From a virus, in the IMG/VR virus record IMGVR_UViG_3300044530_001115, positions 1 through 64,000 of that record: a DNA stretch of 64,000 bases; one strand, 5' to 3'. The position numbers and the translations under genes were made by a program. Position 1 is the stretch's first letter. Every line of letters starts with the position of its first letter. Of this stretch, positions 1 through 64,000 are shown piece after piece. A model generated the notes under the pieces. It saw only the letters and a list, made by a program, of their open reading frames with translations. It was not told where the DNA came from and ran no database searches.

Positions 1-253
<253 letters not shown>

Positions 254-275
254 GTAAAATGTAAAAGTTATTTTA

Positions 276-593
276 TTATTTACCTATTATAATTTCATCA
301 TAATTAAGTTTTCCCATGCCATCATTGGATTTAGATTCGTCTTTAAACTCATCATACATAAAAGTTTTAACAACTCCTACAATACTTTGTTCCGCTTGAG
401 ATATCTTAGATTCCATCCAATCTTCAAGTTGTTCACCATCTTCCATTTTCTCCCACATAGCGTGAGCCAATGTTGCAATTGTAAATAATTGTTGTTTAGC
501 CATATAAGAACCTTCACTATGATTCTCATTAACGGTCTTCATTTTGTTAATCAACTTTTCAAGTTGTTTTTCTGTCAATATAACGTTACCCAT
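276..593 (-). CDS. Small helical protein with shared N-terminal leader
   Basis: I do not recognise a family. It has 105 residues, looks soluble and mostly helical, and has no cysteines or membrane segment. Residues 3-24 (VILTEKQLEKLINKM, then VNEN) resemble the leader of the proteins at 9285-10649 and 20830-22140: a short strand, an amphipathic helix with LxxLI, then hydrophobic-x-E followed by Q or N. That leader may be a capsid-targeting signal, which would make this a minor virion protein. It is a single-gene unit with a TATTTATAAATA box just upstream (601-614) and a terminator downstream (219-253). Confidence 0.8.
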   Translation of the reverse strand: MGNVILTEKQLEKLINKMKTVNENHSEGSYMAKQQLFTIATLAHAMWEKMEDGEQLEDWMESKISQAEQSIVGVVKTFMYDEFKDESKSNDGMGKLNYDEIIIGK

Positions 594-600
594 AATTCTT

Positions 601-614
601 TTATTTATAAATAT
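601..614 (-). promoter_or_regulatory. TATTTATAA-type phage promoter candidate
   Basis: The minus strand reads ATATTTATAAATAA, ending about 8 bases before the ATG of 276-593. It matches the box seen ahead of several other genes (for example 16261-16275, 22151-22166, 40841-40851) and resembles the T4 late promoter TATAAATA. No host-type -33/-7 pair is present here. Confidence 0.5.
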
Positions 615-623
615 CTAACTAAA

Positions 624-651
624 CAAAAAACCCCCACTTTATGTGAGGGTT
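624..651 (-). terminator. Intrinsic terminator after the 707-2736 gene run
   Basis: On the minus strand a CCCTCAC / GTGGGGG stem (one mismatched or bulged base) with a 5-base ATAAA loop is followed by TTTTTTG. It lies downstream of 707-1210, the last gene of a minus-strand run that begins near 2736. Confidence 0.75.
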
Positions 652-660
652 AATTTTAGG

Positions 661-678
661 GCCGACTGAGATGTCGGC
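661..678. other. Isolated GC-rich perfect hairpin
   Basis: GCCGAC (661-666), loop TGAGAT, GTCGGC (673-678): a perfect 6-bp stem with 10 of 12 stem bases G or C, unusual in this A+T-rich DNA. It lies between the stop codon of 707-1210 and the terminator at 624-651, so it would form in the 3' untranslated region of that transcript. It has no T-run of its own. It may protect the mRNA 3' end or bind a protein; it does not resemble a tRNA arm set. Confidence 0.5.
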
Positions 679-706
679 GACTCCACCATCCTATCTTTAA
701 AGAGAA

Positions 707-1210
707 CTAGGAAAACTCTACAGATGATGATACTCGAAGACCATCAACTTCTTTATCATAATAATTTGACATATTAATAAAACTTGGTCGGTAATTAGGT
801 TGCTTACGTTGTTCGGCGATATAATTTTCATCCAACACATAACCATCCGGTTGACCCCACTCCAAAGCCATCTTAATGAACTCTTCGGTGTCTTGTAATT
901 CACCATACTCATCAACAATTCTACCTGAACGGATGAACTTAAATAGTTCTTCCTTATTAGTATAGAATTTACCCTCTTGAAAGTTCCATAGGAATTTCCA
1001 CCCTGAACTTCTCTTTCCAATATGAATCTTTAATCCATCTATAAAATTGTCCCACGGACTCCAACGTTCAAAACCTTTTTCAATGGTTCTAAATTCATTG
1101 TAAATTTGTTCCGGTGAGAATATATCCATATAACTAATTTGTTCTGCCAATTCAAGGTATTTTTCTCTAACAACTTTTTGTTTCGGTATTCTGTAGTAAT
1201 TTGTGCTCAT
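707..1210 (-). CDS. Conserved-looking phage protein of unknown function (MSTNYY type)
   Basis: 167 residues, soluble, starting MSTNYYRIP. The central HIGKRSSGWKF (residues 63-73) followed by an aromatic-rich segment resembles, from memory, small uncharacterised phage proteins that begin MSTNYY and carry an I-HIGK-x-S-x-GW core. No enzymatic motif is evident. It is last in a compact minus-strand run (1215-1505 lies 4 bases upstream) and is followed by the hairpin at 661-678 and a terminator. Function unknown. Confidence 0.85.
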   Translation of the reverse strand: MSTNYYRIPKQKVVREKYLELAEQISYMDIFSPEQIYNEFRTIEKGFERWSPWDNFIDGLKIHIGKRSSGWKFLWNFQEGKFYTNKEELFKFIRSGRIVDEYGELQDTEEFIKMALEWGQPDGYVLDENYIAEQRKQPNYRPSFINMSNYYDKEVDGLRVSSSVEFS

Positions 1211-1214
1211 ATTT

Positions 1215-1505
1215 TTATTCTTTTTTTGAATCGTCTGTTTTATAATCTAAATTAGTTGAATCCACCTCAATATTTGTGTGAACATATTGTTGTGTTATAG
1301 TATCTTCATAAACCATATCGGTTTGAGATGTTTCTTGTTTAGAACCTATCTTTTTTACATCAGTGATAAAATCATTAACACTTGATGCCATAAACATAAA
1401 CCCAAACACAATCCCAAGAACAATCAGTGCTATAATTTTTTTCCAAAATTTGTAAAAAAAATAACATATCACAACAGCTAAAAATAATAATCCTAAATTA
1501 TCCAT
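1215..1505 (-). CDS. Small membrane protein, two predicted helices
   Basis: 96 residues. Hydrophobic segments at about 4-19 and 24-41 are separated by the short basic turn YKFWKK, giving a helical hairpin in the inner membrane. The remaining ~55 residues are polar and acidic and end DDSKKE. It belongs to a cluster of little membrane proteins (also 1844-2050, 2052-2234, 2236-2736) whose role cannot be read from sequence; membrane remodelling or superinfection exclusion are possibilities only. Confidence 0.8.
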   Translation of the reverse strand: MDNLGLLFLAVVICYFFYKFWKKIIALIVLGIVFGFMFMASSVNDFITDVKKIGSKQETSQTDMVYEDTITQQYVHTNIEVDSTNLDYKTDDSKKE

Positions 1506-1515
1506 ATTTTTCTAA

Positions 1516-1791
1516 TTATTTAGTTACTAACGCCTCTACTTTACTTCTCATATGGTCAGCCAATGTCATATCAAATGTTGATGTAACAATAACTGATTCT
1601 ACCAAATATTTGAATGGAACGTGAATTAAAAAATCACTTCCGTTGAAGAATGTCAAATCGTTTTTCAACTCAAGACAGCCCTGAACCATCTTCAAGAATA
1701 ACTTGAATTGGATTGCATCCACGAATGTTTCGTTTAATAGTTTCCCGAACTTCTCGTTCTCAATTCTGATTGTGTAATTTGATGTAGTCAT
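1516..1791 (-). CDS. Small protein of unknown function
   Basis: 91 residues, starting MTTSNYTIRIENEKF; predicted mixed alpha/beta, soluble, one cysteine. No family recognised. It has its own host-type promoter upstream (1812-1843), with the -7 box ending 20 bases before the ATG, so it probably heads the downstream genes 1215-1505 and 707-1210. Confidence 0.8.
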   Translation of the reverse strand: MTTSNYTIRIENEKFGKLLNETFVDAIQFKLFLKMVQGCLELKNDLTFFNGSDFLIHVPFKYLVESVIVTSTFDMTLADHMRSKVEALVTK

Positions 1792-1811
1792 ATCTATATG
1801 TTTTGTGAGTA

Positions 1812-1843
1812 CAAAGATAATACTATTTTTTTAATATACAAAA
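1812..1843 (-). promoter_or_regulatory. Bacteroidota-type promoter TTTTG-N19-TATCTTTG
   Basis: On the minus strand TTTTG (plus-strand 1839-1843) is followed after 19 bases by TATCTTTG (1812-1819), matching the Bacteroidota housekeeping consensus TTTG-N19-TAnnTTTG. It lies in the 52-base gap ahead of 1516-1791. Confidence 0.75.
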
Positions 1844-2050
1844 TTAATCTTTAGAACTTGATGAATTTTTAAATAAGACACCACATAAAATATTAATCCC
1901 TAACGCTTGCCAAAACGTAATTGGATTTAACCCGTCTACCGCTTGGATTAAACATCCGTTCCATAATATTTGGACCGGCCAAGCCATAAAAATTCCTAAT
2001 ACTATCAAAGATAATATTGCTATTGCGAATGCTTCAAATTTTTCTCCCAT
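1844..2050 (-). CDS. Small membrane protein, two predicted helices
   Basis: 68 residues with hydrophobic segments at about 8-28 and 44-61 and a serine-rich, charged C-terminus (KNSSSSKD). No family recognised. One base separates it from 2052-2234, which itself abuts 2236-2736, so the three are probably co-translated from the promoter at 2759-2789. Confidence 0.8.
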   Translation of the reverse strand: MGEKFEAFAIAILSLIVLGIFMAWPVQILWNGCLIQAVDGLNPITFWQALGINILCGVLFKNSSSSKD

Positions 2051-2051
2051 C

Positions 2052-2234
2052 TTAATCTAATTTTTCGTTAATCATTATTCCCATAAAACCACAAACCACA
2101 CCGATACCAACATAAACATCGGTTGAAACATCACTTATTCTTCCACCACATAACTTAACACATACCAAAGTGATTCCAATAATTACACAATAAACTAGTA
2201 CCGCCAAAGCCATTCCTCTTAAAATATTTTTCAT
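2052..2234 (-). CDS. Small membrane protein, two predicted helices
   Basis: 60 residues, almost entirely hydrophobic: segments at about 7-28 and 39-56 joined by a short polar loop (GGRISDVSTD). The size and hairpin topology would suit a holin or a membrane-bound exclusion factor, but there is no lysis gene nearby, so I leave it unassigned. Second of three tightly packed membrane genes. Confidence 0.78.
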   Translation of the reverse strand: MKNILRGMALAVLVYCVIIGITLVCVKLCGGRISDVSTDVYVGIGVVCGFMGIMINEKLD

Positions 2235-2235
2235 C

Positions 2236-2736
2236 TTATCTAAATTTTTCCATTCTTTTTCTTATCAACTCAGCTGTGTCGTAATCTTCTTCTTCCAACG
2301 CTTTTTTCAAATACACCTCACACTCAATCTCACTCATAACGTCAATTGGTTTTCCATTATAAATTCTACCAATAGAACTCTCACCAACACCACCACTAAA
2401 AGCCGGGTCACATCCCATTACTTTTTTAGCATCTTCGTAGTTTTTTCTCCAAATATAAGATTTGTTAAAGTTCATTATAGACCAATTAACTTGATAAACC
2501 ATATCATCACCACAATCAATATAAAGATTCTCTAAATCCCACCCTTTAAGAATAGCATATTCTTTCTTTCTGTGTTCTAAAATATCATTATATTTACCTC
2601 TACACAAAGCTAATTTATCACCAACTTTCCAATTTTTACATTTTGCTCGTCTATTTTTGTCTTGAATAGAACCGCCCACACCTATCATCGCAACCAACAA
2701 TAAGATGATACCTAAAATAATTCCTAATACTATCAT
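2236..2736 (-). CDS. Membrane-anchored protein with UVR-like C-terminal motif
   Basis: 166 residues. A single N-terminal hydrophobic helix (residues 2-21) is followed by a soluble domain. The C-terminus (about 136-166, containing LKKALEEEDYDTAELIRKR) resembles the UVR motif, a helical hairpin that mediates protein contacts in UvrB, UvrC and some Clp regulators. The function is unknown; tethering a host factor to the membrane is a guess. It is first in the membrane-protein operon, driven by the host-type promoter at 2759-2789. Confidence 0.85.
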   Translation of the reverse strand: MIVLGIILGIILLLVAMIGVGGSIQDKNRRAKCKNWKVGDKLALCRGKYNDILEHRKKEYAILKGWDLENLYIDCGDDMVYQVNWSIMNFNKSYIWRKNYEDAKKVMGCDPAFSGGVGESSIGRIYNGKPIDVMSEIECEVYLKKALEEEDYDTAELIRKRMEKFR

Positions 2737-2758
2737 ATCTTAATAATTAAATTCCCGA

Positions 2759-2789
2759 CAAAGATAATACTATTTTTGTTATAAACAAA
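2759..2789 (-). promoter_or_regulatory. Bacteroidota-type promoter TTTG-N19-TATCTTTG
   Basis: On the minus strand TTTG (plus-strand 2786-2789) and TATCTTTG (2759-2766) are 19 bases apart. The TTTG is the end of the T-run of the terminator at 2787-2823, so terminator and promoter share sequence. It drives 2236-2736 and the genes after it. Confidence 0.75.
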
Positions 2790-2823
2790 AAAAACCTCAA
2801 CAAATTTTACTCTGTTGAGGTTT
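2787..2823 (-). terminator. Intrinsic terminator after the NUDIX gene
   Basis: On the minus strand an 11-bp perfect stem (AAACCTCAACA with TGTTGAGGTTT; plus-strand 2792-2802 and 2813-2823) is followed by a run of T. It ends the 2896-3321 transcript. Confidence 0.85.
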
Positions 2824-2895
2824 CAATGTGTCCAACCATAAGAAAGGGGGTTGTTGGCGTAATGAATTAATAAATACATTATAAAATTACAAAAA

Positions 2896-3321
2896 TCAAT
2901 CTTTTTTTAAGATTCTCGTAATTAATTTACATAATTGGTCATCTTTTTTATCAAATGGTAGATTTTCAAGGTCAAAATACCCACATTCTGTGTGTTCTTC
3001 ACCATCTTTAGCGTTCTCTAAATCTGGATTTATCTTTTCATCGGTTTCCATCATAAACACATACATCAACCCTTTCACCTCTGAGCCGTCACGATTGTAT
3101 CTCTTAACAAACCCAACTAATTTTAATTTGTTATCTAAAGTATAATTTGTTTCCTCTTCAAATTCTCTCTTAACACCATCCATTGGATGCTCACCTTTTT
3201 CCAAGTGTCCACAAGGTATGCTCCATTGACCCGGTAAAGAATCAGTAGCATTTCTTTTACATAGTAACACTTCGTCACCACATTTAACAATTACACCGGA
3301 ATATCTTTTTACTTCTTTCAT
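2896..3321 (-). CDS. NUDIX hydrolase
   Basis: 141 residues, a typical single-domain NUDIX length. The NUDIX box occupies residues 38-59: G38, E44, then REFEEE (52-57), fitting Gx5Ex7REuxEE with N in place of the final glycine. Such enzymes hydrolyse nucleoside diphosphates linked to another group (oxidised dNTPs, ADP-ribose, NADH or capped RNA) using Mg ions bound by the box glutamates. The substrate cannot be told from sequence. The gene is divergent from 3351-3698 and separated from it by a short A+T-rich promoter region (3338-3346). Confidence 0.92.
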   Translation of the reverse strand: MKEVKRYSGVIVKCGDEVLLCKRNATDSLPGQWSIPCGHLEKGEHPMDGVKREFEEETNYTLDNKLKLVGFVKRYNRDGSEVKGLMYVFMMETDEKINPDLENAKDGEEHTECGYFDLENLPFDKKDDQLCKLITRILKKD

Positions 3322-3337
3322 TTTATATTTTTTTGCG

Positions 3338-3346
3338 TATTTATAA
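3338..3346. promoter_or_regulatory. Palindromic TATTTATAA box between divergent genes
   Basis: TATTTATAA lies 4 bases before the plus-strand ATG at 3351 and reads TTATAAATA about 16 bases before the minus-strand ATG at 3321. It could serve both divergent genes as the phage-type box. For the plus gene the transcript would be nearly leaderless. Confidence 0.45.
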
Positions 3347-3350
3347 GTAT

Positions 3351-3698
3351 ATGAATTTAACTATAAACAAAAATAAATTTAAAGTCAAAACTGTTATGTC
3401 ATCCAAAGACACTAGTGAAGGGATGATGAACAAAAAATTTGACAATACCTTTAACGGTATGTTATTTATTATGTCCGAAGGTCAACACTGCTTTTGGATG
3501 AAAAATTGTATAACTAATCTTGATATAATCTTCATTGAAGATGATGTTATAACAAAAATTCACCACAACTGCCAACCTTGTAAAACAAAGGATTGTGAAA
3601 ATTATTGTGGTGAAGGCGATATGATACTTGAAGTCCAAGGTGGAACTTGTAAAAAGTTAAGTATTAAATCCGGTGATACAATCCTTCACTACGATTGA
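3351..3698 (+). CDS. DUF192 family protein
   Basis: 115 residues from the ATG at 3351; an upstream in-frame TTG at 3333 exists, but it lies within the promoter box region, so the ATG is preferred. The order GMLF-x-M...FWMKNC...LDIIFI...LEVQGG...GD is that of DUF192, a small beta-barrel family found in bacteria, archaea and phages whose role is unclear (a processing or secretion link has been suggested for some). It overlaps the DHH gene tail-to-tail by 10 bases. It has six cysteines, four clustered around residues 71-85. Confidence 0.88.
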   Translation: MNLTINKNKFKVKTVMSSKDTSEGMMNKKFDNTFNGMLFIMSEGQHCFWMKNCITNLDIIFIEDDVITKIHHNCQPCKTKDCENYCGEGDMILEVQGGTCKKLSIKSGDTILHYD

Positions 3699-5092
3699 TT
3701 TATCTTCTCCTGTAATACTTTCACAAACTCATTCTGAATCATTTTGGTAAACTTAACTGAAGGTGAATCTTCAGATTCATTATATCTAGTACTACCTTTT
3801 GGTGGTCTAGTACTTCTACCCATAAAGTTTAACCCGGATATGTTTGTAATACATTTGTGTCCACCACTATTTGATTGAATGAAATCCCATGCGTTAACTT
3901 TAATGTCATCCAACATTTTTCTATGTTCTTCAGGTAATTCAGAAAAAGGCATTTCCATCATTTCACCAATGTGATATAATTTTTCTCTACCATCTTCCAT
4001 TGTCTTATATTCTTTACCATATAAAGCAACAAAATCTTTAAATGTAAACCCTGTCGATTCTTGATTAAAATCTTTTGAAGATTCCGAAACCCATTTAATA
4101 GTTGACAATGGTATCTCTCTTTGTTTTAATTGGTCCTCCCATTTAGATAATACTTCTTGAGCAATCTCACCTAAATTCACACCTTTCAATTGTCTTTCAC
4201 CTTTGAATGGATTACAAGATGCTTGAACTAACCCTAACGGCCAAGCAATAACAATAAAATCAGCTTCAGGGTTGTTTTTAAATGGCGTATATCTATCATA
4301 AGAACCCGGTTTAAACATTGACCCACCACCATATTGAACAATAACGTTATCCATTACTTTAACATTTGGGTTGGTCTGCATTGACTTAACGTAATCCTCT
4401 TTGTTCTTTTCAAGTTCCTCCGGTTTTGCATAACCTTTTTCAACCATTATTCTTTTAATGGTGTTAAGGATATTCAACAATGATGGTGAACATTCCATAA
4501 CCAATGTTTCTAAAAACCCTGGCTTGTTTTTAAATGCTAATAATAATTTGTTAACAACTAACCCCATTAACATTTTATTTTTCTCCAATGATTTGTCCTT
4601 ATCTAATTTAAATAAATAAGAAATAACTTGGTCAACCGTAATATTGTTTACCGCATAATTTGCAGAATCTACTGTTGATATCAATAAAATATCTGAAGAT
4701 GGAAATAATTCCTTTGGTGAAACAACCTGTGAGATGGTTTCAACATTGGAACGAGATTGTCTAAAAGAAGTTGATTTTGTATCTTCAGCACCAGCTTGTC
4801 TATCATGGTGGTCAGTATGGATAACAAACATTGGTTTTCCGTGAGCAAAATCAACCAAGACCGGCATCACATCACCTTTAGCATCATTCTTCTTTACAGC
4901 AAATTCTTTATCACCATATTGAATGACGTGAGCACCCACAACTTTAATACCATTGTTTTCAAGATATTCTCTCATAGCAATAGCCGTAGTTACACCATCT
5001 AAATCTTGGTGAAAATATATTTCCGCTTTGGGATATCGTTTTGCAAGAGCATTAATATCTCTTATCCCACTTTCTTTTATAAGTTTTTTCAT
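3689..5092 (-). CDS. DHH-family phosphoesterase
   Basis: 467 residues. Motif I is HQDLDG (residues 28-33), a conserved aspartate sits in DFAHG (81-85), the DHH motif is TDHHD (93-97), and a late GGHKC near residue 410 matches the DHHA1 substrate-binding GGH. The family includes RecJ exonuclease, oligoribonuclease NrnA, cyclic di-AMP hydrolases and exopolyphosphatase, all using two Mn ions. The long region between the two domains does not let me separate these. Degradation of short oligonucleotides or a cyclic-dinucleotide signal are both reasonable. It is one base downstream of the LysM gene (5094-5447) and probably co-transcribed with it. Confidence 0.88.
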   Translation of the reverse strand: MKKLIKESGIRDINALAKRYPKAEIYFHQDLDGVTTAIAMREYLENNGIKVVGAHVIQYGDKEFAVKKNDAKGDVMPVLVDFAHGKPMFVIHTDHHDRQAGAEDTKSTSFRQSRSNVETISQVVSPKELFPSSDILLISTVDSANYAVNNITVDQVISYLFKLDKDKSLEKNKMLMGLVVNKLLLAFKNKPGFLETLVMECSPSLLNILNTIKRIMVEKGYAKPEELEKNKEDYVKSMQTNPNVKVMDNVIVQYGGGSMFKPGSYDRYTPFKNNPEADFIVIAWPLGLVQASCNPFKGERQLKGVNLGEIAQEVLSKWEDQLKQREIPLSTIKWVSESSKDFNQESTGFTFKDFVALYGKEYKTMEDGREKLYHIGEMMEMPFSELPEEHRKMLDDIKVNAWDFIQSNSGGHKCITNISGLNFMGRSTRPPKGSTRYNESEDSPSVKFTKMIQNEFVKVLQEKINQS

Positions 5093-5093
5093 A

Positions 5094-5447
5094 TTACATT
5101 GAAGGCATCATCACAATCGCAATTACATCACCACTTTTCAACCCTTTACTTACCGAACAACCTTTATTGATTCTAATAAGGTCATCAACGTCAGTAACAC
5201 CAGGATGTTTTGAAGCGATATCACTTAACGTATCACCTGATTTAACTTTATATAATTTAACATTATAACCATAAGCCGATTGAAGTCGTTTTGGGTCACC
5301 AAAACAATATTTACCACCTGTTTCAGGTTTAATTTTTTCCATTTGAGTATCAACCGCCTTTTGTTGGTTCATTTGCTCACTAACTAAACCATATTTAGAA
5401 AGGATATCATCTTTTTCTTCTTCAGTAATAATAAATCTTTTTGTCAT
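5094..5447 (-). CDS. LysM-domain protein with hydrophobic-x-E-Q leader
   Basis: 117 residues. Residues 64-112 form a LysM domain (YKVKSGDTLSDIASKHPGV, then IRINKG and LKSGDVIAI), which binds N-acetylglucosamine chains of peptidoglycan. The N-terminus (FIITEEEKDDILSKYG, then LVSEQ at 21-25) belongs to the leader type shared by other genes here and could be removed by a prohead protease after E24. There is no signal peptide, so a virion location (baseplate hub or packaged protein acting at the cell wall) is more likely than export. A strong A+T promoter box lies at 5453-5470. Confidence 0.88.
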   Translation of the reverse strand: MTKRFIITEEEKDDILSKYGLVSEQMNQQKAVDTQMEKIKPETGGKYCFGDPKRLQSAYGYNVKLYKVKSGDTLSDIASKHPGVTDVDDLIRINKGCSVSKGLKSGDVIAIVMMPSM

Positions 5448-5452
5448 AATAA

Positions 5453-5470
5453 ATATTTATATATAAATAT
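5453..5470 (-). promoter_or_regulatory. TATTTATA / TATAAATA promoter candidate for the LysM gene
   Basis: A self-complementary stretch (ATATTTATATATAAATAT) ends 5 bases before the ATG at 5447. It contains both TATTTATA and TATAAATA and is the strongest match to the phage-type box in the left half of the window. Confidence 0.5.
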
Positions 5471-5524
5471 AACACAAAATATTTAAACACTTCTCTTTAT
5501 ATTAACTTCAATTATTTTTGTAAT

Positions 5525-6148
5525 ATGAGTACATTAAATTCAAACATTCCTAGCTTTAAAGCGTTAGTAAGAAAATATCATTTTACCAAAAATGAAGAAG
5601 ATAAAAATGTTTTCATTAACATATATTGTTTTGGAATTCAATCAGTATCAGGAGTAATATTAACTTTTCACGTAATGACCGATGATGGTATGGTTAGAAG
5701 TAGAGTACCAATATCCGAAATATACGTAAAAGAACCTACCAATGATATTCCGTTTAATTATAAACAACTTTGGGATTGTTTTTCAGAAAACGTATCGATA
5801 ATTGAATACGACTTTTTAGCATATCATAGAGCCGAAATAGTGTTAAGAGACGGAACTAAAGTGTGGGGAACATATATGTTTACTGTAGATTGGTTTAATA
5901 ACCCATATAGTGATGAACCATCCGATTATAAATGTGGTCACATATTTAGTGGTGATGATGGATATCTTTTATGTCAACCAAACAATAGAATCTTTTGGAA
6001 AGATAGTAATTGGGTAACAAAAAAATTACCTGACAATTTAAAACAATTTAAAGTTGATACTGACCTTCCATCAGTTGAAAATCAATCAGACCGATGGGTT
6101 AGTGAAGATACTAATTCATTCTATTACGACATAAAAAAAGAGGATTAA
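5525..6148 (+). CDS. Conserved phage protein of unknown function
   Basis: 207 residues, soluble, rich in aromatic residues. The ordered features LTFHVMTDDG, SRVPISEI, QLWDCFS, YDFL, WGTYMFTVDW, KCGHIF, PNNRI and a terminal SFYYDI resemble, from memory, a widespread uncharacterised family of large-phage proteins. No catalytic motif is clear. It is a single plus-strand gene between two minus-strand units and overlaps the methyltransferase tail-to-tail by 4 bases. The 77-base gap upstream is A+T rich and divergent from the LysM gene. Confidence 0.85.
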   Translation: MSTLNSNIPSFKALVRKYHFTKNEEDKNVFINIYCFGIQSVSGVILTFHVMTDDGMVRSRVPISEIYVKEPTNDIPFNYKQLWDCFSENVSIIEYDFLAYHRAEIVLRDGTKVWGTYMFTVDWFNNPYSDEPSDYKCGHIFSGDDGYLLCQPNNRIFWKDSNWVTKKLPDNLKQFKVDTDLPSVENQSDRWVSEDTNSFYYDIKKED

Positions 6149-7008
6149 ACCTCCTCTTCTTTTAACTCTAATTTTGTTTGTCTTCTCTCATCAATTAATG
6201 CTTGAACTCTTTTTCTAGCAATCTCCGTATAATCCGGTGATAACTCGATTCCCAACCATCTTCGGTCCAATAGTTCCGCCGCGAACGCTGAAGTTCCACT
6301 ACCCATAAAAGGGTCGAGTACAATATCATTCTTGTAAGTTAATATCTTAATCGCCTTTGATGGAATATCCATTGAGAATGTCGCCTTTGTTAATGATTTG
6401 GTATCAGCGAAGTATTCCCATCTTCCAAATACTAAATTCATAAACTCTTTCTTATCCTCATCCTGATAAACCACTTTATTTTTAGTTGTTCCGTCCGGTT
6501 GCTCAACATCCGTTGGAACACCTTTCCATTGTGATTCACCTTTGGTCAGTTTCTTATTAGTTTTTTTGTAAGCCAATATTATACACTCCTTTGGGTTGTA
6601 AATATAAGGACAACTAGCACTCATCCAACTACCCCAAGCAGTTTGTCTAACTCTATGCGGGGAATCTTCAGTTAAATCTACCATCCCAAAGAATTTGAAT
6701 CCAACTTCTTTCATCATTATCCAAAATTCAGCGTTGAATAATATTCTTCCCCCTCTTTCTTGAACGTTTAATTCTATAGGAACATTGATTGCAACTCTAC
6801 CATCGTCTTTCAATATTCTTAATGATTCAGATAACCATTGTCGGGTAAAATCCCAATACTCGTCCATTGAACGCCCATCATCGTAAACATCATACGACAC
6901 GTTGACATTGTATGGTGGTGAGGTTACTAGTAAATCAATACATCCATCCGGAAGTGATTTCATTACCTCAACACAATCTCCATTTATAATCTTACCCGTT
7001 TCTATCAT
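6145..7008 (-). CDS. DNA methyltransferase, SPPY type (N4-cytosine or N6-adenine)
   Basis: 287 residues from the ATG at 7008 (MIETGK); an in-frame ATG at 7035 would add nine mostly lysine residues and extend the overlap with the upstream gene. The catalytic motif TSPPYN is at residues 29-34 and the SAM-binding motif DPFMGSGT lies near the C-terminus, the order of the beta class. SPPY is most common in N4-cytosine enzymes but occurs in some N6-adenine ones. No restriction partner is adjacent, so it is probably an orphan that modifies phage DNA against host restriction. It overlaps 6992-7564 by 17 bases. Confidence 0.9.
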   Translation of the reverse strand: MIETGKIINGDCVEVMKSLPDGCIDLLVTSPPYNVNVSYDVYDDGRSMDEYWDFTRQWLSESLRILKDDGRVAINVPIELNVQERGGRILFNAEFWIMMKEVGFKFFGMVDLTEDSPHRVRQTAWGSWMSASCPYIYNPKECIILAYKKTNKKLTKGESQWKGVPTDVEQPDGTTKNKVVYQDEDKKEFMNLVFGRWEYFADTKSLTKATFSMDIPSKAIKILTYKNDIVLDPFMGSGTSAFAAELLDRRWLGIELSPDYTEIARKRVQALIDERRQTKLELKEEEV

Positions 7009-7564
7009 CTTCTTCTCTTTCTTTTTTTGCTTCAAGATATGAATTATATAAACTATCTCTTAATGAATATAGTTCATCATACGTTTTTTCATGATACTCG
7101 TCGTCATTCATCATTTCATCAAAATCAACTTCTTCATCGTAATCTTCAATATCATCATAATCATATCCGTAAACAAACGCACCGATAGGTGAAAATCCTT
7201 CATCTTCGTATGTACCATAAGCTACAATATCTTTATCCATCCGATTTAAAACCTCAACCACTTTTTGAATATATTCCGTAGGAACACTCCAAGCACTTTC
7301 GATTATCACATCAACTTCAGGTGTGTATCCATCATCACCAAATTCAACGGTAATCCACTTTGAACCAATGTTTTGTTCCATCCATTCTCGGTCCATAACA
7401 TTATCCGGTTCACTAAATTTCTCATCAAATAATTTATTAAAATGATTTACTAATTCTACATAAGAACTATTGTCATTTTCAGTTTTAAATAAATCACTAA
7501 ATTTTAAAAACGTTTCTTCGTTAAGATTAACAATCTTAACATATGTTGTCATTACATTTGCCAT
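6992..7564 (-). CDS. Acidic protein resembling the YubB/Api92-like ferredoxin-fold family
   Basis: 190 residues, with a long Asp/Glu-rich C-terminal third. The central NIGSKWITVEF followed by ESAWSVPTEYIQKV resembles the W-x-NWGTKW...AWSPP pattern of YubB/Api92-like proteins found on phages and plasmids, whose role is unknown. It is one base from 7566-7877 and overlaps the methyltransferase, so it is in one operon with them. A second in-frame start (MTTYVK, 12 bases in) is also possible. Confidence 0.82.
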   Translation of the reverse strand: MANVMTTYVKIVNLNEETFLKFSDLFKTENDNSSYVELVNHFNKLFDEKFSEPDNVMDREWMEQNIGSKWITVEFGDDGYTPEVDVIIESAWSVPTEYIQKVVEVLNRMDKDIVAYGTYEDEGFSPIGAFVYGYDYDDIEDYDEEVDFDEMMNDDEYHEKTYDELYSLRDSLYNSYLEAKKEREEDDRNG

Positions 7565-7565
7565 A

Positions 7566-7877
7566 TTACTCTTTCAGTTGGTATTCCCAACCATCTTCTT
7601 TTTTTATTGGTTTTATTTCTAAATCTAAAAATACTGCGTTTTGTTCACCCGCGTGTAATCCTAATATATTATAATCGTAAAACTCTTCTGCCTCACCATA
7701 AGTCATTAGGTCTCTCTCTTGTAGTATATTTAATATTCCTTGTTTGGAATATAACATCTTTCTTCCCGGAGAACCGAAGTCCTCAACTATCCCAACGATA
7801 GCACCTTCTAATCCATCCAATAGAACCGCACCTTCCGCGTATTCATCAATATCAACCGTTACTCTCAAGACGTTCAA
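7566..7877 (-). CDS. Conserved small phage protein
   Basis: 103 residues, soluble. Features are an opening strand (LRVTVDIDEYAEG), then AIVGIVEDFGSP, KQGILNIL, MTYGEAEEFYDYNI and GEQNAVFLD. This layout recalls a common uncharacterised phage family with the pattern Y-ILMxRD-MSYEEAxEYFxFN-GAY-GE. Function unknown. It overlaps 7852-8082 by 26 bases in another frame and is translated from the same minus-strand run. Confidence 0.82.
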   Translation of the reverse strand: MNVLRVTVDIDEYAEGAVLLDGLEGAIVGIVEDFGSPGRKMLYSKQGILNILQERDLMTYGEAEEFYDYNILGLHAGEQNAVFLDLEIKPIKKEDGWEYQLKE

Positions 7878-8082
7878 TTTTACGATTCAAATACCATAAT
7901 GCTTTTTTCATATCCTGAAGTTCTTTATCTGTATCTTTCTTACCTGCTCTTGCAACATATTTTACAACATTGAATATGTAAGCATCTTTATCAAGACCCC
8001 AAGCCTCACACACTTTTACAACCTCATACGGATTGTCTTGACCCCCGTAATGTTCCGGGTGGTTTACCATTTCTTTACTCAT
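7852..8082 (-). CDS. DUF3310 (SaV-like) protein
   Basis: 76 residues covering the whole short family: VNHPEHYGG near the start, EVVKVCEAWGLD, NVVKYVARAGKKD and a C-terminal helix KALWYLNRKIERL. DUF3310 proteins are very common in phages, sometimes labelled nucleotide kinases without biochemical proof. It overlaps 8079-8300 by 4 bases (ATGA arrangement), which points to translational coupling. Confidence 0.9.
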   Translation of the reverse strand: MSKEMVNHPEHYGGQDNPYEVVKVCEAWGLDKDAYIFNVVKYVARAGKKDTDKELQDMKKALWYLNRKIERLESNG

Positions 8083-8300
8083 AATTTTACTATATAATAT
8101 TTTCCTAACTTAATACTTTTTACATACCCATTTCTAACTGAGAATAAAGGTTTTGTTGTAACATTAACTCCAATCCCATTATTAAACCTAATAGACCATC
8201 CGGATGGTGACGTACTATATAAAATTGAGTACTTAAAAAACTTAATCACGGTCTGACTACAACGATAACCAATGTTATATGTTTTTTTAGACAGCCACAT
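8079..8300 (-). CDS. Small basic protein of unknown function
   Basis: 73 residues, rich in Lys, Tyr and Ser, predicted beta-rich, with no recognised motif. It overlaps its neighbours on both sides (4 bases with 7852-8082, 14 bases with 8287-8469), which supports translation in the operon despite its short length. Confidence 0.65.
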   Translation of the reverse strand: MWLSKKTYNIGYRCSQTVIKFFKYSILYSTSPSGWSIRFNNGIGVNVTTKPLFSVRNGYVKSIKLGKYYIVKL

Positions 8301-8469
8301 AATATCCTTGACTTAATTTACTTTCCTTAATATAACCTTCAGATATTAAAATATCTAATTGTTTTTTTGTTTCATCAATATCTTTTTTAATAATATACCT
8401 TGAAATATAACTAATGTGGATTGGTTGTCTTAACTTATCCATTAACGATTTAATCTGTCTTTTGTCCAT
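8287..8469 (-). CDS. Small winged-helix-like protein
   Basis: 60 residues. The order of helices (RQIKSLMDKLR, ISYISRYIIK, IDETKKQLDILISEGYIKE) followed by a terminal hairpin (KLSQGYYVAV) fits a minimal winged helix-turn-helix, so it may bind DNA. The stop overlaps the start of this gene's upstream neighbour 8469-9242 by one base (TAATG). DNA binding is inferred from the fold only. Confidence 0.7.
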   Translation of the reverse strand: MDKRQIKSLMDKLRQPIHISYISRYIIKKDIDETKKQLDILISEGYIKESKLSQGYYVAV

Positions 8470-9242
8470 TATGATAATAATTTTCTTGTAATTTTAACGC
8501 TTTGATTAATATATGATAATACTTTTCTTTTAAAGATTGGTACAAGTGTTTGTTCTAATGGAAACACATCACTACAAAATACTTCAAAAATTGGATAATC
8601 AACTTCATTGTTTTTTTCATAGGTTTTAGAAAATGTAGAGATAATTTCTGGGATTGTCAAACTATCCTGTTGTCCTTTGAAAATTAATTTTAGAGAGGTT
8701 TTTGTTTGTCCTTTGGTCTTATACACTTTTCTTGTAGTGTATTGCCAAATGTATAAATTATCGGGTTGCTTGTAATAAAAAAATCCGGATTTACTTTGTA
8801 GATTGTTTTTGTTTTTTTTCACAACAACCTCTATAGAGTCATAAACAATACTCCATATTGATTTTGCAAAATTGAAATAGTCGTGTAGTTGTGGTTGACT
8901 ATTTTTTAATATTTTATGATATTCAATTACTTCCTCATCATCTAAAATGGGGATGTCTTTAACCTTCAAATCGGATAACACTAGTTCATCGTCATTGGAT
9001 GTTAATTTTCTATCTACGTATAAGATTTTGTTTTGTGTGAGTAAGGTCTGTATATTACCCAAATGTAGTGAAAGTTCAATAAACATCGGGTAGACCTCCA
9101 TTCTCTCAAGATGTTTATTCATCTTTTGAAAGTAGTCCAATAAAACATACTGTTTTTGTTCGGCGTCGAGAATACCGTCAAATAACCAATCGGTATCCAT
9201 TATAAATCTATTTTTATTTTTCTGTTTCATTTCCATATTCAA
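8469..9242 (-). CDS. Conserved-looking phage protein of unknown function
   Basis: 257 residues, soluble, mixed alpha/beta. The N-terminal stretch NRFIMDTDWLFDG...LLDYFQKMNKHLE resembles a family of unknown phage proteins from aquatic Bacteroidota viruses, as far as memory allows. No catalytic motif is visible. The second half is Lys-rich (VVKKNKNNLQSK), which could fit nucleic-acid binding. First gene of the minus-strand run 8469 to 6145; the 42-base gap upstream has no clear promoter. Confidence 0.82.
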   Translation of the reverse strand: MNMEMKQKNKNRFIMDTDWLFDGILDAEQKQYVLLDYFQKMNKHLERMEVYPMFIELSLHLGNIQTLLTQNKILYVDRKLTSNDDELVLSDLKVKDIPILDDEEVIEYHKILKNSQPQLHDYFNFAKSIWSIVYDSIEVVVKKNKNNLQSKSGFFYYKQPDNLYIWQYTTRKVYKTKGQTKTSLKLIFKGQQDSLTIPEIISTFSKTYEKNNEVDYPIFEVFCSDVFPLEQTLVPIFKRKVLSYINQSVKITRKLLS

Positions 9243-9284
9243 TTATTTAAAATATACAGGAAAAGATTGGAAAAAGGAATAGTT

Positions 9285-10649
9285 TTAGTTAGTTCTCATA
9301 ATATAATAGGTTACCCCATTAACTTCTTCACTATCATATTGACCGTCATAACTATTCATAACACCCCAACCATCAGAGTCAACTAACCCTTGAGCTAAAG
9401 CGTCTTCATCTACATATTCCTTAAAGTCTAAACCATAGTTTTTAAGATAATCTAATGGGTCTCTTCTTACGTCTCTAACTAAACTCTGAACCATATTATC
9501 AATCATATCTTCACTTGGTTCAGTGTCAGGTTCAATATCATCTAATTCTTCTTGGAGAACCTGAATTTGATTATCTAAATCTTCTTCGTAGTCATAATAA
9601 TTCTCATCATCTGAGTCTAATTCAAGTTTTTGTTGTTCTAAATCTTCTATTTGTGACTCAATCTGTTCTATTCTTTCTTCTTGTTCCGAAGTCAATTCAT
9701 AATCGTCATCACTAAAATAACTATCAGGATAATCTCTAACTTGATATTCATAATCATCTTCAGCCATACTTACAATTGCATCAACATCCAAATAATCTTC
9801 AATAAATGATTCACTAAATCCATCAGCACCCACATCATCAACGTAATTTTTAGCATATTGTAACGCCGCATCATCCATCTCTTCTTCAGTTCCAACAGTA
9901 TATTCATTATTTTTGAAACCAGGTATTAAAACCTCAAATTGTTGTAAACCATAATGAGTATATCTTGGTTGTGGATACATCATATAGACATCCACATTAT
10001 TCTCTTCTAATTCATCAATTTCTGATTGTGTTTCATCAATAGCATCTTGCAACTCATAGGCTCTCTCATCATTATCATCAAGGTCATTATATTCTTCTTC
10101 CAAATCTTGGAGTTTACGTTGCAAGATTGTTAATTTTTCTTTGTCTTCATCTGATAATGGTTCAATCTCCCCATTATTAATTAAATTATCAAATAATGCA
10201 CGAGCCTTTTCTCCGGTTTCATCACCTTTTTCTAAAGCCCATTCATCATTCTCACGAAGAGATTCTTGTATAGTAAGTTTAGCATTTAATTCCTCTTTAT
10301 CTCTAAATCGTTCACGAGGACTATTAGAATCAGAAACCCAACTTTTAACTTTAGTGCCTGTTATATTAGAAACATTAGTATATGAGATATTTAAACTTCC
10401 ATCAACATATCCAACATTCCCTAAACTATCTGTTGGGGTACTAGATAGATTTAAATCTCCGGTTATCCATAATGGTTTACCTTGAAACTTTTTCATTTTA
10501 GTTATCGCTTTCCCGTGATAACTACCTAAAGACATTAATTGTATATATTCTTCAGGTGATATCTTATAATAATCACCCTCAACTTGTTCCTTGATTTGTT
10601 TTACAATCTGATGTAAATCTTTATTCGTTAAAACTATTTTATTACCCAT
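9285..10649 (-). CDS. Acidic coiled-coil protein with shared leader, candidate internal virion protein
   Basis: 454 residues from the ATG at 10649 (MGNKIVL); an upstream ATG at 10667 would place the leader inside the protein and overlap the promoter region. Residues 5-22 (IVLTNKDLHQIVKQIKEQ) are the shared leader, with a possible cleavage after E21. Residues 60-90 contain short beta-ladder repeats (LWITGDLNLSSTP, DGSLNISYTN). Two long acidic coiled coils follow near residues 185-220 and 320-375. The remainder is very rich in Asp, Glu and Tyr. A structural or scaffolding role inside the head is inferred. Confidence 0.85.
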   Translation of the reverse strand: MGNKIVLTNKDLHQIVKQIKEQVEGDYYKISPEEYIQLMSLGSYHGKAITKMKKFQGKPLWITGDLNLSSTPTDSLGNVGYVDGSLNISYTNVSNITGTKVKSWVSDSNSPRERFRDKEELNAKLTIQESLRENDEWALEKGDETGEKARALFDNLINNGEIEPLSDEDKEKLTILQRKLQDLEEEYNDLDDNDERAYELQDAIDETQSEIDELEENNVDVYMMYPQPRYTHYGLQQFEVLIPGFKNNEYTVGTEEEMDDAALQYAKNYVDDVGADGFSESFIEDYLDVDAIVSMAEDDYEYQVRDYPDSYFSDDDYELTSEQEERIEQIESQIEDLEQQKLELDSDDENYYDYEEDLDNQIQVLQEELDDIEPDTEPSEDMIDNMVQSLVRDVRRDPLDYLKNYGLDFKEYVDEDALAQGLVDSDGWGVMNSYDGQYDSEEVNGVTYYIMRTN

Positions 10650-10664
10650 ATTAATAAATATACA

Positions 10665-10672
10665 CAAAGATA
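10665..10672 (-). promoter_or_regulatory. TATCTTTG -7 box candidate
   Basis: TATCTTTG on the minus strand, 15 bases before the ATG at 10649. No good TTTG is found 19-20 bases upstream, so it is weaker than the promoters at 1812, 2759, 14525 and 16326. Confidence 0.4.
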
Positions 10673-10740
10673 TAAAATATATTTACATATTATCATTATA
10701 TATGATATTTATGGTTATAAACGTTTAAATAAAAATAATC

Positions 10741-10899
10741 ATGGGTTGCGGATGTAAAAACAAAGCACAACAAACACAAACGACACAACAATCAAGTCAA
10801 TCTCAAACTCTACAGCAGGTTCAGGCTCAAGCTCCAAAAACTCAGCCAATACAAGAATCTATTCGTAAAGTTGTTGAGAGATATTACACTAAAAAATAA
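10741..10899 (+). CDS. Small Gln/Thr-rich protein starting MGCGC
   Basis: 52 residues. It opens MGCGCKNKAQQ with a CxC pair, continues with a Gln/Thr/Ser-rich linker and ends in a charged helix (ESIRKVVERYYTKK). The ATG is preceded by an A-rich stretch, and a strong terminator follows at once (10921-10943), so the unit looks real despite its size. The CxC might bind a metal; lipidation is unlikely because there is no signal sequence. No family recognised. Confidence 0.75.
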   Translation: MGCGCKNKAQQTQTTQQSSQSQTLQQVQAQAPKTQPIQESIRKVVERYYTKK

Positions 10900-10920
10900 T
10901 ATTTTGTGTTTAAAAAAATA

Positions 10921-10943
10921 AAGGGACTTTTTGTCCCTTTTTT
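10921..10943 (+). terminator. Intrinsic terminator of the MGCGC gene
   Basis: AAGGGAC and GTCCCTT form a 7-bp stem around a TTTTT loop, followed by TTTTTT. It closes the 10741-10899 unit before the next plus-strand gene at 10992. Confidence 0.85.
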
Positions 10944-10991
10944 ATTTATAATTAAATTTAATTTGTATATCCTTTCATATAATTTAAAAAT

Positions 10992-11813
10992 ATGAAATAC
11001 GTAAATGAAAATTCAAACAAAGGGATTGTAAACCTGTTCGCGGACTTTTTAGTAAAAGAGATAAACAAAACCAATCAATACGATGTTGTTATTGAAGTTA
11101 CCGATTGTGGTAAATTTTTCATAGTCAATGGATTAACCAATTCAGATAAAATATTGGATATGGTAATTGTTAAAGAGGAATTCTATAAAGAATATCAACC
11201 TTTAATGGAACAATTTGGATATAAAATTTTAAATATTATCGATGTTATTATATATGACACTGAATTATCCAAAAAACCCGAATATATTTTTGATTTCCAT
11301 AATTCTTCACGACCAATATATCATTCATCTATAATGAACGATTTAATTGATAATCCCCAACCTAAATTCAATTCAATATCGTATAATAACAATAGATTAG
11401 AATACGAATTAGATTATTCTGAAGATGATACCTCTAATTTAAATTATTACACATACTCACCATTAAATATTTCATCGGAGTTTCCACACGGATATAGTTT
11501 AAGTATGGGTAGACAAGAGTTATACTATTCAGAATACATCTGTAATCAATTATTTAATGTACTACTAACAGACAAGTTAACTTTTAAATATTCTTCTGTT
11601 AAAGTGGATGAGGATAATCAAATTGACATTGTTAGTAATTCAATACATCCAAAAAAAGATATAATATCAATGGTGTTAGACGTGTTTGATTTTGATATGT
11701 TGATGTTTAACGATAAGATTAAGAATTATGATATTATTGAAGACACTACTTTGCCATTCGATAAAAAACCTTGGCTAACCAGAGATAAAATTAAAGACCT
11801 TATACTATTTTAA
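10992..11813 (+). CDS. Protein of unknown function
   Basis: 273 residues, soluble, acidic, without signal peptide or membrane segment. Distinctive stretches are DFHNSSRPIYHSS (about 101-113) and FPHGYSLSMGRQELYYSEYICNQL (about 159-182, conserved in appearance but unassigned). I could not match it to a known enzyme. It is a single plus-strand gene closed by a bidirectional terminator shared with the glutaredoxin gene. Confidence 0.82.
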   Translation: MKYVNENSNKGIVNLFADFLVKEINKTNQYDVVIEVTDCGKFFIVNGLTNSDKILDMVIVKEEFYKEYQPLMEQFGYKILNIIDVIIYDTELSKKPEYIFDFHNSSRPIYHSSIMNDLIDNPQPKFNSISYNNNRLEYELDYSEDDTSNLNYYTYSPLNISSEFPHGYSLSMGRQELYYSEYICNQLFNVLLTDKLTFKYSSVKVDEDNQIDIVSNSIHPKKDIISMVLDVFDFDMLMFNDKIKNYDIIEDTTLPFDKKPWLTRDKIKDLILF

Positions 11814-11817
11814 AAAG

Positions 11818-11841
11818 AAAATCCCCAATTAAGGGGATTTT
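11818..11841. terminator. Bidirectional terminator between convergent genes
   Basis: AAAATCCCC, loop AATTAA, GGGGATTTT, with T-runs on both strands. It sits between the plus-strand gene ending at 11813 and the minus-strand glutaredoxin gene ending at 11844. Confidence 0.85.
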
Positions 11842-11843
11842 TT

Positions 11844-12128
11844 TTATTTTTTAAAATGTTCTTTAATTATTTCAACACCTTCATCAATTTCATCAAAATC
11901 TCTTTCAGGTGCGTATAAATAACTTTTAGGTGATTCATCCGGAGATTCCACAATCATAAAAGCTGGGACAAATTCGTTTTCAGTTACTTCGACAAACATA
12001 TCATATTCATCTTTATGTTCATCAATATCTCTTATAACAAATCCAATATCATTTTTAATAAGTTGTTCCTTCATCATATCACAATAAGGACAACCTTTCA
12101 TAGTGAAAAGAATTAATAACTTATCCAT
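11844..12128 (-). CDS. Glutaredoxin
   Basis: 94 residues. The active-site CPYC is at residues 13-16 in the context LFTMKGCPYCDMM, and EFVPAFMIV supplies the conserved cis-proline region. Glutaredoxins reduce disulfides or glutathionylated proteins and supply electrons to ribonucleotide reductase. It overlaps the thioredoxin gene by 8 bases, so the two are co-translated. T4-like phages often carry one such protein (NrdC); having both side by side suggests a dedicated redox supply. Confidence 0.93.
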   Translation of the reverse strand: MDKLLILFTMKGCPYCDMMKEQLIKNDIGFVIRDIDEHKDEYDMFVEVTENEFVPAFMIVESPDESPKSYLYAPERDFDEIDEGVEIIKEHFKK

Positions 12129-12444
12129 TGATTAGGTTAGTCACTAATTGTTTAATTTGACTTTCCATTTGCATTCCCGGTTGAGAATAAACTTCTTTAC
12201 CATCTGAAAATGATTTAACCGTAGGAATTGCTCTAATACCTAATGAAGCAGCAAACTCTTTATTTTCTTCAACATTTAAGGTGAACAATTGAACTTCAGA
12301 GTTTTCGTTTCTAAATTCTTCAGAAACTTTTTCAAAAGCCGGTTTCATAACTTTACAAGGTCCACACCATGGAGCCCAAAAGTCAACCACTAATTTTTCA
12401 CCATTGTTAATTTTTTCTTGTAATAATTCTTGTGTAATTTCCAT
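12121..12444 (-). CDS. trxA: Thioredoxin
   Basis: 107 residues, full length. The WCGPC active site is at residues 26-30 (DFWAPWCGPCKVM), with the buried aspartate (D21) and the cis-proline AIPT motif near residue 77. It reduces protein disulfides in the cytoplasm and can donate electrons to ribonucleotide reductase. It lies upstream of and overlapping glutaredoxin, 3 bases from 12448-12768. Confidence 0.93.
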   Translation of the reverse strand: MEITQELLQEKINNGEKLVVDFWAPWCGPCKVMKPAFEKVSEEFRNENSEVQLFTLNVEENKEFAASLGIRAIPTVKSFSDGKEVYSQPGMQMESQIKQLVTNLING

Positions 12445-12447
12445 TTT

Positions 12448-12768
12448 TTAATCTTTTTTTGTTAATCTTTTTAATTGTAGTAATATAAAATCTACCACGT
12501 TTTGTTTATCCACCTTTGTTAAAATAAATATCTTGGTATGGGACTTTCGGAGTATTAAAATACCACTAGAGTCATATTCATATAATCTGTCCATAGGAAC
12601 AATCTTATATTCGTCATTCACAAAATTTTCAAACCATAACAAATGAGCTTTACTTAAAAACTTATCGGTATCTTCACTAGACATTGTAGGGTATAATTCT
12701 ACAATACTAGGATGTGCTCCAAACCTTTCCTTGAAGGTATCAATACAATGTTGTGGTATTTCTTTCAT
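12448..12768 (-). CDS. Small protein of unknown function
   Basis: 106 residues, soluble, predicted alpha/beta (helical N-terminus, then RLYEYDSSGILILRKSHTKIFILTKV strands and a basic C-terminal helix). No motif recognised. It sits one base downstream of the PcfJ-like gene and 3 bases upstream of thioredoxin, in one operon driven from 14525-14556. Confidence 0.78.
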   Translation of the reverse strand: MKEIPQHCIDTFKERFGAHPSIVELYPTMSSEDTDKFLSKAHLLWFENFVNDEYKIVPMDRLYEYDSSGILILRKSHTKIFILTKVDKQNVVDFILLQLKRLTKKD

Positions 12769-12769
12769 A

Positions 12770-14515
12770 TTAAAATCCTAATTCGTCGTCACCCCACATT
12801 TGAGCCGGTGCAACATTGTAATTATATGAATTTAATTTCATTATTGAATCGTTTTTCCAAGATAATCTCATTTCAGTACCATTTTTTCCTGTTTTTGTAA
12901 CCGAATATATTTCAACTTCTTTAGCAACCCAATCAGAAAACACTTTTCTACCCCCAAATTCGCCATCAATCTGTAAGATATCAAACAAATCCTCATATTG
13001 GTAAATTTTATTATCCAATTTAATTAATGCGTCATCCCAACTTTCATCCAATCTTTGATTAAATTTCCCCAAAGTTTGAACTCTCTCTAAATCAAACGTA
13101 TTATGTTGAGAAGGTAAAGTAATACGATATTCTATTGACGCTCTCTCTTCAGTATCACCCTGACCTCGTCTCATAGAGATTAGTAAAGAATCAACTCGTT
13201 TGATGTACGTTTTAACACAATTGTTTTGGAAGAACGACTCATTATTATATCGTTTGGATGTTAATAATACCTCCGGGAAATACGGACCATCTTTGGTTAA
13301 TATCGCCTCGTTAACCTTCTCAACAAAAGTTGGGTTGTAAATTCTTCTGAAGTCACCATTGGTATAATGATTAAACTTCTCAGACCAATCGTAGTGTTCT
13401 TGAGTAAATTCATCGTGAGTATTTGACTTCCATTTAATTGGTTCTAAATCTTTTAAAAATATATAAAATCTAAAGTGGTCACTGATTGTATGATAATCAA
13501 TTAACTTATTATAGTATAATTTATAAATCTCAAAAAAGTTTGAACGCTCCGATTTAGATAATCCACTACCATTCAAAACCCCCAAAGAAATTTTAGTTAA
13601 TGTTGTTGTTTCCAACAATTTTTTAATAAATTCTTCAGATTGATTTAGAATGAATTTCTCTCCAAAAAATTCACAAGACAAATCAAAATGACTACCATCT
13701 AAAAATCTATCAACCTGATGTAACATCTTCTTAACTTTATCCCCCTTCAAATTATGAACCCTCATTAAGGCATCAATATACTTATACTCACACTTAACCA
13801 AATCTTTCTTCTTTGGTTGAGGATAAGCGTCGGCAAGTTCAAACCAATTGTCAGGGTATTTGATTCCTTGAGCATCTAAGTATCGTCTATAAATTTTTTG
13901 TTCCGGTAATAATGTAGGATATTTTTCTGTTCCCGGAATTGAATTTACATACACAGAGACCACTTGGTTAACAATGGTTGGGACATCAATAGTTTTTTGT
14001 TCTTCAGAACTAAACGTGTCTCGTATCCATCTTCTTAACGTATTGATAGGGTCAGAATTAAATAATGTTCTTCTAATTCTTTTACGGCACTTTCTTTTTA
14101 AGTGGTAGTTATCCAACGTACCAGTATATAACGCGTTGGTCTTATGGTTGAATGTGATAAACTTACATTGAGTGCTAGTTTTAAACCATTTTGAGGTTAC
14201 CCTTCTTCGTCTGTTGTACCAAAACAACTTGAAGGTAATCTTATCACCCTCGGTTGTAACACACATAATTCTTCGTGTCATATCAACAGAAGCCATCGGG
14301 TTACCATAGTGCTCGTTAAATTTTTCTTCAGTATTGTAATCACCCTTCATATCAAAATGACCCCAAGGCGCACTACTACGAAATGGTGTTATCATACCAC
14401 CAAATACGTCAATCTCTTCTTCCTGTTTAGTTATAATACGATTGGTGTCGGAGTATTCATATACCCGATATTCTTTTCTAGTAAGGTTAAATAATTCTTC
14501 TCTCATACAACACAA
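12770..14515 (-). CDS. PcfJ-like protein
   Basis: 581 residues. The C-terminal part (about 420-510) carries NNCVKTYIKRVDSLLISMRRG, then EYRITL and VQTLGKFNQ-L, the order of the PcfJ-like domain (HxCV-xY...I..lR, then a beta pair and Q-G-xN). PcfJ-like proteins are known from conjugative plasmids and many phages, but their biochemistry is unknown. The N-terminal half is basic and aromatic, with an RRRVTSKWF stretch and a run of basic residues (KRKCRKRIRR) that suggests nucleic-acid contact. It is first in the operon leading to thioredoxin and glutaredoxin. Confidence 0.8.
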   Translation of the reverse strand: MCCMREELFNLTRKEYRVYEYSDTNRIITKQEEEIDVFGGMITPFRSSAPWGHFDMKGDYNTEEKFNEHYGNPMASVDMTRRIMCVTTEGDKITFKLFWYNRRRRVTSKWFKTSTQCKFITFNHKTNALYTGTLDNYHLKRKCRKRIRRTLFNSDPINTLRRWIRDTFSSEEQKTIDVPTIVNQVVSVYVNSIPGTEKYPTLLPEQKIYRRYLDAQGIKYPDNWFELADAYPQPKKKDLVKCEYKYIDALMRVHNLKGDKVKKMLHQVDRFLDGSHFDLSCEFFGEKFILNQSEEFIKKLLETTTLTKISLGVLNGSGLSKSERSNFFEIYKLYYNKLIDYHTISDHFRFYIFLKDLEPIKWKSNTHDEFTQEHYDWSEKFNHYTNGDFRRIYNPTFVEKVNEAILTKDGPYFPEVLLTSKRYNNESFFQNNCVKTYIKRVDSLLISMRRGQGDTEERASIEYRITLPSQHNTFDLERVQTLGKFNQRLDESWDDALIKLDNKIYQYEDLFDILQIDGEFGGRKVFSDWVAKEVEIYSVTKTGKNGTEMRLSWKNDSIMKLNSYNYNVAPAQMWGDDELGF

Positions 14516-14524
14516 TTAAGAATA

Positions 14525-14556
14525 CAAAGATAATACAATAATCTTAGTTATACAAA
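14525..14556 (-). promoter_or_regulatory. Bacteroidota-type promoter TTTG-N20-TATCTTTG
   Basis: On the minus strand TTTG (plus-strand 14553-14556) and TATCTTTG (14525-14532) are separated by 20 bases, upstream of 12770-14515. It probably drives the PcfJ-like, thioredoxin and glutaredoxin genes. Confidence 0.75.
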
Positions 14557-14847
14557 TTAGTTAAGAGAAAAGTGTGCAAATTCTGTGTGATAAATTATGG
14601 ACTTAATCTTATCCATATCAACCTCATCGTTTTGAGATTGTTTAAGTGATACAACAATAGATATGATTTGTTTTTGAGTTAAAGAAACGTCCTCTCCGTT
14701 CTCAACGTTATCTAATGATTGTTGTTTTACTCTATCGTAGAAGTCATCCTTTAAAACATCCCCAATCAACTGAATTAAGTCGTTGGGGTTGTTGTTAAAG
14801 AAAGTTTTAAATTGATTAATGTAGATTTCAACGTCAACATTTTTCAT
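14557..14847 (-). CDS. Small helical protein of unknown function
   Basis: 96 residues, acidic, predicted all-helical; opens MKNVDVEIYINQFKTFF and has no cysteine. No family recognised. It is 25 bases downstream of the 14873-16249 gene and probably on the same transcript; the promoter at 14525-14556 starts directly after its stop codon. Confidence 0.75.
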   Translation of the reverse strand: MKNVDVEIYINQFKTFFNNNPNDLIQLIGDVLKDDFYDRVKQQSLDNVENGEDVSLTQKQIISIVVSLKQSQNDEVDMDKIKSIIYHTEFAHFSLN

Positions 14848-14872
14848 TTTGTATGGTGTTTAAATATTAATA

Positions 14873-16249
14873 CTAGTCAAAATAATAGAATCCCATTCCT
14901 TCGTCTGTCAATCTCTCCTTTAATTTTGGTGGGATTTCAACATTTGGGTTACTATCTTTTAAATTGATAAACGCTAAATCAGTTAAGTTGATTAAACATT
15001 CAGGTAAAGATTTTAAATCTTTGTTATTTGGTAGAGCCAAGAAATTCAATTCTTTTAATTCACAAACTGAACTTGGAATAGTTCTACAAATTTTCTCTAA
15101 TTTTAATGCTTGTAGGTTTTTAAATCTACCGATTGATTCCGGAACATCTAAAGCAATATTCTCATTTGATTTATTACTGATTAATAATCTAACAATCGTA
15201 TCAGGTAAACTTTCAAACAATTCATCAAAACCATATAACGCAACAAATTTACCTGCCGCATTATCAGGATAAGAAATATCCACAACATCACTTGTACCAG
15301 CTTTAACTAATCCTTTAGCAAATTCAGGTTTGAAGAAATCTTTAAGTTCCGACATAGGACCATTCAAGTATTCAACCAAGTTAATTTGTCTGTCCGTTCT
15401 ATCCATATATTGATTAGATGGGAAGTGGAATTGGTATCTTTCTTTTGGTAAACCGGTTTTTAAACCAACCTCACCTTTATCGTCATTAGGGAATACAACA
15501 TATAATGGACCATCTTTAATATATCCGTTGAAGTAAGTTAAACCAGGTGATGATGTACACCATCTTGATTCTCCTTGGTCATATTCGTGGAATCCACCGT
15601 AATAAACCGCAGCGTCTTTTCCTACTTCACCTTTATCAGAGATTCTAATCATAGTCCAATTTGGACCTTCCCATACAATCTCACCACCTGCGTGATTAAA
15701 TCCTTCTCGGGTCTTCTTAGCTACCTTCTTCTCTAATTCTTTTTGTTTTTTCTCCGGCATTACGAACTCATCCAATAATTTGAATAACTCAGCAGCAGTT
15801 ATTTTGTTAATATCTCTCGCCTCTTGAGGTAAGTATTGTTTAACTTTTTCGTATTTTCTTAAGTCAGAAGTTACTTTATATAAATCCTCCAAGAATAATC
15901 TTCTATACTCTTGAGCGGCCTTTTTATATTCAGGTGTTCCCGGTTCTAAACCAGCATTCTCATCGGTAAATACCGGTTTTATGAAGTTTTTAAGTAGCCA
16001 TTGAGAGTATTTCCCAACTTTAACTTTTTCCATATCCTTTAAAGAAATAGTGTCAATATCCATTCCTTCAGGAACGATTGTGGTTGGGTCAGCAAGTATA
16101 ATAGCCTTTAATGTTTCAAAATCCATCGCCCCTTTAGGTTTCTCACCCGGTCTTGTTGGCTTGTCAGAAGGTTTTACCAATTTGTCATATAACACTTGGA
16201 AACGCGATTGTTCTGTAATTAAAGTTGATAATGTGTTAGTTAGTCTCAT
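14873..16249 (-). CDS. Multidomain protein: leader, WCTSSP domain, C-terminal leucine-rich repeats
   Basis: 458 residues. The first 14 residues (MRLTNTLSTLITEQ) form a short leader ending I-T-E-Q, a possible prohead-protease site. The middle (about 185-320) has GGEIVWEGPNWTMIRI, SRWCTSSPGL, GPLYVVFP and YQFHFPSNQYMD, a set seen, from memory, in uncharacterised large-phage proteins. Residues 355-450 contain about four leucine-rich repeats (ALKLEKICRTIPSSVCELKELNFLAL type) that would bind a protein. The leader suggests it is packaged or virion-bound. Both promoter types precede it (16261-16275 and 16326-16356). Confidence 0.83.
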   Translation of the reverse strand: MRLTNTLSTLITEQSRFQVLYDKLVKPSDKPTRPGEKPKGAMDFETLKAIILADPTTIVPEGMDIDTISLKDMEKVKVGKYSQWLLKNFIKPVFTDENAGLEPGTPEYKKAAQEYRRLFLEDLYKVTSDLRKYEKVKQYLPQEARDINKITAAELFKLLDEFVMPEKKQKELEKKVAKKTREGFNHAGGEIVWEGPNWTMIRISDKGEVGKDAAVYYGGFHEYDQGESRWCTSSPGLTYFNGYIKDGPLYVVFPNDDKGEVGLKTGLPKERYQFHFPSNQYMDRTDRQINLVEYLNGPMSELKDFFKPEFAKGLVKAGTSDVVDISYPDNAAGKFVALYGFDELFESLPDTIVRLLISNKSNENIALDVPESIGRFKNLQALKLEKICRTIPSSVCELKELNFLALPNNKDLKSLPECLINLTDLAFINLKDSNPNVEIPPKLKERLTDEGMGFYYFD

Positions 16250-16260
16250 TTTAATCGTTT

Positions 16261-16275
16261 TTATTATAAATATTT
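16261..16275 (-). promoter_or_regulatory. TATTTATAATA phage-type box
   Basis: The minus strand reads ATATTTATAATAAAAAC, ending about 12 bases before the ATG at 16249. It is almost identical to the boxes at 22151-22166 and 40841-40851. Confidence 0.55.
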
Positions 16276-16325
16276 GTTTTTTCTAAATAATTCGCTAAAC
16301 ATCATTTACTTTTGTTCAACGGGGA

Positions 16326-16356
16326 CAAAGATAACACTTATTTCTTAAAACACAAA
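16326..16356 (-). promoter_or_regulatory. Bacteroidota-type promoter TTTG-N19-TATCTTTG
   Basis: On the minus strand TTTG (plus-strand 16353-16356) and TATCTTTG (16326-16333) are 19 bases apart. It lies about 77 bases upstream of the ATG at 16249, with the phage-type box in between, so this gene may have an early and a later promoter. Confidence 0.72.
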
Positions 16357-17205
16357 TTATTTTTGGTAATTCATAATAAGGAGTTCTTCCCCCATATTTT
16401 GTGCCTTACCTTTCTTCGCAGCGGCCGCCTTAGCGAACTCTTTCTTCTCCCAAACAAATTGAAGAGGTGGAAACCAAGTATGTAATTGTGGGAAATCGTA
16501 ATACGATAATGAGAACTTACCTTGAATACCTTTTAGACAATCAGCCAATCTCTCGTGGTCTTTACTATCAAAGTCGTGGTTGTTGTAATAGTTCTCTGTC
16601 TTCCAATATGGGGGGTCAGCATAAACATATGTTGATGGCCCATCATATTTTTGGATAACGTCTTGGAAGTCCATATTTTCTACGTGAGTAATCTTTAAGA
16701 AGTGTTCAACCCAATCTTTTTTAGATAACTTATCTCTGAATGTAAGGTATTTTGATTTATACTTACCTTTTAAGTCAATAAAATTACTTGTTTCAGGTTT
16801 AGACCCCGAGAATACCTGTGATAATACATAAGCGTATTTCGCAGCGATAACATAATCGTAAGCCTGTAAGTTTAAATTCTCGTCAAAAATTTCAGCTTGG
16901 AAGTTGATAAATTGTTCTTTATAGATGTCCGGTGTCGGAAACTCATTCCTTTGTTGACAAGGAATATTATTCACTTCTTCTAATAATCTTTCCGGATTAT
17001 GAAGACATTGAAATAAATTGTAGTTTAGTGGATTAAAGTCGTTGTAAACAACGTTCTTTAAGTTTGGGTACTTTGTTAAGTCCATATTAAAAAATACCCA
17101 AAACATACCTGAAAATGGTTCAATGTATGTTTCAATGTCGTTAGGTATAAATGGAACAATCCATTTACCTATTTTAGATTTACCTCCGATGTACGATAAT
17201 GCCAT
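16357..17205 (-). CDS. D12-class N6-adenine DNA methyltransferase (Dam-like)
   Basis: 282 residues from the ATG at 17205 (MALSYIGGKSKIG); an in-frame ATG at 17250 adds a hydrophobic/Lys-rich stretch without family support. YIGGKSK near the N-terminus is motif X, IEPFSGMFWVFF is the SAM-binding region, and YADPPYW (about residue 204) is the catalytic DPPY of D12-class enzymes. It methylates adenine, probably in GATC or a related site, and may protect phage DNA or mark it for packaging. No restriction gene adjoins it. The motif-I region is a variant (FSGMF for FxGxG). Confidence 0.9.
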   Translation of the reverse strand: MALSYIGGKSKIGKWIVPFIPNDIETYIEPFSGMFWVFFNMDLTKYPNLKNVVYNDFNPLNYNLFQCLHNPERLLEEVNNIPCQQRNEFPTPDIYKEQFINFQAEIFDENLNLQAYDYVIAAKYAYVLSQVFSGSKPETSNFIDLKGKYKSKYLTFRDKLSKKDWVEHFLKITHVENMDFQDVIQKYDGPSTYVYADPPYWKTENYYNNHDFDSKDHERLADCLKGIQGKFSLSYYDFPQLHTWFPPLQFVWEKKEFAKAAAAKKGKAQNMGEELLIMNYQK

Positions 17206-17298
17206 AATTTTCTTTTTTTTAAGTATAAGAAATAAAAAGTTAAAAAGCAAGTTTCTCTTTCAAAAATTTTTTATTATATTTATTTAAAATATATTACT

Positions 17299-17502
17299 AT
17301 GGAACAACTTGAAGGACAAATTATCGAAGAAAAGGATATTATTTACGACATCACTGAACAACCTAAAAAAGAATGTAAAACATGTAAACGTAAGTCATTA
17401 TCTAAATCACATTGGGTTATGGTGATTATATCAACATATGTTTTATTCTCATCAATTTATGGCACAATCAAATTAGTAAAAGAACTAATTAATCTTTTCT
17501 AA
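17299..17502 (+). CDS. Small C-tail-anchored membrane protein
   Basis: 67 residues: an acidic N-terminus, a CKTCKRK motif (residues 26-32) and a single hydrophobic segment at about 39-58, giving a cytosolic domain with a C-terminal anchor. No family recognised. It overlaps the DnaJ gene tail-to-tail by 4 bases. The 93-base gap upstream is A+T rich and holds a weak TATTTATTT box around 17276-17284. Confidence 0.72.
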
Positions 17503-18416
17503 TTACGTTTAAATTTAACGTGTAGCTTAACGAATAAATCACCCGTATTATGAAACCCTTTTGATTTTACTCGAAGGGGTTTTTCTGTATCAAATTCTTC
17601 AGGTAATTTTATAGACATTGTACCTTTTGGGTGTTTAATATCTAACTTTTCATTTCTAATAGTATCTAAATTAAAATACGCATTATATATCAAATCATCA
17701 CCTGATTTTTCAAAATTATCTTCAGGAGTTACTTTAACTTTAATTACTAGATTTCCATAAACACCATTCACATAGTCACCTTTACCTTGCAATTTCAAAA
17801 ATTGACCCTCATCTATTCCGTGAGGAAGTTTAATTGTTATTGTCTCAGGTTTAGTAGTGGTTGTTTCTCCATTACACGAACCACAAACCGTTTTATATGA
17901 AAATCCTTTACCACCACATGAATTACAAGTTTGTCTCACAAGTTGGACAAATAACCCTGAACCAACTCTTTGTGTAATAAACCCTTCCCCACCACAAGAG
18001 TTACAATTTATTCTTTCACCACCATTACCATTACACGGTTCACATTTATGTTTTCTATTATACGTAAAACTTTTTTCTGAACCATTATAAGATTGTATTG
18101 CACCAACGGTAACTTCAATAATTTTATCAGGAGCCGCCCTTCTTCTTTGTTGGTAAAAACCATTTTGAAACATATCCTCAAAAGGATTAAACCCTCCACC
18201 ACCCATATTAGAAAATGGGTTACTTCTTTGGTTATCGTATTGTTTTCGTTTACTTTCGTCACCTACCGTATCATAAGCTTGTGATATTTTTTTAAAAGTA
18301 TCTTCATTACCACCTTTGTCCGGATGATGTTCTACCGCTAATTTACGATATGCTTTCTTAATCTCATCTTGAGTTGCGTTTTCATTCACACCTAGTGTTT
18401 GATAAAAATTCTCCAT
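17499..18416 (-). CDS. dnaJ: DnaJ (Hsp40) co-chaperone, type I
   Basis: 305 residues. J domain at 1-62 with the HPD triad at 31-33, a Gly/Phe-rich stretch (65-88), and a zinc region with four CxxC pairs at C125/C128, C138/C141, C164/C167 and C178/C181, three of them in the full CxxCxGxG form. The C-terminal substrate-binding domain is present but shorter than in bacterial DnaJ (usually ~370 residues). It should stimulate host DnaK ATPase and deliver substrates, probably for folding of the very long fibre proteins. A cellular-type DnaJ is uncommon in phages; acquisition from a host is likely. Confidence 0.93.
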
Positions 18417-18471
18417 ACTTATTTACTTATATTTAATATAAAACTAACTTATTTATTAATACACACCAAAT

Positions 18472-19113
18472 ATGAACTATCAGATAGTATTGTTTAAAAA
18501 TAAAACAAAAAAGAAAATAATCAAGAAATTTATGACCCATAAAAGGGCAAATAATTATTTTGATTCACTTATGGATGAAAGTGATTTAGTTATATTTGAT
18601 AAAAAATATGAAAATGGTGTGGAGTGTAGTTATGAATTAGCGTTATTAGAAAAAACTTCGGGGACTTTTTTACCTATATTTTTAAAAGACGAATACGGGA
18701 GAAAAGTTAAAGTAAATTTAGATGACGATAACTTTACAATCTTAAAAATAATGAAATTTAAGATTGAAGAGTCGTTTTTAGATTATTCAAAAAATCAAAA
18801 AATAGGGTTAGGTGAATTATTAAAAACTTATTTAAAAGAAGACGGACTTAAATTAATATCTAAATTAAACAATAAAATCATCATTCAAAATGATGATAAA
18901 TTTAATTTATTAACATTTAAAAATGATGATGATAGTTTAAGATTTATTGATAATGTATCGGAACACTTTATAAATGAAAAACGATACGATTGTATGTTTG
19001 TTAAAGATTATAGCACTTCACAAAGAAAATACCTATATAATCTATTAGAAGAAAACGGGTTTCCTAAACATTATTTAATTAGACATTCGACGACTCATCC
19101 AACAAAAACATAA
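18472..19113 (+). CDS. Conserved-looking phage protein of unknown function
   Basis: 213 residues, lysine-rich, starting MNYQIVLFKNKTKKKIIKKF. Middle and end contain KLNNKIIIQNDD, DCMFVKDYSTSQRKYLY and a terminal RHSTTH. No catalytic motif recognised. It is a lone plus-strand gene, divergent from DnaJ across a 55-base A+T-rich gap, and its 3' end overlaps the minus-strand gene 19079-19315 by 35 bases, an unusually long convergent overlap. Confidence 0.8.
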   Translation: MNYQIVLFKNKTKKKIIKKFMTHKRANNYFDSLMDESDLVIFDKKYENGVECSYELALLEKTSGTFLPIFLKDEYGRKVKVNLDDDNFTILKIMKFKIEESFLDYSKNQKIGLGELLKTYLKEDGLKLISKLNNKIIIQNDDKFNLLTFKNDDDSLRFIDNVSEHFINEKRYDCMFVKDYSTSQRKYLYNLLEENGFPKHYLIRHSTTHPTKT

Positions 19114-19315
19114 TATCATTACCCGACATTTCTATTTTAAATTGTTTAAAAGATTTGTCGATTTCTCTAAAGTTTCCTTGAACTTTTTTAAATTCAGTTT
19201 CTTTTAATTCAAATGCTAATAACATTTTTCCATCAGGAAATAATTCATCTGCAGCGTCAACAATCATTGCCAACTTTTCAATTATCCCATCAATACTTTT
19301 TTGATTCTCTGCCAT
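19079..19315 (-). CDS. Small helical protein of unknown function
   Basis: 78 residues, soluble, predicted helical with a central ELKETEFKKV stretch and an acidic C-terminus. It overlaps 19282-19476 by 34 bases and the convergent gene 18472-19113 by 35. No family recognised. Translation is supported by its position in the tightly overlapped run 19079-20231. Confidence 0.68.
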   Translation of the reverse strand: MAENQKSIDGIIEKLAMIVDAADELFPDGKMLLAFELKETEFKKVQGNFREIDKSFKQFKIEMSGNDIMFLLDESSNV

Positions 19316-19476
19316 AATGTCAATTTTTCCGGAGGTTTTGGAAGAATATCTTCCTTTTTTAATTTTTTAATATTATCAATTAATTTTGACTTTTCTTGGT
19401 CAAGAATAATTTTATCTTTAATTATCTCGTTCTGCAACCACTCTAGTTGTTGTAAGCTCTTCTTCATTATCGTCAA
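19282..19476 (-). CDS. Small coiled-coil protein
   Basis: 64 residues (or 61 from MKKSLQQ). A lysine-rich coiled coil (about 5-42) is followed by PKPPEKLTLWQRIKKVLMG. The end LWQRIKKVLMG looks like an amphipathic membrane- or partner-binding tail. It overlaps 19418-19864 by 59 bases in another frame. Function unknown. Confidence 0.65.
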   Translation of the reverse strand: MTIMKKSLQQLEWLQNEIIKDKIILDQEKSKLIDNIKKLKKEDILPKPPEKLTLWQRIKKVLMG

Positions 19477-19864
19477 GTTTTAATTTACTTAATGTTTTAG
19501 ATTTTAAATCAAATTTTAAATTCTGTAAACTTTCTAAATTTTGTTTTTCAAAAATAGATTTTAACTCATCAACTTTATTTTGAAATAATCTATCTTTTTC
19601 TTCTCTCTCAAGATTATATTTTATAATGTTTTGTAAATTTTCAGTTACTTGTTCTACATCACTTTCATTAATTTCCGCAACAAAAGAAAATGTACGGTTA
19701 CCAGCTATTTTATTTTCCTGTTCCATTACTTTATCTTCTTGGACATATTTTTTAGGTAGTTTCCATGATGTTGGGAAACTAATATCAAACGATAAATATT
19801 TTTCAATCTTTCTTACTGATTGAATATACGGTAATAATTCCGAAAATTCTTTATACAAACTCAT
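19418..19864 (-). CDS. Coiled-coil protein of unknown function
   Basis: 148 residues. The N-terminal 50 residues are compact with aromatic strands (YLSFDISFPTSWKLPKKY); residues 75-130 form an acidic/basic coiled coil. No cysteines. It is two bases downstream of the membrane gene 19867-20055 and may form a complex with it. Confidence 0.72.
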   Translation of the reverse strand: MSLYKEFSELLPYIQSVRKIEKYLSFDISFPTSWKLPKKYVQEDKVMEQENKIAGNRTFSFVAEINESDVEQVTENLQNIIKYNLEREEKDRLFQNKVDELKSIFEKQNLESLQNLKFDLKSKTLSKLKLDDNEEELTTTRVVAERDN

Positions 19865-19866
19865 AA

Positions 19867-20055
19867 TTAATTTTTAATAATGTAGGTTAAACAATATGAT
19901 ATTGCTAATCCAAGATAAATAAGTTCCCCTCTATTCCATTGGAATCTCTTTGGTGGGTTTGAGAACAGGGAACTTACCAATCTAGTAACCGTTCTAAACA
20001 CGGTTAGAACTGAAAAGATAAATACAAATAAAAAAATTGTATCAGTACTATCCAT
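19867..20055 (-). CDS. Small membrane protein, two predicted helices
   Basis: 62 residues with hydrophobic segments at about 6-24 and 45-60 around a basic loop containing NPPKRFQWNRG. Topology is consistent with a holin-like hairpin, but the amidase is about 4 kb away. The start overlaps the stop of the histone-like gene by one base (TAATG). Confidence 0.75.
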   Translation of the reverse strand: MDSTDTIFLFVFIFSVLTVFRTVTRLVSSLFSNPPKRFQWNRGELIYLGLAISYCLTYIIKN

Positions 20056-20231
20056 TACTCTTCTTTTTTTCTTTCAGATAAAATCTCTTTTCTTAAACTA
20101 TCTAATAATTTTTTCAAATCTTGTGCAGATTTTCTTGCTCTTGTTCCAGCACTTTTATTACCTCCAAAAAATTTTGAAGTATCAACAGATAACTCTTCGG
20201 TTAAAGATTTAATTTGTTCTAATGTTTCCAT
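20055..20231 (-). CDS. Histone H1-like (Hc1-type) DNA-binding protein
   Basis: 58 residues: an N-terminal helix (LEQIKSLTEEL), then KFFGGNKSAGTRARKSAQDLKKLL and a basic helical C-terminus ending RKKEE. This matches the short Bacteroidota Hc1-like histone H1 proteins, which carry F-GKGNKAAGTRVRKAMQDLK followed by a charged helix. They bind DNA without strong sequence preference and compact it. Here it could condense phage DNA, compete with host nucleoid proteins or assist packaging. The start at 20231 is the only reasonable ATG. The neighbours downstream are small coiled-coil and membrane genes. Confidence 0.85.
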   Translation of the reverse strand: METLEQIKSLTEELSVDTSKFFGGNKSAGTRARKSAQDLKKLLDSLRKEILSERKKEE

Positions 20232-20313
20232 TTCAAATTGTGTTAATTAATTTATTTTTAATACTTATAAAATAATTTTTTTTATCCTATAGTAAACACT
20301 ATAAAGGATTTTT

Positions 20314-20781
20314 TTATTTTTTAAGATTTTTGTCTAATATTTTATAAATGGTTAAAACCATATCTAAATCTGATTTTGTAAAAGTTTTTTTGGTGTTAAA
20401 TAGGTCTGTAAAAAAACTATTAATAGAGTTTTTAACTTTATCTTCAACTTGAAGATAAAATATTTCACTAAAGAATGAATAAAAATAATCGAAATGGTCA
20501 CCTCTCTTATTGAAGTTAATATTTTCTTTACCAAAATTATCTATAACCTTCATCCAACACCATTCAAAGTGTTTTAAATTATCATCATCCGTTAATTTAA
20601 TTTTAGTTTCGGTAGACACATCATCTTGACCTAAATAAGTATCGTAGATTAAAATATATAATGTATGGCAGAAATCAGAATATAATTCCATTTTTTCAGA
20701 AATTATATTATTCATCTTAAACCAAATATCAATATCTTCAGGTTTTAAGGGTTTCGTTATGTAGTTAAAAAAATTCTCCAT
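20314..20781 (-). CDS. Helical protein of unknown function whose start lies in a terminator hairpin
   Basis: 155 residues, soluble, acidic-basic mixed and mostly helical, with aromatic-rich segments (HFDYFYSFFSEIFYL). No family recognised. Its ATG (20779-20781) lies in the 3' arm of the hairpin 20774-20801, and its second to fifth codons make up the T-run, so transcription reaching this gene must read through a terminator, or translation could be blocked by the stem. The 82 bases between this gene and the histone gene hold only an A+T-rich imperfect hairpin. Confidence 0.78.
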   Translation of the reverse strand: MENFFNYITKPLKPEDIDIWFKMNNIISEKMELYSDFCHTLYILIYDTYLGQDDVSTETKIKLTDDDNLKHFEWCWMKVIDNFGKENINFNKRGDHFDYFYSFFSEIFYLQVEDKVKNSINSFFTDLFNTKKTFTKSDLDMVLTIYKILDKNLKK

Positions 20782-20801
20782 AGATGTTTGTCTATGGAGA
20801 A
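20767..20801 (-). terminator. Intrinsic terminator overlapping a start codon
   Basis: On the minus strand TTCTCCATAGA, loop CAAACA, TCTATGGAGAA, then TTTTTTT: an 11-bp perfect stem with a 7-base T-run. The ATG of 20314-20781 is within the 3' arm. It is the terminator for 20830-22140 and may act as an attenuator for the next gene. Confidence 0.8.
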
Positions 20802-20829
20802 AATATAATTGATATAATTTGTTTGTAAA

Positions 20830-22140
20830 TTATTGAGTTTTTTGATTGTAACCGATTAAAGATTTCATTCTATCAAACTCCTCATTAATTTGTTTTGTTT
20901 TTTTATCGTTAACCGATTCTAATTTAGCCATAATATCACTTCCTTTATCTTCACCTGATTTATCATTGATAACCGGTTGAGGTGCTTTGTTATACGCTTT
21001 TCTTTTAAGTTTACCTAATAAATTATCTTTTCTAATTTTATTACGTTTTTTATTAACATCAGATTCACCAGTATTTGCCCAATCAGGGTTGTTACCTGTT
21101 TTTGAAGAACCTTCTATGTTATTAGTTACCCACTCTTCGTTAGGTTCAATACCATCATAATCTAAATTCTCTAAAGCCGCTGCAGTAAAGTTATCAATAT
21201 AATCTTCCACCGCTCCTGACGGAACATATGCCTTTTTACTCATTTTAGCTAATTCCCCATTTCCTTTAGGAAAAATTTTTGGATTTGTATCATATTCAGC
21301 TTTAGAACCATCTTTCAAATAATCTTTCATTTTTTGAGCAACAGCTTTAAGGTTATCTTCATTTTCTTTACCGTCTTTTTTATGAACTTGTTTGTATTTT
21401 TCTAATCCCGGAGCACTTCCAATAGTTTTTAAGTTATTTTTTTCAGCCGGGTCTTTAACATTTGTGGTTTTTTGTTCTAAAACAATTCTTTCAATTAAAT
21501 TAACTAACTCTCTTTCATTCATTCTAACTGATTCTTTAACCGGGTATTTTTTACCATCAACTTCAAAAGAATCTTTACCACTTTTTTTAGCATCTGATAA
21601 AGCTCCTGAAAACGCATTACCTTCTTCAGTTTCTTGTTCCTCCATACCATGTCTATCTTTAAATTTCATGCTATTTCCTTTTTTCTCTTTACGTAAAAGT
21701 TTAAAGTCCTCCGAATCAATTTTATTGTTTTTGTTTTTATCTAATTTTCTTTGACGACCTTTCAATCCCTCATTCATTGAGTCACCACAAAATTGTTTTG
21801 TTCTATCATCTTCCGGACCAAATTTATCCATATGATATTTACAAGATTCTTCATTTTCTATATTTGTCTCTGTTTCAATATCTTCTTCTTCTTGAACGTA
21901 ATCAAACTCATCTTTGTTATTAATGTCTTCAACATCATAAATACCTTCTTCCATCATATTATACCCACATTCCATACATTCACCTTCATTCATATTACTA
22001 CCACACTGTTCACAAACTTCAGAGTTTTCTTTAATAGATGATTTAATTTTAGATACTAAAGTTTCTGCCTTTTCACCTAAATTTTCTTTCAATACTTTAG
22101 AAATCATTTTTTCTAAATAAGTTATAGTTAATTTTCTCAT
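20830..22140 (-). CDS. Candidate virion protein with zinc ribbon and EF-hand-like motif
   Basis: 436 residues, lysine and glutamate rich. The N-terminus (KLTITYLEKMISKVLKEN, residues 3-20) is the shared leader, and a second copy (VRMNERELVNLIERIVLEQ) occurs internally near residue 220. A zinc-ribbon-like CEQCGSNMNEGECMECGYNM lies at about 41-60. DKNKNNKIDSEDFKLL (about 134-149) is a good calcium-binding EF-hand or dockerin-type loop. Much of the rest is low-complexity and probably disordered. Two leader copies could mean it is cleaved twice by a prohead protease; a packaged internal protein is my best inference. Confidence 0.82.
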   Translation of the reverse strand: MRKLTITYLEKMISKVLKENLGEKAETLVSKIKSSIKENSEVCEQCGSNMNEGECMECGYNMMEEGIYDVEDINNKDEFDYVQEEEDIETETNIENEESCKYHMDKFGPEDDRTKQFCGDSMNEGLKGRQRKLDKNKNNKIDSEDFKLLRKEKKGNSMKFKDRHGMEEQETEEGNAFSGALSDAKKSGKDSFEVDGKKYPVKESVRMNERELVNLIERIVLEQKTTNVKDPAEKNNLKTIGSAPGLEKYKQVHKKDGKENEDNLKAVAQKMKDYLKDGSKAEYDTNPKIFPKGNGELAKMSKKAYVPSGAVEDYIDNFTAAALENLDYDGIEPNEEWVTNNIEGSSKTGNNPDWANTGESDVNKKRNKIRKDNLLGKLKRKAYNKAPQPVINDKSGEDKGSDIMAKLESVNDKKTKQINEEFDRMKSLIGYNQKTQ

Positions 22141-22150
22141 TGTTGTTTTT

Positions 22151-22166
22151 TTATTATAAATATATT
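22151..22166 (-). promoter_or_regulatory. TATTTATAATA phage-type box
   Basis: The minus strand reads AATATATTTATAATAA, ending 10 bases before the ATG at 22140; same core and downstream A-run as 16261-16275. Confidence 0.55.
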
Positions 22167-22177
22167 AGTTTTTTACT

Positions 22178-23011
22178 TTATTTATTTGATTTTAATTTTT
22201 CGTACTCATATGAAATAATTGATTTGATTACATTCTCACTAATATTGTGTTTTTCACTAATATTTTTAATAGCTTTCTTAACCGTCTCATTCTCATATAT
22301 CTTAAGGGCTTTAATATCACCTTGATTACAATATGGGAATTTTTTACATTTTTTCTTAACTTGAACAAATTTACCTCCAGGTATTTGAGGTTTAGATTTT
22401 CCCATCCAATCTTTTTTATTTGTTGATTTAGCCCAAGCTGCCGTCGTTGAATATTGTCCTGATGACCCTGAACCTGTAGCTTCAGTTGCTTCAACTTTTT
22501 TTGTGTCTTTATCTAATCTAGTACCTTTGTTAAGTTTTTTTCTTAATTCAGGAATCATGTCTTCAATATCAAGATATTTCTTTTTATTATCCTTTTCTTT
22601 TTCTTCACCCTCTTTTACACAATTAGGTACCATCTTACCATTTTTCTTTTTCCCACCGACTTCTTTATATCCTTTCCAACAAGCCTCTTCCATCTCTTTT
22701 TTAGTTGTTGAGAATAATGGAGCGGAAAATCCGCCAGCAGAACCTGAACCCGTTGATTCATCAGTTTCAGTTTTTTTATTTTTTCCTTGACAATGAGCTT
22801 TTTGTGAGAAACCTTTAGGATTTTTACAATCTATACTGTCTTTATATTTTTTTGACCATTTCTCATCAATTTCATTTTCTTCACCTAATGAATTTTTAAA
22901 ATCGTTAACCGCCATCATTCCTTCAATACCTTTACTATATACTCCGGCTTTACTCATTTCATCATCAACTTTATTTAATAAGTCGGCTGCCATACTTTCT
23001 TTAGTTTTCAT
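22178..23011 (-). CDS. Lysine-rich protein with Cys motifs, candidate virion protein
   Basis: 277 residues. Short conserved-looking cysteine blocks are separated by low-complexity linkers: CKNPKGFSQKAHCQGK (about 75-90), ACWKGYKEVGGKKKNGKMVPNC (about 115-136), and KKCKKFPYCNQG (about 236-247). Two Gly/Ser linkers of TGSGSAGGFS / TGSGSSGQYS type precede the latter blocks. From memory such blocks recur in head-associated proteins of large marine phages. The C-terminus is helical (AIKNISEKHNISENVIKSI). The repeated Cys blocks might bind zinc. Function is not assigned. Confidence 0.8.
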   Translation of the reverse strand: MKTKESMAADLLNKVDDEMSKAGVYSKGIEGMMAVNDFKNSLGEENEIDEKWSKKYKDSIDCKNPKGFSQKAHCQGKNKKTETDESTGSGSAGGFSAPLFSTTKKEMEEACWKGYKEVGGKKKNGKMVPNCVKEGEEKEKDNKKKYLDIEDMIPELRKKLNKGTRLDKDTKKVEATEATGSGSSGQYSTTAAWAKSTNKKDWMGKSKPQIPGGKFVQVKKKCKKFPYCNQGDIKALKIYENETVKKAIKNISEKHNISENVIKSIISYEYEKLKSNK

Positions 23012-23018
23012 AATTATT

Positions 23019-23450
23019 CTATTTTGTTATAATAAGATAAGTTGATGCAAGAATTCCTGCGAAAGTACCAACTTTCCATAAGAAAGTTTTTGTTCTTTGT
23101 CCTTTTAATTCTTTATGTAAACTATTAGTTAATTCTTCAGAAACTTTTAATTGTTCGTCCTTTTTACCTAACATAAAGTTATTGTTCTTATCTTTTTCTT
23201 CAAGAAGAATTATGTGAGAATCTTTTTCTTTTTCCCTTTCTTCAGTTTTAATAAGTTTTTCTTTAGTTAATTTTAACTCAACCTCACACCCATCACCTTT
23301 TAGAATATCCTTTATCGCTAATTTAGCAACCGGAACTTTTAATCTAACTTTTGTAGTGTCACTACTAATTGTTGGTTTTGTTGTATCTGTTTGTGAAAAA
23401 CTGCTCAAGCTCGTTAGCAGTAAGAGTGTCAACACTATTAACTTTCTCAT
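23019..23450 (-). CDS. Exported coiled-coil protein with C-terminal anchor, spanin-like partner
   Basis: 143 residues. A Sec signal peptide occupies residues 1-20 (MRKLIVLTLLLLTSLSSFSQ, typical of Bacteroidota with cleavage at or near SFSQ). A charged coiled coil runs from about 58 to 118, then a hydrophobic segment at 124-140. It starts inside 23365-23724 in another frame (86-base overlap), the layout of Rz/Rz1-type nested spanin genes. It lacks a lipobox cysteine, so it is not a classical outer-membrane lipoprotein; a unimolecular or non-canonical spanin is possible. Confidence 0.75.
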   Translation of the reverse strand: MRKLIVLTLLLLTSLSSFSQTDTTKPTISSDTTKVRLKVPVAKLAIKDILKGDGCEVELKLTKEKLIKTEEREKEKDSHIILLEEKDKNNNFMLGKKDEQLKVSEELTNSLHKELKGQRTKTFLWKVGTFAGILASTYLIITK

Positions 23451-23724
23451 CTGTTTGTTTTTTAATTATTGTTATGTTATTATCTATGTGATGAATTTCT
23501 TTTGTAATTTTAACCACATTACCTTTTACTGAATCAATCTTAATATCAATTCCCTCATTAACCGCTTTAGCCGAATCAATCTCAGTTTGAATTGATTCTA
23601 TCTTTTCTTTATATGATTTAACATCTGTTTTGATTCCATTGGTTGTAAATATGTTCCAAGCCGCCAATACAATAACGATGATTAATAATATATTTTGTTT
23701 GTTGTTTGTTACAATATCTTTCAT
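23365..23724 (-). CDS. Inner-membrane anchored coiled coil, i-spanin-like
   Basis: 119 residues: short cytosolic N-terminus, hydrophobic segment at about 11-25, then a periplasmic coiled coil (about 30-105). This is the topology of Rz-type i-spanins that help fuse the membranes at lysis. It overlaps the exported partner 23019-23450 by 86 bases and the upstream gene 23724-24326 by one base. It lies two genes after the amidase, supporting a lysis cassette. Spanin sequences diverge quickly, so the assignment is by topology and context. Confidence 0.75.
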   Translation of the reverse strand: MKDIVTNNKQNILLIIVIVLAAWNIFTTNGIKTDVKSYKEKIESIQTEIDSAKAVNEGIDIKIDSVKGNVVKITKEIHHIDNNITIIKKQTDEKVNSVDTLTANELEQFFTNRYNKTNN

Positions 23725-24326
23725 TACTCTTCAGTATTACTTGTTTGTTTTCTTGACGCTAAAACTTTTGCCCATTTTGATTTAAATTTTTCATAGAAAA
23801 CTTTTAATTTATTAATCATTTCTAAAAACTCATCATCAGTTTTTAACATCTCACCGTTTATGTAAACACCATTTTCTTCACCAATTGTAAAAAAGAAATC
23901 TAAATCAAAATCAATAATTCTACCTGACCACTCCACATTATTTGGATATACGTTTAATTTATTGAAATCTACTAAATCTGAAACTTGTTCAACAAATTCA
24001 TTCATTGTTTCTTGGAAAGCGATTTTTTCATCTGTAGTTAAATCTAAATCATTATTATCTTTACCGTGTAATACAATAATACCTCCAACAACTCGATATC
24101 CTTGTGATTTATCTTCTTGATTATTTGTGTCGTCTTCAATCTTATCCTCAACGTCTTTTGCAACGTTTAGTTTTGAAATAACATCATTATCAGACAAACC
24201 TACTTGTTCGTTAATAATACCGTGTTTTTGTCGAATACGATTAATATCCTCATTAATTGTACTATTTGATAACATCTTTCTAGATGCCTCAACTAATCTT
24301 TTTATTTCATCATGTGAATTGCTCAT
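23724..24326 (-). CDS. Protein with I-x-E-Q leader between amidase and spanin-like genes
   Basis: 200 residues, acidic. The first 41 residues form helices ending HGIINEQ, with a possible prohead-protease site after E40. The rest contains GYRVVGGIIVLHGKDN and strands around WSGRIIDFDLDFFFTIGEENG. No family recognised. If the leader is real, this is a packaged or virion protein embedded in the lysis region. It overlaps the amidase gene by 17 bases. Confidence 0.78.
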   Translation of the reverse strand: MSNSHDEIKRLVEASRKMLSNSTINEDINRIRQKHGIINEQVGLSDNDVISKLNVAKDVEDKIEDDTNNQEDKSQGYRVVGGIIVLHGKDNNDLDLTTDEKIAFQETMNEFVEQVSDLVDFNKLNVYPNNVEWSGRIIDFDLDFFFTIGEENGVYINGEMLKTDDEFLEMINKLKVFYEKFKSKWAKVLASRKQTSNTEE

Positions 24327-24909
24327 GCTCTATTTTTTTTAAAAATTCTTCAAAATTAAATGCCGGGCTAACATCTGTATAATCAGTGTCAAAGTTACTT
24401 TTACTAACTATCCCGTCATATTTTTCTATACCATTTATTTTTGTATTATGCCCAATTACTTGGTTTTTAATTTTTATTTCTTTTAGTAACTTACTACACA
24501 AAATAGAAGTGTTTTCAACTTGAATGGATGTGTAAGGTTGCCAAAAATAATAATCTCTCCATTTTTTTTCAAACACATTACCTTTATAAATATCACCAAT
24601 CCAGTTAACGTAATGATTACTTAGCGGTTCTTTTTCTAACCACCCTAAATTTTCCAAACAAACGATGATAGAATTTCTATTTATGTTTGCTGAAGTAAAA
24701 TAATTTGAATGCTCATTATTACCTAATAATTGAAGTATTTGTCCATCTCGAGTAACGATGTAATTAGGTATTCGTTTAAATTTACCATTAAATCTGAGTT
24801 TTAATGATTGTAAATAATCCCCAACACTTCTTGAAGAGTGTGTGAGGATTATTTGATTTTTTTTCTTTTGTTTCCCACATGGTTTAAAACCATCTATTAT
24901 GTCTATCAT
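24310..24909 (-). CDS. N-acetylmuramoyl-L-alanine amidase (endolysin)
   Basis: 199 residues, one domain. IILTHSSRSVGDY (about 20-32) gives the first zinc histidine, IPNYIVTRDGQILQL the typical amidase-2 strand pair, NRNSIIVCLENLGW the middle, and VIGHNTKI (about 151-158) a second histidine. Amidase-2 enzymes cut the bond between muramic acid and the stem peptide. There is no signal peptide, so release needs a holin. Candidate small membrane proteins are at 24941-25729 and 25722-25994, and the spanin-like pair follows downstream. Confidence 0.82.
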   Translation of the reverse strand: MIDIIDGFKPCGKQKKKNQIILTHSSRSVGDYLQSLKLRFNGKFKRIPNYIVTRDGQILQLLGNNEHSNYFTSANINRNSIIVCLENLGWLEKEPLSNHYVNWIGDIYKGNVFEKKWRDYYFWQPYTSIQVENTSILCSKLLKEIKIKNQVIGHNTKINGIEKYDGIVSKSNFDTDYTDVSPAFNFEEFLKKIEHEQFT

Positions 24910-24940
24910 AACCCATAACTTTCAAGTTTATTTAATTATG

Positions 24941-25729
24941 TTAGGTATTTTTTACATAACTTAATCTAACAAGACCATCATTAGTTGTTGTTGTAGTTGT
25001 CGAATCCGCGTAATTAACATTCATTGGTTGTTGATTGGTTACTATAATTTCTTTAACAACCTCAACGGGTACTTCAACAATCTTCTCAACCTCAACTATT
25101 TTTTCAACTTCCTTAATTACTTCTACCGGAACTTCAATTTCTTTGATTACCTCAACTATTTTTTCAACTTCCTTTATAACTTCTACCGGGACTTCAACAA
25201 TTTTTTCAACTTCCTTAATGACTTCAACCTCAATGGTTTTAATTTCGTCGTCACTTTCTTTGGTTAATTCGTCATATTTTACAAAAAAGTGTAATGATGT
25301 CAATGAAATGATTGGAAGTAACCCTCCACCTAAAAACGCTAACCATCTTTTTTGAGATACAACGTCATTGATATCAGAACCTAACATTTCCCAAACAGGT
25401 GAAGTTAGTTCAACCCAAGATTTAAATAAATCCCCGTTAACATCAATTTCTTTAAATGAAAAGAAGATATTACCAATCATTTGTATAAAGGTTACTAATC
25501 CGAACATAAACCATACACCACCTTTAATTCTGTTTGTTGCAGCAACCAATGCGGTCATAGCACCAACTTCAATAGCTATTGATAAGTATATAGCCCAACT
25601 AATTGGATTTGTTAAATCATACCAAGACACAACGTGAGATATTGAGATACCCGCAACTAAAAGTATCGGGATTAAGAACATTGCTCTTACCGGATGTTCT
25701 TTAACCCAACTTATTATTGACTTAATCAT
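24941..25729 (-). CDS. Four-helix membrane protein with Val-Glu/Pro-Val-Glu repeat tail
   Basis: 262 residues. Hydrophobic segments at about 15-31, 41-64, 70-91 and 128-150 are followed by a repetitive tail (165-228) built from EVPVEVIKEVEKIV units, then a Thr-rich stretch. The same repeat type occurs in 33493-34116. The repeats probably form extended strands or a charged fibrous rod rather than a globular domain. Its position just upstream of the amidase makes a holin-like or lysis-control role possible, but four helices with a long tail is not a standard holin. It overlaps 25722-25994 by 8 bases. Confidence 0.8.
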   Translation of the reverse strand: MIKSIISWVKEHPVRAMFLIPILLVAGISISHVVSWYDLTNPISWAIYLSIAIEVGAMTALVAATNRIKGGVWFMFGLVTFIQMIGNIFFSFKEIDVNGDLFKSWVELTSPVWEMLGSDINDVVSQKRWLAFLGGGLLPIISLTSLHFFVKYDELTKESDDEIKTIEVEVIKEVEKIVEVPVEVIKEVEKIVEVIKEIEVPVEVIKEVEKIVEVEKIVEVPVEVVKEIIVTNQQPMNVNYADSTTTTTTNDGLVRLSYVKNT

Positions 25730-25994
25730 TTGTGATTTTAGTTATCTCTTTATCAATCTCTGATTGTCTGTTAACATCCATAATTTTTCTATCCGTCGCT
25801 TGAATCATTCTTTTTTCAGATTTTAATCCTTCAATTTTGATTTCTTTAGTTATTTTAACTTCTAAAGTATCAACTTTTTTTGTCACTTTATCTACTCTAC
25901 CATTAGTGGTACAAGTTTTAAAGAACACGATAATAATTAAGAAAAACATAATTCTGTTTCCCCATACATCAATAAAATTTAATATTGCTTTCAT
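25722..25994 (-). CDS. Small membrane-anchored coiled-coil protein
   Basis: 90 residues: one hydrophobic segment at about 13-26 followed by a charged coiled coil (LEVKITKEIKIEGLKSEKR). Topology resembles 23365-23724, so it may be another periplasmic coiled-coil lysis or membrane factor. It is first in the minus-strand run 25994 to 20830, downstream of the sigma-factor terminator. Confidence 0.75.
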   Translation of the reverse strand: MKAILNFIDVWGNRIMFFLIIIVFFKTCTTNGRVDKVTKKVDTLEVKITKEIKIEGLKSEKRMIQATDRKIMDVNRQSEIDKEITKITND

Positions 25995-26028
25995 AATTTT
26001 TGTATTAGTTTTATCATAAAAGTAAAAA

Positions 26029-26055
26029 ACCTTCTATTATAATAAATAGAAGGTT
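26029..26055 (-). terminator. Intrinsic terminator of the sigma-factor transcript
   Basis: AACCTTCTATT and AATAGAAGGTT form an 11-bp stem with a 5-base loop; on the minus strand it is followed by TTTTTTACTTTT. It lies directly after 26065-26865. Confidence 0.85.
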
Positions 26056-26064
26056 CTAACATTT

Positions 26065-26865
26065 TTACATATAATCAAACAATACCGAGCAGTCATTCCT
26101 TAATTTTCTTAAGGCCTTTTCCTTTATTTGTCTAACCCGTTCTTTAGTCAGATTAAAATCACCACCAATATCTTCGAGGGTTCTCTGTGTTCCGGTTAAC
26201 CCGAAATAGTCCTCAACAATAACTTTTTCACGTTCATCTAAAACATTTAATAAAGAGATTAATTTTGCTTTTAATAAATCTTTACCATTAAATGCTTCAT
26301 CAGGCATATCAGCACCTTCATTTTTAATAATATCAACAAGAGTATCACCATCTTCATTGATATTCATATCTAAATCAATCATTGAAGGTAGATTTTGGAA
26401 CTTATCATCTAACTTACCACCATTAGATTCAATTTCTTTTTTAGCTCTATGTAAATCCTGTACCACATTAACTGGTAGTCGGATTGTACGGGCGTTGTCA
26501 TTCAACGATTGGAGGATTGATTGTTTAACCCACCACACCGCATAGGAAATAAAACGTAAATTCTTGGACCAATCAAAATTGTTGATGGCTTTCATTAAAC
26601 CTAAATTACCTTCGGCAATTAAATCAGGGAAATCCAATCCTTGATTTTGATATTGTTTTGCCACCGTAATAACAAAACGTAAATTACCTTCTAATAATTC
26701 TTTATTAATCGCCTTAATCTCATTCTCTGTTAGAGTACCCGAGGTAATCAATTTAGATAACTCACGTTCTCTTTCAGGGGTCATCACTTTAATCTTACGA
26801 ATATCTTTTAGATATAATTGAATCTCTTCTTGATTAATTGGAATACCGGAATTTTTTTCTTTCAT
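26065..26865 (-). CDS. RNA polymerase sigma-70 factor, RpoD-like
   Basis: 266 residues. Region 1.2 at about 14-42 (IQLYLKDIRKIKVMTPERE), regions 2.1-2.4 at about 62-137 with LRFVITVAKQYQNQGLDFPDLIAEGNLGL and FISYAVWWVKQSI, region 3, and region 4.2 with TLEDIGGDFNLTKERVRQIKEKALRKLR near the C-terminus. Lack of region 1.1 is normal for Bacteroidota RpoD, which this resembles closely. It would bind host core RNA polymerase and redirect it to a subset of promoters. The candidate targets are the TATTTATAA boxes or the TAnnTTTG promoters in this window. A hijacked host sigma gene is the likeliest origin. Confidence 0.93.
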   Translation of the reverse strand: MKEKNSGIPINQEEIQLYLKDIRKIKVMTPERERELSKLITSGTLTENEIKAINKELLEGNLRFVITVAKQYQNQGLDFPDLIAEGNLGLMKAINNFDWSKNLRFISYAVWWVKQSILQSLNDNARTIRLPVNVVQDLHRAKKEIESNGGKLDDKFQNLPSMIDLDMNINEDGDTLVDIIKNEGADMPDEAFNGKDLLKAKLISLLNVLDEREKVIVEDYFGLTGTQRTLEDIGGDFNLTKERVRQIKEKALRKLRNDCSVLFDYM

Positions 26866-26866
26866 A

Positions 26867-27442
26867 TTAATTTGAGTATTTGTTTAAATATATTAATTCT
26901 TTTTCAGTTAGTGAATTTAATCCTTTTTCTTTAATCTTTTCTAATAATTCATCTAAAGATGGACTACGTTGTTTGTTTTTAATTTCATCAATGTCAGACC
27001 ATTCATCTTCATCATATTCAAAATCAAAATTTTCAATGTTTAAATTAAAAGTATCTCGGATTTTGTCTTGTATCATTTTTCGCACCTCAAATTCATTTGG
27101 TTCTGAATTGTTAGATTTTCCTGACATAAAGTCACTAATACCATCATTAAAAAGATGTTTAGATATTTTTTCAGGTAATCCATATGACAATTTGTCAGAT
27201 GTGTAAGGTAATAAAACATACATAATATCGCCAACACCTAAAACCATATCAACATAATCTTTTACATCCTCATAGGAATCTAATGTTGAGATTGTGAACA
27301 CAGATGACTCCGGTCCGAAATAAAAGTTAAGATTGGGTGTGTCGGAAATAACACATAATTCTTCCGCGATTTGTTCTGTAAATTCTTTTGGGTTGTCATT
27401 TTTTGCAAAGACAAATAAAATGTATTTGGTTAAACCATCCAT
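26867..27442 (-). CDS. Acidic protein of unknown function next to the sigma factor
   Basis: 191 residues. N-terminal alpha/beta domain (YILFVFAKNDNPKEFTEQIAEEL), then an acidic linker and a C-terminal SLDELLEKIKEKGLNSLTEKELIYL motif that is also found, from memory, at the ends of many Bacteroidota proteins. It ends one base before the sigma gene and is probably co-expressed; an anti-sigma or sigma-accessory role is possible but unsupported by a motif. A weak host-type promoter is at 27473-27503. Confidence 0.78.
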   Translation of the reverse strand: MDGLTKYILFVFAKNDNPKEFTEQIAEELCVISDTPNLNFYFGPESSVFTISTLDSYEDVKDYVDMVLGVGDIMYVLLPYTSDKLSYGLPEKISKHLFNDGISDFMSGKSNNSEPNEFEVRKMIQDKIRDTFNLNIENFDFEYDEDEWSDIDEIKNKQRSPSLDELLEKIKEKGLNSLTEKELIYLNKYSN

Positions 27443-27472
27443 ACGTTATACGTTTAAATTTAAATTATGTTA

Positions 27473-27503
27473 CAAAAGTACTAAACTCTTTTGGAATAAC
27501 CAA
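27473..27503 (-). promoter_or_regulatory. Weak Bacteroidota-type promoter TTG-N20-TACTTTTG
   Basis: On the minus strand TTG (plus-strand 27501-27503) and TACTTTTG (27473-27480) are 20 bases apart; the -7 box fits TAnnTTTG. It would drive 26867-27442 and the sigma-factor gene. The -33 part lies inside the preceding gene. Confidence 0.45.
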
Positions 27504-28008
27504 CTATTTGGTAAAAATCTTTTTTCCCTTCACAATATTCTTTAACCATTTCAAGTAACCCTTTGAACATAAACGCCCCGGTTGTTTGTTTTTCACAAAT
27601 TGAAAATAACTCAATAAATGCCGTCAAAGTAGAAATACTGTAGTACCCACAACCATTTAACTCATTATACCTTAAATCCATAACATAATTATGTCTTAAT
27701 TCATAAGTATCTCTTTCTTCAACACAATTAAATGGTTCAGAGTTTTCATAAATCAAAATCAAATTATTAACATAAGATAATAATAATTCTTTATTGTGTT
27801 CAGCCTTAACCAATAAATCAACAATCCAATGTGTATGTGATGGAGTTCTCAATCTTTTACCCTCTTCCTTATATTTCACAATAAAGTCAAGTTCCGGATT
27901 CTCACCCCTTACACCCTGATAGATAGCTATGGAGGTTCTATCGTCAGTAGTCCAATAAAGGAGAGGAGAATGAACCTCCCCCTTTCTTTTATAGTTTAAT
28001 TGTTTCAT
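27481..28008 (-). CDS. Protein of unknown function after the methyltransferase
   Basis: 175 residues, soluble. Notable stretches are YQGVRGENPELDFIVKYKEEGKRLRTPSHTHWIVDLL and a Cys-Gly-Tyr-rich core (NGCGYYSIST). It starts 2 bases after the methyltransferase stop but its base composition (33-47% G+C in sampled lines) is like the rest of the phage, not like the A+T-rich cassette upstream. So it is probably not part of that cassette. No family recognised. Confidence 0.78.
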   Translation of the reverse strand: MKQLNYKRKGEVHSPLLYWTTDDRTSIAIYQGVRGENPELDFIVKYKEEGKRLRTPSHTHWIVDLLVKAEHNKELLLSYVNNLILIYENSEPFNCVEERDTYELRHNYVMDLRYNELNGCGYYSISTLTAFIELFSICEKQTTGAFMFKGLLEMVKEYCEGKKDFYQIVGYSKRV

Positions 28009-28010
28009 TT

Positions 28011-29279
28011 TTAATTATCTAAATTTGTAAATGGTAAACTAGATAAAACTGAAGGAGTAATTGAAACTTTATTATTTGAACACATATTATTTTCTTTCAT
28101 AATATTTCTAAACTCATTTGAGTTTAAAAAATTCACCGCGTTATCTAAATTTATATCAATATTATCTTTTAAAAATAAACCTATAATACCACCACCAAAA
28201 AATTCATTAACATTTCCTACCCAAAAAATATGAGTATCTCTAGTTTTCATAATACCATAAATTCTTTTTTTATTCGATTTCATTAAATTAAAATTACGGA
28301 GAGCACCATATTTCCACCAATTTTTTTCAGTAAAATTACTAATTTTTCTTTTAATTAATTTTTCTTTATGAGGTGTAAGATAATTTTTTACTTCTTCAGA
28401 TAATTCACCAAAAACATCATAATTATCCACAAAAAGATAATTAGAAACTTCCTTATTTGTACCAATGATTTGAATTATTGAATTATCCGGTAAATCAATA
28501 TTATTATTTAGTTTAAATATTTTTTCCGCTCCGGTAACTAAACCAACTTTAACATCAAAAAAATCAGAAATTGTATTTCCTGTTCGGATTTCATTACAAA
28601 AAGAAATAGTATTATTATATACTACTTTTTTATTTACAAATTTATCTAAACTATAATCATCCAATGTTTCATAATATTTAAAATCACCACTATAATTTTT
28701 AACATACCTAAAAATACATAAGGCAGGTACATCAGCATCATCAAATAATTTTTCTTCACCGCAATCAATGAAATGTGAAAAATTACCATTGTCTTTTAAA
28801 AATTCTCTCACAAATTTAGAACTCACATTATATAACCATTCTTTCGGAACAATAAATATTAACTCCCCTCCATCAGATAATAAATTAACACAATACTTAA
28901 TAAAAAAATAATATAAATTTCCATTACCAGGAATTTTTTCCGGTAACAAATCAATAGTGTCTTGTTCAACATTTTTTAGTTTAACAAAAGGTGGGTTACC
29001 AACGATTGAATCAAATGTTCCACAAGTTTTTATAAAATTAAAAAAATTATCAACACTTATTTCAGATTTACATACTTTAGAATTAACCTTATCAACATCT
29101 AACTCCACTGATAAGACATTTCTATTTAATTTTTTTTCAATCTCTAAAACAATATGACCCTCACCCGCAGATGGTTCCAATACACTACCATCATTTTTTA
29201 TTAAACTAATTAACACATTTAAAACTCTATTTTTTGTTGTGAAAAATTGTCCCCTACTTTTTTTTAAATTATTAACCAT
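28011..29279 (-). CDS. Type II N6-adenine DNA methyltransferase (gamma class)
   Basis: 422 residues. Motif X is RGQFFTTKNRV (9-19), motif I LEPSAGEGHI (34-43), motif IV GNPPFVKLK (94-102), and a hydrophobic LIFIVPKEWLYN follows. The C-terminal half, ending VSITPSVLSSLPF, is the target-recognition type seen in PstI/TaqI-like N6-adenine enzymes. It overlaps the upstream gene 29272-29862 by 8 bases and shares its very low G+C. The pair looks like a restriction-modification unit inserted between ordinary phage genes. The N6 specificity is from NPPF; the target site is not readable. Confidence 0.9.
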   Translation of the reverse strand: MVNNLKKSRGQFFTTKNRVLNVLISLIKNDGSVLEPSAGEGHIVLEIEKKLNRNVLSVELDVDKVNSKVCKSEISVDNFFNFIKTCGTFDSIVGNPPFVKLKNVEQDTIDLLPEKIPGNGNLYYFFIKYCVNLLSDGGELIFIVPKEWLYNVSSKFVREFLKDNGNFSHFIDCGEEKLFDDADVPALCIFRYVKNYSGDFKYYETLDDYSLDKFVNKKVVYNNTISFCNEIRTGNTISDFFDVKVGLVTGAEKIFKLNNNIDLPDNSIIQIIGTNKEVSNYLFVDNYDVFGELSEEVKNYLTPHKEKLIKRKISNFTEKNWWKYGALRNFNLMKSNKKRIYGIMKTRDTHIFWVGNVNEFFGGGIIGLFLKDNIDINLDNAVNFLNSNEFRNIMKENNMCSNNKVSITPSVLSSLPFTNLDN

Positions 29280-29862
29280 TAATTAAATTTTCCCACTCTT
29301 TAGCAGGATTTAAAATTCGTTTATTTATATATTCAATAAATAGATTATGAACTAAATTAAATTTTTCTTCGTTAGTTCTTTCAATTAATGAAATTGTTGG
29401 TATTTTAGTTTGTATTCCATTAGACGGATTAACTATTATACAATCTAAAGGTAATTGAGTTAAAGAACAAATTAAAAATTTTTTTGTTTGTTTATTAAAA
29501 AAAACAATTTGATAATCACTAACTAATTTAATCTCATTTTTATTTTTTTTATCCTTATACGATTTAGATATCAATTTATTAGTTGTACCGTCTAAATTTA
29601 ACATCTTAGCTAATTTAGTAAAACAAATTGTATTCGTGAAATTACCCGGCTCTACACATTTTAAATCTTCACCATTTGAAATATATAAATCATTTTCTTC
29701 CCTATTGCGTGTTTTTATTTTAGTAAGTTTTAATCTTTCATTAATTTTTTTACAAATCTCTTCTTCACTATCTTGAGAATTCCTCCTACCATCATCACTA
29801 ACTATCAAAATATCCCAATCATTATATTGATTTAAAATATTTTCAACTTCTTTATAATTCAT
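29272..29862 (-). CDS. Candidate restriction endonuclease partnered with the adjacent methyltransferase
   Basis: 196 residues, lysine-rich, soluble. I do not recognise a family, but D58, D66 and K68 (NDLYISNGEDLK) have the spacing of a PD-(D/E)XK nuclease core, and the gene overlaps an N6-adenine methyltransferase by 8 bases. Base composition is the lowest seen in the window (15-20% G+C in two sampled lines), like its partner and unlike neighbours. If it is a restriction enzyme, the phage would carry a complete system, perhaps to destroy competing phage or host DNA. An alternative is a specificity or regulatory protein. Confidence 0.6.
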   Translation of the reverse strand: MNYKEVENILNQYNDWDILIVSDDGRRNSQDSEEEICKKINERLKLTKIKTRNREENDLYISNGEDLKCVEPGNFTNTICFTKLAKMLNLDGTTNKLISKSYKDKKNKNEIKLVSDYQIVFFNKQTKKFLICSLTQLPLDCIIVNPSNGIQTKIPTISLIERTNEEKFNLVHNLFIEYINKRILNPAKEWENLING

Positions 29863-29893
29863 ATTATTATTTTTTTAAAAAAATAGACAAAAA

Positions 29894-29926
29894 AATAATA
29901 CCTATCAACTGTTGATAGGTATTATT
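29894..29926 (-). terminator. Intrinsic terminator of the gp46-like gene
   Basis: A 16-bp nearly perfect stem (core AATACCTATCAAC / GTTGATAGGTATT, 29897-29909 and 29911-29923) followed on the minus strand by TTTTTTTG. It separates the recombination genes from the restriction-modification cassette. Confidence 0.88.
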
Positions 29927-29927
29927 T

Positions 29928-32297
29928 TTATTGAGAAACATAACTTATATTCTCTTCTTTTCTAATTCTTACTACATTATCCGACCAATTCGTCACTAGT
30001 GGATTATGTGTAATTACAAATATCTTCTCAAAGTATTCTTTAATCTTGGTGAAGAACTCTGATACCATCTCCAAATTATCGTTTGATATCTTTCCAAAAA
30101 CCTCATCAAAGACAACAACATTTGCTCTTGGTAATGAACATATCTTACTTAATACCGCTCTTAACGCTAGTGATGCAATTGTTCTTTCATATCCTGAACC
30201 GGAAGACATTGGTTTCTCAACTTGGGTATTGTTATCAATCATAAGGAAGTCAACCTCATTCTTGTCATTAATTTTAACCTCTAATCTGAAGTGACAACTA
30301 TCTTCTAACAATCGTTGAAGTTCACTATTAATAAGTGGCATCATTGTTTTCATTATAAGTTTAGTCACCCCATTCTTACCGAATATCTCCAAATAGATTT
30401 TGTATATTCTTTCTCTTTCAGCCTCTTCCGCTATTTTTCTAATTGTTTCCAAATTAGAACTAATTTTATCGGTTAGAGTTTTAATGGTGAACTTATTGTT
30501 TGAGATACTAGTTTCAATAGTTTTCTTCTCACCCTCAAGTTCATCAATTCTGATTCCCGCTTTAATTAATAACCCGTCAGTCTTATTGTTTTCCACAATC
30601 TTATCCTGAACTTCAGAATATCTTTCCAATTTGGTTTTCAATGAATCAATCATCAATTGGAAACGTTCAACACTTAATTCATATTTCTCTTTGATAAGTT
30701 TGTTTTTTTCATACTCATCAAACTCTTTTTTAAGATTAACAAAACCTTCTTCTTTGTTGGTTAATTCACTCATTAACCCCTCTAATTCGTCTTTATGAGT
30801 GATAAATCCGGCAAGTTCACCAATTTTTGCGTTGGTTATAGCCGCGTTCATCAGTTCAATACCACAATGTTCACATTTGATTCCACCATCAACAGAACTC
30901 TTAAGTTCTTCGATGCTTTTAATCTTTGCATTGTTCTCCGCTTGTTTGGTAATCAAGTCCTTAATCTCTTGTTTTACCTCATCGTGTTTGTCCTCGTGGT
31001 AAAATTCAGATGGTTCAATAACCTTAACCCCATCTCTATCGGAAATGGCTTTACCCTTTTGTAAATCCAATCCATTAATCTCCTCTTGAACTTTGTCCGG
31101 AGACACTAGTGTTAGTTCCTTATCAATGTTGTGTTTGGATTTTAATAATCCATCACGATACTCCTGACCCTTAACAATTCTACCTTTAACGTCTTCCAAT
31201 TGAGTATCTAACGTAAGATTAGTTTCCGTTAGGGTATCAATGGTTTCTTGATTAGTTTGGTTGTCAGTTTTAAGTTGTTCCGAGTTATAGATGTTCGATA
31301 ACATCCCTTTTGAGAAGTCACTATAAATTTCTTTGGCGGCTTCTTCCTTACGTTTAAGAAAATCTAACCCCATAAACCTTGAAAGAACTTGACCCCTCGC
31401 CGTAGGTTTGGCATCAATTAGTTCCTCCAAGTTGGTGGCAGTTGTTAGAATGGTCATTAAGAAGTCCTCTTTGGTTCCGATAGACGTTTTGATAAACGCC
31501 TCGGTCTCTCTTCGTTGTTCTCCGGTGAAGTTTTGTAAACTACCATCAGACAATCTTTTATAAAAGTCCAACTCGGTTTTAACGTTCCATTCATTTTTCT
31601 TTGATAACTTTCTCTCAATATTTCTCAATATGATGTACTCCTCACCATCGATTGTTATCTCACCTTTTACGGCAACTTTGTTTCTTTCTGTAAACCTGTT
31701 AAATATTTCCTCCGCTTTGGATGTCTTGGTTGTCTCATTAAAGAATAAGAACATCAATAAATCCACAGTCAAAACTGTCTTACCCCCAAAGTTAGGCGGG
31801 TTTGATTCCACAACCGTAATCCCATCACACTTCTCAAAATCTATCTTCTGATTCTCACCATAGGATAAAAAGTTTGAGAACTCAATGTTCTTAATATACC
31901 ATCTCTTAAATGGAGCCGCATCAGTTTGAGTTTGTAACAATTTATTATCCACAATACTATTAAGTTGGTAGATATCATCGTAGTGTTCCATATTCCCTTT
32001 TGACTCCAAGAATGAACGAACTAATTCTAATTGATAGTTCTCATCCAAGATGTTAAAGGATATGTCTACGGTATGTGTGGTGTCGTCAGCAACCTTTGTC
32101 TTTGTAATAACATTAACATTGGTTGTGTTGTACTTCTTTTGAAAGTAATGACGAACACTTTTTATTTTTTCTTGTGTAAAGTTTTCAGCATAGTCCTCCC
32201 ATACAATCTGTAGGTAAGGATTATCAAAACTTGTGATATCTAAATCTTTTATCATTATTGTGTAATTAAATTCTATGGGGGGATTGAATAAATCCAT
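29928..32297 (-). CDS. SbcC/Rad50-like recombination ATPase (T4 gp46 type)
   Basis: 789 residues. Walker A region NFGGKTVL near residue 170, long coiled coils (about 330-470 and 500-640), a zinc-hook KCEHCGIEL near residue 475, the ABC signature SSGSGYERTIASLALR and Walker B NVVVFDEVFGK near the end. With the SbcD-like gene at 34094-34891 it should form the Mre11/Rad50-type complex that resects DNA ends for recombination-dependent replication. The residue normally Gly at the start of Walker A is not Gly here (PNFGGKT). About 140 extra N-terminal residues precede the ATPase core, more than in T4 gp46. Confidence 0.92.
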   Translation of the reverse strand: MDLFNPPIEFNYTIMIKDLDITSFDNPYLQIVWEDYAENFTQEKIKSVRHYFQKKYNTTNVNVITKTKVADDTTHTVDISFNILDENYQLELVRSFLESKGNMEHYDDIYQLNSIVDNKLLQTQTDAAPFKRWYIKNIEFSNFLSYGENQKIDFEKCDGITVVESNPPNFGGKTVLTVDLLMFLFFNETTKTSKAEEIFNRFTERNKVAVKGEITIDGEEYIILRNIERKLSKKNEWNVKTELDFYKRLSDGSLQNFTGEQRRETEAFIKTSIGTKEDFLMTILTTATNLEELIDAKPTARGQVLSRFMGLDFLKRKEEAAKEIYSDFSKGMLSNIYNSEQLKTDNQTNQETIDTLTETNLTLDTQLEDVKGRIVKGQEYRDGLLKSKHNIDKELTLVSPDKVQEEINGLDLQKGKAISDRDGVKVIEPSEFYHEDKHDEVKQEIKDLITKQAENNAKIKSIEELKSSVDGGIKCEHCGIELMNAAITNAKIGELAGFITHKDELEGLMSELTNKEEGFVNLKKEFDEYEKNKLIKEKYELSVERFQLMIDSLKTKLERYSEVQDKIVENNKTDGLLIKAGIRIDELEGEKKTIETSISNNKFTIKTLTDKISSNLETIRKIAEEAERERIYKIYLEIFGKNGVTKLIMKTMMPLINSELQRLLEDSCHFRLEVKINDKNEVDFLMIDNNTQVEKPMSSGSGYERTIASLALRAVLSKICSLPRANVVVFDEVFGKISNDNLEMVSEFFTKIKEYFEKIFVITHNPLVTNWSDNVVRIRKEENISYVSQ

Positions 32298-32330
32298 TGG
32301 TTGAATGTCTAAAAAATGTCTAACGAATGT

Positions 32331-32603
32331 CTAAACAGTTTCAGGTGTTACAACTTCAGCATCTGTTACGTTAATGTCAGTTGTTTCACCAACAATTACA
32401 TCACCACTAACAACTTCAGTATTTAAATCCACCATTTCACCATTTTCATTTTGGTATTGAGCTTTCATTTCTTCCATTTGTTTTTCAAACATTTCTTGAT
32501 ACTCGGCTTGAGCTCTTTTTCTTAATCCTCTAAGCGCATTGTTTCTTGTTGCAACTCTTAATTTGTGTGCCTTTGCACCACCACGTAATTTTGACTTTGG
32601 CAT
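32331..32603 (-). CDS. Small basic-headed protein
   Basis: 90 residues. A strongly basic N-terminal half (KSKLRGGAKAHKLRVATRNNALRGLRKRA) may bind nucleic acid; the C-terminal half is acidic and Val/Thr-rich. From memory, short phage proteins with this MPKSKLRGG opening are common, without known function. It lies 33 bases upstream of gp46 in the recombination gene run. Confidence 0.78.
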   Translation of the reverse strand: MPKSKLRGGAKAHKLRVATRNNALRGLRKRAQAEYQEMFEKQMEEMKAQYQNENGEMVDLNTEVVSGDVIVGETTDINVTDAEVVTPETV

Positions 32604-32615
32604 AATTGTATTTAT

Positions 32616-33143
32616 TTAATTGTTATTTATTTCGTTATTCATTTGTTCTCGTATTTCTTCTAACGTTATTCCCGGTTCATTATCAATTCGTTCCTTAACC
32701 TCACTAGTCAGTCTATCAATAATGTCTTGACCTAAATTTTTATCTCTATCTGATGTTGGCATACCATTAACATTTGTTTCATCTTCATCGTCCTCATTTT
32801 TATAATAATCTAACCAATCCGGTCTTTCTTGAACTTTAACACTCTCAACCTTCTCAATCATTTTTTGAACTTCAGTTTTAGAACCTATTAACATTTTAGA
32901 CATCTGAACTTTTTTTTCAATATTTCTAAATCTATTGTAAAAATTTTGAGTTTTTGCTTCGTGAAAGTTAATATCTGTATTGTTTTCTTCTAAATAATTA
33001 ATAATACTTATAATTTCATCACTATCATCAGTAATACCCATATCATTTATTAACTGAAAAAAGTCATCACACTTGATAATCTTTCTTGTTTCTGTTTTAT
33101 CTTGTAAAAACTTAATTACAAAATCACCTAATTTAGTTTCCAT
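32616..33143 (-). CDS. Acidic helical protein of unknown function
   Basis: 175 residues, acidic, with a helical N-terminal domain (KLGDFVIKFLQDKTETRKIIKCDDFFQLIND) and a disordered, Asp/Glu-rich second half. No motif recognised. It sits between the gp46-like and gp47-like genes and could be an accessory of that complex. Confidence 0.75.
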   Translation of the reverse strand: METKLGDFVIKFLQDKTETRKIIKCDDFFQLINDMGITDDSDEIISIINYLEENNTDINFHEAKTQNFYNRFRNIEKKVQMSKMLIGSKTEVQKMIEKVESVKVQERPDWLDYYKNEDDEDETNVNGMPTSDRDKNLGQDIIDRLTSEVKERIDNEPGITLEEIREQMNNEINNN

Positions 33144-33146
33144 AAC

Positions 33147-33506
33147 TTAATTTTTTGTTGGTCTATTTTCTTCAAACCATTCTACCATCGAGTTGAATGA
33201 CCATACAAACCCTGACGCTATCAACCCATCAAAGAACCATCCAATCCAAGTCGGTGTTCCAATCAAAGATGTTGATGGGGAATAATAAGCAATTCCAAAG
33301 AAAAAACCAACCCAAGTTGATGTACACATCATACAAGATAGTAAATCCCCAATGAATTTAGCCAACCCATTGAAAGGTAATACTGATTCACCCCACGCTT
33401 TTATAAAATTTCTTAATCCCTGAAATATTGACCCATAGACCAATATGTTTGACATTCCGTATGCCGCTAGTAACCAAATTAATAATACCATATTACATTG
33501 TTTCAT
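33147..33506 (-). CDS. Membrane protein resembling DUF1360
   Basis: 119 residues with hydrophobic segments at about 7-25, 62-76 and 86-105. The conserved-looking LLSCMMCTSTWVGF (56-69) has the C-x-x-C-x-x-x-W-x-G core of the small phage and sporulation proteins grouped as DUF1360. Membrane role unknown. It overlaps 33493-34116 by 14 bases. Confidence 0.75.
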   Translation of the reverse strand: MKQCNMVLLIWLLAAYGMSNILVYGSIFQGLRNFIKAWGESVLPFNGLAKFIGDLLSCMMCTSTWVGFFFGIAYYSPSTSLIGTPTWIGWFFDGLIASGFVWSFNSMVEWFEENRPTKN

Positions 33507-34116
33507 TTAAGTTAGAACCTTTCAAATATACAGCTTTTTGATTAACCGCAATAGATTCTAATTGTTTATTTTTATTTTCAAGTTCTTCAATCTTTGTGTT
33601 TTTCAAAGATAGTTCTTTTTTAAGTGTCTGTAAAGTTTCTTGAAGAAGTAATACTTTATCGTTTGGTTTTTCAATCTCAACAATCTTTTCTACTTCAACT
33701 ATCTTCTCAACCTCAACTATTTTCTCCACAATTATTGGTTCAGGTTTGCCCCCAATTTCATCTATAATTGGGACAGGAACTTCCACTCTTACTTCTTTAA
33801 TAACTTCTCTATCAACATATTTGATAACCTCAACTTCTTTAATAGTTTCAACGGGAACTTCCTTGACTATTTCTTTAATAACTTCTTTAACCACCTCAAC
33901 TTCTTTAATAACTTCAACCGGTACTTCCACCCGTATTTCTTTTATTACTTCAATCTCCATTACTTTTTCTGAATCACCACCTAGTAACCCATATTTGTTA
34001 ATGTTATACCCTTCGGTAAAACATTTTGATATGAAATTATCTACATCCTCAATATTGTTTAACTTACAATATTCTTGAACTGACTTTAATTGACTAGTTG
34101 TTAGTTTGACTTCCAC
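33493..34116 (-). CDS. Protein with long EVPVEVIKEV-type repeat region and coiled coil
   Basis: 207 residues. An N-terminal ~46-residue helical domain (LTTSQLKSVQEYCKLNN) precedes a 100-residue repetitive stretch (52-150) of EVPVEVIKEVEVVKEV and EKIVEVEKIVEV units, then a coiled coil at 153-190. Alternation of Val/Ile with Glu/Lys suggests an extended amphipathic strand or rod. The same repeat is in the four-helix membrane protein 24941-25729, so the two could pair. It overlaps the gp47-like gene by 23 bases. Confidence 0.78.
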   Translation of the reverse strand: MEVKLTTSQLKSVQEYCKLNNIEDVDNFISKCFTEGYNINKYGLLGGDSEKVMEIEVIKEIRVEVPVEVIKEVEVVKEVIKEIVKEVPVETIKEVEVIKYVDREVIKEVRVEVPVPIIDEIGGKPEPIIVEKIVEVEKIVEVEKIVEIEKPNDKVLLLQETLQTLKKELSLKNTKIEELENKNKQLESIAVNQKAVYLKGSNLNETM

Positions 34117-34891
34117 TGTTAACCAGTTTTTCAGTTCCGTTTATTATATCATCAAATGATTTCATTTTAAATGATAAGAAAGGTTTTGGATTATCCAAAT
34201 CAACAAATGAATAATCATCTGATTCAAGATTGTAGATTCCGAATCCGTGTTTGGTTATTGTTTCACCATAGTTCTGTTGGATTGTTGAACCGACCATATA
34301 TGCTTTCTTCCCACCAGGTATGTTAAAGATTTGTCTTTTGTGAATATCACCACATAATACCAAATCACATCCGTTAAACTTATCCGTTTCAAATCCGGTT
34401 TCAAACTTATATCCAATATCGGTTGTTAATCCCTGAACCGGTCCGTGGAATAAACCTATCTTTAATCTACCCGTTTTTTCAATCTCAGGTGGAATGTTAT
34501 GGTCAAGTAATGAATACACCACCCAATCAACATTATCGTCCTCGTATTCACCTCTGTTCTTCAAATAAACGATGTTGTCGTTTTTCAATGAATCAATCAC
34601 TGGTGTAAGAGCGTCCAACCTTGAAGAGTTACTCTCTAAGAAGTCGTGGTTTCCAATTATAACTATGGTTTTAGCAATTTGAGAACACTCCGTAAGAATC
34701 CAAGCAACAAACTCAATAAGTTCAGGAGTCATTTGATTTTTAGAGTGAACTAAATCTCCGGTGAAAACAATTCTGTCCGGAGCAATCTCTTTGAATTGCA
34801 CCAACATATCATTCAAGATTCCTCGATATAAATCGTGGTCTTTAAATAATCTTATATGTAAGTCACTAAAGTGAACTAATTTCTTTATCAT
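34094..34891 (-). CDS. SbcD/Mre11-like nuclease (T4 gp47 type)
   Basis: 265 residues. Phosphoesterase motifs in order: HFSDLHIR (7-14), FTGDLVHSKN, IVIIGNHDF, LFHGPVQG and CGDIHKRQ, which supply the two-manganese site. It is the nuclease subunit partnering the SbcC/Rad50-like ATPase at 29928-32297. Length equals the phosphoesterase core; the capping domain is short. Separation of the pair by four small genes is different from the adjacent arrangement in T4. Confidence 0.93.
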   Translation of the reverse strand: MIKKLVHFSDLHIRLFKDHDLYRGILNDMLVQFKEIAPDRIVFTGDLVHSKNQMTPELIEFVAWILTECSQIAKTIVIIGNHDFLESNSSRLDALTPVIDSLKNDNIVYLKNRGEYEDDNVDWVVYSLLDHNIPPEIEKTGRLKIGLFHGPVQGLTTDIGYKFETGFETDKFNGCDLVLCGDIHKRQIFNIPGGKKAYMVGSTIQQNYGETITKHGFGIYNLESDDYSFVDLDNPKPFLSFKMKSFDDIINGTEKLVNSGSQTNN

Positions 34892-34892
34892 C

Positions 34893-35081
34893 TTATTTTT
34901 TTATTTTCCAATTTAATAGTACCCAAATCAAAAACATTACAGGAATTGCTACCCACCACACCCATTCTTTACTTGGTGATATTATATCATTCATCTTCAG
35001 CATAAAGTAAGTCATTGTTGGTATCCACCACAATGATGCGGTACAGATACCACAAACTTCAGGTCGTTTAATTAATCTCAT
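34893..35081 (-). CDS. Small membrane protein
   Basis: 62 residues, Trp-rich, with hydrophobic segments at about 12-29 and 40-59 and a C-terminal WKIKK. It lies one base upstream of the gp47-like gene and overlaps the zinc-ribbon gene by one base. No family recognised. Confidence 0.72.
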   Translation of the reverse strand: MRLIKRPEVCGICTASLWWIPTMTYFMLKMNDIISPSKEWVWWVAIPVMFLIWVLLNWKIKK

Positions 35082-35296
35082 TACTTATCAAATAATTTAA
35101 AATCTTCATTTACATGACCACAATCGTCACATCTATAAGTTGGGAAAGGAACTATGGTGTCTTCCTGACTTCCTGTTAACAATTTGTTAACTTTTTTTAT
35201 CATTGTTACTTCCTTGAAGTAGATTCCGTCACACTCCTCACACACTAATGTCGGTTGTTGTTTTAAATCAATTTTTGGTTTTAATAAATCGTCCAT
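35081..35296 (-). CDS. Zinc-ribbon protein
   Basis: 71 residues with two CxxC pairs, CEEC (19-22) and CDDC (56-59), forming a single zinc ribbon; the loop between carries a hydrophobic strand. Such small ribbons often contact nucleic acid or RNA polymerase. The specific role is unknown. Position in the replication and recombination run suggests a DNA-related partner. Confidence 0.82.
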   Translation of the reverse strand: MDDLLKPKIDLKQQPTLVCEECDGIYFKEVTMIKKVNKLLTGSQEDTIVPFPTYRCDDCGHVNEDFKLFDK

Positions 35297-35324
35297 ATGT
35301 TTTTATTTTAAATTTAGTTAATTT

Positions 35325-36188
35325 TTATTTTTTAGTCAAATACTTTGACATATCCATTTCCAATATAGTTTCTTGAACTCCTTTTGGAACACGGAATTCT
35401 TCATACTCACCAATTTCCTTAACAAGAACAATAATACACCCATACAATTTAATGTTCTCGTATTTTGTTCCTTGTAACATCTTAATAAGAAGTTTCCCAT
35501 AAAATGGTAATTGGGTAAAGTAGTGACCCAATGCGTTATTTGGTAATTTATCAAATGGGTAATACATTTTTTTGGTGAAATGACTCTCCTCAAAGTTCTT
35601 TGGTTTGTTTGACTTCCAATCGGTTATCACTAGCCCAAACTCTGTTTGTTCCTTATTCATTATGAGCCACACCTTATCGGGTTGTCCGGTATATTTTAAT
35701 TCAGGGTCTCCCAATACAATCTCCGTATCCAATAACACCGCACCTCTCTCAACCATAAGATTTAGGTATGCCGCCCCGGCTGATATCATACTATCACCTT
35801 TTAATATTTGGGTGAAGTCACATTCAAATATTGGTTGTCTTACTTCTTTGTAATCACCAAACATCTCTATGGTTTTCTTTTCTAACATATAGTGAACCCT
35901 ACTTCCCATATTGGTTGAATAGTCACCAGCAGCTTTCCATTCATCTAATAATTGTTGTTGAACTTCAGGGTCACCTTTGGCTTTCTTAAAAGATATCCCT
36001 TCTGTGTCAAACTCCTCGTAGAAATATTTCATTACCTTACTAACAGATGGATAATCACTTCTGATAACTCCGGTCTCATCCTTCATATAATAAGTGTGGG
36101 TGTCCTCAACGAATGTTAATTCAAGTTCCTCTCTTCGTTTATCTAATAACCCTCTTATTTCTTTCGCAACCTCATTTAAATCTATCAT
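35325..36188 (-). CDS. RecB/Cas4-like PD-(D/E)XK nuclease
   Basis: 287 residues. The core YTGQPDKVWLI...FGLVITDWKSNKPK (about 166-196) gives the D...DxK pattern typical of the RecB/Cas4-like exonuclease superfamily, preceded by an upstream helix with RVHYMLEKK (conserved H) and TEIVLGD, and followed by a QLPFYG helix (Q-x-x-x-Y motif of this group). It probably resects DNA ends or processes replication intermediates. No iron-sulfur cysteines are present, unlike Cas4. It abuts the primase gene and is in the same operon. Confidence 0.87.
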   Translation of the reverse strand: MIDLNEVAKEIRGLLDKRREELELTFVEDTHTYYMKDETGVIRSDYPSVSKVMKYFYEEFDTEGISFKKAKGDPEVQQQLLDEWKAAGDYSTNMGSRVHYMLEKKTIEMFGDYKEVRQPIFECDFTQILKGDSMISAGAAYLNLMVERGAVLLDTEIVLGDPELKYTGQPDKVWLIMNKEQTEFGLVITDWKSNKPKNFEESHFTKKMYYPFDKLPNNALGHYFTQLPFYGKLLIKMLQGTKYENIKLYGCIIVLVKEIGEYEEFRVPKGVQETILEMDMSKYLTKK

Positions 36189-37088
36189 CTATTTTATTTT
36201 ATAATAGTAATCACTGATGTTACCCCTTAAATCGGCAACATCGGCATCACCTGTTAATTTTATTATTTTAACTTTACCATATAATTTACCACCATTTAGG
36301 TTGTGATATAACTTAACTGCGTCTGACCACGCATCGGCGTCGAGACATATAATTATATTACCATTCGCTTTCTCATACAACGTGTTAAGTAATAACTCGG
36401 ACATATGTTTTCCTAACATAGCAATACTATTAGGTAGGAATATAGCATCAAATGCACCTTCACAAAGATGGATGTCCTCATTCCAATTTATTGTGTTCTC
36501 AAAAAATATTATCTCATCTTTGGACGCTTCGGGGTTTTTATATTTTGCCCTTGAGTTTGCGTCCCAACTTCTTGCAATAAAATAATTTAATACACCTTTA
36601 TTATCATAAGATGGTATAATAATTCTCCCCGAGAATGCTCCCGTATCACAGAATCCAATACCATACTTCTCAATAATCTCATCGGTAATCCCACGTTGTT
36701 TAAGGTAATTGTAAGCTTGACGACGAACCGGATAAACCAAACTACTATCTTTAAATAATGTAAAACCTGTCGGTAACTTTAAATAATCTTTACGTTTCTC
36801 TTTTGGTTTATGATTTTCAGGTTGAAGTAAGTTATATATTTTCTTTTGTTTCTTATCACCAAAGTTATCAATAAGTTTACCAAGAGGACCTTTTGTGTTA
36901 TTCTCGTCACCACAACTCCAACACTTATATACGTGTTCAAAGTAATTTACCTCAAGGTTTCCTTTATGTTGGTCTTCATCGCATATCGGACAATCAAAAG
37001 ATATTTGACCTTTTGATTCATAGTGGAGTTTTTCATCTCCAAGAATATCGTGTAGTATTTCTAATAAAATTTCCGCATCATCTGACAT
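36189..37088 (-). CDS. DNA primase, CHC2-type zinc finger plus TOPRIM
   Basis: 299 residues from the ATG at 37088 (MSDDAEILLEIL). An in-frame extension to 37271 is open, but it runs across the promoter and into the divergent gene, so it is rejected. Zinc finger: C33, C36, C56, C59 (CPIC...CWSC). The TOPRIM part has LCEGAFDAIFLP (about 208-219) and IIICLDADAWSDA (about 249-261). It should lay primers for lagging-strand synthesis. No helicase domain is fused, unlike T7 gp4, so a separate helicase is expected elsewhere. Confidence 0.9.
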   Translation of the reverse strand: MSDDAEILLEILHDILGDEKLHYESKGQISFDCPICDEDQHKGNLEVNYFEHVYKCWSCGDENNTKGPLGKLIDNFGDKKQKKIYNLLQPENHKPKEKRKDYLKLPTGFTLFKDSSLVYPVRRQAYNYLKQRGITDEIIEKYGIGFCDTGAFSGRIIIPSYDNKGVLNYFIARSWDANSRAKYKNPEASKDEIIFFENTINWNEDIHLCEGAFDAIFLPNSIAMLGKHMSELLLNTLYEKANGNIIICLDADAWSDAVKLYHNLNGGKLYGKVKIIKLTGDADVADLRGNISDYYYKIK

Positions 37089-37092
37089 ACAG

Positions 37093-37123
37093 CAAAGATA
37101 AGAAAAAATAATATAACTGTCAA
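37093..37123 (-). promoter_or_regulatory. Promoter TTGACA-N17-TATCTTTG ahead of the primase
   Basis: On the minus strand TTGACA (plus-strand 37118-37123) and TATCTTTG (37093-37100) are 17 bases apart, combining a general sigma-70 -35 with the Bacteroidota -7 box. The -7 box ends 5 bases before the ATG, so the primase mRNA would have almost no leader. Confidence 0.65.
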
Positions 37124-37173
37124 TCTTCACAAGTTTTTCATTCCCATTATATTTATTGAGATAACCTAAAGAA

Positions 37174-37389
37174 ATGAGCACACAAATAACTATAAGTAAT
37201 ATTACCGGAGTATCTCCTTTTAAAGTGTATCTATGTGATAACCCTATTACTTTATCAATATATATAGACACAATTTCAACATTCCCATATAATGTGACAA
37301 TACCACCTATTTGGAGTTCGTTAACATCTTTTAATATAAAAGTTATTGATAATAATAATTGTGAATCAATTTTAAATCTAACATTATAA
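37174..37389 (+). CDS. Small beta-rich virion-region protein
   Basis: 71 residues: ITISNITGVSPFKVYLCD, then IPPIWSSLTSFNIKVIDNNNCES. It is a paralogue of 40530-40835 (ITGSNFPYTIYACD..., GIKVIYGDGCE), so both are probably small beta-sandwich modules of the tail fibre or adhesin region. First plus-strand gene of the structural block; TATTTATT at 37149-37156 is a weak phage-type box. One base separates it from 37391. Confidence 0.78.
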   Translation: MSTQITISNITGVSPFKVYLCDNPITLSIYIDTISTFPYNVTIPPIWSSLTSFNIKVIDNNNCESILNLTL

Positions 37390-37390
37390 T

Positions 37391-38296
37391 ATGCCGTGTA
37401 GTTCTACATATTGCCTTTCAAACACTGGTTACCCAACATTTAACGACCTATACTTTAGTGCAGGGACATGGAATTCTCAACTATATTGGACCGGTCAAAC
37501 AAATGGATTATCCATTTATTATAACACAGGGTCAACTCAATGGTGTTTATCAACAGTTTTAGACGGGTCTTGTCTTTTATCGGGTCAATCACCTTGTTTC
37601 AACCCGTGTCCGGATTTAGATGATGTTTATTTTTCTATTGGAGCGTGTCCAACACCAACTCCCACACCAACATTAAATTGTGCAAATTTAAATTTCTCAG
37701 CAATATTTGATTGTGATTTTGAAACAACTCCAACACCAACTGTAACTAGTACAACTACATTAACACCTACACCAACACCTACACCAACTAAATTTTGTAA
37801 TGTAGTTATAAGTGCAACAATTCAAAGTGTTACTTCCACTCCAACACCAACACCTACAATGACCCCGACACCATCGGCACAAATTGCTCGTACTTGTACT
37901 TTTGAACAAGGGGTAACTTTCAATACAATTGATGATAGTATTGTATGTCCTTATAGTTATCAATTCCAAAATTGTTATGACGGTACGATGTATTATACCA
38001 CAAATCAATTAGTTACACCAGGAAATATCCCAATTGAAAATTTTCAAGTTTATCAAGCTAACGTTAATGGGACAGTAATATGTGTTGGATATATTGGGGT
38101 TAATAATAACACAATCGGTATTGATGATATTACATTACTAATTGGTCCTTATGGAAGTCAAATAGGTGCGGATTGTATTTTATGTTCAGAATCAATTATA
38201 CCTACACCAACTCCAACTCCTACACCAACATCTTCAGGAATTCCATCTCCGTGTATTGATTGTGGATTAGAGGGTTACTTATATAATAAAACTTAA
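37391..38296 (+). CDS. Cys-rich virion protein with Thr-Pro linkers
   Basis: 301 residues. Small cysteine-rich modules (for example CPDLDDVYFSIGAC) are joined by Thr-Pro repeats at about 88-97, 112-133, 147-163 and 272-282. A larger beta domain fills 165-265. No signal peptide. Such TP linkers are extended, protease-resistant and good O-glycosylation substrates. A fibre-tip or adhesin role is inferred from neighbours and composition. Not matched to a known family. Confidence 0.82.
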   Translation: MPCSSTYCLSNTGYPTFNDLYFSAGTWNSQLYWTGQTNGLSIYYNTGSTQWCLSTVLDGSCLLSGQSPCFNPCPDLDDVYFSIGACPTPTPTPTLNCANLNFSAIFDCDFETTPTPTVTSTTTLTPTPTPTPTKFCNVVISATIQSVTSTPTPTPTMTPTPSAQIARTCTFEQGVTFNTIDDSIVCPYSYQFQNCYDGTMYYTTNQLVTPGNIPIENFQVYQANVNGTVICVGYIGVNNNTIGIDDITLLIGPYGSQIGADCILCSESIIPTPTPTPTPTSSGIPSPCIDCGLEGYLYNKT

Positions 38297-38306
38297 AAAT
38301 TAAAAT

Positions 38307-40526
38307 ATGCCGTTTTCAGCTTCAACTTGTTTAACCGATTTAGGAACTACCCTTTTAGGTGGAACATTTAACATATATTCAAACGTTGATAATTATACAT
38401 CACCTTTTCAAACTAACGTAAGTTATGATAGTTTATTTGGTCCGTTATGTCCGTATGTTATGGGTAATGTACCCGATTTAACTACCACAATTAGAATAAT
38501 AGACATATTATCAAAATGTTGTGCAACACTTGATTTATTATCTAACGATTTATGTACAACTTGTGAGTTATCCTTTGATTCATATCAAACTAATACTATT
38601 GGTTTAATTGTCGCAGGAGAATTAACCGGTAGTTGTGAAAATGACATTACAGATTATAGAATAATTTGGTACGGACCAAATTCTTCAACAAATATTGCCT
38701 TCACATCAGGTTTTGGTCAAGATATAAATTTTTTACCAAGAGATTTTACACATCCATTAGTAGGTATTAATTCTCCAATGCAGCCAGCAGGAACTTATAT
38801 ACCTGTAATTGATAAAGTTAAACTAAATGGACTTAATTATTCTCAAACAGGTGGAACTGGTTATATTCAAGCCGAGTTAGAATGTTTTAACGCAACAACA
38901 GTTAATGTTCAACCTTTTACTTGTGACAATGGAACAGTACCGTTACCGAACAATTATACTCATAGGGTTAATTTTGCTGGAGCAGCCGCAGGTGTAACTC
39001 CATTAACTTTACAATCAACATTTGAATTAGATTTAACAACCGATTATTTTTCTTGGAAATTTCGAGGGTTTAATATACCGGACTCACTTAAAATTACGTT
39101 TTATGGTTCAGCATATACAGACCCAATTATTTTAGAGTATTGGGTAGTTGGAGGTGACCTTGGAACTTCATTTATTAATTTATTAACTTTTCCAAAATCA
39201 GCCGATACTTCAAATTATTTTTCAAAAGTAACATCATTAACATCATTAACAAGAAGTCCCGGAGATTATTTAATTTTAGAAGTAATTCCAAATCAAATTA
39301 ACCCACAAACGGAATGGGATTTTTATTTTACTTGTATGGACACCTTTGACTGTGATTTATGTTTATACGATTATTTAAATACACCATATAAAATACAATC
39401 ATCATCTATTACTGGTTTTACAGGTTCTTGTTCATCAATTATAGTTAATCTTAATTTATCAGGTTGTACCTCAAGTGCTATAACTGATAACGATATTTAC
39501 AAATATCAAGTAACAACTATAACAGCTATCAATACGACACAGTTCTCTGAGGTAAGCACCAATAATAGTACAGGACTACTTAATAGGAACTTCCCTAACA
39601 CATTAGATTGGGACTCTACAACCTGTTCTGCAAATTATAACTTTACTACAACACCAACTTGTTCACCCCCTAACACAAATACAATTAAATTTAAAAAAGA
39701 AAACACTGGTCCATCAGGACAAGGAGTAATTAAAATGGAATTTAGTAGTTTAAGTGATTTAATACATTATAAATCATCTTATGATTTGTTGTCACCTTAT
39801 TATGGAACACCATCAAATCCTGCCGACCCAAATTATTATAGATATTTTGAGTTATATATACCAAAACAACCCCAATCTAATCCTTGTGGAGATGGAACAA
39901 CTGTTGTAAAATATGATATACATTATTCTAGTATAGTAACAACCGGAGATACAGGAGGGGTTTATACTTTAAACATCACAATGCCAACAATATCTGACGG
40001 TTTACCACCGTTTGACCCTTGTGATATTAGTTGTCAAACCATCATTAACGATATAATTAGAAATGTTAATGTTAGTTCAACCGGAGTAACAAATATTGAA
40101 GATTTCACAACCAATACTGGTTCTAAATATGTTAGACCTTTTGGGGCATCTTTATATTTTGTAGAAAATCCACCAACCGTTGTTAGTGCATCAACTCTCC
40201 ATGGGTTTTATTGGCTAAATAATTATCTTAACTCAACAGTACCTTTTTCAGGTAGTAGTTCACCTTATACACAAATACCTTCGTTATCCGCATTAACTTG
40301 TAATAATTTTACATCAATCGGAACATCGAGCGGTGGAGGTATTCAACAATTTGTTTCCGTCTATCATTATAGAGTTGAATTAACAGACCCAAATAATGTT
40401 AAATCTTTTAGAATTTTAGCATCACCTATTGTTAATGGTGTTTCTAATAGTGTATTTAGTGATGTCGTTGCAACAGTAATAAATGGTGTTCTTCAATTAC
40501 CAACAAACCCATTATATACTTTTTAA
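38307..40526 (+). CDS. Large beta-rich virion protein
   Basis: 739 residues, Thr/Ser/Asn-rich, beta-strand pattern throughout, no signal peptide or membrane segment. Cysteines are frequent in the first 250 residues (KCCATLDLLSNDLCTTCEL). Two neighbouring small genes (37174-37389 and 40530-40835) flank the group 37391-40526. Composition and position make it a tail-fibre or adhesin component; no domain is recognised. Confidence 0.8.
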   Translation: MPFSASTCLTDLGTTLLGGTFNIYSNVDNYTSPFQTNVSYDSLFGPLCPYVMGNVPDLTTTIRIIDILSKCCATLDLLSNDLCTTCELSFDSYQTNTIGLIVAGELTGSCENDITDYRIIWYGPNSSTNIAFTSGFGQDINFLPRDFTHPLVGINSPMQPAGTYIPVIDKVKLNGLNYSQTGGTGYIQAELECFNATTVNVQPFTCDNGTVPLPNNYTHRVNFAGAAAGVTPLTLQSTFELDLTTDYFSWKFRGFNIPDSLKITFYGSAYTDPIILEYWVVGGDLGTSFINLLTFPKSADTSNYFSKVTSLTSLTRSPGDYLILEVIPNQINPQTEWDFYFTCMDTFDCDLCLYDYLNTPYKIQSSSITGFTGSCSSIIVNLNLSGCTSSAITDNDIYKYQVTTITAINTTQFSEVSTNNSTGLLNRNFPNTLDWDSTTCSANYNFTTTPTCSPPNTNTIKFKKENTGPSGQGVIKMEFSSLSDLIHYKSSYDLLSPYYGTPSNPADPNYYRYFELYIPKQPQSNPCGDGTTVVKYDIHYSSIVTTGDTGGVYTLNITMPTISDGLPPFDPCDISCQTIINDIIRNVNVSSTGVTNIEDFTTNTGSKYVRPFGASLYFVENPPTVVSASTLHGFYWLNNYLNSTVPFSGSSSPYTQIPSLSALTCNNFTSIGTSSGGGIQQFVSVYHYRVELTDPNNVKSFRILASPIVNGVSNSVFSDVVATVINGVLQLPTNPLYTF

Positions 40527-40529
40527 TAT

Positions 40530-40835
40530 ATGACAGCAATTAACATACAAGCAATTACAGGTTCAAACTTCCCGTATACAATTTATGCGTGTGATGTTTA
40601 TGGTAATCATTGTGCGTTAATTGCAACAATAGTTACTTCAGTACCTCCGGATAATATTATTGTGTTACCTTCACAATTTAATAATGTTGCCGCAGTAGGT
40701 ATTAAAGTCATTTATGGGGATGGTTGTGAAAGATTTGAAGTGGTATATTGTAACTTATTACCACCAGTTCCAAAACAATTCCAAGATTACGAATATTTTG
40801 AATTTATGGACTTTGAGATATTCGATTTCCAATAA
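40530..40835 (+). CDS. Small beta-rich virion-region protein, paralogue of 37174-37389
   Basis: 101 residues. INIQAITGSNFPYTIYACD (4-22), IIVLPSQF and VGIKVIYGDGCERFEVV repeat the plan of 37174-37389, with an added C-terminal tail rich in Tyr, Glu and Phe (QDYEYFEFMDFEIFDFQ). The tail could insert into a partner fibre. Three bases follow the 38307-40526 stop. Confidence 0.78.
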   Translation: MTAINIQAITGSNFPYTIYACDVYGNHCALIATIVTSVPPDNIIVLPSQFNNVAAVGIKVIYGDGCERFEVVYCNLLPPVPKQFQDYEYFEFMDFEIFDFQ

Positions 40836-40840
40836 CGAAC

Positions 40841-40851
40841 TATTTATAATA
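40841..40851 (+). promoter_or_regulatory. TATTTATAATA phage-type box ahead of the giant fibre gene
   Basis: TATTTATAATATAAAAC lies in the 30-base gap before the ATG at 40866 and matches 16261-16275 and 22151-22166. It would give the giant fibre gene its own start point. Confidence 0.55.
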
Positions 40852-40865
40852 TAAAACAAAAACCA

Positions 40866-43800
40866 ATGATTTTAACTCAAAGAACATATTCACCATCAGG
40901 GTTTACAACAAGTCAAACATTAATTCACATTGTTGATACTAATAACCCGACTCAAAATCCTGCAGGTTCATCATATAAATCAACAATCGATGAAGCAATT
41001 AGTGGTTCACCATTTGTTGTAATTGTAAGTGGTACAGGTGTTAACTCATCAATTAGAAGAGATGTTAATAATCTTGCATCAGGAGATAATTCCGGTGCTT
41101 TAGGTGGATATTCAAACTCAGCAACTACAAACTATTCAATGGTTGTTGGTGGACGACAAAATGTAGTTAGTGGAGGAACACATTCGTTTATTGGAGGTGG
41201 TCGTTGTAATACGGTATCAAATAATGATTCAACTATAAGTGGTGGTTTTTGTAATAGTGTTTCAGGTGGTACATCAACAATTGGTGGTGGTCTTTATAAT
41301 AGTATTTTTGTGGGTGTTGGTAAAAATGTAACACGAAGTTCTACAATTGCTGGAGGTTATTGTAATATTATTTGCAATAATTCAATAGGAAGTACAATTG
41401 GTGGTGGTAGTAAGAATACCTTATCAGATAATTATTCTTTTATTGGTGGGGGACTTTGTAATACCTCATGCGGTGGTTCAACCGTAGGTGGTGGTCAAGA
41501 AAATCAAGCATTAGGAGACAATTCATTTATTGGTGGTGGTATATTAAACTCATCAACAAATATAACCTCAACAATAGTTGGTGGTCAACAAAATACCGCA
41601 TCAGGAAACAATTCATTTATTGGTGGTGGTATTTCAAACTCAGCAACAACAGATTCTTCAGTTGTAGTTGGGGGGTCTAAAAACATAATTAGTGGTGGGA
41701 CAACATCATTCATTGGTGGGGGTGATTATAACAGAATATCAGGAAATACTTCAACAATAATCGGTGGTTGTTGTAATGTTGTTATTGGGCCAAGAAATAC
41801 AATTGGTGGTGGTGGATATAATTTAGCATGTGTTATTGGTCCAGGAGCAAATAGTGGTGATGCAACTATTGCCGGTGGTTATTGCAACTATGCCTTAGCG
41901 AATAACTCAACTGTTGGTGGTGGAGCGAATAACAAATCTTATTGTGACAGTTCAACCATTGGTGGTGGAATGCAAAATACTGTTTGTGGAGATAAATCAA
42001 CAATTACTGGAGGTAGATGTAATATTACCTGTAGTCCTTATTCATTCATTGGTGGTGGAAAATCAAATATTGTGTATACAGTATATGGTACGATTGGTGG
42101 TGGTTGTTGTAATATCTCATCAGGAGCTACATCATTTATTGGTGGTGGTCGTCGAAATACCGCATCAGGAAATTGTTCAACAATTGGTGGTGGTTATCTT
42201 AACTGTTCAGTAGGTGGTTGTTCAACAGTTGGGGGAGGTTGTTTTAATACCTCATGTTGTAATTACTCAACAATTGCCGGTGGTAGATTTAATTTTATTT
42301 GTGGAACATCTTCTTCAATAGGTGGTGGGTTTAACAATCGTATTACTAGTAATACACTGAACCCATCAAATTCAGTAATTGCCGGTGGTATTAGTAATAC
42401 AATATGTAACGAATTTGGATTTATTGGTGGTGGTAGAAGTAATATGATATCGGGTACAACAGGCGTTGGTGAAGATGGTGTTATTGGTGGAGGATTAAAT
42501 AATAAAACATATGGAGTTAGAGCAGCAATTTTAGGTGGATGTGGAAACTGTTTAGGTCAATGTTCTTATGGTGGTGGTATTGTAAGTGGTAATAATAATA
42601 GAGTCGTAGAAGACTTTGGTGTTATTGGAGGCGGAAGCGTTAATGTAACATTTGCTAGTCATTCAATGATTGGTGGTGGAGCATTAAACTTTATAGGTAA
42701 TTCTCAAGTAATATCATCATATTCGGCAAACACTTGTACAATACAATTGTACGGGAATCAATTATCATCATTTAGTGTAAACGACCTTTTATTAACATAT
42801 GACAATTTTGGATGTAGTAGAAACGTAGTTATTACAGGTCAAACATATTCATCACCATATACAAACTTATATGTTACTGGAGCAACTGCCGCAATGGGAG
42901 CGTTCCCTTCGTCACAACCACTTTTACGAAATTTTACAACAAGTTCAGGTGGATTTTGTCAAGGATTTATTGGGGGAGGTATTGGTAATACCGTATCAGG
43001 TGCCACTTCAAGTATTGTTGGTGGTAGTCAAAATACTATAACAAGTACCCATTCATTTATTGGTGGTGGTAGAGGTAATATATCATCCGGTAATTATTCA
43101 TCAATATTAGGTGGTTCGTCTAATAATACTAGTGGTTGCACATGTGCTATGATTGTTGGTAGTAATATAACTGCAAATAGAAATTGTACAACATTTGTTA
43201 ACGACATGATTATTGACTCTATGAGTACTTGTAGTGGTTGTTATGTTGGAGTTAGCACAAATGGACTTTTAGTACCTATTGCCGGTGGTGGAGGTGGTGG
43301 TTCATCAGCCGTAATTATAACCGGAACAGGTGTTAACTCATCTGTTAGATGTGGTGTTAGTAATCTTGCATCGGGAAATTGTAGTGCAGTATTAGGTGGG
43401 TCATCAAACTCGGGAACAACAGATTTTTCAGTTGTAGTTGGGGGAAATCAAAACATTATTAGTGGAGGAACTCATTCATTTATTGGTGGTGGTTGTGGTA
43501 ATACTGTTTCTGGTAGTACTTCAACAATTGGTGGTGGTTATAAAAACACAGCATCGGGGGCATGTTCATTTATTGGTGGTGGTAGTAGTAATATTGCTTC
43601 AGGTCCTCATTCAACAATTGGTGGGGGTTTTAGTAACGAATCTAATGGTAATTATTCAACAATAGCCGGTGGTAGAAATAATACAGTCTCTTGTAATTAT
43701 ACATTTATTGGGGGAGGTATAAATAATAACGCTTTAGACTATTGTACAACAATTGGTGGTGGTGTTGGTAATATAGTATCTGGTACCTCATCAACAATTG

Positions 43801-46040
43801 GTGGTGGTAATCAAAACACAGTTTCAGGTAATTTTTCATTCATTGGTGGTGGAAGTTTAAATGTCGCCACAGGGCAAACTTCAACAATTGCCGGAGGTAG
43901 AAATAATACATCAGGAGGAATAGATTCAACAATATCCGGTGGTAGAAATAATACCGCGTCAGGAAATTGTTCATTTGTTGGAGGTGGGTGTAAGAACATA
44001 GCATCGTCTCAGTATTCAACAGTTGGTGGTGGACAATCTAACACATCTTCATGTTTTAGGTCAACAATTGCCGGTGGACTAAGTAACACATCTTCAGGAG
44101 CTTATTCATTTATTGGCGCTGGATGTTGTAATATAGCATCAGGTAATACCTCAACAATTGCCGGAGGTTGTAAAAATGTGACATCAGCATTATCATTTGT
44201 CGGTGGTGGTACTACTAATTGTGCTATCGGTAATTGTTCGTCAATTGTTGGTGGTTCAGGAAATACAGTATCAAGTGTGTTTTCAACAATTGGTGGTGGT
44301 AAATCTAATTATATATCTTCATATTATACTAAATATTCATCTATAGTTGGGGGACAATCTAATTGTGTTGGATACGGTTATCAGTCATTTATTGGTGGTG
44401 GTTGTTGTAACATAGTTTATGGTACTAGTTCCGCTATCATAGGAGGCCGTAAAAACACCGCATGTGGTAGTTATTCAATCATATCAAATGGATTTTGTAA
44501 TTGTGCACGAAGTGGTTCATTTGTTGGTACAGGTGTCTGTCATCTCTCATGTAAGTCATCATTTGTTGGTGGTGGTTGTAAAAACACCTCTTCCGAATAT
44601 TTTTCATTTGTAGGTGGAGGTACAGGAAACACTTCAAGTAATTGTTTTTCATTTGTGGGTGGTGGATATTGTAACACCGCATCAGGATGTACTTCATTTA
44701 TTGGTGGTGGTAGTTGTAATTTATCTTCAGGTTGTTGGTCAACTGTTGGTGGTGGTTTTAAAAACACGGCATCATGTTGTTTTTCAACAATAGGTGGTGG
44801 TAATGGTAATACGGCATCAGGTTTACGTTCTTTTGTAGGTAGTGGTGGTGGTAACATATCATCATCAACTTCAACTGTTGTTGGTGGTGGTAATTGTAAT
44901 ACGGCATCAGGAGTTTATTCATTTATTGGTGGTGGTTCAAATAATACATCATCAGGTTCTACTTCAACAATTGCCGGTGGTAGATGTAATACATCAGGTG
45001 GAATAGATTCAACAATAGGTGGTGGTAGATGTAATACGTTATTAGGAGAATATTCATTTATTGGTGGAGGTCGAGAGAATAATTCAGTATGTAGAGATTC
45101 TTCTATTGGTGGTGGACGAGGTAATTGTGCTAACGGTTATCGTTCAACAATTGCCGGTGGTGGTTTTAACACAACACAAGGTACTAACTCATTTATTGGT
45201 GGTGGTAGAAGTAATATCGCCTCAGGTGTTGATTCAACAATAGGTGGTGGGTTTTGTAACACCGCATCAGGGTGTACCTCAGTTATTGGTGGTGGTATAA
45301 GTAATATCGTTTCAGGATTTTTTTCAACAATAGGTGGTGGATGGGATAATACTGTAAATGGAAATCGTGCAACGATTGCCGGAGGTTTTTGTAATTCAGC
45401 AAGTGATAATTATTCAACTGTTGGGGGTGGTAGAGAAAATACCGCATCGGGGGCAAATTCAACAATTGGTGGTGGTCAACTAAATGTCGCATCTGGAGCA
45501 TCTTCAACAGTAACGGGAGGTTTTCTTAATAGAGCGTATGGAGAAAATTCATCTATTATTGGCGGTAATAGAGCTTGTGCTCCTCGTTTTGGACAAAGGT
45601 CGTTTGCAAATGGAACTTGGACACCATTTACCGGTACAGGTGAGACACAACAAATAGATTTATTAGGTAGAAATACAACAACAGGTGTAACAACTGTTAA
45701 CATTTTTTTAGATGGTTCATCACAAAGAATATCAGTTTTAAACGAAACCGCAATGTTTGTTACTATTAATATTGCAGGAATTACTAGTGGTGGTACATCA
45801 GCAGCTCACTATATAAGAAAAGTTGCCATTAAAAATGTAGGTGGAACAACTTCATTAATTGGTGCGAGTCCGGTATCAACCATAGGGACAGATGTTGAAG
45901 ATAACGCTTTGTATGACGTTACAATATCTGCGGATGATACAAATGATGCTTTAGATATACAAGTAACCGGTGCTGTTGGAGATACTATGAGATGGACAGT
46001 CCATATTAGTGGAGTTGAAATAAAATATTCTTGGACTTAA
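40866..46040 (+). CDS. Giant beta-roll fibre with about ninety GGG/N-SG repeats (YadA-head-like)
   Basis: 1724 residues. After a ~57-residue N-terminal attachment segment, most of the protein is a ~15-residue repeat of the form S-T-I-G-G-G-x-x-N-T-x-S-G-x-x, like the left-handed beta-roll of YadA-type trimeric heads. A non-repeat knob interrupts it at about 608-700, and the segment starting GTGVNSS recurs near residues 56 and 818. The last ~150 residues form a distinct globular domain (GTWTPFTGTGETQQIDLLG onward), probably the tip or trimerisation cap. Cysteine is strikingly frequent at the C-N position of repeats. It should be a long trimeric tail or head fibre for adsorption. Confidence 0.85.
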   Translation: MILTQRTYSPSGFTTSQTLIHIVDTNNPTQNPAGSSYKSTIDEAISGSPFVVIVSGTGVNSSIRRDVNNLASGDNSGALGGYSNSATTNYSMVVGGRQNVVSGGTHSFIGGGRCNTVSNNDSTISGGFCNSVSGGTSTIGGGLYNSIFVGVGKNVTRSSTIAGGYCNIICNNSIGSTIGGGSKNTLSDNYSFIGGGLCNTSCGGSTVGGGQENQALGDNSFIGGGILNSSTNITSTIVGGQQNTASGNNSFIGGGISNSATTDSSVVVGGSKNIISGGTTSFIGGGDYNRISGNTSTIIGGCCNVVIGPRNTIGGGGYNLACVIGPGANSGDATIAGGYCNYALANNSTVGGGANNKSYCDSSTIGGGMQNTVCGDKSTITGGRCNITCSPYSFIGGGKSNIVYTVYGTIGGGCCNISSGATSFIGGGRRNTASGNCSTIGGGYLNCSVGGCSTVGGGCFNTSCCNYSTIAGGRFNFICGTSSSIGGGFNNRITSNTLNPSNSVIAGGISNTICNEFGFIGGGRSNMISGTTGVGEDGVIGGGLNNKTYGVRAAILGGCGNCLGQCSYGGGIVSGNNNRVVEDFGVIGGGSVNVTFASHSMIGGGALNFIGNSQVISSYSANTCTIQLYGNQLSSFSVNDLLLTYDNFGCSRNVVITGQTYSSPYTNLYVTGATAAMGAFPSSQPLLRNFTTSSGGFCQGFIGGGIGNTVSGATSSIVGGSQNTITSTHSFIGGGRGNISSGNYSSILGGSSNNTSGCTCAMIVGSNITANRNCTTFVNDMIIDSMSTCSGCYVGVSTNGLLVPIAGGGGGGSSAVIITGTGVNSSVRCGVSNLASGNCSAVLGGSSNSGTTDFSVVVGGNQNIISGGTHSFIGGGCGNTVSGSTSTIGGGYKNTASGACSFIGGGSSNIASGPHSTIGGGFSNESNGNYSTIAGGRNNTVSCNYTFIGGGINNNALDYCTTIGGGVGNIVSGTSSTIGGGNQNTVSGNFSFIGGGSLNVATGQTSTIAGGRNNTSGGIDSTISGGRNNTASGNCSFVGGGCKNIASSQYSTVGGGQSNTSSCFRSTIAGGLSNTSSGAYSFIGAGCCNIASGNTSTIAGGCKNVTSALSFVGGGTTNCAIGNCSSIVGGSGNTVSSVFSTIGGGKSNYISSYYTKYSSIVGGQSNCVGYGYQSFIGGGCCNIVYGTSSAIIGGRKNTACGSYSIISNGFCNCARSGSFVGTGVCHLSCKSSFVGGGCKNTSSEYFSFVGGGTGNTSSNCFSFVGGGYCNTASGCTSFIGGGSCNLSSGCWSTVGGGFKNTASCCFSTIGGGNGNTASGLRSFVGSGGGNISSSTSTVVGGGNCNTASGVYSFIGGGSNNTSSGSTSTIAGGRCNTSGGIDSTIGGGRCNTLLGEYSFIGGGRENNSVCRDSSIGGGRGNCANGYRSTIAGGGFNTTQGTNSFIGGGRSNIASGVDSTIGGGFCNTASGCTSVIGGGISNIVSGFFSTIGGGWDNTVNGNRATIAGGFCNSASDNYSTVGGGRENTASGANSTIGGGQLNVASGASSTVTGGFLNRAYGENSSIIGGNRACAPRFGQRSFANGTWTPFTGTGETQQIDLLGRNTTTGVTTVNIFLDGSSQRISVLNETAMFVTINIAGITSGGTSAAHYIRKVAIKNVGGTTSLIGASPVSTIGTDVEDNALYDVTISADDTNDALDIQVTGAVGDTMRWTVHISGVEIKYSWT
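41040..45570 (+). repeat. Tandem ~45-base repeat array encoding the beta-roll
   Basis: DNA repeat of about 45 bases built on ATTGGTGGTGGT followed by an Asn codon and a TCA-GG turn, repeated roughly ninety times with many substitutions and a ~280-base interruption near 42690-42970. The periodicity opens long false reading frames on both strands. It is coding repetition and would be prone to slippage or unequal recombination. Confidence 0.85.
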
Positions 46041-46216
46041 ATATTTTCTTGTTTGGTTTTATTCAAACCCTCATAAATCCTTAAAAGTTTTAAGGATTCG
46101 TTGTAGTTTTTTTCTAATCTATCTAATTCTTTTTCGTTGACACCTTTTTCACAGGCTTCTTCGTAAATTTTTTTAGATTCAGTTACCAAATTCGATATTG
46201 TTCTAATCAGTTTCAT
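46037..46216 (-). CDS. Small helical protein antisense to the fibre gene end
   Basis: 59 residues starting MKLIRTISNLVTESKKIYEEACEK, predicted as two charged helices. It is the only open frame in the 254-base gap between the giant fibre and the glycosyltransferase. Its stop overlaps the fibre stop, and a TATTTATA box is just upstream (46221-46228). Being alone on the minus strand in a plus-strand block suggests an independently controlled function, perhaps regulatory. No family recognised. Confidence 0.68.
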   Translation of the reverse strand: MKLIRTISNLVTESKKIYEEACEKGVNEKELDRLEKNYNESLKLLRIYEGLNKTKQENI

Positions 46217-46220
46217 ATTA

Positions 46221-46228
46221 TATAAATA
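46221..46228 (-). promoter_or_regulatory. TATTTATA box ahead of 46037-46216
   Basis: TATTTATA on the minus strand, 4 bases before the ATG at 46216. So close to ATG it would give a leaderless message. Confidence 0.45.
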
Positions 46229-46294
46229 TCATCATCTTTACCATTTATTACATTTGATTGTCATTTATATTTAATTAAAAACGTTTTATATAAT

Positions 46295-47275
46295 ATGATT
46301 TTTGTTACAGCACAACCTGATGTACCTTATTTCCATTGGCAAATAATGGTGTATATACATAACTTTATTGAACATGGTGTTCCCCCTAATCAAATACACG
46401 TATTACTTGGAATAATAAGTAAAGATGGTAAACCAACTAAAGAATCTTTAAAATTAAAAGATACCGGAGTTAACGTACATCATTATATCGACGATAGACC
46501 TCAAAAACATTATATACCGACAGTTAAACCTTTTTTAATTTCAAAATGGTTAAAAGATTTTCCTGAACATGGTAAATGTTTCTTCTTACACGATTCTGAT
46601 ATTATATTCAGAAAATTACCAAATTTTGATAGTTTAATTAATGACGATATTACTTACTTATCCGATACCATAGGTTATATCGGATATAACTATATTATGG
46701 ATTGTTGTAATCGTTATGAAAGTGCTCACCCTACATCCGGTAAAGGTCAATTACTTAACGAAATGGCCGACGTTATTGGTGTGTCAGTCGAATGTATCGA
46801 ATGTAATCAAGAAAATTCAGGTGGTGGTCAATACCTAATTAAAAATACGGATTGGTTATTATGGGAAAAAATTTATGCAGATTGTGTTCCACTATATGAC
46901 CAAATGTTAGATTATCAAAGAAGATTCCCAATAAGTCCCGGTGAAATTCAATTTTGGACCGCAGAAATGTGGTCATTATTATGGAACTTATGGTTACACG
47001 GAATTGAGACAAGAATTACACCCGAGTTTGAATTTTCATGGGCAACCGACTCAATAAAAATATATGAAGATAAACCAATTCTTCATATGGCGGGTGTGAC
47101 CGGTAATCAAAAACAAGATAAATTTTATAAAGGAGATTTTATTAATATTAACCCATTAGATAAATTAAAAGAGGATATTAACTTTTTTGATTATGTTAGT
47201 TCTCAAAGTTCAACAAAAAAATATGTAGAAGTTATGAAATCTTTGGTAAAAAAACAAATAAAGGATTATTTATAG
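46295..47275 (+). CDS. GT-A type glycosyltransferase, candidate virion O-glycosyltransferase
   Basis: 326 residues. An opening strand (MIFVTAQPDVPYFHWQ), a DSD metal-binding motif at 100-102 in FFLHDSDIIF, a GYIGYNYI strand, then GGGQYLIKNTDWLLWEKI and a C-terminal HMAG fit a GT-A nucleotide-sugar transferase. The layout recalls the hydroxyproline arabinosyl / peptidyl-serine galactosyltransferase group, as far as motif memory allows. It lies between the giant fibre and the gene with the longest Thr-Pro linker, so virion Thr/Ser residues are the natural acceptor. Donor sugar unknown. Confidence 0.75.
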   Translation: MIFVTAQPDVPYFHWQIMVYIHNFIEHGVPPNQIHVLLGIISKDGKPTKESLKLKDTGVNVHHYIDDRPQKHYIPTVKPFLISKWLKDFPEHGKCFFLHDSDIIFRKLPNFDSLINDDITYLSDTIGYIGYNYIMDCCNRYESAHPTSGKGQLLNEMADVIGVSVECIECNQENSGGGQYLIKNTDWLLWEKIYADCVPLYDQMLDYQRRFPISPGEIQFWTAEMWSLLWNLWLHGIETRITPEFEFSWATDSIKIYEDKPILHMAGVTGNQKQDKFYKGDFININPLDKLKEDINFFDYVSSQSSTKKYVEVMKSLVKKQIKDYL

Positions 47276-47295
47276 TATAACAGAAACAAATTATA

Positions 47296-49548
47296 ATGAT
47301 ATATTATTTTCAAACATGTTGCGTCAAATTAAATGAATCCGATAATTATTTCGGAGTAAATGACCTTACATTAACAACTCCTATTTTAGGGAATGTTTAT
47401 GCAATCACAATACCATCATTTAGTGGATGTGCGACACTAATACAAGGTCCGATACCATCAGGGTCATTAATTTATGATGCTGGAAATGGAAGTGTTGTAT
47501 TATATCCTAATCGTTCTGATTGTATAGAAAACGCATATAGTTGTTTTCCACCTCCTCCACCTCAGCCAGCAATTACTTATATTCAATCAAATGAATGTGA
47601 TGTAATTACAATATTTCCAATGACCGTTGAATGTGAGGTAATAAACCCGTCAACTGTTGGTGGTCGTGATGGTAGAGCCTCTATTTCTATTACAGGAGGT
47701 ACACCACCTTACACCATTACTTGGTCCGATGGTAGTATATCACCAGCAATTATGGATTTAGAATCGGGGTCATATCCTGCGACTATTGTGGATTCATATG
47801 GTGATTTTACGGCAAATACCGTATGCGTATTGTCAGGTCCAACACCTACACCTACTCAAACACCTACGTTAACACCTACACCAACTCAAACACCTACTTT
47901 ATCTCAAACGGCATCACCTACACAAACACCTACACAAACATTAACCACAACCCCAACTAATACACCTACACAAACACCTACCCAAACTTTAACTCAAACA
48001 TCAGGGGCTGTCCCTACTAATACTCCAACTCAAACACTGACTCAGACATTGACTCAGACACCTACCCCAACTAAAACATTAACACCTACACCAACTCAAA
48101 CATTAACACCTACATCATCAACACCAATATTACCACCATACGGTCAAACTTTCACGATGATTGCGAGAAGTTTGAATAGTATCACAGTAAGCCCTTCATT
48201 ACAATCATTTATAGTAATTACATCTTTACCGTTTAGAGTTGTTTGGGGAGATGGTAATACAACAAATTATCCGGCAGGGTCAATTAACATTACACATACG
48301 TATTCAACACCTTACACAGGAAACATATTAATTCAGACAGCAGATTTAACATCTATAACCCAATTATCACCTGGAGGTGTGTCTCCTCAAATAACTTCAA
48401 ATAGTGTTAGATATTTAGAAGTCGAAACTTCTCAAATAAATATTTTAGATGGATTAACAACATTTGGTAATTATGGTTCTGGTTTTTTCACATCAGGTAA
48501 TATAAGTTTATTACCATCAACGTTAATTTCTTTTGCGTCAAACTTAACTAGTTGTTCCGGAAATGTTGCAAATTTACCAAGCAGTTTAGAAACATTTGGT
48601 GTAGATTTATTCCAGAGTCTCCCAAACCAATCAAATAATATATCAGGTAATATATCTAATTTACCGACAACATTAAAAAACTTTTTTGTTGGTGGTAATA
48701 ATACTATAACTGGTAATATTGGTAATTGCCCACCATTAATGGAGGATTTACAGATTACAGGTCAAAACACTATCACTAATGACATTTCTTTAATGTCAAC
48801 ACCTAATTTATTTAGAATACAATTAAGAGGACTTAATACTGTTTCAGGTGATTTAGGAGGTTTATCTAATTCTGTAACTGTTATACAATTATATGGGCAA
48901 AATTCTGTAACAGGTGATATATCAACATTACCACCAAATCTAACATTCTTAGAGGTTGCAGGTAGTAACACTCTCTATGGTAATATTGGAACATTAAATT
49001 ATACAACGTTATCTACAATAATTATTCTGGGGAATAACACTATTTCAGGAAATATTAGTGGTGTTAATTTAAAAACTAATGCAAGTTTAAGATTAGATGG
49101 TAATAACACTGTTACAGGAAATATTAGTGGTTTAGGTAATTCTTACATTAATCAACAATTATATATTAATGGTAATAATACAATTTCAGGAAATATTCAA
49201 GATTTACCATCTAACAATCGTAATGTTACTATACTAGGTAATAACACAATATCTGGTGATTTATCATTAGTTCATTTAAATATTAGATTTTTAGTCATTA
49301 GCGGTAATAACACAATATCAACATTCTCAAATAGTTCAAGAATTTTTACTGATTTAAATCAAATTGAAATACTTGGTAGTGGACTTAATAGTACTAACAT
49401 TAATAATTTATTAACGAGTTACGCATCATCAACTTGGTCGGGTATTAAACTATTAGCACTTAATGGAACTTCATCACCACCATACACTAACTATACATCC
49501 TATAGCACTCTTCAAACAACAAAAGGTGTAACAATATCAATATCATAA
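47296..49548 (+). CDS. Adhesin-like virion protein: SprB repeat, Thr-Pro/Gln linker, leucine-rich-like repeats
   Basis: 750 residues. An N-terminal domain (1-110), one SprB-type repeat (about 115-178, DGRASISITGGTPPYTITWSDG... ESGSYPATIVD), a ~100-residue linker of P-T-Q-T units (180-278), a WGDG-containing beta domain (about 300-345), and about fifteen ~22-residue repeats of the GNNTISGNIS-LP type (about 375-740), similar in spacing to leucine-rich repeats. SprB repeats come from flavobacterial gliding adhesins. A receptor-binding spike is inferred. The linker DNA is an inverted partner of the one in 53736-56825. Confidence 0.83.
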   Translation: MIYYFQTCCVKLNESDNYFGVNDLTLTTPILGNVYAITIPSFSGCATLIQGPIPSGSLIYDAGNGSVVLYPNRSDCIENAYSCFPPPPPQPAITYIQSNECDVITIFPMTVECEVINPSTVGGRDGRASISITGGTPPYTITWSDGSISPAIMDLESGSYPATIVDSYGDFTANTVCVLSGPTPTPTQTPTLTPTPTQTPTLSQTASPTQTPTQTLTTTPTNTPTQTPTQTLTQTSGAVPTNTPTQTLTQTLTQTPTPTKTLTPTPTQTLTPTSSTPILPPYGQTFTMIARSLNSITVSPSLQSFIVITSLPFRVVWGDGNTTNYPAGSINITHTYSTPYTGNILIQTADLTSITQLSPGGVSPQITSNSVRYLEVETSQINILDGLTTFGNYGSGFFTSGNISLLPSTLISFASNLTSCSGNVANLPSSLETFGVDLFQSLPNQSNNISGNISNLPTTLKNFFVGGNNTITGNIGNCPPLMEDLQITGQNTITNDISLMSTPNLFRIQLRGLNTVSGDLGGLSNSVTVIQLYGQNSVTGDISTLPPNLTFLEVAGSNTLYGNIGTLNYTTLSTIIILGNNTISGNISGVNLKTNASLRLDGNNTVTGNISGLGNSYINQQLYINGNNTISGNIQDLPSNNRNVTILGNNTISGDLSLVHLNIRFLVISGNNTISTFSNSSRIFTDLNQIEILGSGLNSTNINNLLTSYASSTWSGIKLLALNGTSSPPYTNYTSYSTLQTTKGVTISIS

Positions 49549-49549
49549 C

Positions 49550-50575
49550 ATGGAAATAGAATATAATTTTTGTCTAAATATAAGTATTAATAACTTACAA
49601 ATTCATTTTAATCCAAATGGATTAGATGATAATGGATATAATCAATGGGTGTCTGATGATTACACTTATTCAATTAATTGGGACGTTTCATTAAGTAGAT
49701 GGAAATTGAATGGTGGTAATCTAACTTATTCAGTATTTTCTTCCTTACCATCTTCTGTACCCCCACTTAACTCTTGGTATATATTAGGAGCTAACGGAAC
49801 TGTTTATGCTAACGAAGGTGTTTGTAATCCATTAGGAATTAACTCATTAACTTTTAGTGTTAATCAACCAATATGTACTTGTGATGGTAATTTAATGATT
49901 AATCTTTCGGGAGGTTATCCTCCATACCAATATTCAATAGATAATGGTGTCACTTATTTTAATTCACCAATTTTTAATAATTTATGTTCGGGTATGTATA
50001 GTGTTAAGGTGATTGATTCAAGTGGTAACACAAATAGTAATAATGTAAAATTAAATGAACCGGCACCTCCGACATTATATCAATTAAAATTAAATACAAC
50101 AATAACAAATCCGGTTAATACAAATACAACACTAACTAAACAATACACAACAACTTTTAGTGTTATTCCTGAATTACCAAGTGGAGTAATAGTTAATTTT
50201 AACATATTACATTATAATACTTTTTACTATTCTCCAAGCGCTACCACAGCAACTTTAACTACTAATACTGTGTTATCTAAAAATAATGTTTCTATTCCAC
50301 TAACAACAAGTGGTTTAACAACAACTAACACTGATTATAATCCATTACAAGGATGTCAGAATTTAACAAATTATTTAGATTATTATACTGAAAGTTGGAA
50401 TTCTTTAAGTTTTACATCTTCAGATAGTATCATATTAAATACTACAACGACAATAACACAAAACGACCCATTAACCCCTTGTACTTACACATCAAGTCAG
50501 GATTCATTCTCAATTGGTAACGCAAGTATTAGTGGTTGTGGATGTTGTAGAGTAGAAATAATAAGTGTCAATTAA
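49550..50575 (+). CDS. SprB-repeat virion protein
   Basis: 341 residues. One SprB-type repeat at about 100-170 (CTCDGNLMINLSGGYPPYQYSIDNG... CSGMYSVKVIDSSGN), then a Thr-rich beta domain and a C-terminal CGCC. It follows 47296-49548 after one base, so the two are one translational unit. Probably a fibre or adhesin partner. Confidence 0.82.
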   Translation: MEIEYNFCLNISINNLQIHFNPNGLDDNGYNQWVSDDYTYSINWDVSLSRWKLNGGNLTYSVFSSLPSSVPPLNSWYILGANGTVYANEGVCNPLGINSLTFSVNQPICTCDGNLMINLSGGYPPYQYSIDNGVTYFNSPIFNNLCSGMYSVKVIDSSGNTNSNNVKLNEPAPPTLYQLKLNTTITNPVNTNTTLTKQYTTTFSVIPELPSGVIVNFNILHYNTFYYSPSATTATLTTNTVLSKNNVSIPLTTSGLTTTNTDYNPLQGCQNLTNYLDYYTESWNSLSFTSSDSIILNTTTTITQNDPLTPCTYTSSQDSFSIGNASISGCGCCRVEIISVN

Positions 50576-50593
50576 AAATAAAAAAAATAAGAA

Positions 50594-50601
50594 TATTTAT
50601 A
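50594..50601 (+). promoter_or_regulatory. TATTTATA box ahead of 50606
   Basis: TATTTATA 4 bases before the ATG at 50606, in a 30-base gap with an A-run upstream. It may start a separate transcript for the 829-residue protein. Confidence 0.45.
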
Positions 50602-50605
50602 TCAC

Positions 50606-53095
50606 ATGGGATACATATTAAAAAATACACAAGGTTTACTTAGCACAAGGTTAACCGATACCGCAAGGTTAAAACTATCACAAGGTAGTTTTAATATCTC
50701 TTATTTTCAAGTAGGTGATAGTGAGGTTTCTTACAATACATTAACAGGAACACCTTATAATCAATTCACAACAAATATTCTTGAACCCGCATTTAATGCT
50801 CAGAATTCAACTGCTGCACCTGAAACAAACAAACAAAATGTTAAATACCCGTATTATGTTGATGGAATAACCGGTAACACATACGGAATTCCTTATATGG
50901 CATCAGTACCTCAAGCGGTTTATAATAGAGCCGCTATGAGAGGATTTTTTACAGGTAATACAACAGCAACTACAATTAATTGGAGTGCGTTAACAAATAG
51001 CCAATACACAATTAACTCTAACTATCTTGTAGATATGTCTACATTAACAGGTGGTAGTGTTATTCAATTAGTGTATTCAGGGTGTAATTCAAATATTGTA
51101 AGATTACCAATGATTGGTGATTTTGTTACAATATATTACGACGGTCAAGGTGAATACAATTGTTATTGTGACCCTAACCCAACACCTACACCAACTTCAA
51201 CACCTACACCTACACCAACTTACGAGGCCAATCCAACTCCAACACCTACACCAACAATAACTAAGAGTGCTAACATATGTGACCAAGGTCCAACACCAAC
51301 ACCTTCTTCAACTTGTTGTACTACACCTTTACCTCCAACTCCGACACCACCTGATTGTGAGATGTCAATGAGTAGTTGTTACCCAATATTAACTTATAAA
51401 ATTATAGATATCTGTAATGGTTTATATACATTAGACAGACCAACACCTGACTTTTCAAACTTTTCAAGTGGATGTTTCGCTAGAGTATTAGTATACCCAC
51501 CAAATATGACAACATTATACGATAGTATTACACCTAACTCACATTGGAATCAAAATGTTATTAATTTTGAATCTTTATGTAGTACGGATGAATCAGATGT
51601 TAAGATTTGGAATATGAATATTCCTTGGTCGGAAAATCCTGCTGGATTGTATGATTCATTTTATAAAGGTTATCAATATTTTGGTTCAGCGTCTTATTTA
51701 GGTAGTAAAGAATATTTTGGATATATGTCAGATAGTGGACAAACCGATACAAGTGTTGTTTATTATTATAATTCATTTGATGAACAAGTTGTTGTTCAAC
51801 CAAGTGAGCAAAAAGCTATTGCTATTATTCACTATACTAATCAATCAATTGATTTCTTCTATGGTGAGAAATTTGCCTTTGAACCTTACGACTCTAATAA
51901 CCCTTCAGATACTACAGGTGAAGCTCGTAACTTTAGATTACATTTGCCGTGGTTAATGTGGCATAAAAATCCTGAATGTTGTAAAGGTCAAACTTTTTGG
52001 GTTGACCCTCCAGGATTTGACTCAGACACATTTCCTCAAATATTTAAAGACCAATATATTCTATCAACTAAAAATTTAGGTATGAATGACCCGGGTATTA
52101 GATATTATAATTTATGGGACACTAATGTTAACGAGAGTACTGGTCTACCAAATAGAGTTGGTAAAGTATTCCCTGATTCACAAATTATCATTATTGATGA
52201 TGAAGAGATTATTGCCGCAATGTCTTACAAGTCAAACCGTAACTGGACATTACCGGCACCTAAAGTTGGGTTAACTACACCAAACACTTGTGTTGTTGAA
52301 AATAATCAACCAACAGTTAATGGTATATTAACTGCGGACACTGAATATATGTATGTAACTTATAGATTTAGTAATACCGATATTTTCACTAATTCATTAC
52401 ATTGTAATTATTATACTAAAATTCAAGGGCCAAACATTTCTTGTGGTAATTTAACCGAACAAAACGTTTCAATTAGATTTGGAGCTGAATTCCCTTGTTT
52501 AAACCAACCAACGTTAATTCCAACCACAACTACCACAACAACAACAACAACGACTCTGTGTCCTTCCTGTGACTTAATTACAGGGTTTTATGCGGACACA
52601 TTCCAAGTTATTTGTCAAAAAGTAATTGGTACAGGTAGACCTAACCCGGATGATTGGAAAATCATTGATTTTACTTCACAAATAAGTGCAACTACTATCA
52701 ATGGATATTTAACCGTAGATAGTTTAACAGGTACAACATTTACCATTACTGAAGAAAATTACGCAGCTGCTGATGATTACAATTTAAATGATTATATTCC
52801 ATTAGTGTCAGGTAATACAACCACACCTTCATTAAATTTTGGTGATGAATATTATTTCTATGGTTCATTAGAAACTGATATTGAAGCAACTATCTATGAA
52901 ATGAAATATAAGATAAATCTTGGTCAAGCGGAGTTTCAATCGACCTCAAATCCTACATGGACTAAAGGAACAAGTTCATATATTACTGAAATTGGGCTTT
53001 ACGATAACGAAATGAATCTTATGATTGTATCAAAGCTACAATCTCCTGTGTTAAGACAAGGGATTCAACAGTTTTTGGTTAAATTTGATTTCTAA
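50606..53095 (+). CDS. Large tail-associated protein with three Thr-Pro/Thr linkers
   Basis: 829 residues. The N-terminus (MGYILKNTQGLLSTRLTDTARLKLSQG in parts, with NISYFQVGDSEV) is the recognisable start of a baseplate-attached protein. Thr-Pro linkers at about 190-218 and 228-248 and a poly-Thr stretch at 638-650 separate beta domains. The C-terminus (ITEIGLYDNEMNLMIV...QFLVKFDF) resembles the end of tail-collar or baseplate wedge proteins. No enzyme motif. It is probably a fibre that docks to the baseplate by its N-terminus and carries glycosylated spacers. Confidence 0.82.
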   Translation: MGYILKNTQGLLSTRLTDTARLKLSQGSFNISYFQVGDSEVSYNTLTGTPYNQFTTNILEPAFNAQNSTAAPETNKQNVKYPYYVDGITGNTYGIPYMASVPQAVYNRAAMRGFFTGNTTATTINWSALTNSQYTINSNYLVDMSTLTGGSVIQLVYSGCNSNIVRLPMIGDFVTIYYDGQGEYNCYCDPNPTPTPTSTPTPTPTYEANPTPTPTPTITKSANICDQGPTPTPSSTCCTTPLPPTPTPPDCEMSMSSCYPILTYKIIDICNGLYTLDRPTPDFSNFSSGCFARVLVYPPNMTTLYDSITPNSHWNQNVINFESLCSTDESDVKIWNMNIPWSENPAGLYDSFYKGYQYFGSASYLGSKEYFGYMSDSGQTDTSVVYYYNSFDEQVVVQPSEQKAIAIIHYTNQSIDFFYGEKFAFEPYDSNNPSDTTGEARNFRLHLPWLMWHKNPECCKGQTFWVDPPGFDSDTFPQIFKDQYILSTKNLGMNDPGIRYYNLWDTNVNESTGLPNRVGKVFPDSQIIIIDDEEIIAAMSYKSNRNWTLPAPKVGLTTPNTCVVENNQPTVNGILTADTEYMYVTYRFSNTDIFTNSLHCNYYTKIQGPNISCGNLTEQNVSIRFGAEFPCLNQPTLIPTTTTTTTTTTTLCPSCDLITGFYADTFQVICQKVIGTGRPNPDDWKIIDFTSQISATTINGYLTVDSLTGTTFTITEENYAAADDYNLNDYIPLVSGNTTTPSLNFGDEYYFYGSLETDIEATIYEMKYKINLGQAEFQSTSNPTWTKGTSSYITEIGLYDNEMNLMIVSKLQSPVLRQGIQQFLVKFDF

Positions 53096-53101
53096 TAAAT
53101 T

Positions 53102-53701
53102 ATGAAAAAAACACTTAAAGAAAGTCCTAAAGTTTTAGGATTAGATGTGAGTACAAAAACAATTGGTTGGGCGTTATTTGATATACAAAGTCAACAACTA
53201 CTTGAATTAACTCATATATCACCCATACCAAAACCGAAAGAAGAAAATAAAATAAAAGAATTACTTTTAAAGGGTCAAATCTTTAGAACTAAACTTTTAG
53301 AATATAAAGATATGGGGATTACTAAAGTGATTATTGAAGAACCTTTATTAAACTCAAATAATGTTTACACTGTTCAAACTTTATTAAGATTCAATACTTT
53401 AGTCACAAAAGAAATATATGACGTATTAGGTGTTGTACCTAACTTTATATCAACATACAATTCTCGTAAGTTTGCCTTTCCGGAATTAACTCAATTAAAC
53501 GATAAAGGTAAATACGTACTATTCGGAGGACTTCCTAAAGACATTGACAAGAAAATGATTATATGGGATTTAATTGCCAAAAGAGAACCTCAAATCACTT
53601 GGTTATACACAAGAAACAATACTCTGAAAAAAGAAAATTTTGACCAAACAGACGCTTACTGTTGTGTTATAGGTCATATGAAACAAGAAAAAATATGGTA
53701 A
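53102..53701 (+). CDS. RuvC-like Holliday-junction resolvase
   Basis: 199 residues. LGLDVSTKTIGWALF (residues 13-27) carries the first catalytic Asp, VIIEEP (about 79-84) the Glu, and FDQTDAYCCVIG near 180-191 the last acidic residue, the RNase H-fold pattern of RuvC-type resolvases. It cuts four-way DNA junctions during recombination-dependent replication or before packaging. It is unusual for this gene to be the last member of a virion-protein transcript. It ends in the convergent terminator at 53708-53730. Confidence 0.88.
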   Translation: MKKTLKESPKVLGLDVSTKTIGWALFDIQSQQLLELTHISPIPKPKEENKIKELLLKGQIFRTKLLEYKDMGITKVIIEEPLLNSNNVYTVQTLLRFNTLVTKEIYDVLGVVPNFISTYNSRKFAFPELTQLNDKGKYVLFGGLPKDIDKKMIIWDLIAKREPQITWLYTRNNTLKKENFDQTDAYCCVIGHMKQEKIW

Positions 53702-53707
53702 AAAAAT

Positions 53708-53730
53708 AACCCCCTTTTAACGAGGGGGTT
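53708..53730. terminator. Bidirectional terminator between convergent transcripts
   Basis: AACCCCC and GGGGGTT (53708-53714, 53724-53730) with T-runs on both sides. It separates the plus-strand virion/RuvC block from the minus-strand adhesin/baseplate block. Confidence 0.88.
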
Positions 53731-53735
53731 TTTTA

Positions 53736-56700
53736 TTATTGACAATCACCTGCAGTCACAAAAATTTCTAAAGTATCTGTTGGTAAAATTGTTACACCCG
53801 TAAATGAAACATCTATAAATAAAACCCCACTTGAGAATGTCCCTATTTGTGACGCTGCTACAGAACCATTAACGATTAATGAAATACAAATATTTGTATT
53901 TGATTCATTAATTGATTGAATCGTAATAAATATAGTTTCATTGTTAATACCGTTATGTGTACCATACATAGGATTTAAGACCCCTACAGGGAAATTATAT
54001 GTATTATCATATAGGTAGAACGGTGGTTGTACATCTATGATTTGCGAATCATCTTTTGTAACACTAATAAGGAAATTATTTGTTGGTTCTAAAATTAATT
54101 CAATATCTTTCTCGCATAATCCACAAGCATCAACAGCACCATTTTGTGAATCGTAAATACCATTACCAATTGTTGTAAAATAATTAGTGTTCCAAATTTG
54201 AACATTAAATTGTGGTGGTAAGTTTGTTGGTTGTCCATTATAAATTTCTCTTAATATCCAACACGTTACCTTACCATTTTCATCAGTAAAAGTAAATCCG
54301 TCACCAACACCTAATAAAGGATTTACTAATATAGGTTGTAAAATTAAGTAGGCCGGTCCCTCAGTATTAACATCAACTTCACATGATGTATATAAATACC
54401 ATAATTGTTTTGAACTAGGAGTTGGTGTCATAGTTGATGTAGGTGTTTGAGTTGGTGTTAATGTTTGAGTTTGAGTTGGCGTTAATGTTGGTGTTTGAGT
54501 TGGTGTTGGTGTTAATGTTTGTGTTAATGTTTGAGTAGGAGTCGGAGTTGGTGTTAATCCAGCAGTTGATGTAAGAGTTTGAGTTGGTGTTGGAGTTTGA
54601 GTTAATGTTTGAGTTGGTGTTGGAGTTTGTGTTGGAGTTTGTGTTGGAGTTTGTGTTGGCGGTAAACTACAATATTGACATGAAATATTATATTCAATAA
54701 ACATATCAACAGTAACATCAGTTGTCACTAAATATTGTTCTTGACATTTAGCAATTATTTGAATTCCGTTGTTTAATGGGTCAATGTTAACTTGAGCGAC
54801 TTGGTCAAAAGTTTCTAATAACGCGACTAAAGCGTCAAAATATTCATTATCTGTTGGAAAATCATTTAAAGCATAACTTGTATAAAACTCTGAAGTTTCT
54901 GTTACATCACCAATAGTTGCAACTATATTAAAAATTGCTTGATTAAGTAAACAATTTGTATATCCTGATGTTAAATCATAATAACCTTCATTCAACATTT
55001 CTTTAGGACCTTTTTTAACTAATTCCCCAATGTTTTCAAATTCACTATCACAAATATTAAATGTTTGAAATGATGAGATAGAGTCAAACCCATCTATTGT
55101 TACCTCTCTAATTTTAACACACGCTTCACTATCCGTGATTTGTAAACTGTATGTTCCGGCACTTAAATTACTTAAATAATACCCTGTTTGACCATTTACG
55201 TTATTACTCCATAATAATGTGAATGGAGGTGTTCCACTTGTAATATATGCTGAAACTGTACCATCATTACCATTGTTAGCATCAGTACCTGATAACATAA
55301 AATCAACGTTGTTTGATGGGTTAATCATAAAACTACTTGTTTGTTTACAAATAATACCAGGAGTTGATTCTGTTATTTCTAACGAATAATCTCCGGAATA
55401 TAAATCAATAAAAGTATATGCACTTAATGGTGTTTGGATAGAGTCATAAGAAAATTCACCCCCAACAGTATATGTGTAAGGCGGTGTACCACCTGATACT
55501 GTAATCATTACATAACCATTATTTAAATTACATATTGTATCTGTAGTATCTGCAGTAAACGTAAATAAAGGAATATTATTTATGGTGATAGGTGGACTAA
55601 CATAAGTACAACCTCCATTATCAGAAATAGTTAAAGTATATGTCCCCGTCGCTAAATTAGAAAAAATCCAACTTCTAAAATCAGTAGGTTCAATAATACT
55701 ATTACCTAAAGAATCTGTTAAAGTATAAGTAAAAGGAACTGCACCACCACTTACCTGAATATCTATTTTACCATCACTATTACCACAATTTGAATTAGTT
55801 GTCGTTACACTTACGATATTAAACCCGTTTGGTGGAATAATTGTTGTTGTTGGAGTTATTTTACATAAAGCTGCGTCAGTAACTTCAACAGCAAATGGTC
55901 CACCACCAATATTATAAAATGTTTGAGATGAACTAAAAGAAACCTCTATAACACCTGTCGATGCTGAATAATAATATGGTCCAGTCCCTCCTGTAATTAC
56001 AAGAGTCACTTGACCATCATTATTAAAACATGTTGGTGGTATGGCGGTAAACGACCCAAAACCTAATGGTTCAACTTCAGTAACTGTTGCTGTTTGAGAT
56101 AGGGTACACCCTAAACTATCAGTAATAAGAACAGAATAACTACCCGCAGTCAATCCTGTAATAAAATCGTCTGTCCCTCCATTAGACCATAAATAAGTAA
56201 ATGGTGGTGTTCCGGTAAGACCTGTTACATATATTTTCCCCGAATCAACATTAGCACATCCGGAATCCATTACAGTATAAAATCCCCACGTAATATTTGT
56301 CGAAGGTTGAATAATAGTTGTTTCACTCTGACCACTACATCCACCACCATCGTCAGCATTAACATAGTATATACCCGGAGATAAATTATTAAAAATATAA
56401 TTATTGGTAAATGATGCGCCTGAAGTAATAAAACCTGTTAAGGTATTATACAAACTAAACGTACTTATACCATAAAGATTAGACGTTTGTCCTGTTATTG
56501 ACCCATTATTGTCATTACACGTCGTGTTAGATATTCCAACAATACTTGCACATGTACCACTAGATATGTTAATATTCACCGGCAATGAACTCATAGTGGG
56601 TGAACATGAATCAAGAATGTTAAATGAATATGTTCCCGCGGACAATGTAGTCGCGGTATAACCTGTAACTCCGACACCTAATACAATAGTCCCTAAAGCA

Positions 56701-56825
56701 GGATTAACCCACTGAATACTATAATCCGGTGCGGTTCCAGTTATATCAATACTAAAACCACCTAAATTAGAATTAGTACAATCTCCCGATAAACTCGTTA
56801 ATACATATGATAAACTACAAGCCAT
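53736..56825 (-). CDS. SprB-repeat adhesin with Thr-Pro/Gln linker
   Basis: 1029 residues. Seven SprB-type repeats of about 80 residues fill 1-600 (examples: [14 protein letters not shown]...[29 protein letters not shown]...[12 protein letters not shown]). A mixed domain follows (600-720), then a linker of T-P-T-Q units (720-803) and a C-terminal beta domain (about 805-1029) with CGLCEKD. SprB repeats come from cell-surface adhesins of gliding flavobacteria; here they probably form the stalk of a receptor-binding spike. It overlaps the next gene upstream by one base. Confidence 0.85.
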
Positions 56826-59800
56826 TAATTACATAAAATTTCAAAATTTATTCCAACATTCAATTTAAAATTGATTCCCGAATCATTTACCGAACAAATT
56901 GAACTATAAATAACCACATCGGTATCATTTAAAATATACTCAAAACCATACAAATCTAAACCATTTAAAGCAGGTATTAACGCAGCATCCCATTGAGCTG
57001 TTGTTGGTGAACTCAAACCAGTGTTTGTATATCCTATACCCGTAAAGAATTGATATTGGACAACCACAACATCATCTAAACTTAACACCACATACCAAGT
57101 ACTTTTTAAAGTATTCAGTTTACAATCATCTAACTCATAACCTTGTGGCTCCAAATAATTAGTTAACAGATATCCTAACACCGCACTAAATTCTGTCAAT
57201 AGAGGATTAGTTTGCCACGGATAGATTGAACATTGTACCGATTGGACATAACAATCATAGGTATACAGGTTGCTAGTCATTGAACATGGGTTACAAGGTA
57301 CAGGTATTAATTGACAACCCTCTTGTCTTCTCCAAACAAATTTTTGTCTATGAAATATAGAATTTTCGTATTTAACACCCGTATTCCATATTGTACTTGC
57401 TGGAACCATTTGTTCAACTAATCTTACCCAATAATCACCCATTCCATCTACATACTCAATCATGTTAGTATAATTAAAACTACCATCCGGTACCCCAGCT
57501 AAATTCTGAGCGTCTAAATATTTCCAATAAATTGACTGAAGGGTTGGATACCCCATTGTTTTACCATCAGTAGAGAATTGTCTATTTCTAACATTAATCA
57601 TGTTTTTCCAAAATGTTTGGGCGAACTCAAAGAATGTCTTACGTTTTGGTTGTGGATTTATTTCCGTCCAATCCACTCCACCCCTCATCGGATAATTCGA
57701 CACAGGATTTGGGTCACAATATGTTGGTTGAACATAATTTAAACCTTCATTTGGTATTGGAAAATTATATTCCCTTGACATAACCCATACATCATATGAA
57801 AGACCTTGAGCCGGATTCAAAAATAAATCGGTATTTTTAGCGTTAAGAACTAACGCATCATTTGTTGTAAAATATCTTGCATTGTATCCACCTTCTAAAT
57901 TTGAACGTAGTCCAACTTCGGTATCAACCCAACTTTTATTATTATCAATAGTTTGAGTTAGATTGTACCCTAAAGTCATAAAAGGAAAATCTCTAAACCT
58001 ATTGAAATATTCTTGACCATAACTATATGGTGTTAGAACTGTTTGATAATTAGGGTTGGCACCTGTAAATACACTATTAGTAAAACTTACTTCTTCAGGG
58101 GCTCTATGTTTTGGTGTTTGTTCAAACCATCCACTACCTTTTTCAAAGAAAAAATCTTCAGTATTTGGCGGTGCTTTAGGAAATCCTAAATCATCCATCG
58201 GATACTCGTCTTTAGTTATATTAACATCTTGGATTACTGTGGTTGTTGTGAAACCAGTGTATTCAATATTTCTTAATCTGTATGTATTACCCGCCTCAAG
58301 TGTTGGTAGTTCTTGAGTATATGTACCACCCGATATTTGAGCAAACTGTGTGTTGAATTGATTAACATTAATTCTTTGGTCAGCCAAATAAATGTATTCG
58401 TTAAATTCAACTAAAGCATCAGGAGCACCAATTAAAGCCATTAACGTTTCAATTGATTTTCTTGTACCTTTTGATTTAAACAAGTAAGCCGAGTTCAATA
58501 TTAAATTTCTATAATATTGATAATTTAACTCATCCGGAGTAGTTGCGTCTGAAATACCCGGATATTGAGACCTATCAGTATTTGTTTGACCAAAAACTGA
58601 ACTTAAAAAGTCATCAGTAGAAACAGGAGACATATTTGTTTGCCACCCTAATGTTTGTGCTAAGTTTTTAAGTAATTGAGATGGAATATCATCACCAGGG
58701 TTATAATGAACTGAATTCATAAACGCTAACGCACTTATGAATTTATTTGTTTCGTCAAAACTTCTACCGTAGATTTGTAATACCTTTTCCATTTTTTGAC
58801 CTATTGTGTCAAACTCTTGGAACGCACCGGTAGTTAAAAATCTTGCAACAATATTGGTCTTATACTCATCCATTGTTACACCAATATCATTTAATTGAAC
58901 TAAATAATTAGTGAACGCATTTGTAACTATATCTAAATTCCAAGAACCATTTAATGGGAATGTTATAAATTCCTGTGAAGAAAAATATGTCCCATCTTCA
59001 GCGTCTCTTGGTACATTAAAACTTGCTGTATATTTTGGTGTAACATTTCTATTTAAAAGAAAATTTTCAACCTCATCTAAATGTTCATTGAAAATTCTAT
59101 TAACCTCATAATCATTTGGTCTAATAACTAAATCATCAAAAGTAACTGTTTGAAATGGAAATGGGTGACCACTAACACTTATGTTTAAAGTCCCCGATGT
59201 CATTGAGGTTGTTGGAATAATTGCCGTAACATTATATCCATTACCATTATAATATAAACTATAATTAGCATATTGAACCGTCATATCTCTAAGTGAAGAT
59301 ACCTGAATTTCTTTTAATTCCAAGTTTCTAGTTGAGTTAATGGTAAAATCAATTGCAAATGGATTCCTTAAACGAGCAATATCTAAATCAAAACTAGTGA
59401 TATTATCAATCTCATTATAAGTTATATTTGTTGCAGTTTCACCTTTAATATAGTTCTCACCCATAAGAGTCGCTTCAAGTGCCGCAGGAAATTTTGCAAT
59501 AATTGTTTCAACAGCTGTGGATAATCTTTTTACTAAAGACCCGTATTGAGTAAAATTAGTAATTTGACTTAAATCAAAATTTGGGTAAACTTTAAAGTTA
59601 TTTTCAAATATGGTTCTTGACTGAAGAGTACTTTCTAAACCTAACCCTTCTAAACTAATTGGGTCAGAAAATGTTCCGGTGTTAAAAGTTCTATTTGTTT
59701 TTTCATTAAAAGAAGTCGCAAATTCAAAATTACCCTGTGTCAAACCACCCCCCGTAACTAGTTGGAAACCAACTAAATCATCAGAGAATGAACTTGCACC

Positions 59801-59842
59801 GGATGGACCTTGTGGAGGACATGTAAATTTTTGTAATGCCAT
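56825..59842 (-). CDS. Large baseplate/tail structural protein
   Basis: 1005 residues, no signal peptide, predicted beta and alpha mix. The opening [25 protein letters not shown] is followed by [22 protein letters not shown] (about 348-369) and [37 protein letters not shown] (about 448-484). The latter resembles tail-protein segments in which a chain of Y-R-x-L-xN-...-KGT-R-x-L...GxP occurs, known from baseplate proteins of contractile-tailed phages. It is probably a baseplate wedge or the adapter for the SprB adhesin downstream. Confidence 0.8.
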
Positions 59843-60759
59843 TATTCAGTTATGTTTGTAAAGTTTTTACTAAAATCAATATTATCACCTCTATTTTGTC
59901 TAACTTCGTATAATAACGTATTAAATTGGTCTCTAATTTCGTATAAGTTATATTGTTGGTAAATGTTGTTATTTGCGTCGTAAATAGTGTAAATACCATC
60001 ATCCATAGATTTAGTTTGATTACCATAAAGAGCAATCGCCAATGTTGAGAAATCTTGGTCCGCAATCTCTATATCAAGTGTTATAGGATTAAAGAAGGTA
60101 TTCGACATTATTATAGTTTGATTTGGCTGCCCAATATATGGTGTAGCATTTGGTTTGTTTGTCGGAGATGACGACGGAGAAACCGTACAAAAGATTAGAT
60201 TTGTATTGTTATCAGTATATCTATATCTAATTGCTTTTTGTGACGTATTTGTTAAATTTTGAACAACCGGTTCACAAAAGAATGATGATGTTACAATTCT
60301 AAAGAAATTAGGTATTTTTGTCCCATCAGAGTTTAAATACTCAATTCTAAAACCAACCAAACCTTGATTCACAAATTTATTTCTAAATTGACTTGGAACA
60401 TCATTCAAATCAATAACAAGTCCTTTTACGTTAGGTAATGATGATAACACACCACAATCTAATATACTCGTTCTAATCTCCGCAGGTCTTATGTATAAGG
60501 TATAGATACCTAATTGGTTAAATTGTTCCGCTGGCAATCTTAAATTGTACAATCCACCTAATATTTCAACATTAGGGTTAGGACTTGAAGGATTTGTCTG
60601 TGAATTATTAAAATAAGGTCTCAATATAGATACCGCATCTAACTTTGTTAATACAAAATTATCTGTTTCATCTCTTGATGGTGTATAATTAAGAATGATG
60701 TCTACATCCTCCGGTGATACATCTGCCGGTCTTATCGTTCCATATGTTCCTGTTGCCAT
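59842..60759 (-). CDS. Tail/baseplate-region protein of unknown function
   Basis: 305 residues, beta-rich, starting MATGTYGTIRPADVSPEDVDIIL. Strand patterns such as IYTLYIRPAEIRTSILDCG and a C-terminal LYEIRDQFNTLLYEVRQNRGDNID are visible, but no family. It overlaps 56825-59842 by one base (the TAATG type), so it is in the same minus-strand structural operon. Confidence 0.8.
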   Translation of the reverse strand: MATGTYGTIRPADVSPEDVDIILNYTPSRDETDNFVLTKLDAVSILRPYFNNSQTNPSSPNPNVEILGGLYNLRLPAEQFNQLGIYTLYIRPAEIRTSILDCGVLSSLPNVKGLVIDLNDVPSQFRNKFVNQGLVGFRIEYLNSDGTKIPNFFRIVTSSFFCEPVVQNLTNTSQKAIRYRYTDNNTNLIFCTVSPSSSPTNKPNATPYIGQPNQTIIMSNTFFNPITLDIEIADQDFSTLAIALYGNQTKSMDDGIYTIYDANNNIYQQYNLYEIRDQFNTLLYEVRQNRGDNIDFSKNFTNITE

Positions 60760-60768
60760 ATTATTATT

Positions 60769-61995
60769 TTAATCTATTTTTATTATGTTGAAATATTTAT
60801 AACCATATTTTTCAAGGTCACCTAAATTATCCACTTCTCCCAATCTTTCCATTGATTCAAATCCGGAAACTTTTCCTCTCTCTATAAATACATTGGATTG
60901 AACTTCTGGCTCATCAATTACATTTAATAATGCTTCATTTTTTACAATTGGTTCACATACCGTATCTATTTGTGTTACACCACTAACTACAAAGACGGTT
61001 GTACCATCACTAAAATCATAGTAATCAACACCATTTATTGTATACCCGGTGTATAATTGATTACCGTTTGCACTTCCACCCCAATATGTCCCGACAACAC
61101 CTGTAGTACCTGTTATCTGAACACCAACCTTATAATACCCGTCATCTAAATCTTGTTTTTTACCATAAACCCTTAAATCTGATACCGTTGATTGAGTGTA
61201 TCCACTAACAACTAATGGTACGGTTAAATAAGGATTAACACCACTTTGATAAGTTTCACAACTCGCATCACCACTATAAATAAAGTCATAACAAATTGGT
61301 GTTGCCGACCAACTACCGCCCATAGGAGTAAAACAAGTTGTACCTTTTGGGTCTAATATAGTTGCGTTAGTAAATGGTACTGTGACCGTTTTCTTCACTA
61401 CATTAGAACCCCACGGACTCATACCTGACATACTAATCGTAAATTCACCGGATTGTGAGTATGGATGTGAATAAAAATTAGGACTGACATTTGTAACTGT
61501 TTGTTTTGGTGTACCATCACCCCAATCTATTTCATAAGACGAAAATTCTAAATATTTTTTAAACTCAACATCAGAAGTATTATAAAAATTGTAAGTATAT
61601 GCTGATAAAGTATTGGCCGAAAATAAAAAGTTAGTCATAACTTCTTGTTGGATAATCATACCATCAAATACAGAATAATACCCAACGTCCACGGTATTTT
61701 CAGTTATTAATATTGGAATAGTCATTCCGGTTAATAATGATGTGCCTCGTTTGAGTGTTGCTTTTGAAATATTAGAAGTCGCTGTTGTTCCCGTAGCACC
61801 TGTTAATATTTGAGTCATTGATGAATATACATAAGCAGACCCATCAATATATTTGGTCACTTCTCTAGTATATATGTCACAACAAAAAGGAATTTTTTGT
61901 TCTTCAAGATATGGGTCACCGATATAATTAATTTTAAAAATATCCCCGTTTATAACTTCAGGTGATATTCTTATACGATAGGTGTTTGCACTCAT
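60769..61995 (-). CDS. Tail/baseplate-region protein with PKD-like domain
   Basis: 408 residues. A PKD-like segment occurs at about 150-205: YEIDWGDGTPKQT...HPYSQSGEFTISMSG, the WGDG...H-Y-x-x-x-G-x-Y pattern of PKD domains that mediate protein or sugar contacts. The N-terminal region has RIRISPEVINGDIFKINY. Role as a structural or receptor-facing tail component is inferred. The same WGDG motif occurs in 47296-49548. Confidence 0.82.
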   Translation of the reverse strand: MSANTYRIRISPEVINGDIFKINYIGDPYLEEQKIPFCCDIYTREVTKYIDGSAYVYSSMTQILTGATGTTATSNISKATLKRGTSLLTGMTIPILITENTVDVGYYSVFDGMIIQQEVMTNFLFSANTLSAYTYNFYNTSDVEFKKYLEFSSYEIDWGDGTPKQTVTNVSPNFYSHPYSQSGEFTISMSGMSPWGSNVVKKTVTVPFTNATILDPKGTTCFTPMGGSWSATPICYDFIYSGDASCETYQSGVNPYLTVPLVVSGYTQSTVSDLRVYGKKQDLDDGYYKVGVQITGTTGVVGTYWGGSANGNQLYTGYTINGVDYYDFSDGTTVFVVSGVTQIDTVCEPIVKNEALLNVIDEPEVQSNVFIERGKVSGFESMERLGEVDNLGDLEKYGYKYFNIIKID

Positions 61996-62795
61996 TATGG
62001 ATTAATATATTCATACCATTTTATGGAACTAGTCGTTCCTGCCCTATTACCTGAATCATCCAAGATTTCATAGGTTTTGTTAACATAATTTAAATTAACT
62101 TTATAATAAAAATACTTCGACTCAAATTGAAAAGCACTTGGTATTGTTGGAGGAATTTGAGGTACTTTCATCATTTTAACAAACACACCTAATTTACCAT
62201 CAAAAAATTTAGCACTCATATAAAAAGTAGTTAAATCATAAAACTTAATATTTTTTAACCAATAAATGAAAAACCCTTCCTTATCACCAACAAAATCTAA
62301 TTTGTAGGATGGACGTTTAATTAAAACATCCGGAATGTAAGGAGATAATGTAACCAATTCCGTAAACCCCTGTTGAACGGGGATAATTATTGTGAAATAA
62401 TTAGTTTGGGATTTACCATCCATTGTATCATAAAAATCCAATTTAAAGAATGATTTGGTAAAAGGTTTTTCATAATAATATATTTCACTCTTATCAAATC
62501 CTTCAGGTAAATAACTAGTCACCCAATCATTACTTGTTGCGGTCGTAACATTATTAACATTACCACTATAGAAATGAAAATCATACTTAACATCTGTTTT
62601 TGTATCATTATCATATGGTTTATGTGAAAATCTCAATAACTCAAAATCTTCAGCAACACCAATGATATCCTTGATAACATCTTCCTCATAAAGTTCAATA
62701 CTATCTTCTTGTCCATACATATCCCACTTCAGTTCAATCGGTAAAAGAATGTACTGTTCATCATTTGGGATTACAAATCTAAATTTATTACTCAC
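61995..62795 (-). CDS. Tail/baseplate-region protein of unknown function
   Basis: 266 residues, aromatic-rich beta protein starting MSNKFRFVIPNDEQYILLPIELKWDMYG. No motif recognised. It overlaps 60769-61995 by one base and 62788 onward by 8 bases, so it is in the same structural operon. Confidence 0.8.
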   Translation of the reverse strand: MSNKFRFVIPNDEQYILLPIELKWDMYGQEDSIELYEEDVIKDIIGVAEDFELLRFSHKPYDNDTKTDVKYDFHFYSGNVNNVTTATSNDWVTSYLPEGFDKSEIYYYEKPFTKSFFKLDFYDTMDGKSQTNYFTIIIPVQQGFTELVTLSPYIPDVLIKRPSYKLDFVGDKEGFFIYWLKNIKFYDLTTFYMSAKFFDGKLGVFVKMMKVPQIPPTIPSAFQFESKYFYYKVNLNYVNKTYEILDDSGNRAGTTSSIKWYEYINP

Positions 62796-64000
62796 AATCG
62801 TCTATTATTGGTTCTGCAGTTATTATCTGTTCATTATAATTAGTACCTTCAGGTATTATTCTAAAAATAATATTTGTATAAGGGTAATGAGACCCATTTA
62901 AAAATGGATAATTAACCCCAATATTATTAGAGTCAATAAATCCGTAACTATATAAATCCTTCCATAAAAAAGTATCTTTACTTGGAGAGTAATACGCATA
63001 ATTAGGAACATCCACCACATTTTTCTTATCTCCCTCCTCAATGTAATCTGAGAATTGTCTAATAGTTAAACTATTATGTGGTTGATAATAATACCCGTAA
63101 GGATTGTCCAAAGACATACGATAACCTGTTGAACTAGTTGGTCTTCCAATATTAAATACTTTTGCGTTATACGTTATCTTATGATATAAATTAGATATAA
63201 CTCTTTCTGTTTGTTCAAAATTATTCCACTCACAATAATCACCATCTAACGTATCACCTTCCTTTAAAGACCTATTATATGTGAAAACTATTGGTACTCC
63301 ATTATATATTCCCAACGGTGCGTTGCTTGGTGGTGGACCTAACGTTGTATTCACATAGGTATCTATTGGGATATTTGTGTCCGACAAATTATTTATTTCA
63401 CTCCACCAATATGAGGGTAATTTAGTTTGGGGATTTAAAGGTAAATTAAAATCATAACCAAATTTCATACCCTGATAACCCAATCCCGGCCCAATTAACC
63501 TACCAAACGTATAACCAAAATAACCTTTCCAAATTGTTGTAAAAAACAATTCAGTTAATGGTCTTTTTTGATTATCAATTAAATCATTAATTCTAATATC
63601 CTTATCAAATGATAATGTGTAAGATTGAGAACCTTCCTTTATAGAAACTCTAGCAATTCTGTTAGGTGTAAAACCACTACTTTCATATTTTTTCTTAACA
63701 CCAAAAATATTTTGGTCAAATCCCGCATTTACTAAAATCGCATTATCAGGGTTTGTTAAAATTTTATGTCTTCTAACATAATATGTTGAGATAGTATCAC
63801 TTGGGTTATCACTATTTATAATTCGTTTAAAAGTCCCTTCTGTTCCGGTAGTAAATGTTGTTCCTGTAAACCCAACATTAAAAATGTTAAAAATATATAA
63901 GTCACTTTCGTATTTCCCATCACCTAAACTATATACTTCAAAAGTATCAACCCCATTGTAGTTAAAATTTAATTTAACAAACTCTCCCGGTGTTAATCCA
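62788..64000 (-). CDS. Tail/baseplate structural protein (partial, N-terminus beyond the window)
   Basis: The reading frame stays open from 62788 to the right edge, giving more than 400 codons without a stop, so the gene begins outside the window. A TTG at 63549 is an internal codon and not a good start; the translated stretch just before it (SLGDGKYESDLYIFNIFNVG, KKKYESSGFTPNRIARVSIK) is clearly protein-like. The visible part is beta-rich with a Tyr/Trp-heavy middle (TTIWKGYFGYTFGRLIGPG). No family is assigned, but its position and composition fit a tail or baseplate component. Confidence 0.85.
   Translation of the reverse strand, partial: GLTPGEFVKLNFNYNGVDTFEVYSLGDGKYESDLYIFNIFNVGFTGTTFTTGTEGTFKRIINSDNPSDTISTYYVRRHKILTNPDNAILVNAGFDQNIFGVKKKYESSGFTPNRIARVSIKEGSQSYTLSFDKDIRINDLIDNQKRPLTELFFTTIWKGYFGYTFGRLIGPGLGYQGMKFGYDFNLPLNPQTKLPSYWWSEINNLSDTNIPIDTYVNTTLGPPPSNAPLGIYNGVPIVFTYNRSLKEGDTLDGDYCEWNNFEQTERVISNLYHKITYNAKVFNIGRPTSSTGYRMSLDNPYGYYYQPHNSLTIRQFSDYIEEGDKKNVVDVPNYAYYSPSKDTFLWKDLYSYGFIDSNNIGVNYPFLNGSHYPYTNIIFRIIPEGTNYNEQIITAEPIIDDCE

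What the first reader, a model, noticed from the sequence alone, without database searches (positions are those of the whole stretch)
20767..20801. Terminator hairpin that contains the start codon of the next gene
Seen: an 11-bp stem with a T-run in which the ATG of 20314-20781 lies in the 3' arm and codons 2-5 (Glu, Asn, Phe, Phe) form part of the stem and the T-run. Either the downstream gene is made only when the terminator is bypassed, or the hairpin hides its ribosome site. The same geometry occurs at 219-253. Together they hint at a deliberate coupling of termination and translation.
Basis: partly seen in the sequence, partly recalled or inferred. Interest (0 to 1): 0.55.

Follow-up and report, generated by a model that had tools for sequence, protein, structure and literature searches.

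The report
Terminator, promoter and start codon overlapped
In a family of very large, never-cultured bacterial viruses, one short stretch of DNA appears to stop incoming transcription, hide the next gene's start signal, and launch that gene's own message from a point that escapes both blocks.

Summary
The hairpin is real: minus strand 20801-20774, 11 bp, then seven T, with the ATG in the 3' arm and codons 2-5 as stem and T-run. It is no coincidence: 95 distinct start regions of relatives keep all nine core pairs in 92, at least 6 T of the next 8 bases in 92, and covarying pairs (34 double changes against 8.1 in shuffles, 0/500). Codons 2-5 are nearly frozen as nucleotides while codons 6-7 drift. 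Site 219-253 has the same promoter and terminator overlap, with the ATG just after the T-run. Best reading: terminator, start-codon lock and self-exempt promoter in one element of jumbo phages with probable Bacteroidota hosts. The logic resembles T4 gene e/soc/49 hairpins; new is the coupling to an intrinsic terminator whose U-tract is coding. Nothing was tested experimentally.

The parts
20824..20829 (-). -35-like element TTTACA, directly after the stop codon of the upstream gene
   Evidence: conserved; 16-17 nt spacing to the -10 in 73 of 75 distinct segments
20802..20807 (-). -10-like element TATATT (TATAAT most often in relatives)
   Evidence: at least 10 of 12 hexamer matches in 89 of 95 distinct segments
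20791..20801 (-). 5' arm of hairpin TTCTCCATAGA; predicted transcription start about 20795 lies inside it
   Evidence: start predicted from the -10, not measured
20785..20790 (-). loop CAAACA; length and sequence vary in relatives (apparent loop 3-9 nt apart from one lost stem)
20774..20784 (-). 3' arm TCTATGGAGAA containing start codon ATG (20781-20779), codon 2 and two bases of codon 3
20767..20773 (-). T7 run = last base of codon 3 plus codons 4-5 (TTT TTT, Phe-Phe); U-tract of the terminator
20314..20781 (-). downstream gene, 155-aa predicted all-helical protein with no known family
20830..22140 (-). upstream gene, 436 aa, same strand, ends 28 nt before the hairpin; follows an amidase-containing cluster
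237..265 (-). second site: TTTACA-N17-TATTAT promoter; 5' arm of the hairpin in its spacer, -10 at the top of the hairpin
219..253 (-). second site: terminator hairpin (253-224) and T-run, ATG of nucleotide-sugar epimerase gene at 218-216; predicted start about 230
26065..26865 (-). phage sigma-70-like factor (regions 1.2, 2, 4), candidate reader of the TTTACA/TATAAT promoter
   Evidence: link to this promoter is inference

Best explanation
A composite control element. (1) RNA coming from the upstream operon contains both arms and folds into a strong hairpin followed by U7, so most polymerases terminate within codons 3-6 of the next gene. (2) In any RNA that reads through, the AUG is buried in the stem, so it is poorly translated. 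(3) The gene's own promoter (TTTACA-N16-TATAAT) starts RNA inside the 5' arm; that RNA lacks the outer half of the stem, cannot form the terminator, and carries an exposed AUG after a leader of about 12-15 nt. The gene is thus isolated from upstream transcription at two levels and expressed only when its own promoter is used, probably by polymerase carrying the phage's own sigma factor. Shown: conserved, covarying stem; frozen T-run codons; conserved promoter-like hexamers at fixed spacing. Inferred: termination, start-codon occlusion, the start site, the sigma factor.
For: Stem: 95 distinct segments, 92 with all nine core pairs; 40-row alignment, 99.1% of cells paired, 34 double changes against 8.1 (sd 4.1) shuffled (0/500), 37-55% paired when slid; RNAalifold finds the same 11 pairs unprompted, and the third base of codon 2 uses all four Watson-Crick pairs with its 5'-arm partner. 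Codon freezing: Glu2 is GAG in 62 of 63 (23.6% GAG elsewhere in the gene), AAT 80/80, Phe codons TTT 77/77 and 76/76 (73-74% elsewhere), while codons 6 and 7 are about 50/50. Stem and T-run go together: all 89 strong-stem segments have >=6 T of 8 after the stem; the three with fewer are all among the six weak stems. Promoter: 89 of 95 at >=10/12; 70 of 75 in the earlier set against 350 or so of 5000 simulated (305+40+4); spacing held in L063 where extra bases follow the stop codon. Fold: -15.1 full, -1.8 from the predicted start. Second site repeats the overlap. SD-like sites are rare in these phages (2% and 4% of genes), and A at -3 is 62-63% elsewhere but 10 of 95 here, so pairing seems to override the usual context. 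Same gene order in relatives.
Against: No transcript data. The promoter motif is not clearly enriched genome-wide (10 forward against 7 reverse of 180 upstream regions of one 318-kb relative; pattern counts only modestly above reversed controls; a small post-hoc excess at 19-21 nt from ATG). Six of 95 segments match the hexamers at fewer than 10 of 12 places. Six of 95 segments have weak stems while the gene is kept, three of them with a 12/12 promoter. If transcription started 1 nt earlier more stem would remain (-5.0 kcal/mol). Sequences are related, so counts are not independent; only 6 tree changes underlie the 3'-side variation at the codon-2 pair.
Confidence: 0.68

Rival explanations
1. 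Start-codon lock only, as in T4 gene e: the hairpin blocks translation of long incoming RNAs, and the T-run is just Phe codons, without real termination.
For: T4 genes e, soc, 49 and I-TevI have such inhibitory structures, and gene e has promoters over the 5' strand (PMC3014915, section 29). A few relatives keep a strong stem with an interrupted T-run (L079, L085, L283, L306).
Against: The T-run is outside the stem yet frozen (TTT 77/77 and 76/76); all 89 strong stems have >=6 T of 8 after them, including the four named; T-run loss occurs only with weak stems.
Confidence: 0.15
2. Plain operon terminator that happens to overlap the next gene because phage genomes are compact; no regulatory coupling.
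For: Terminator-like hairpins are common here: 92 candidates in the 318-kb relative, 13 in the window. It sits 28 nt after the stop codon, a normal place.
Against: Of the 92 candidates in the relative only this one and one of doubtful ORF support (61652-61627) have a start inside; the overlap is kept in 92 of 95 segments, apparently at the price of a poor -3 base, with the promoter locked to the arm.
Confidence: 0.12
3. A DNA palindrome bound by a dimeric protein (operator), not an RNA hairpin.
For: An inverted repeat next to a promoter is typical of operators, and covariation preserves symmetry either way.
Against: Arm spacing varies (A of ATG to its partner 7-17 nt apart from one lost stem), which would rotate half-sites; arm sequence itself changes in pairs; a conserved directional T-run follows only one arm; some pairs are G-U.
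Confidence: 0.03
4. Conditional attenuator or riboswitch in the gene's own leader.
For: A terminator just before or at a start codon is the usual expression platform.
Against: No conserved aptamer or alternative pairing seen: only about 28 nt lie between the stop codon and the hairpin, the spacer varies freely, and Rfam gives nothing credible. The promoter is predicted to start inside the hairpin.
Confidence: 0.02

Closest known systems
T4 gene e (lysozyme), soc, gene 49 and I-TevI early-RNA hairpins (PMC3014915, section 29 read in full)
   Same: Long upstream RNAs fold a helix that hides the Shine-Dalgarno site and/or AUG; for gene e, promoters immediately upstream start RNA that lacks the 5' strand and is well translated.
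   Different: Here the same hairpin is also built as an intrinsic terminator with the U-tract in coding codons; the promoter is of -35/-10 type, not T4's TATAAATA; no Shine-Dalgarno is involved; gene and phages are unrelated by any match found.
IS10/IS50 transposase protection from external promoters (recalled; not confirmed in the papers searched)
   Same: Read-through RNA folds over the start of the gene; the element's own promoter starts inside the repeat.
   Different: Transposon ends, not a phage operon boundary; no coding U-tract terminator recalled.
Ordinary intrinsic terminators
   Same: GC-containing stem, short loop, run of T; 28 nt after an upstream stop codon.
   Different: The next gene's start codon and first codons are the 3' arm and T-run, and the next promoter abuts and starts in the 5' arm.
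Recycling termination and reinitiation at nearby promoters (PMC6978380, PMC11347151; passages read)
   Same: A terminator lying next to a promoter in the same direction.
   Different: The passages report in vitro work and genome distances for separate terminators and promoters; here they overlap. Relevance is speculation.

Membership tests
Intrinsic (Rho-independent) terminator | GC-containing stem of several pairs with short loop followed by a T-run | tested here: met
   11 pairs, 4 GC, loop 6, T7; full fold -15.1 kcal/mol
Intrinsic (Rho-independent) terminator | Stem and T-run conserved together | tested here: met
   89 of 89 strong stems have >=6 T of 8 after them; 3 of 6 weak stems do not
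Intrinsic (Rho-independent) terminator | RNA 3' ends at the T-run | not testable with these tools
   no transcriptome available
T4 gene e-type start-site-locking hairpin | AUG and/or Shine-Dalgarno in a conserved helix | tested here: met
   AUG in the 3' arm; all nine core pairs in 92 of 95 segments
T4 gene e-type start-site-locking hairpin | Own promoter over the 5' strand so own RNA lacks it | tested here: inconclusive
   promoter hexamers >=10/12 in 89 of 95, predicted start in the 5' arm; start not measured
T4 gene e-type start-site-locking hairpin | T4-type late promoter TATAAATA at this place | tested here: not met
   TTTACA-N16-TATAAT type instead; so it works like, but is not filed as, the T4 element
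T4 gene e-type start-site-locking hairpin | Translation reduced in long RNAs | not testable with these tools
   needs reporters
Riboswitch or known Rfam RNA | Match to a described RNA family | tested here: not met
   only a below-threshold hit to a Tetrahymena snoRNA, 25.9 bits against a gathering score of 80, on the other strand
Bacteroidota host promoter (TTTG / TAnnTTTG; consensus recalled) | -7 element TAnnTTTG upstream of this gene | tested here: not met
   consensus at this site is TATAAT then TTCTCC; TATCTTTG sites do occur elsewhere in relative G001

The most novel reading that the evidence does not exclude
A relay: polymerase that terminates at the coding T-run after transcribing the upstream amidase-containing cluster stays on the DNA, takes up the phage sigma factor and restarts on the promoter overlapping the terminator, so upstream transcription is converted into the downstream gene's own, translatable mRNA. 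The overlap of terminator and promoter would then be the working part, used at two or more loci of these jumbo phages.
Probability: 0.08. Interest if true: 0.82.

Novelty: new variant of a known kind. Interest (0 to 1): 0.58.

Why it matters
It shows one stretch of about 65 nt doing four jobs (terminator, start-codon lock, promoter, first five codons), held by selection across many uncultured jumbo phages. It extends the T4 gene e logic to phages that lack Shine-Dalgarno sites and probably infect Bacteroidota, and adds termination to it. It gives a compact, self-exempting insulator that can be tested directly in a laboratory strain, and a warning that conserved N-terminal residues (Met-Glu-Asn-Phe-Phe) may reflect RNA rather than protein constraint.

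Tried and rejected
Chance overlap: rejected by covariation and codon freezing. Wrong start codon: rejected, because the residues after codon 5 are conserved as protein with synonymous drift, and the next in-frame Met of the window (codon 23) is not shared by most relatives. DNA operator: disfavoured by varying arm spacing. Transcriptional slippage on T7 to make a second product: in the window either frame shift meets a stop within a few codons, and the following codon varies in relatives (read), so rejected. Riboswitch/known RNA: nothing in Rfam. Known function of the protein: no PHROGs family, no Pfam match above cut-off, no PDB fold match at E <= 0.001, one uncharacterised uncultured-phage protein in BFVD; no match in 50,697 phage records and no confirmed relative in the genome-contig collection. 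A genome-wide class of this promoter: not established (weak post-hoc hint). My hand-made pair string was off by one and was not used; the RNAalifold structure was used. In one search the -10 was chosen badly for some rows; re-chose it together with the -35. Literature searches for a start codon inside a terminator or a promoter overlapping one gave no matching case (listings only, apart from the papers named); the IS10 parallel could not be confirmed in print.

Full report
WHAT IS THERE. On the minus strand, 20801-20774 is an 11-bp hairpin (TTCTCCATAGA, 6-nt loop, TCTATGGAGAA) followed by seven T. The ATG of the 155-aa ORF 20314-20781 is in the 3' arm; GAG and the first two bases of AAT complete the arm; the last base of AAT and TTT TTT are the T-run. 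With >=10 bp, >=4 GC pairs and >=7 T of 8 the window has 3 such hairpins; 20 dinucleotide shuffles gave 2 in all. In the 318-kb relative G001, a scan for >=8-bp terminators found 92, two with a start inside: this one and one at 61652-61627 whose ORF is doubtful.

RELATIVES. Searches of the viral contigs with the protein and three alignments returned 23 (all), 80 (of 190), 80 (of 220) and 80 (of 394) loci; the last two used only interior peptide patterns, so they are blind to the hairpin. Dropping one locus without an ATG (L366), 243 rows, the window included, collapse to 95 distinct segments. Nine core pairs are complete in 92 of 95, and the longest T stretch is >=6 in 87 of 95. Of the 78 distinct interior-anchored segments, 75 have nine of nine pairs, 70 have T>=6, and 72 have >=10/12 promoter matches.

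COVARIATION. On 40 divergent rows (my choice out of the 95), RNAalifold returned the same 11-pair stem, with four pairs changed on both sides in at least one row. Pair counting gives 99.1% of cells paired, 34 double changes against 8.1 shuffled (0/500), and 37-55% paired when slid. The third base of codon 2 pairs with its partner as C-G, A-U, G-C and U-A. On a tree from the rest of the gene, the 3' side of that pair changed 6 times, the 5' side 9 and the pair 9, so the events are few but real.

CODON FREEZING. Among 80 distinct ORFs of the earlier set, Glu2 is GAG in 62 of 63 although GAG is 23.6% of Glu codons elsewhere in the gene. Codon 3 is AAT 80/80 (73% elsewhere). Codons 4 and 5, when Phe, are TTT 77/77 and 76/76 (74% elsewhere). 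Codons 6 and 7 are split nearly evenly between synonyms. Selection on nucleotides stops where the T-run stops.

TERMINATOR RATHER THAN LOCK ALONE. The T-run is not paired, so a pure AUG lock would not freeze it. Of 95 segments, 89 have a stem of -11.5 kcal/mol or better and all 89 have >=6 T in the next 8 bases. Of six weak stems (L207, L215, L241, L330, L331, L374), three also have fewer than 6 T. L079, L085, L283 and L306 have interrupted T-runs but strong stems; they still pass the 6-of-8 count.

THE PROMOTER. Between the stop codon of the upstream gene and the hairpin, two hexamers are conserved: TTTACA and TATAAT (TATATT in the window), with 16 nt between them in 66 of 75 and 17 in 7. At least 10 of 12 positions match in 89 of 95; in the earlier set 70 of 75, against 349 of 5000 simulated sequences of like composition. 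L063 has extra bases after the stop codon but the same -35/-10/arm spacing. The -10 ends at the outer edge of the 5' arm, so the usual start, 7 nt on, is A20795 inside the arm. RNA from there keeps a five-pair remnant at about -1.8 kcal/mol (-5.0 if it starts one nt earlier, -0.6 one nt later) against -15.1 for the full element. Predicted leaders are mostly 12-15 nt. The start site is a prediction.

SECOND SITE. At 219-253 the ATG of a nucleotide-sugar epimerase gene follows directly on the T-run. Twenty relatives of its N-terminus were found. TTTACA (or TTGACA) and TATTAT, TATAAT or TATTTT at 17-nt spacing straddle the 5' arm in 18 of 20; L381 has 16 nt and TAATTT; L399, a distant homologue, lacks the arrangement. 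By strict criteria (fold -11 kcal/mol or better and >=7 T before ATG) L380, L381, L382 with its duplicate, L383, L386 and the nine loci like L387 keep the terminator, 15 of 20; L385, L392 and the two loci like L397 are weaker. L387 carries a compensatory change (CTTTTG/CAAAAG for CCTTTG/CAAAGG). The predicted leader is 10-12 nt with no fold left. So the shared feature of the two sites is a promoter start inside or past the 5' arm, not the ATG in the arm.

CONTEXT. Gene order around the hairpin is stable: among 52 distinct loci from the first two searches, the upstream gene and the 58-aa and 148-aa downstream genes were found in 52, and the Amidase_2 gene in 50, the other two (L019, L062) having short flanks. 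The upstream cluster holds the amidase and small membrane-anchored proteins (spanin-like by my reading of their sequences), so it is plausibly a lysis cluster. The phage encodes a sigma-70-like factor with regions 1.2, 2 and 4. A Bacteroidota host is likely: G001 has TATCTTTG sites upstream of genes, which fit the TAnnTTTG promoter type of this phylum (recalled; the term occurs in PMC6847099 by the counts, but the passage describing it was not read), and SD-like sequences are rare (2% and 4% of genes). In F. johnsoniae, structure near the start codon lowers initiation and A at -3 helps (PMC6847099, passages); here A at -3 is found in 10 of 95 against 62-63% of genes.

AGAINST. The promoter type is not clearly enriched across G001 (10 forward against 7 reverse of 180), and the 21 exact hits outside this locus that I inspected (17 in G002, G004 and G005, 4 in G001) looked mostly intragenic and none carried such a hairpin and start. 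A post-hoc excess at 19-21 nt from ATG (9 hits over 503 genes of G001 and window together, three gene pairs being orthologues) is only a hint. Nothing is known about the 155-aa protein.

KNOWN OR NEW. The T4 gene e, soc, 49 and I-TevI hairpins follow the same logic for translation (PMC3014915, section 29 read in full). What I did not find in print (listings) is the fusion with an intrinsic terminator whose U-tract is coding. I therefore call it a new variant of a known kind. The relay reading rests on in vitro work showing restart at nearby promoters after intrinsic termination (passages) and is untested here.

Noticed in passing
37126-37153 (+): TTCACA-N16-TATATT with an ATG 20 nt downstream (37174), nearly identical in the 318-kb relative G001 upstream of the same gene; a likely further promoter of this type at the start of a long rightward gene block.
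   Followed up: partly
2824-2750 (-): Terminator hairpin whose T-run runs into a Bacteroidota-type promoter (TTTG ... TATCTTTG); similar junctions recur in relative G001.
   Followed up: no
L287-L302 (relative G001): TATTTATA/TATAAATA-like words are over-represented upstream of genes (TATTTATA in 48 of 180 regions forward, 34 reverse); possibly a second phage promoter class.
   Followed up: no
29891-29929: Perfect 18-bp inverted repeat (39 nt) at the end of the SbcC-like gene, with T-rich flanks on both sides.
   Followed up: no
23019-24909 (-): Amidase_2 gene followed by two small membrane-anchored proteins that look spanin-like; probable lysis cluster upstream of the element.
   Followed up: partly
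L330, L331, L374: A group with N-terminus MDNFLNYITKNL in which stem and T-run have decayed (-10.2, -6.9, -6.2 kcal/mol) while the promoter stays 12/12: a natural experiment for separating the parts.
   Followed up: partly
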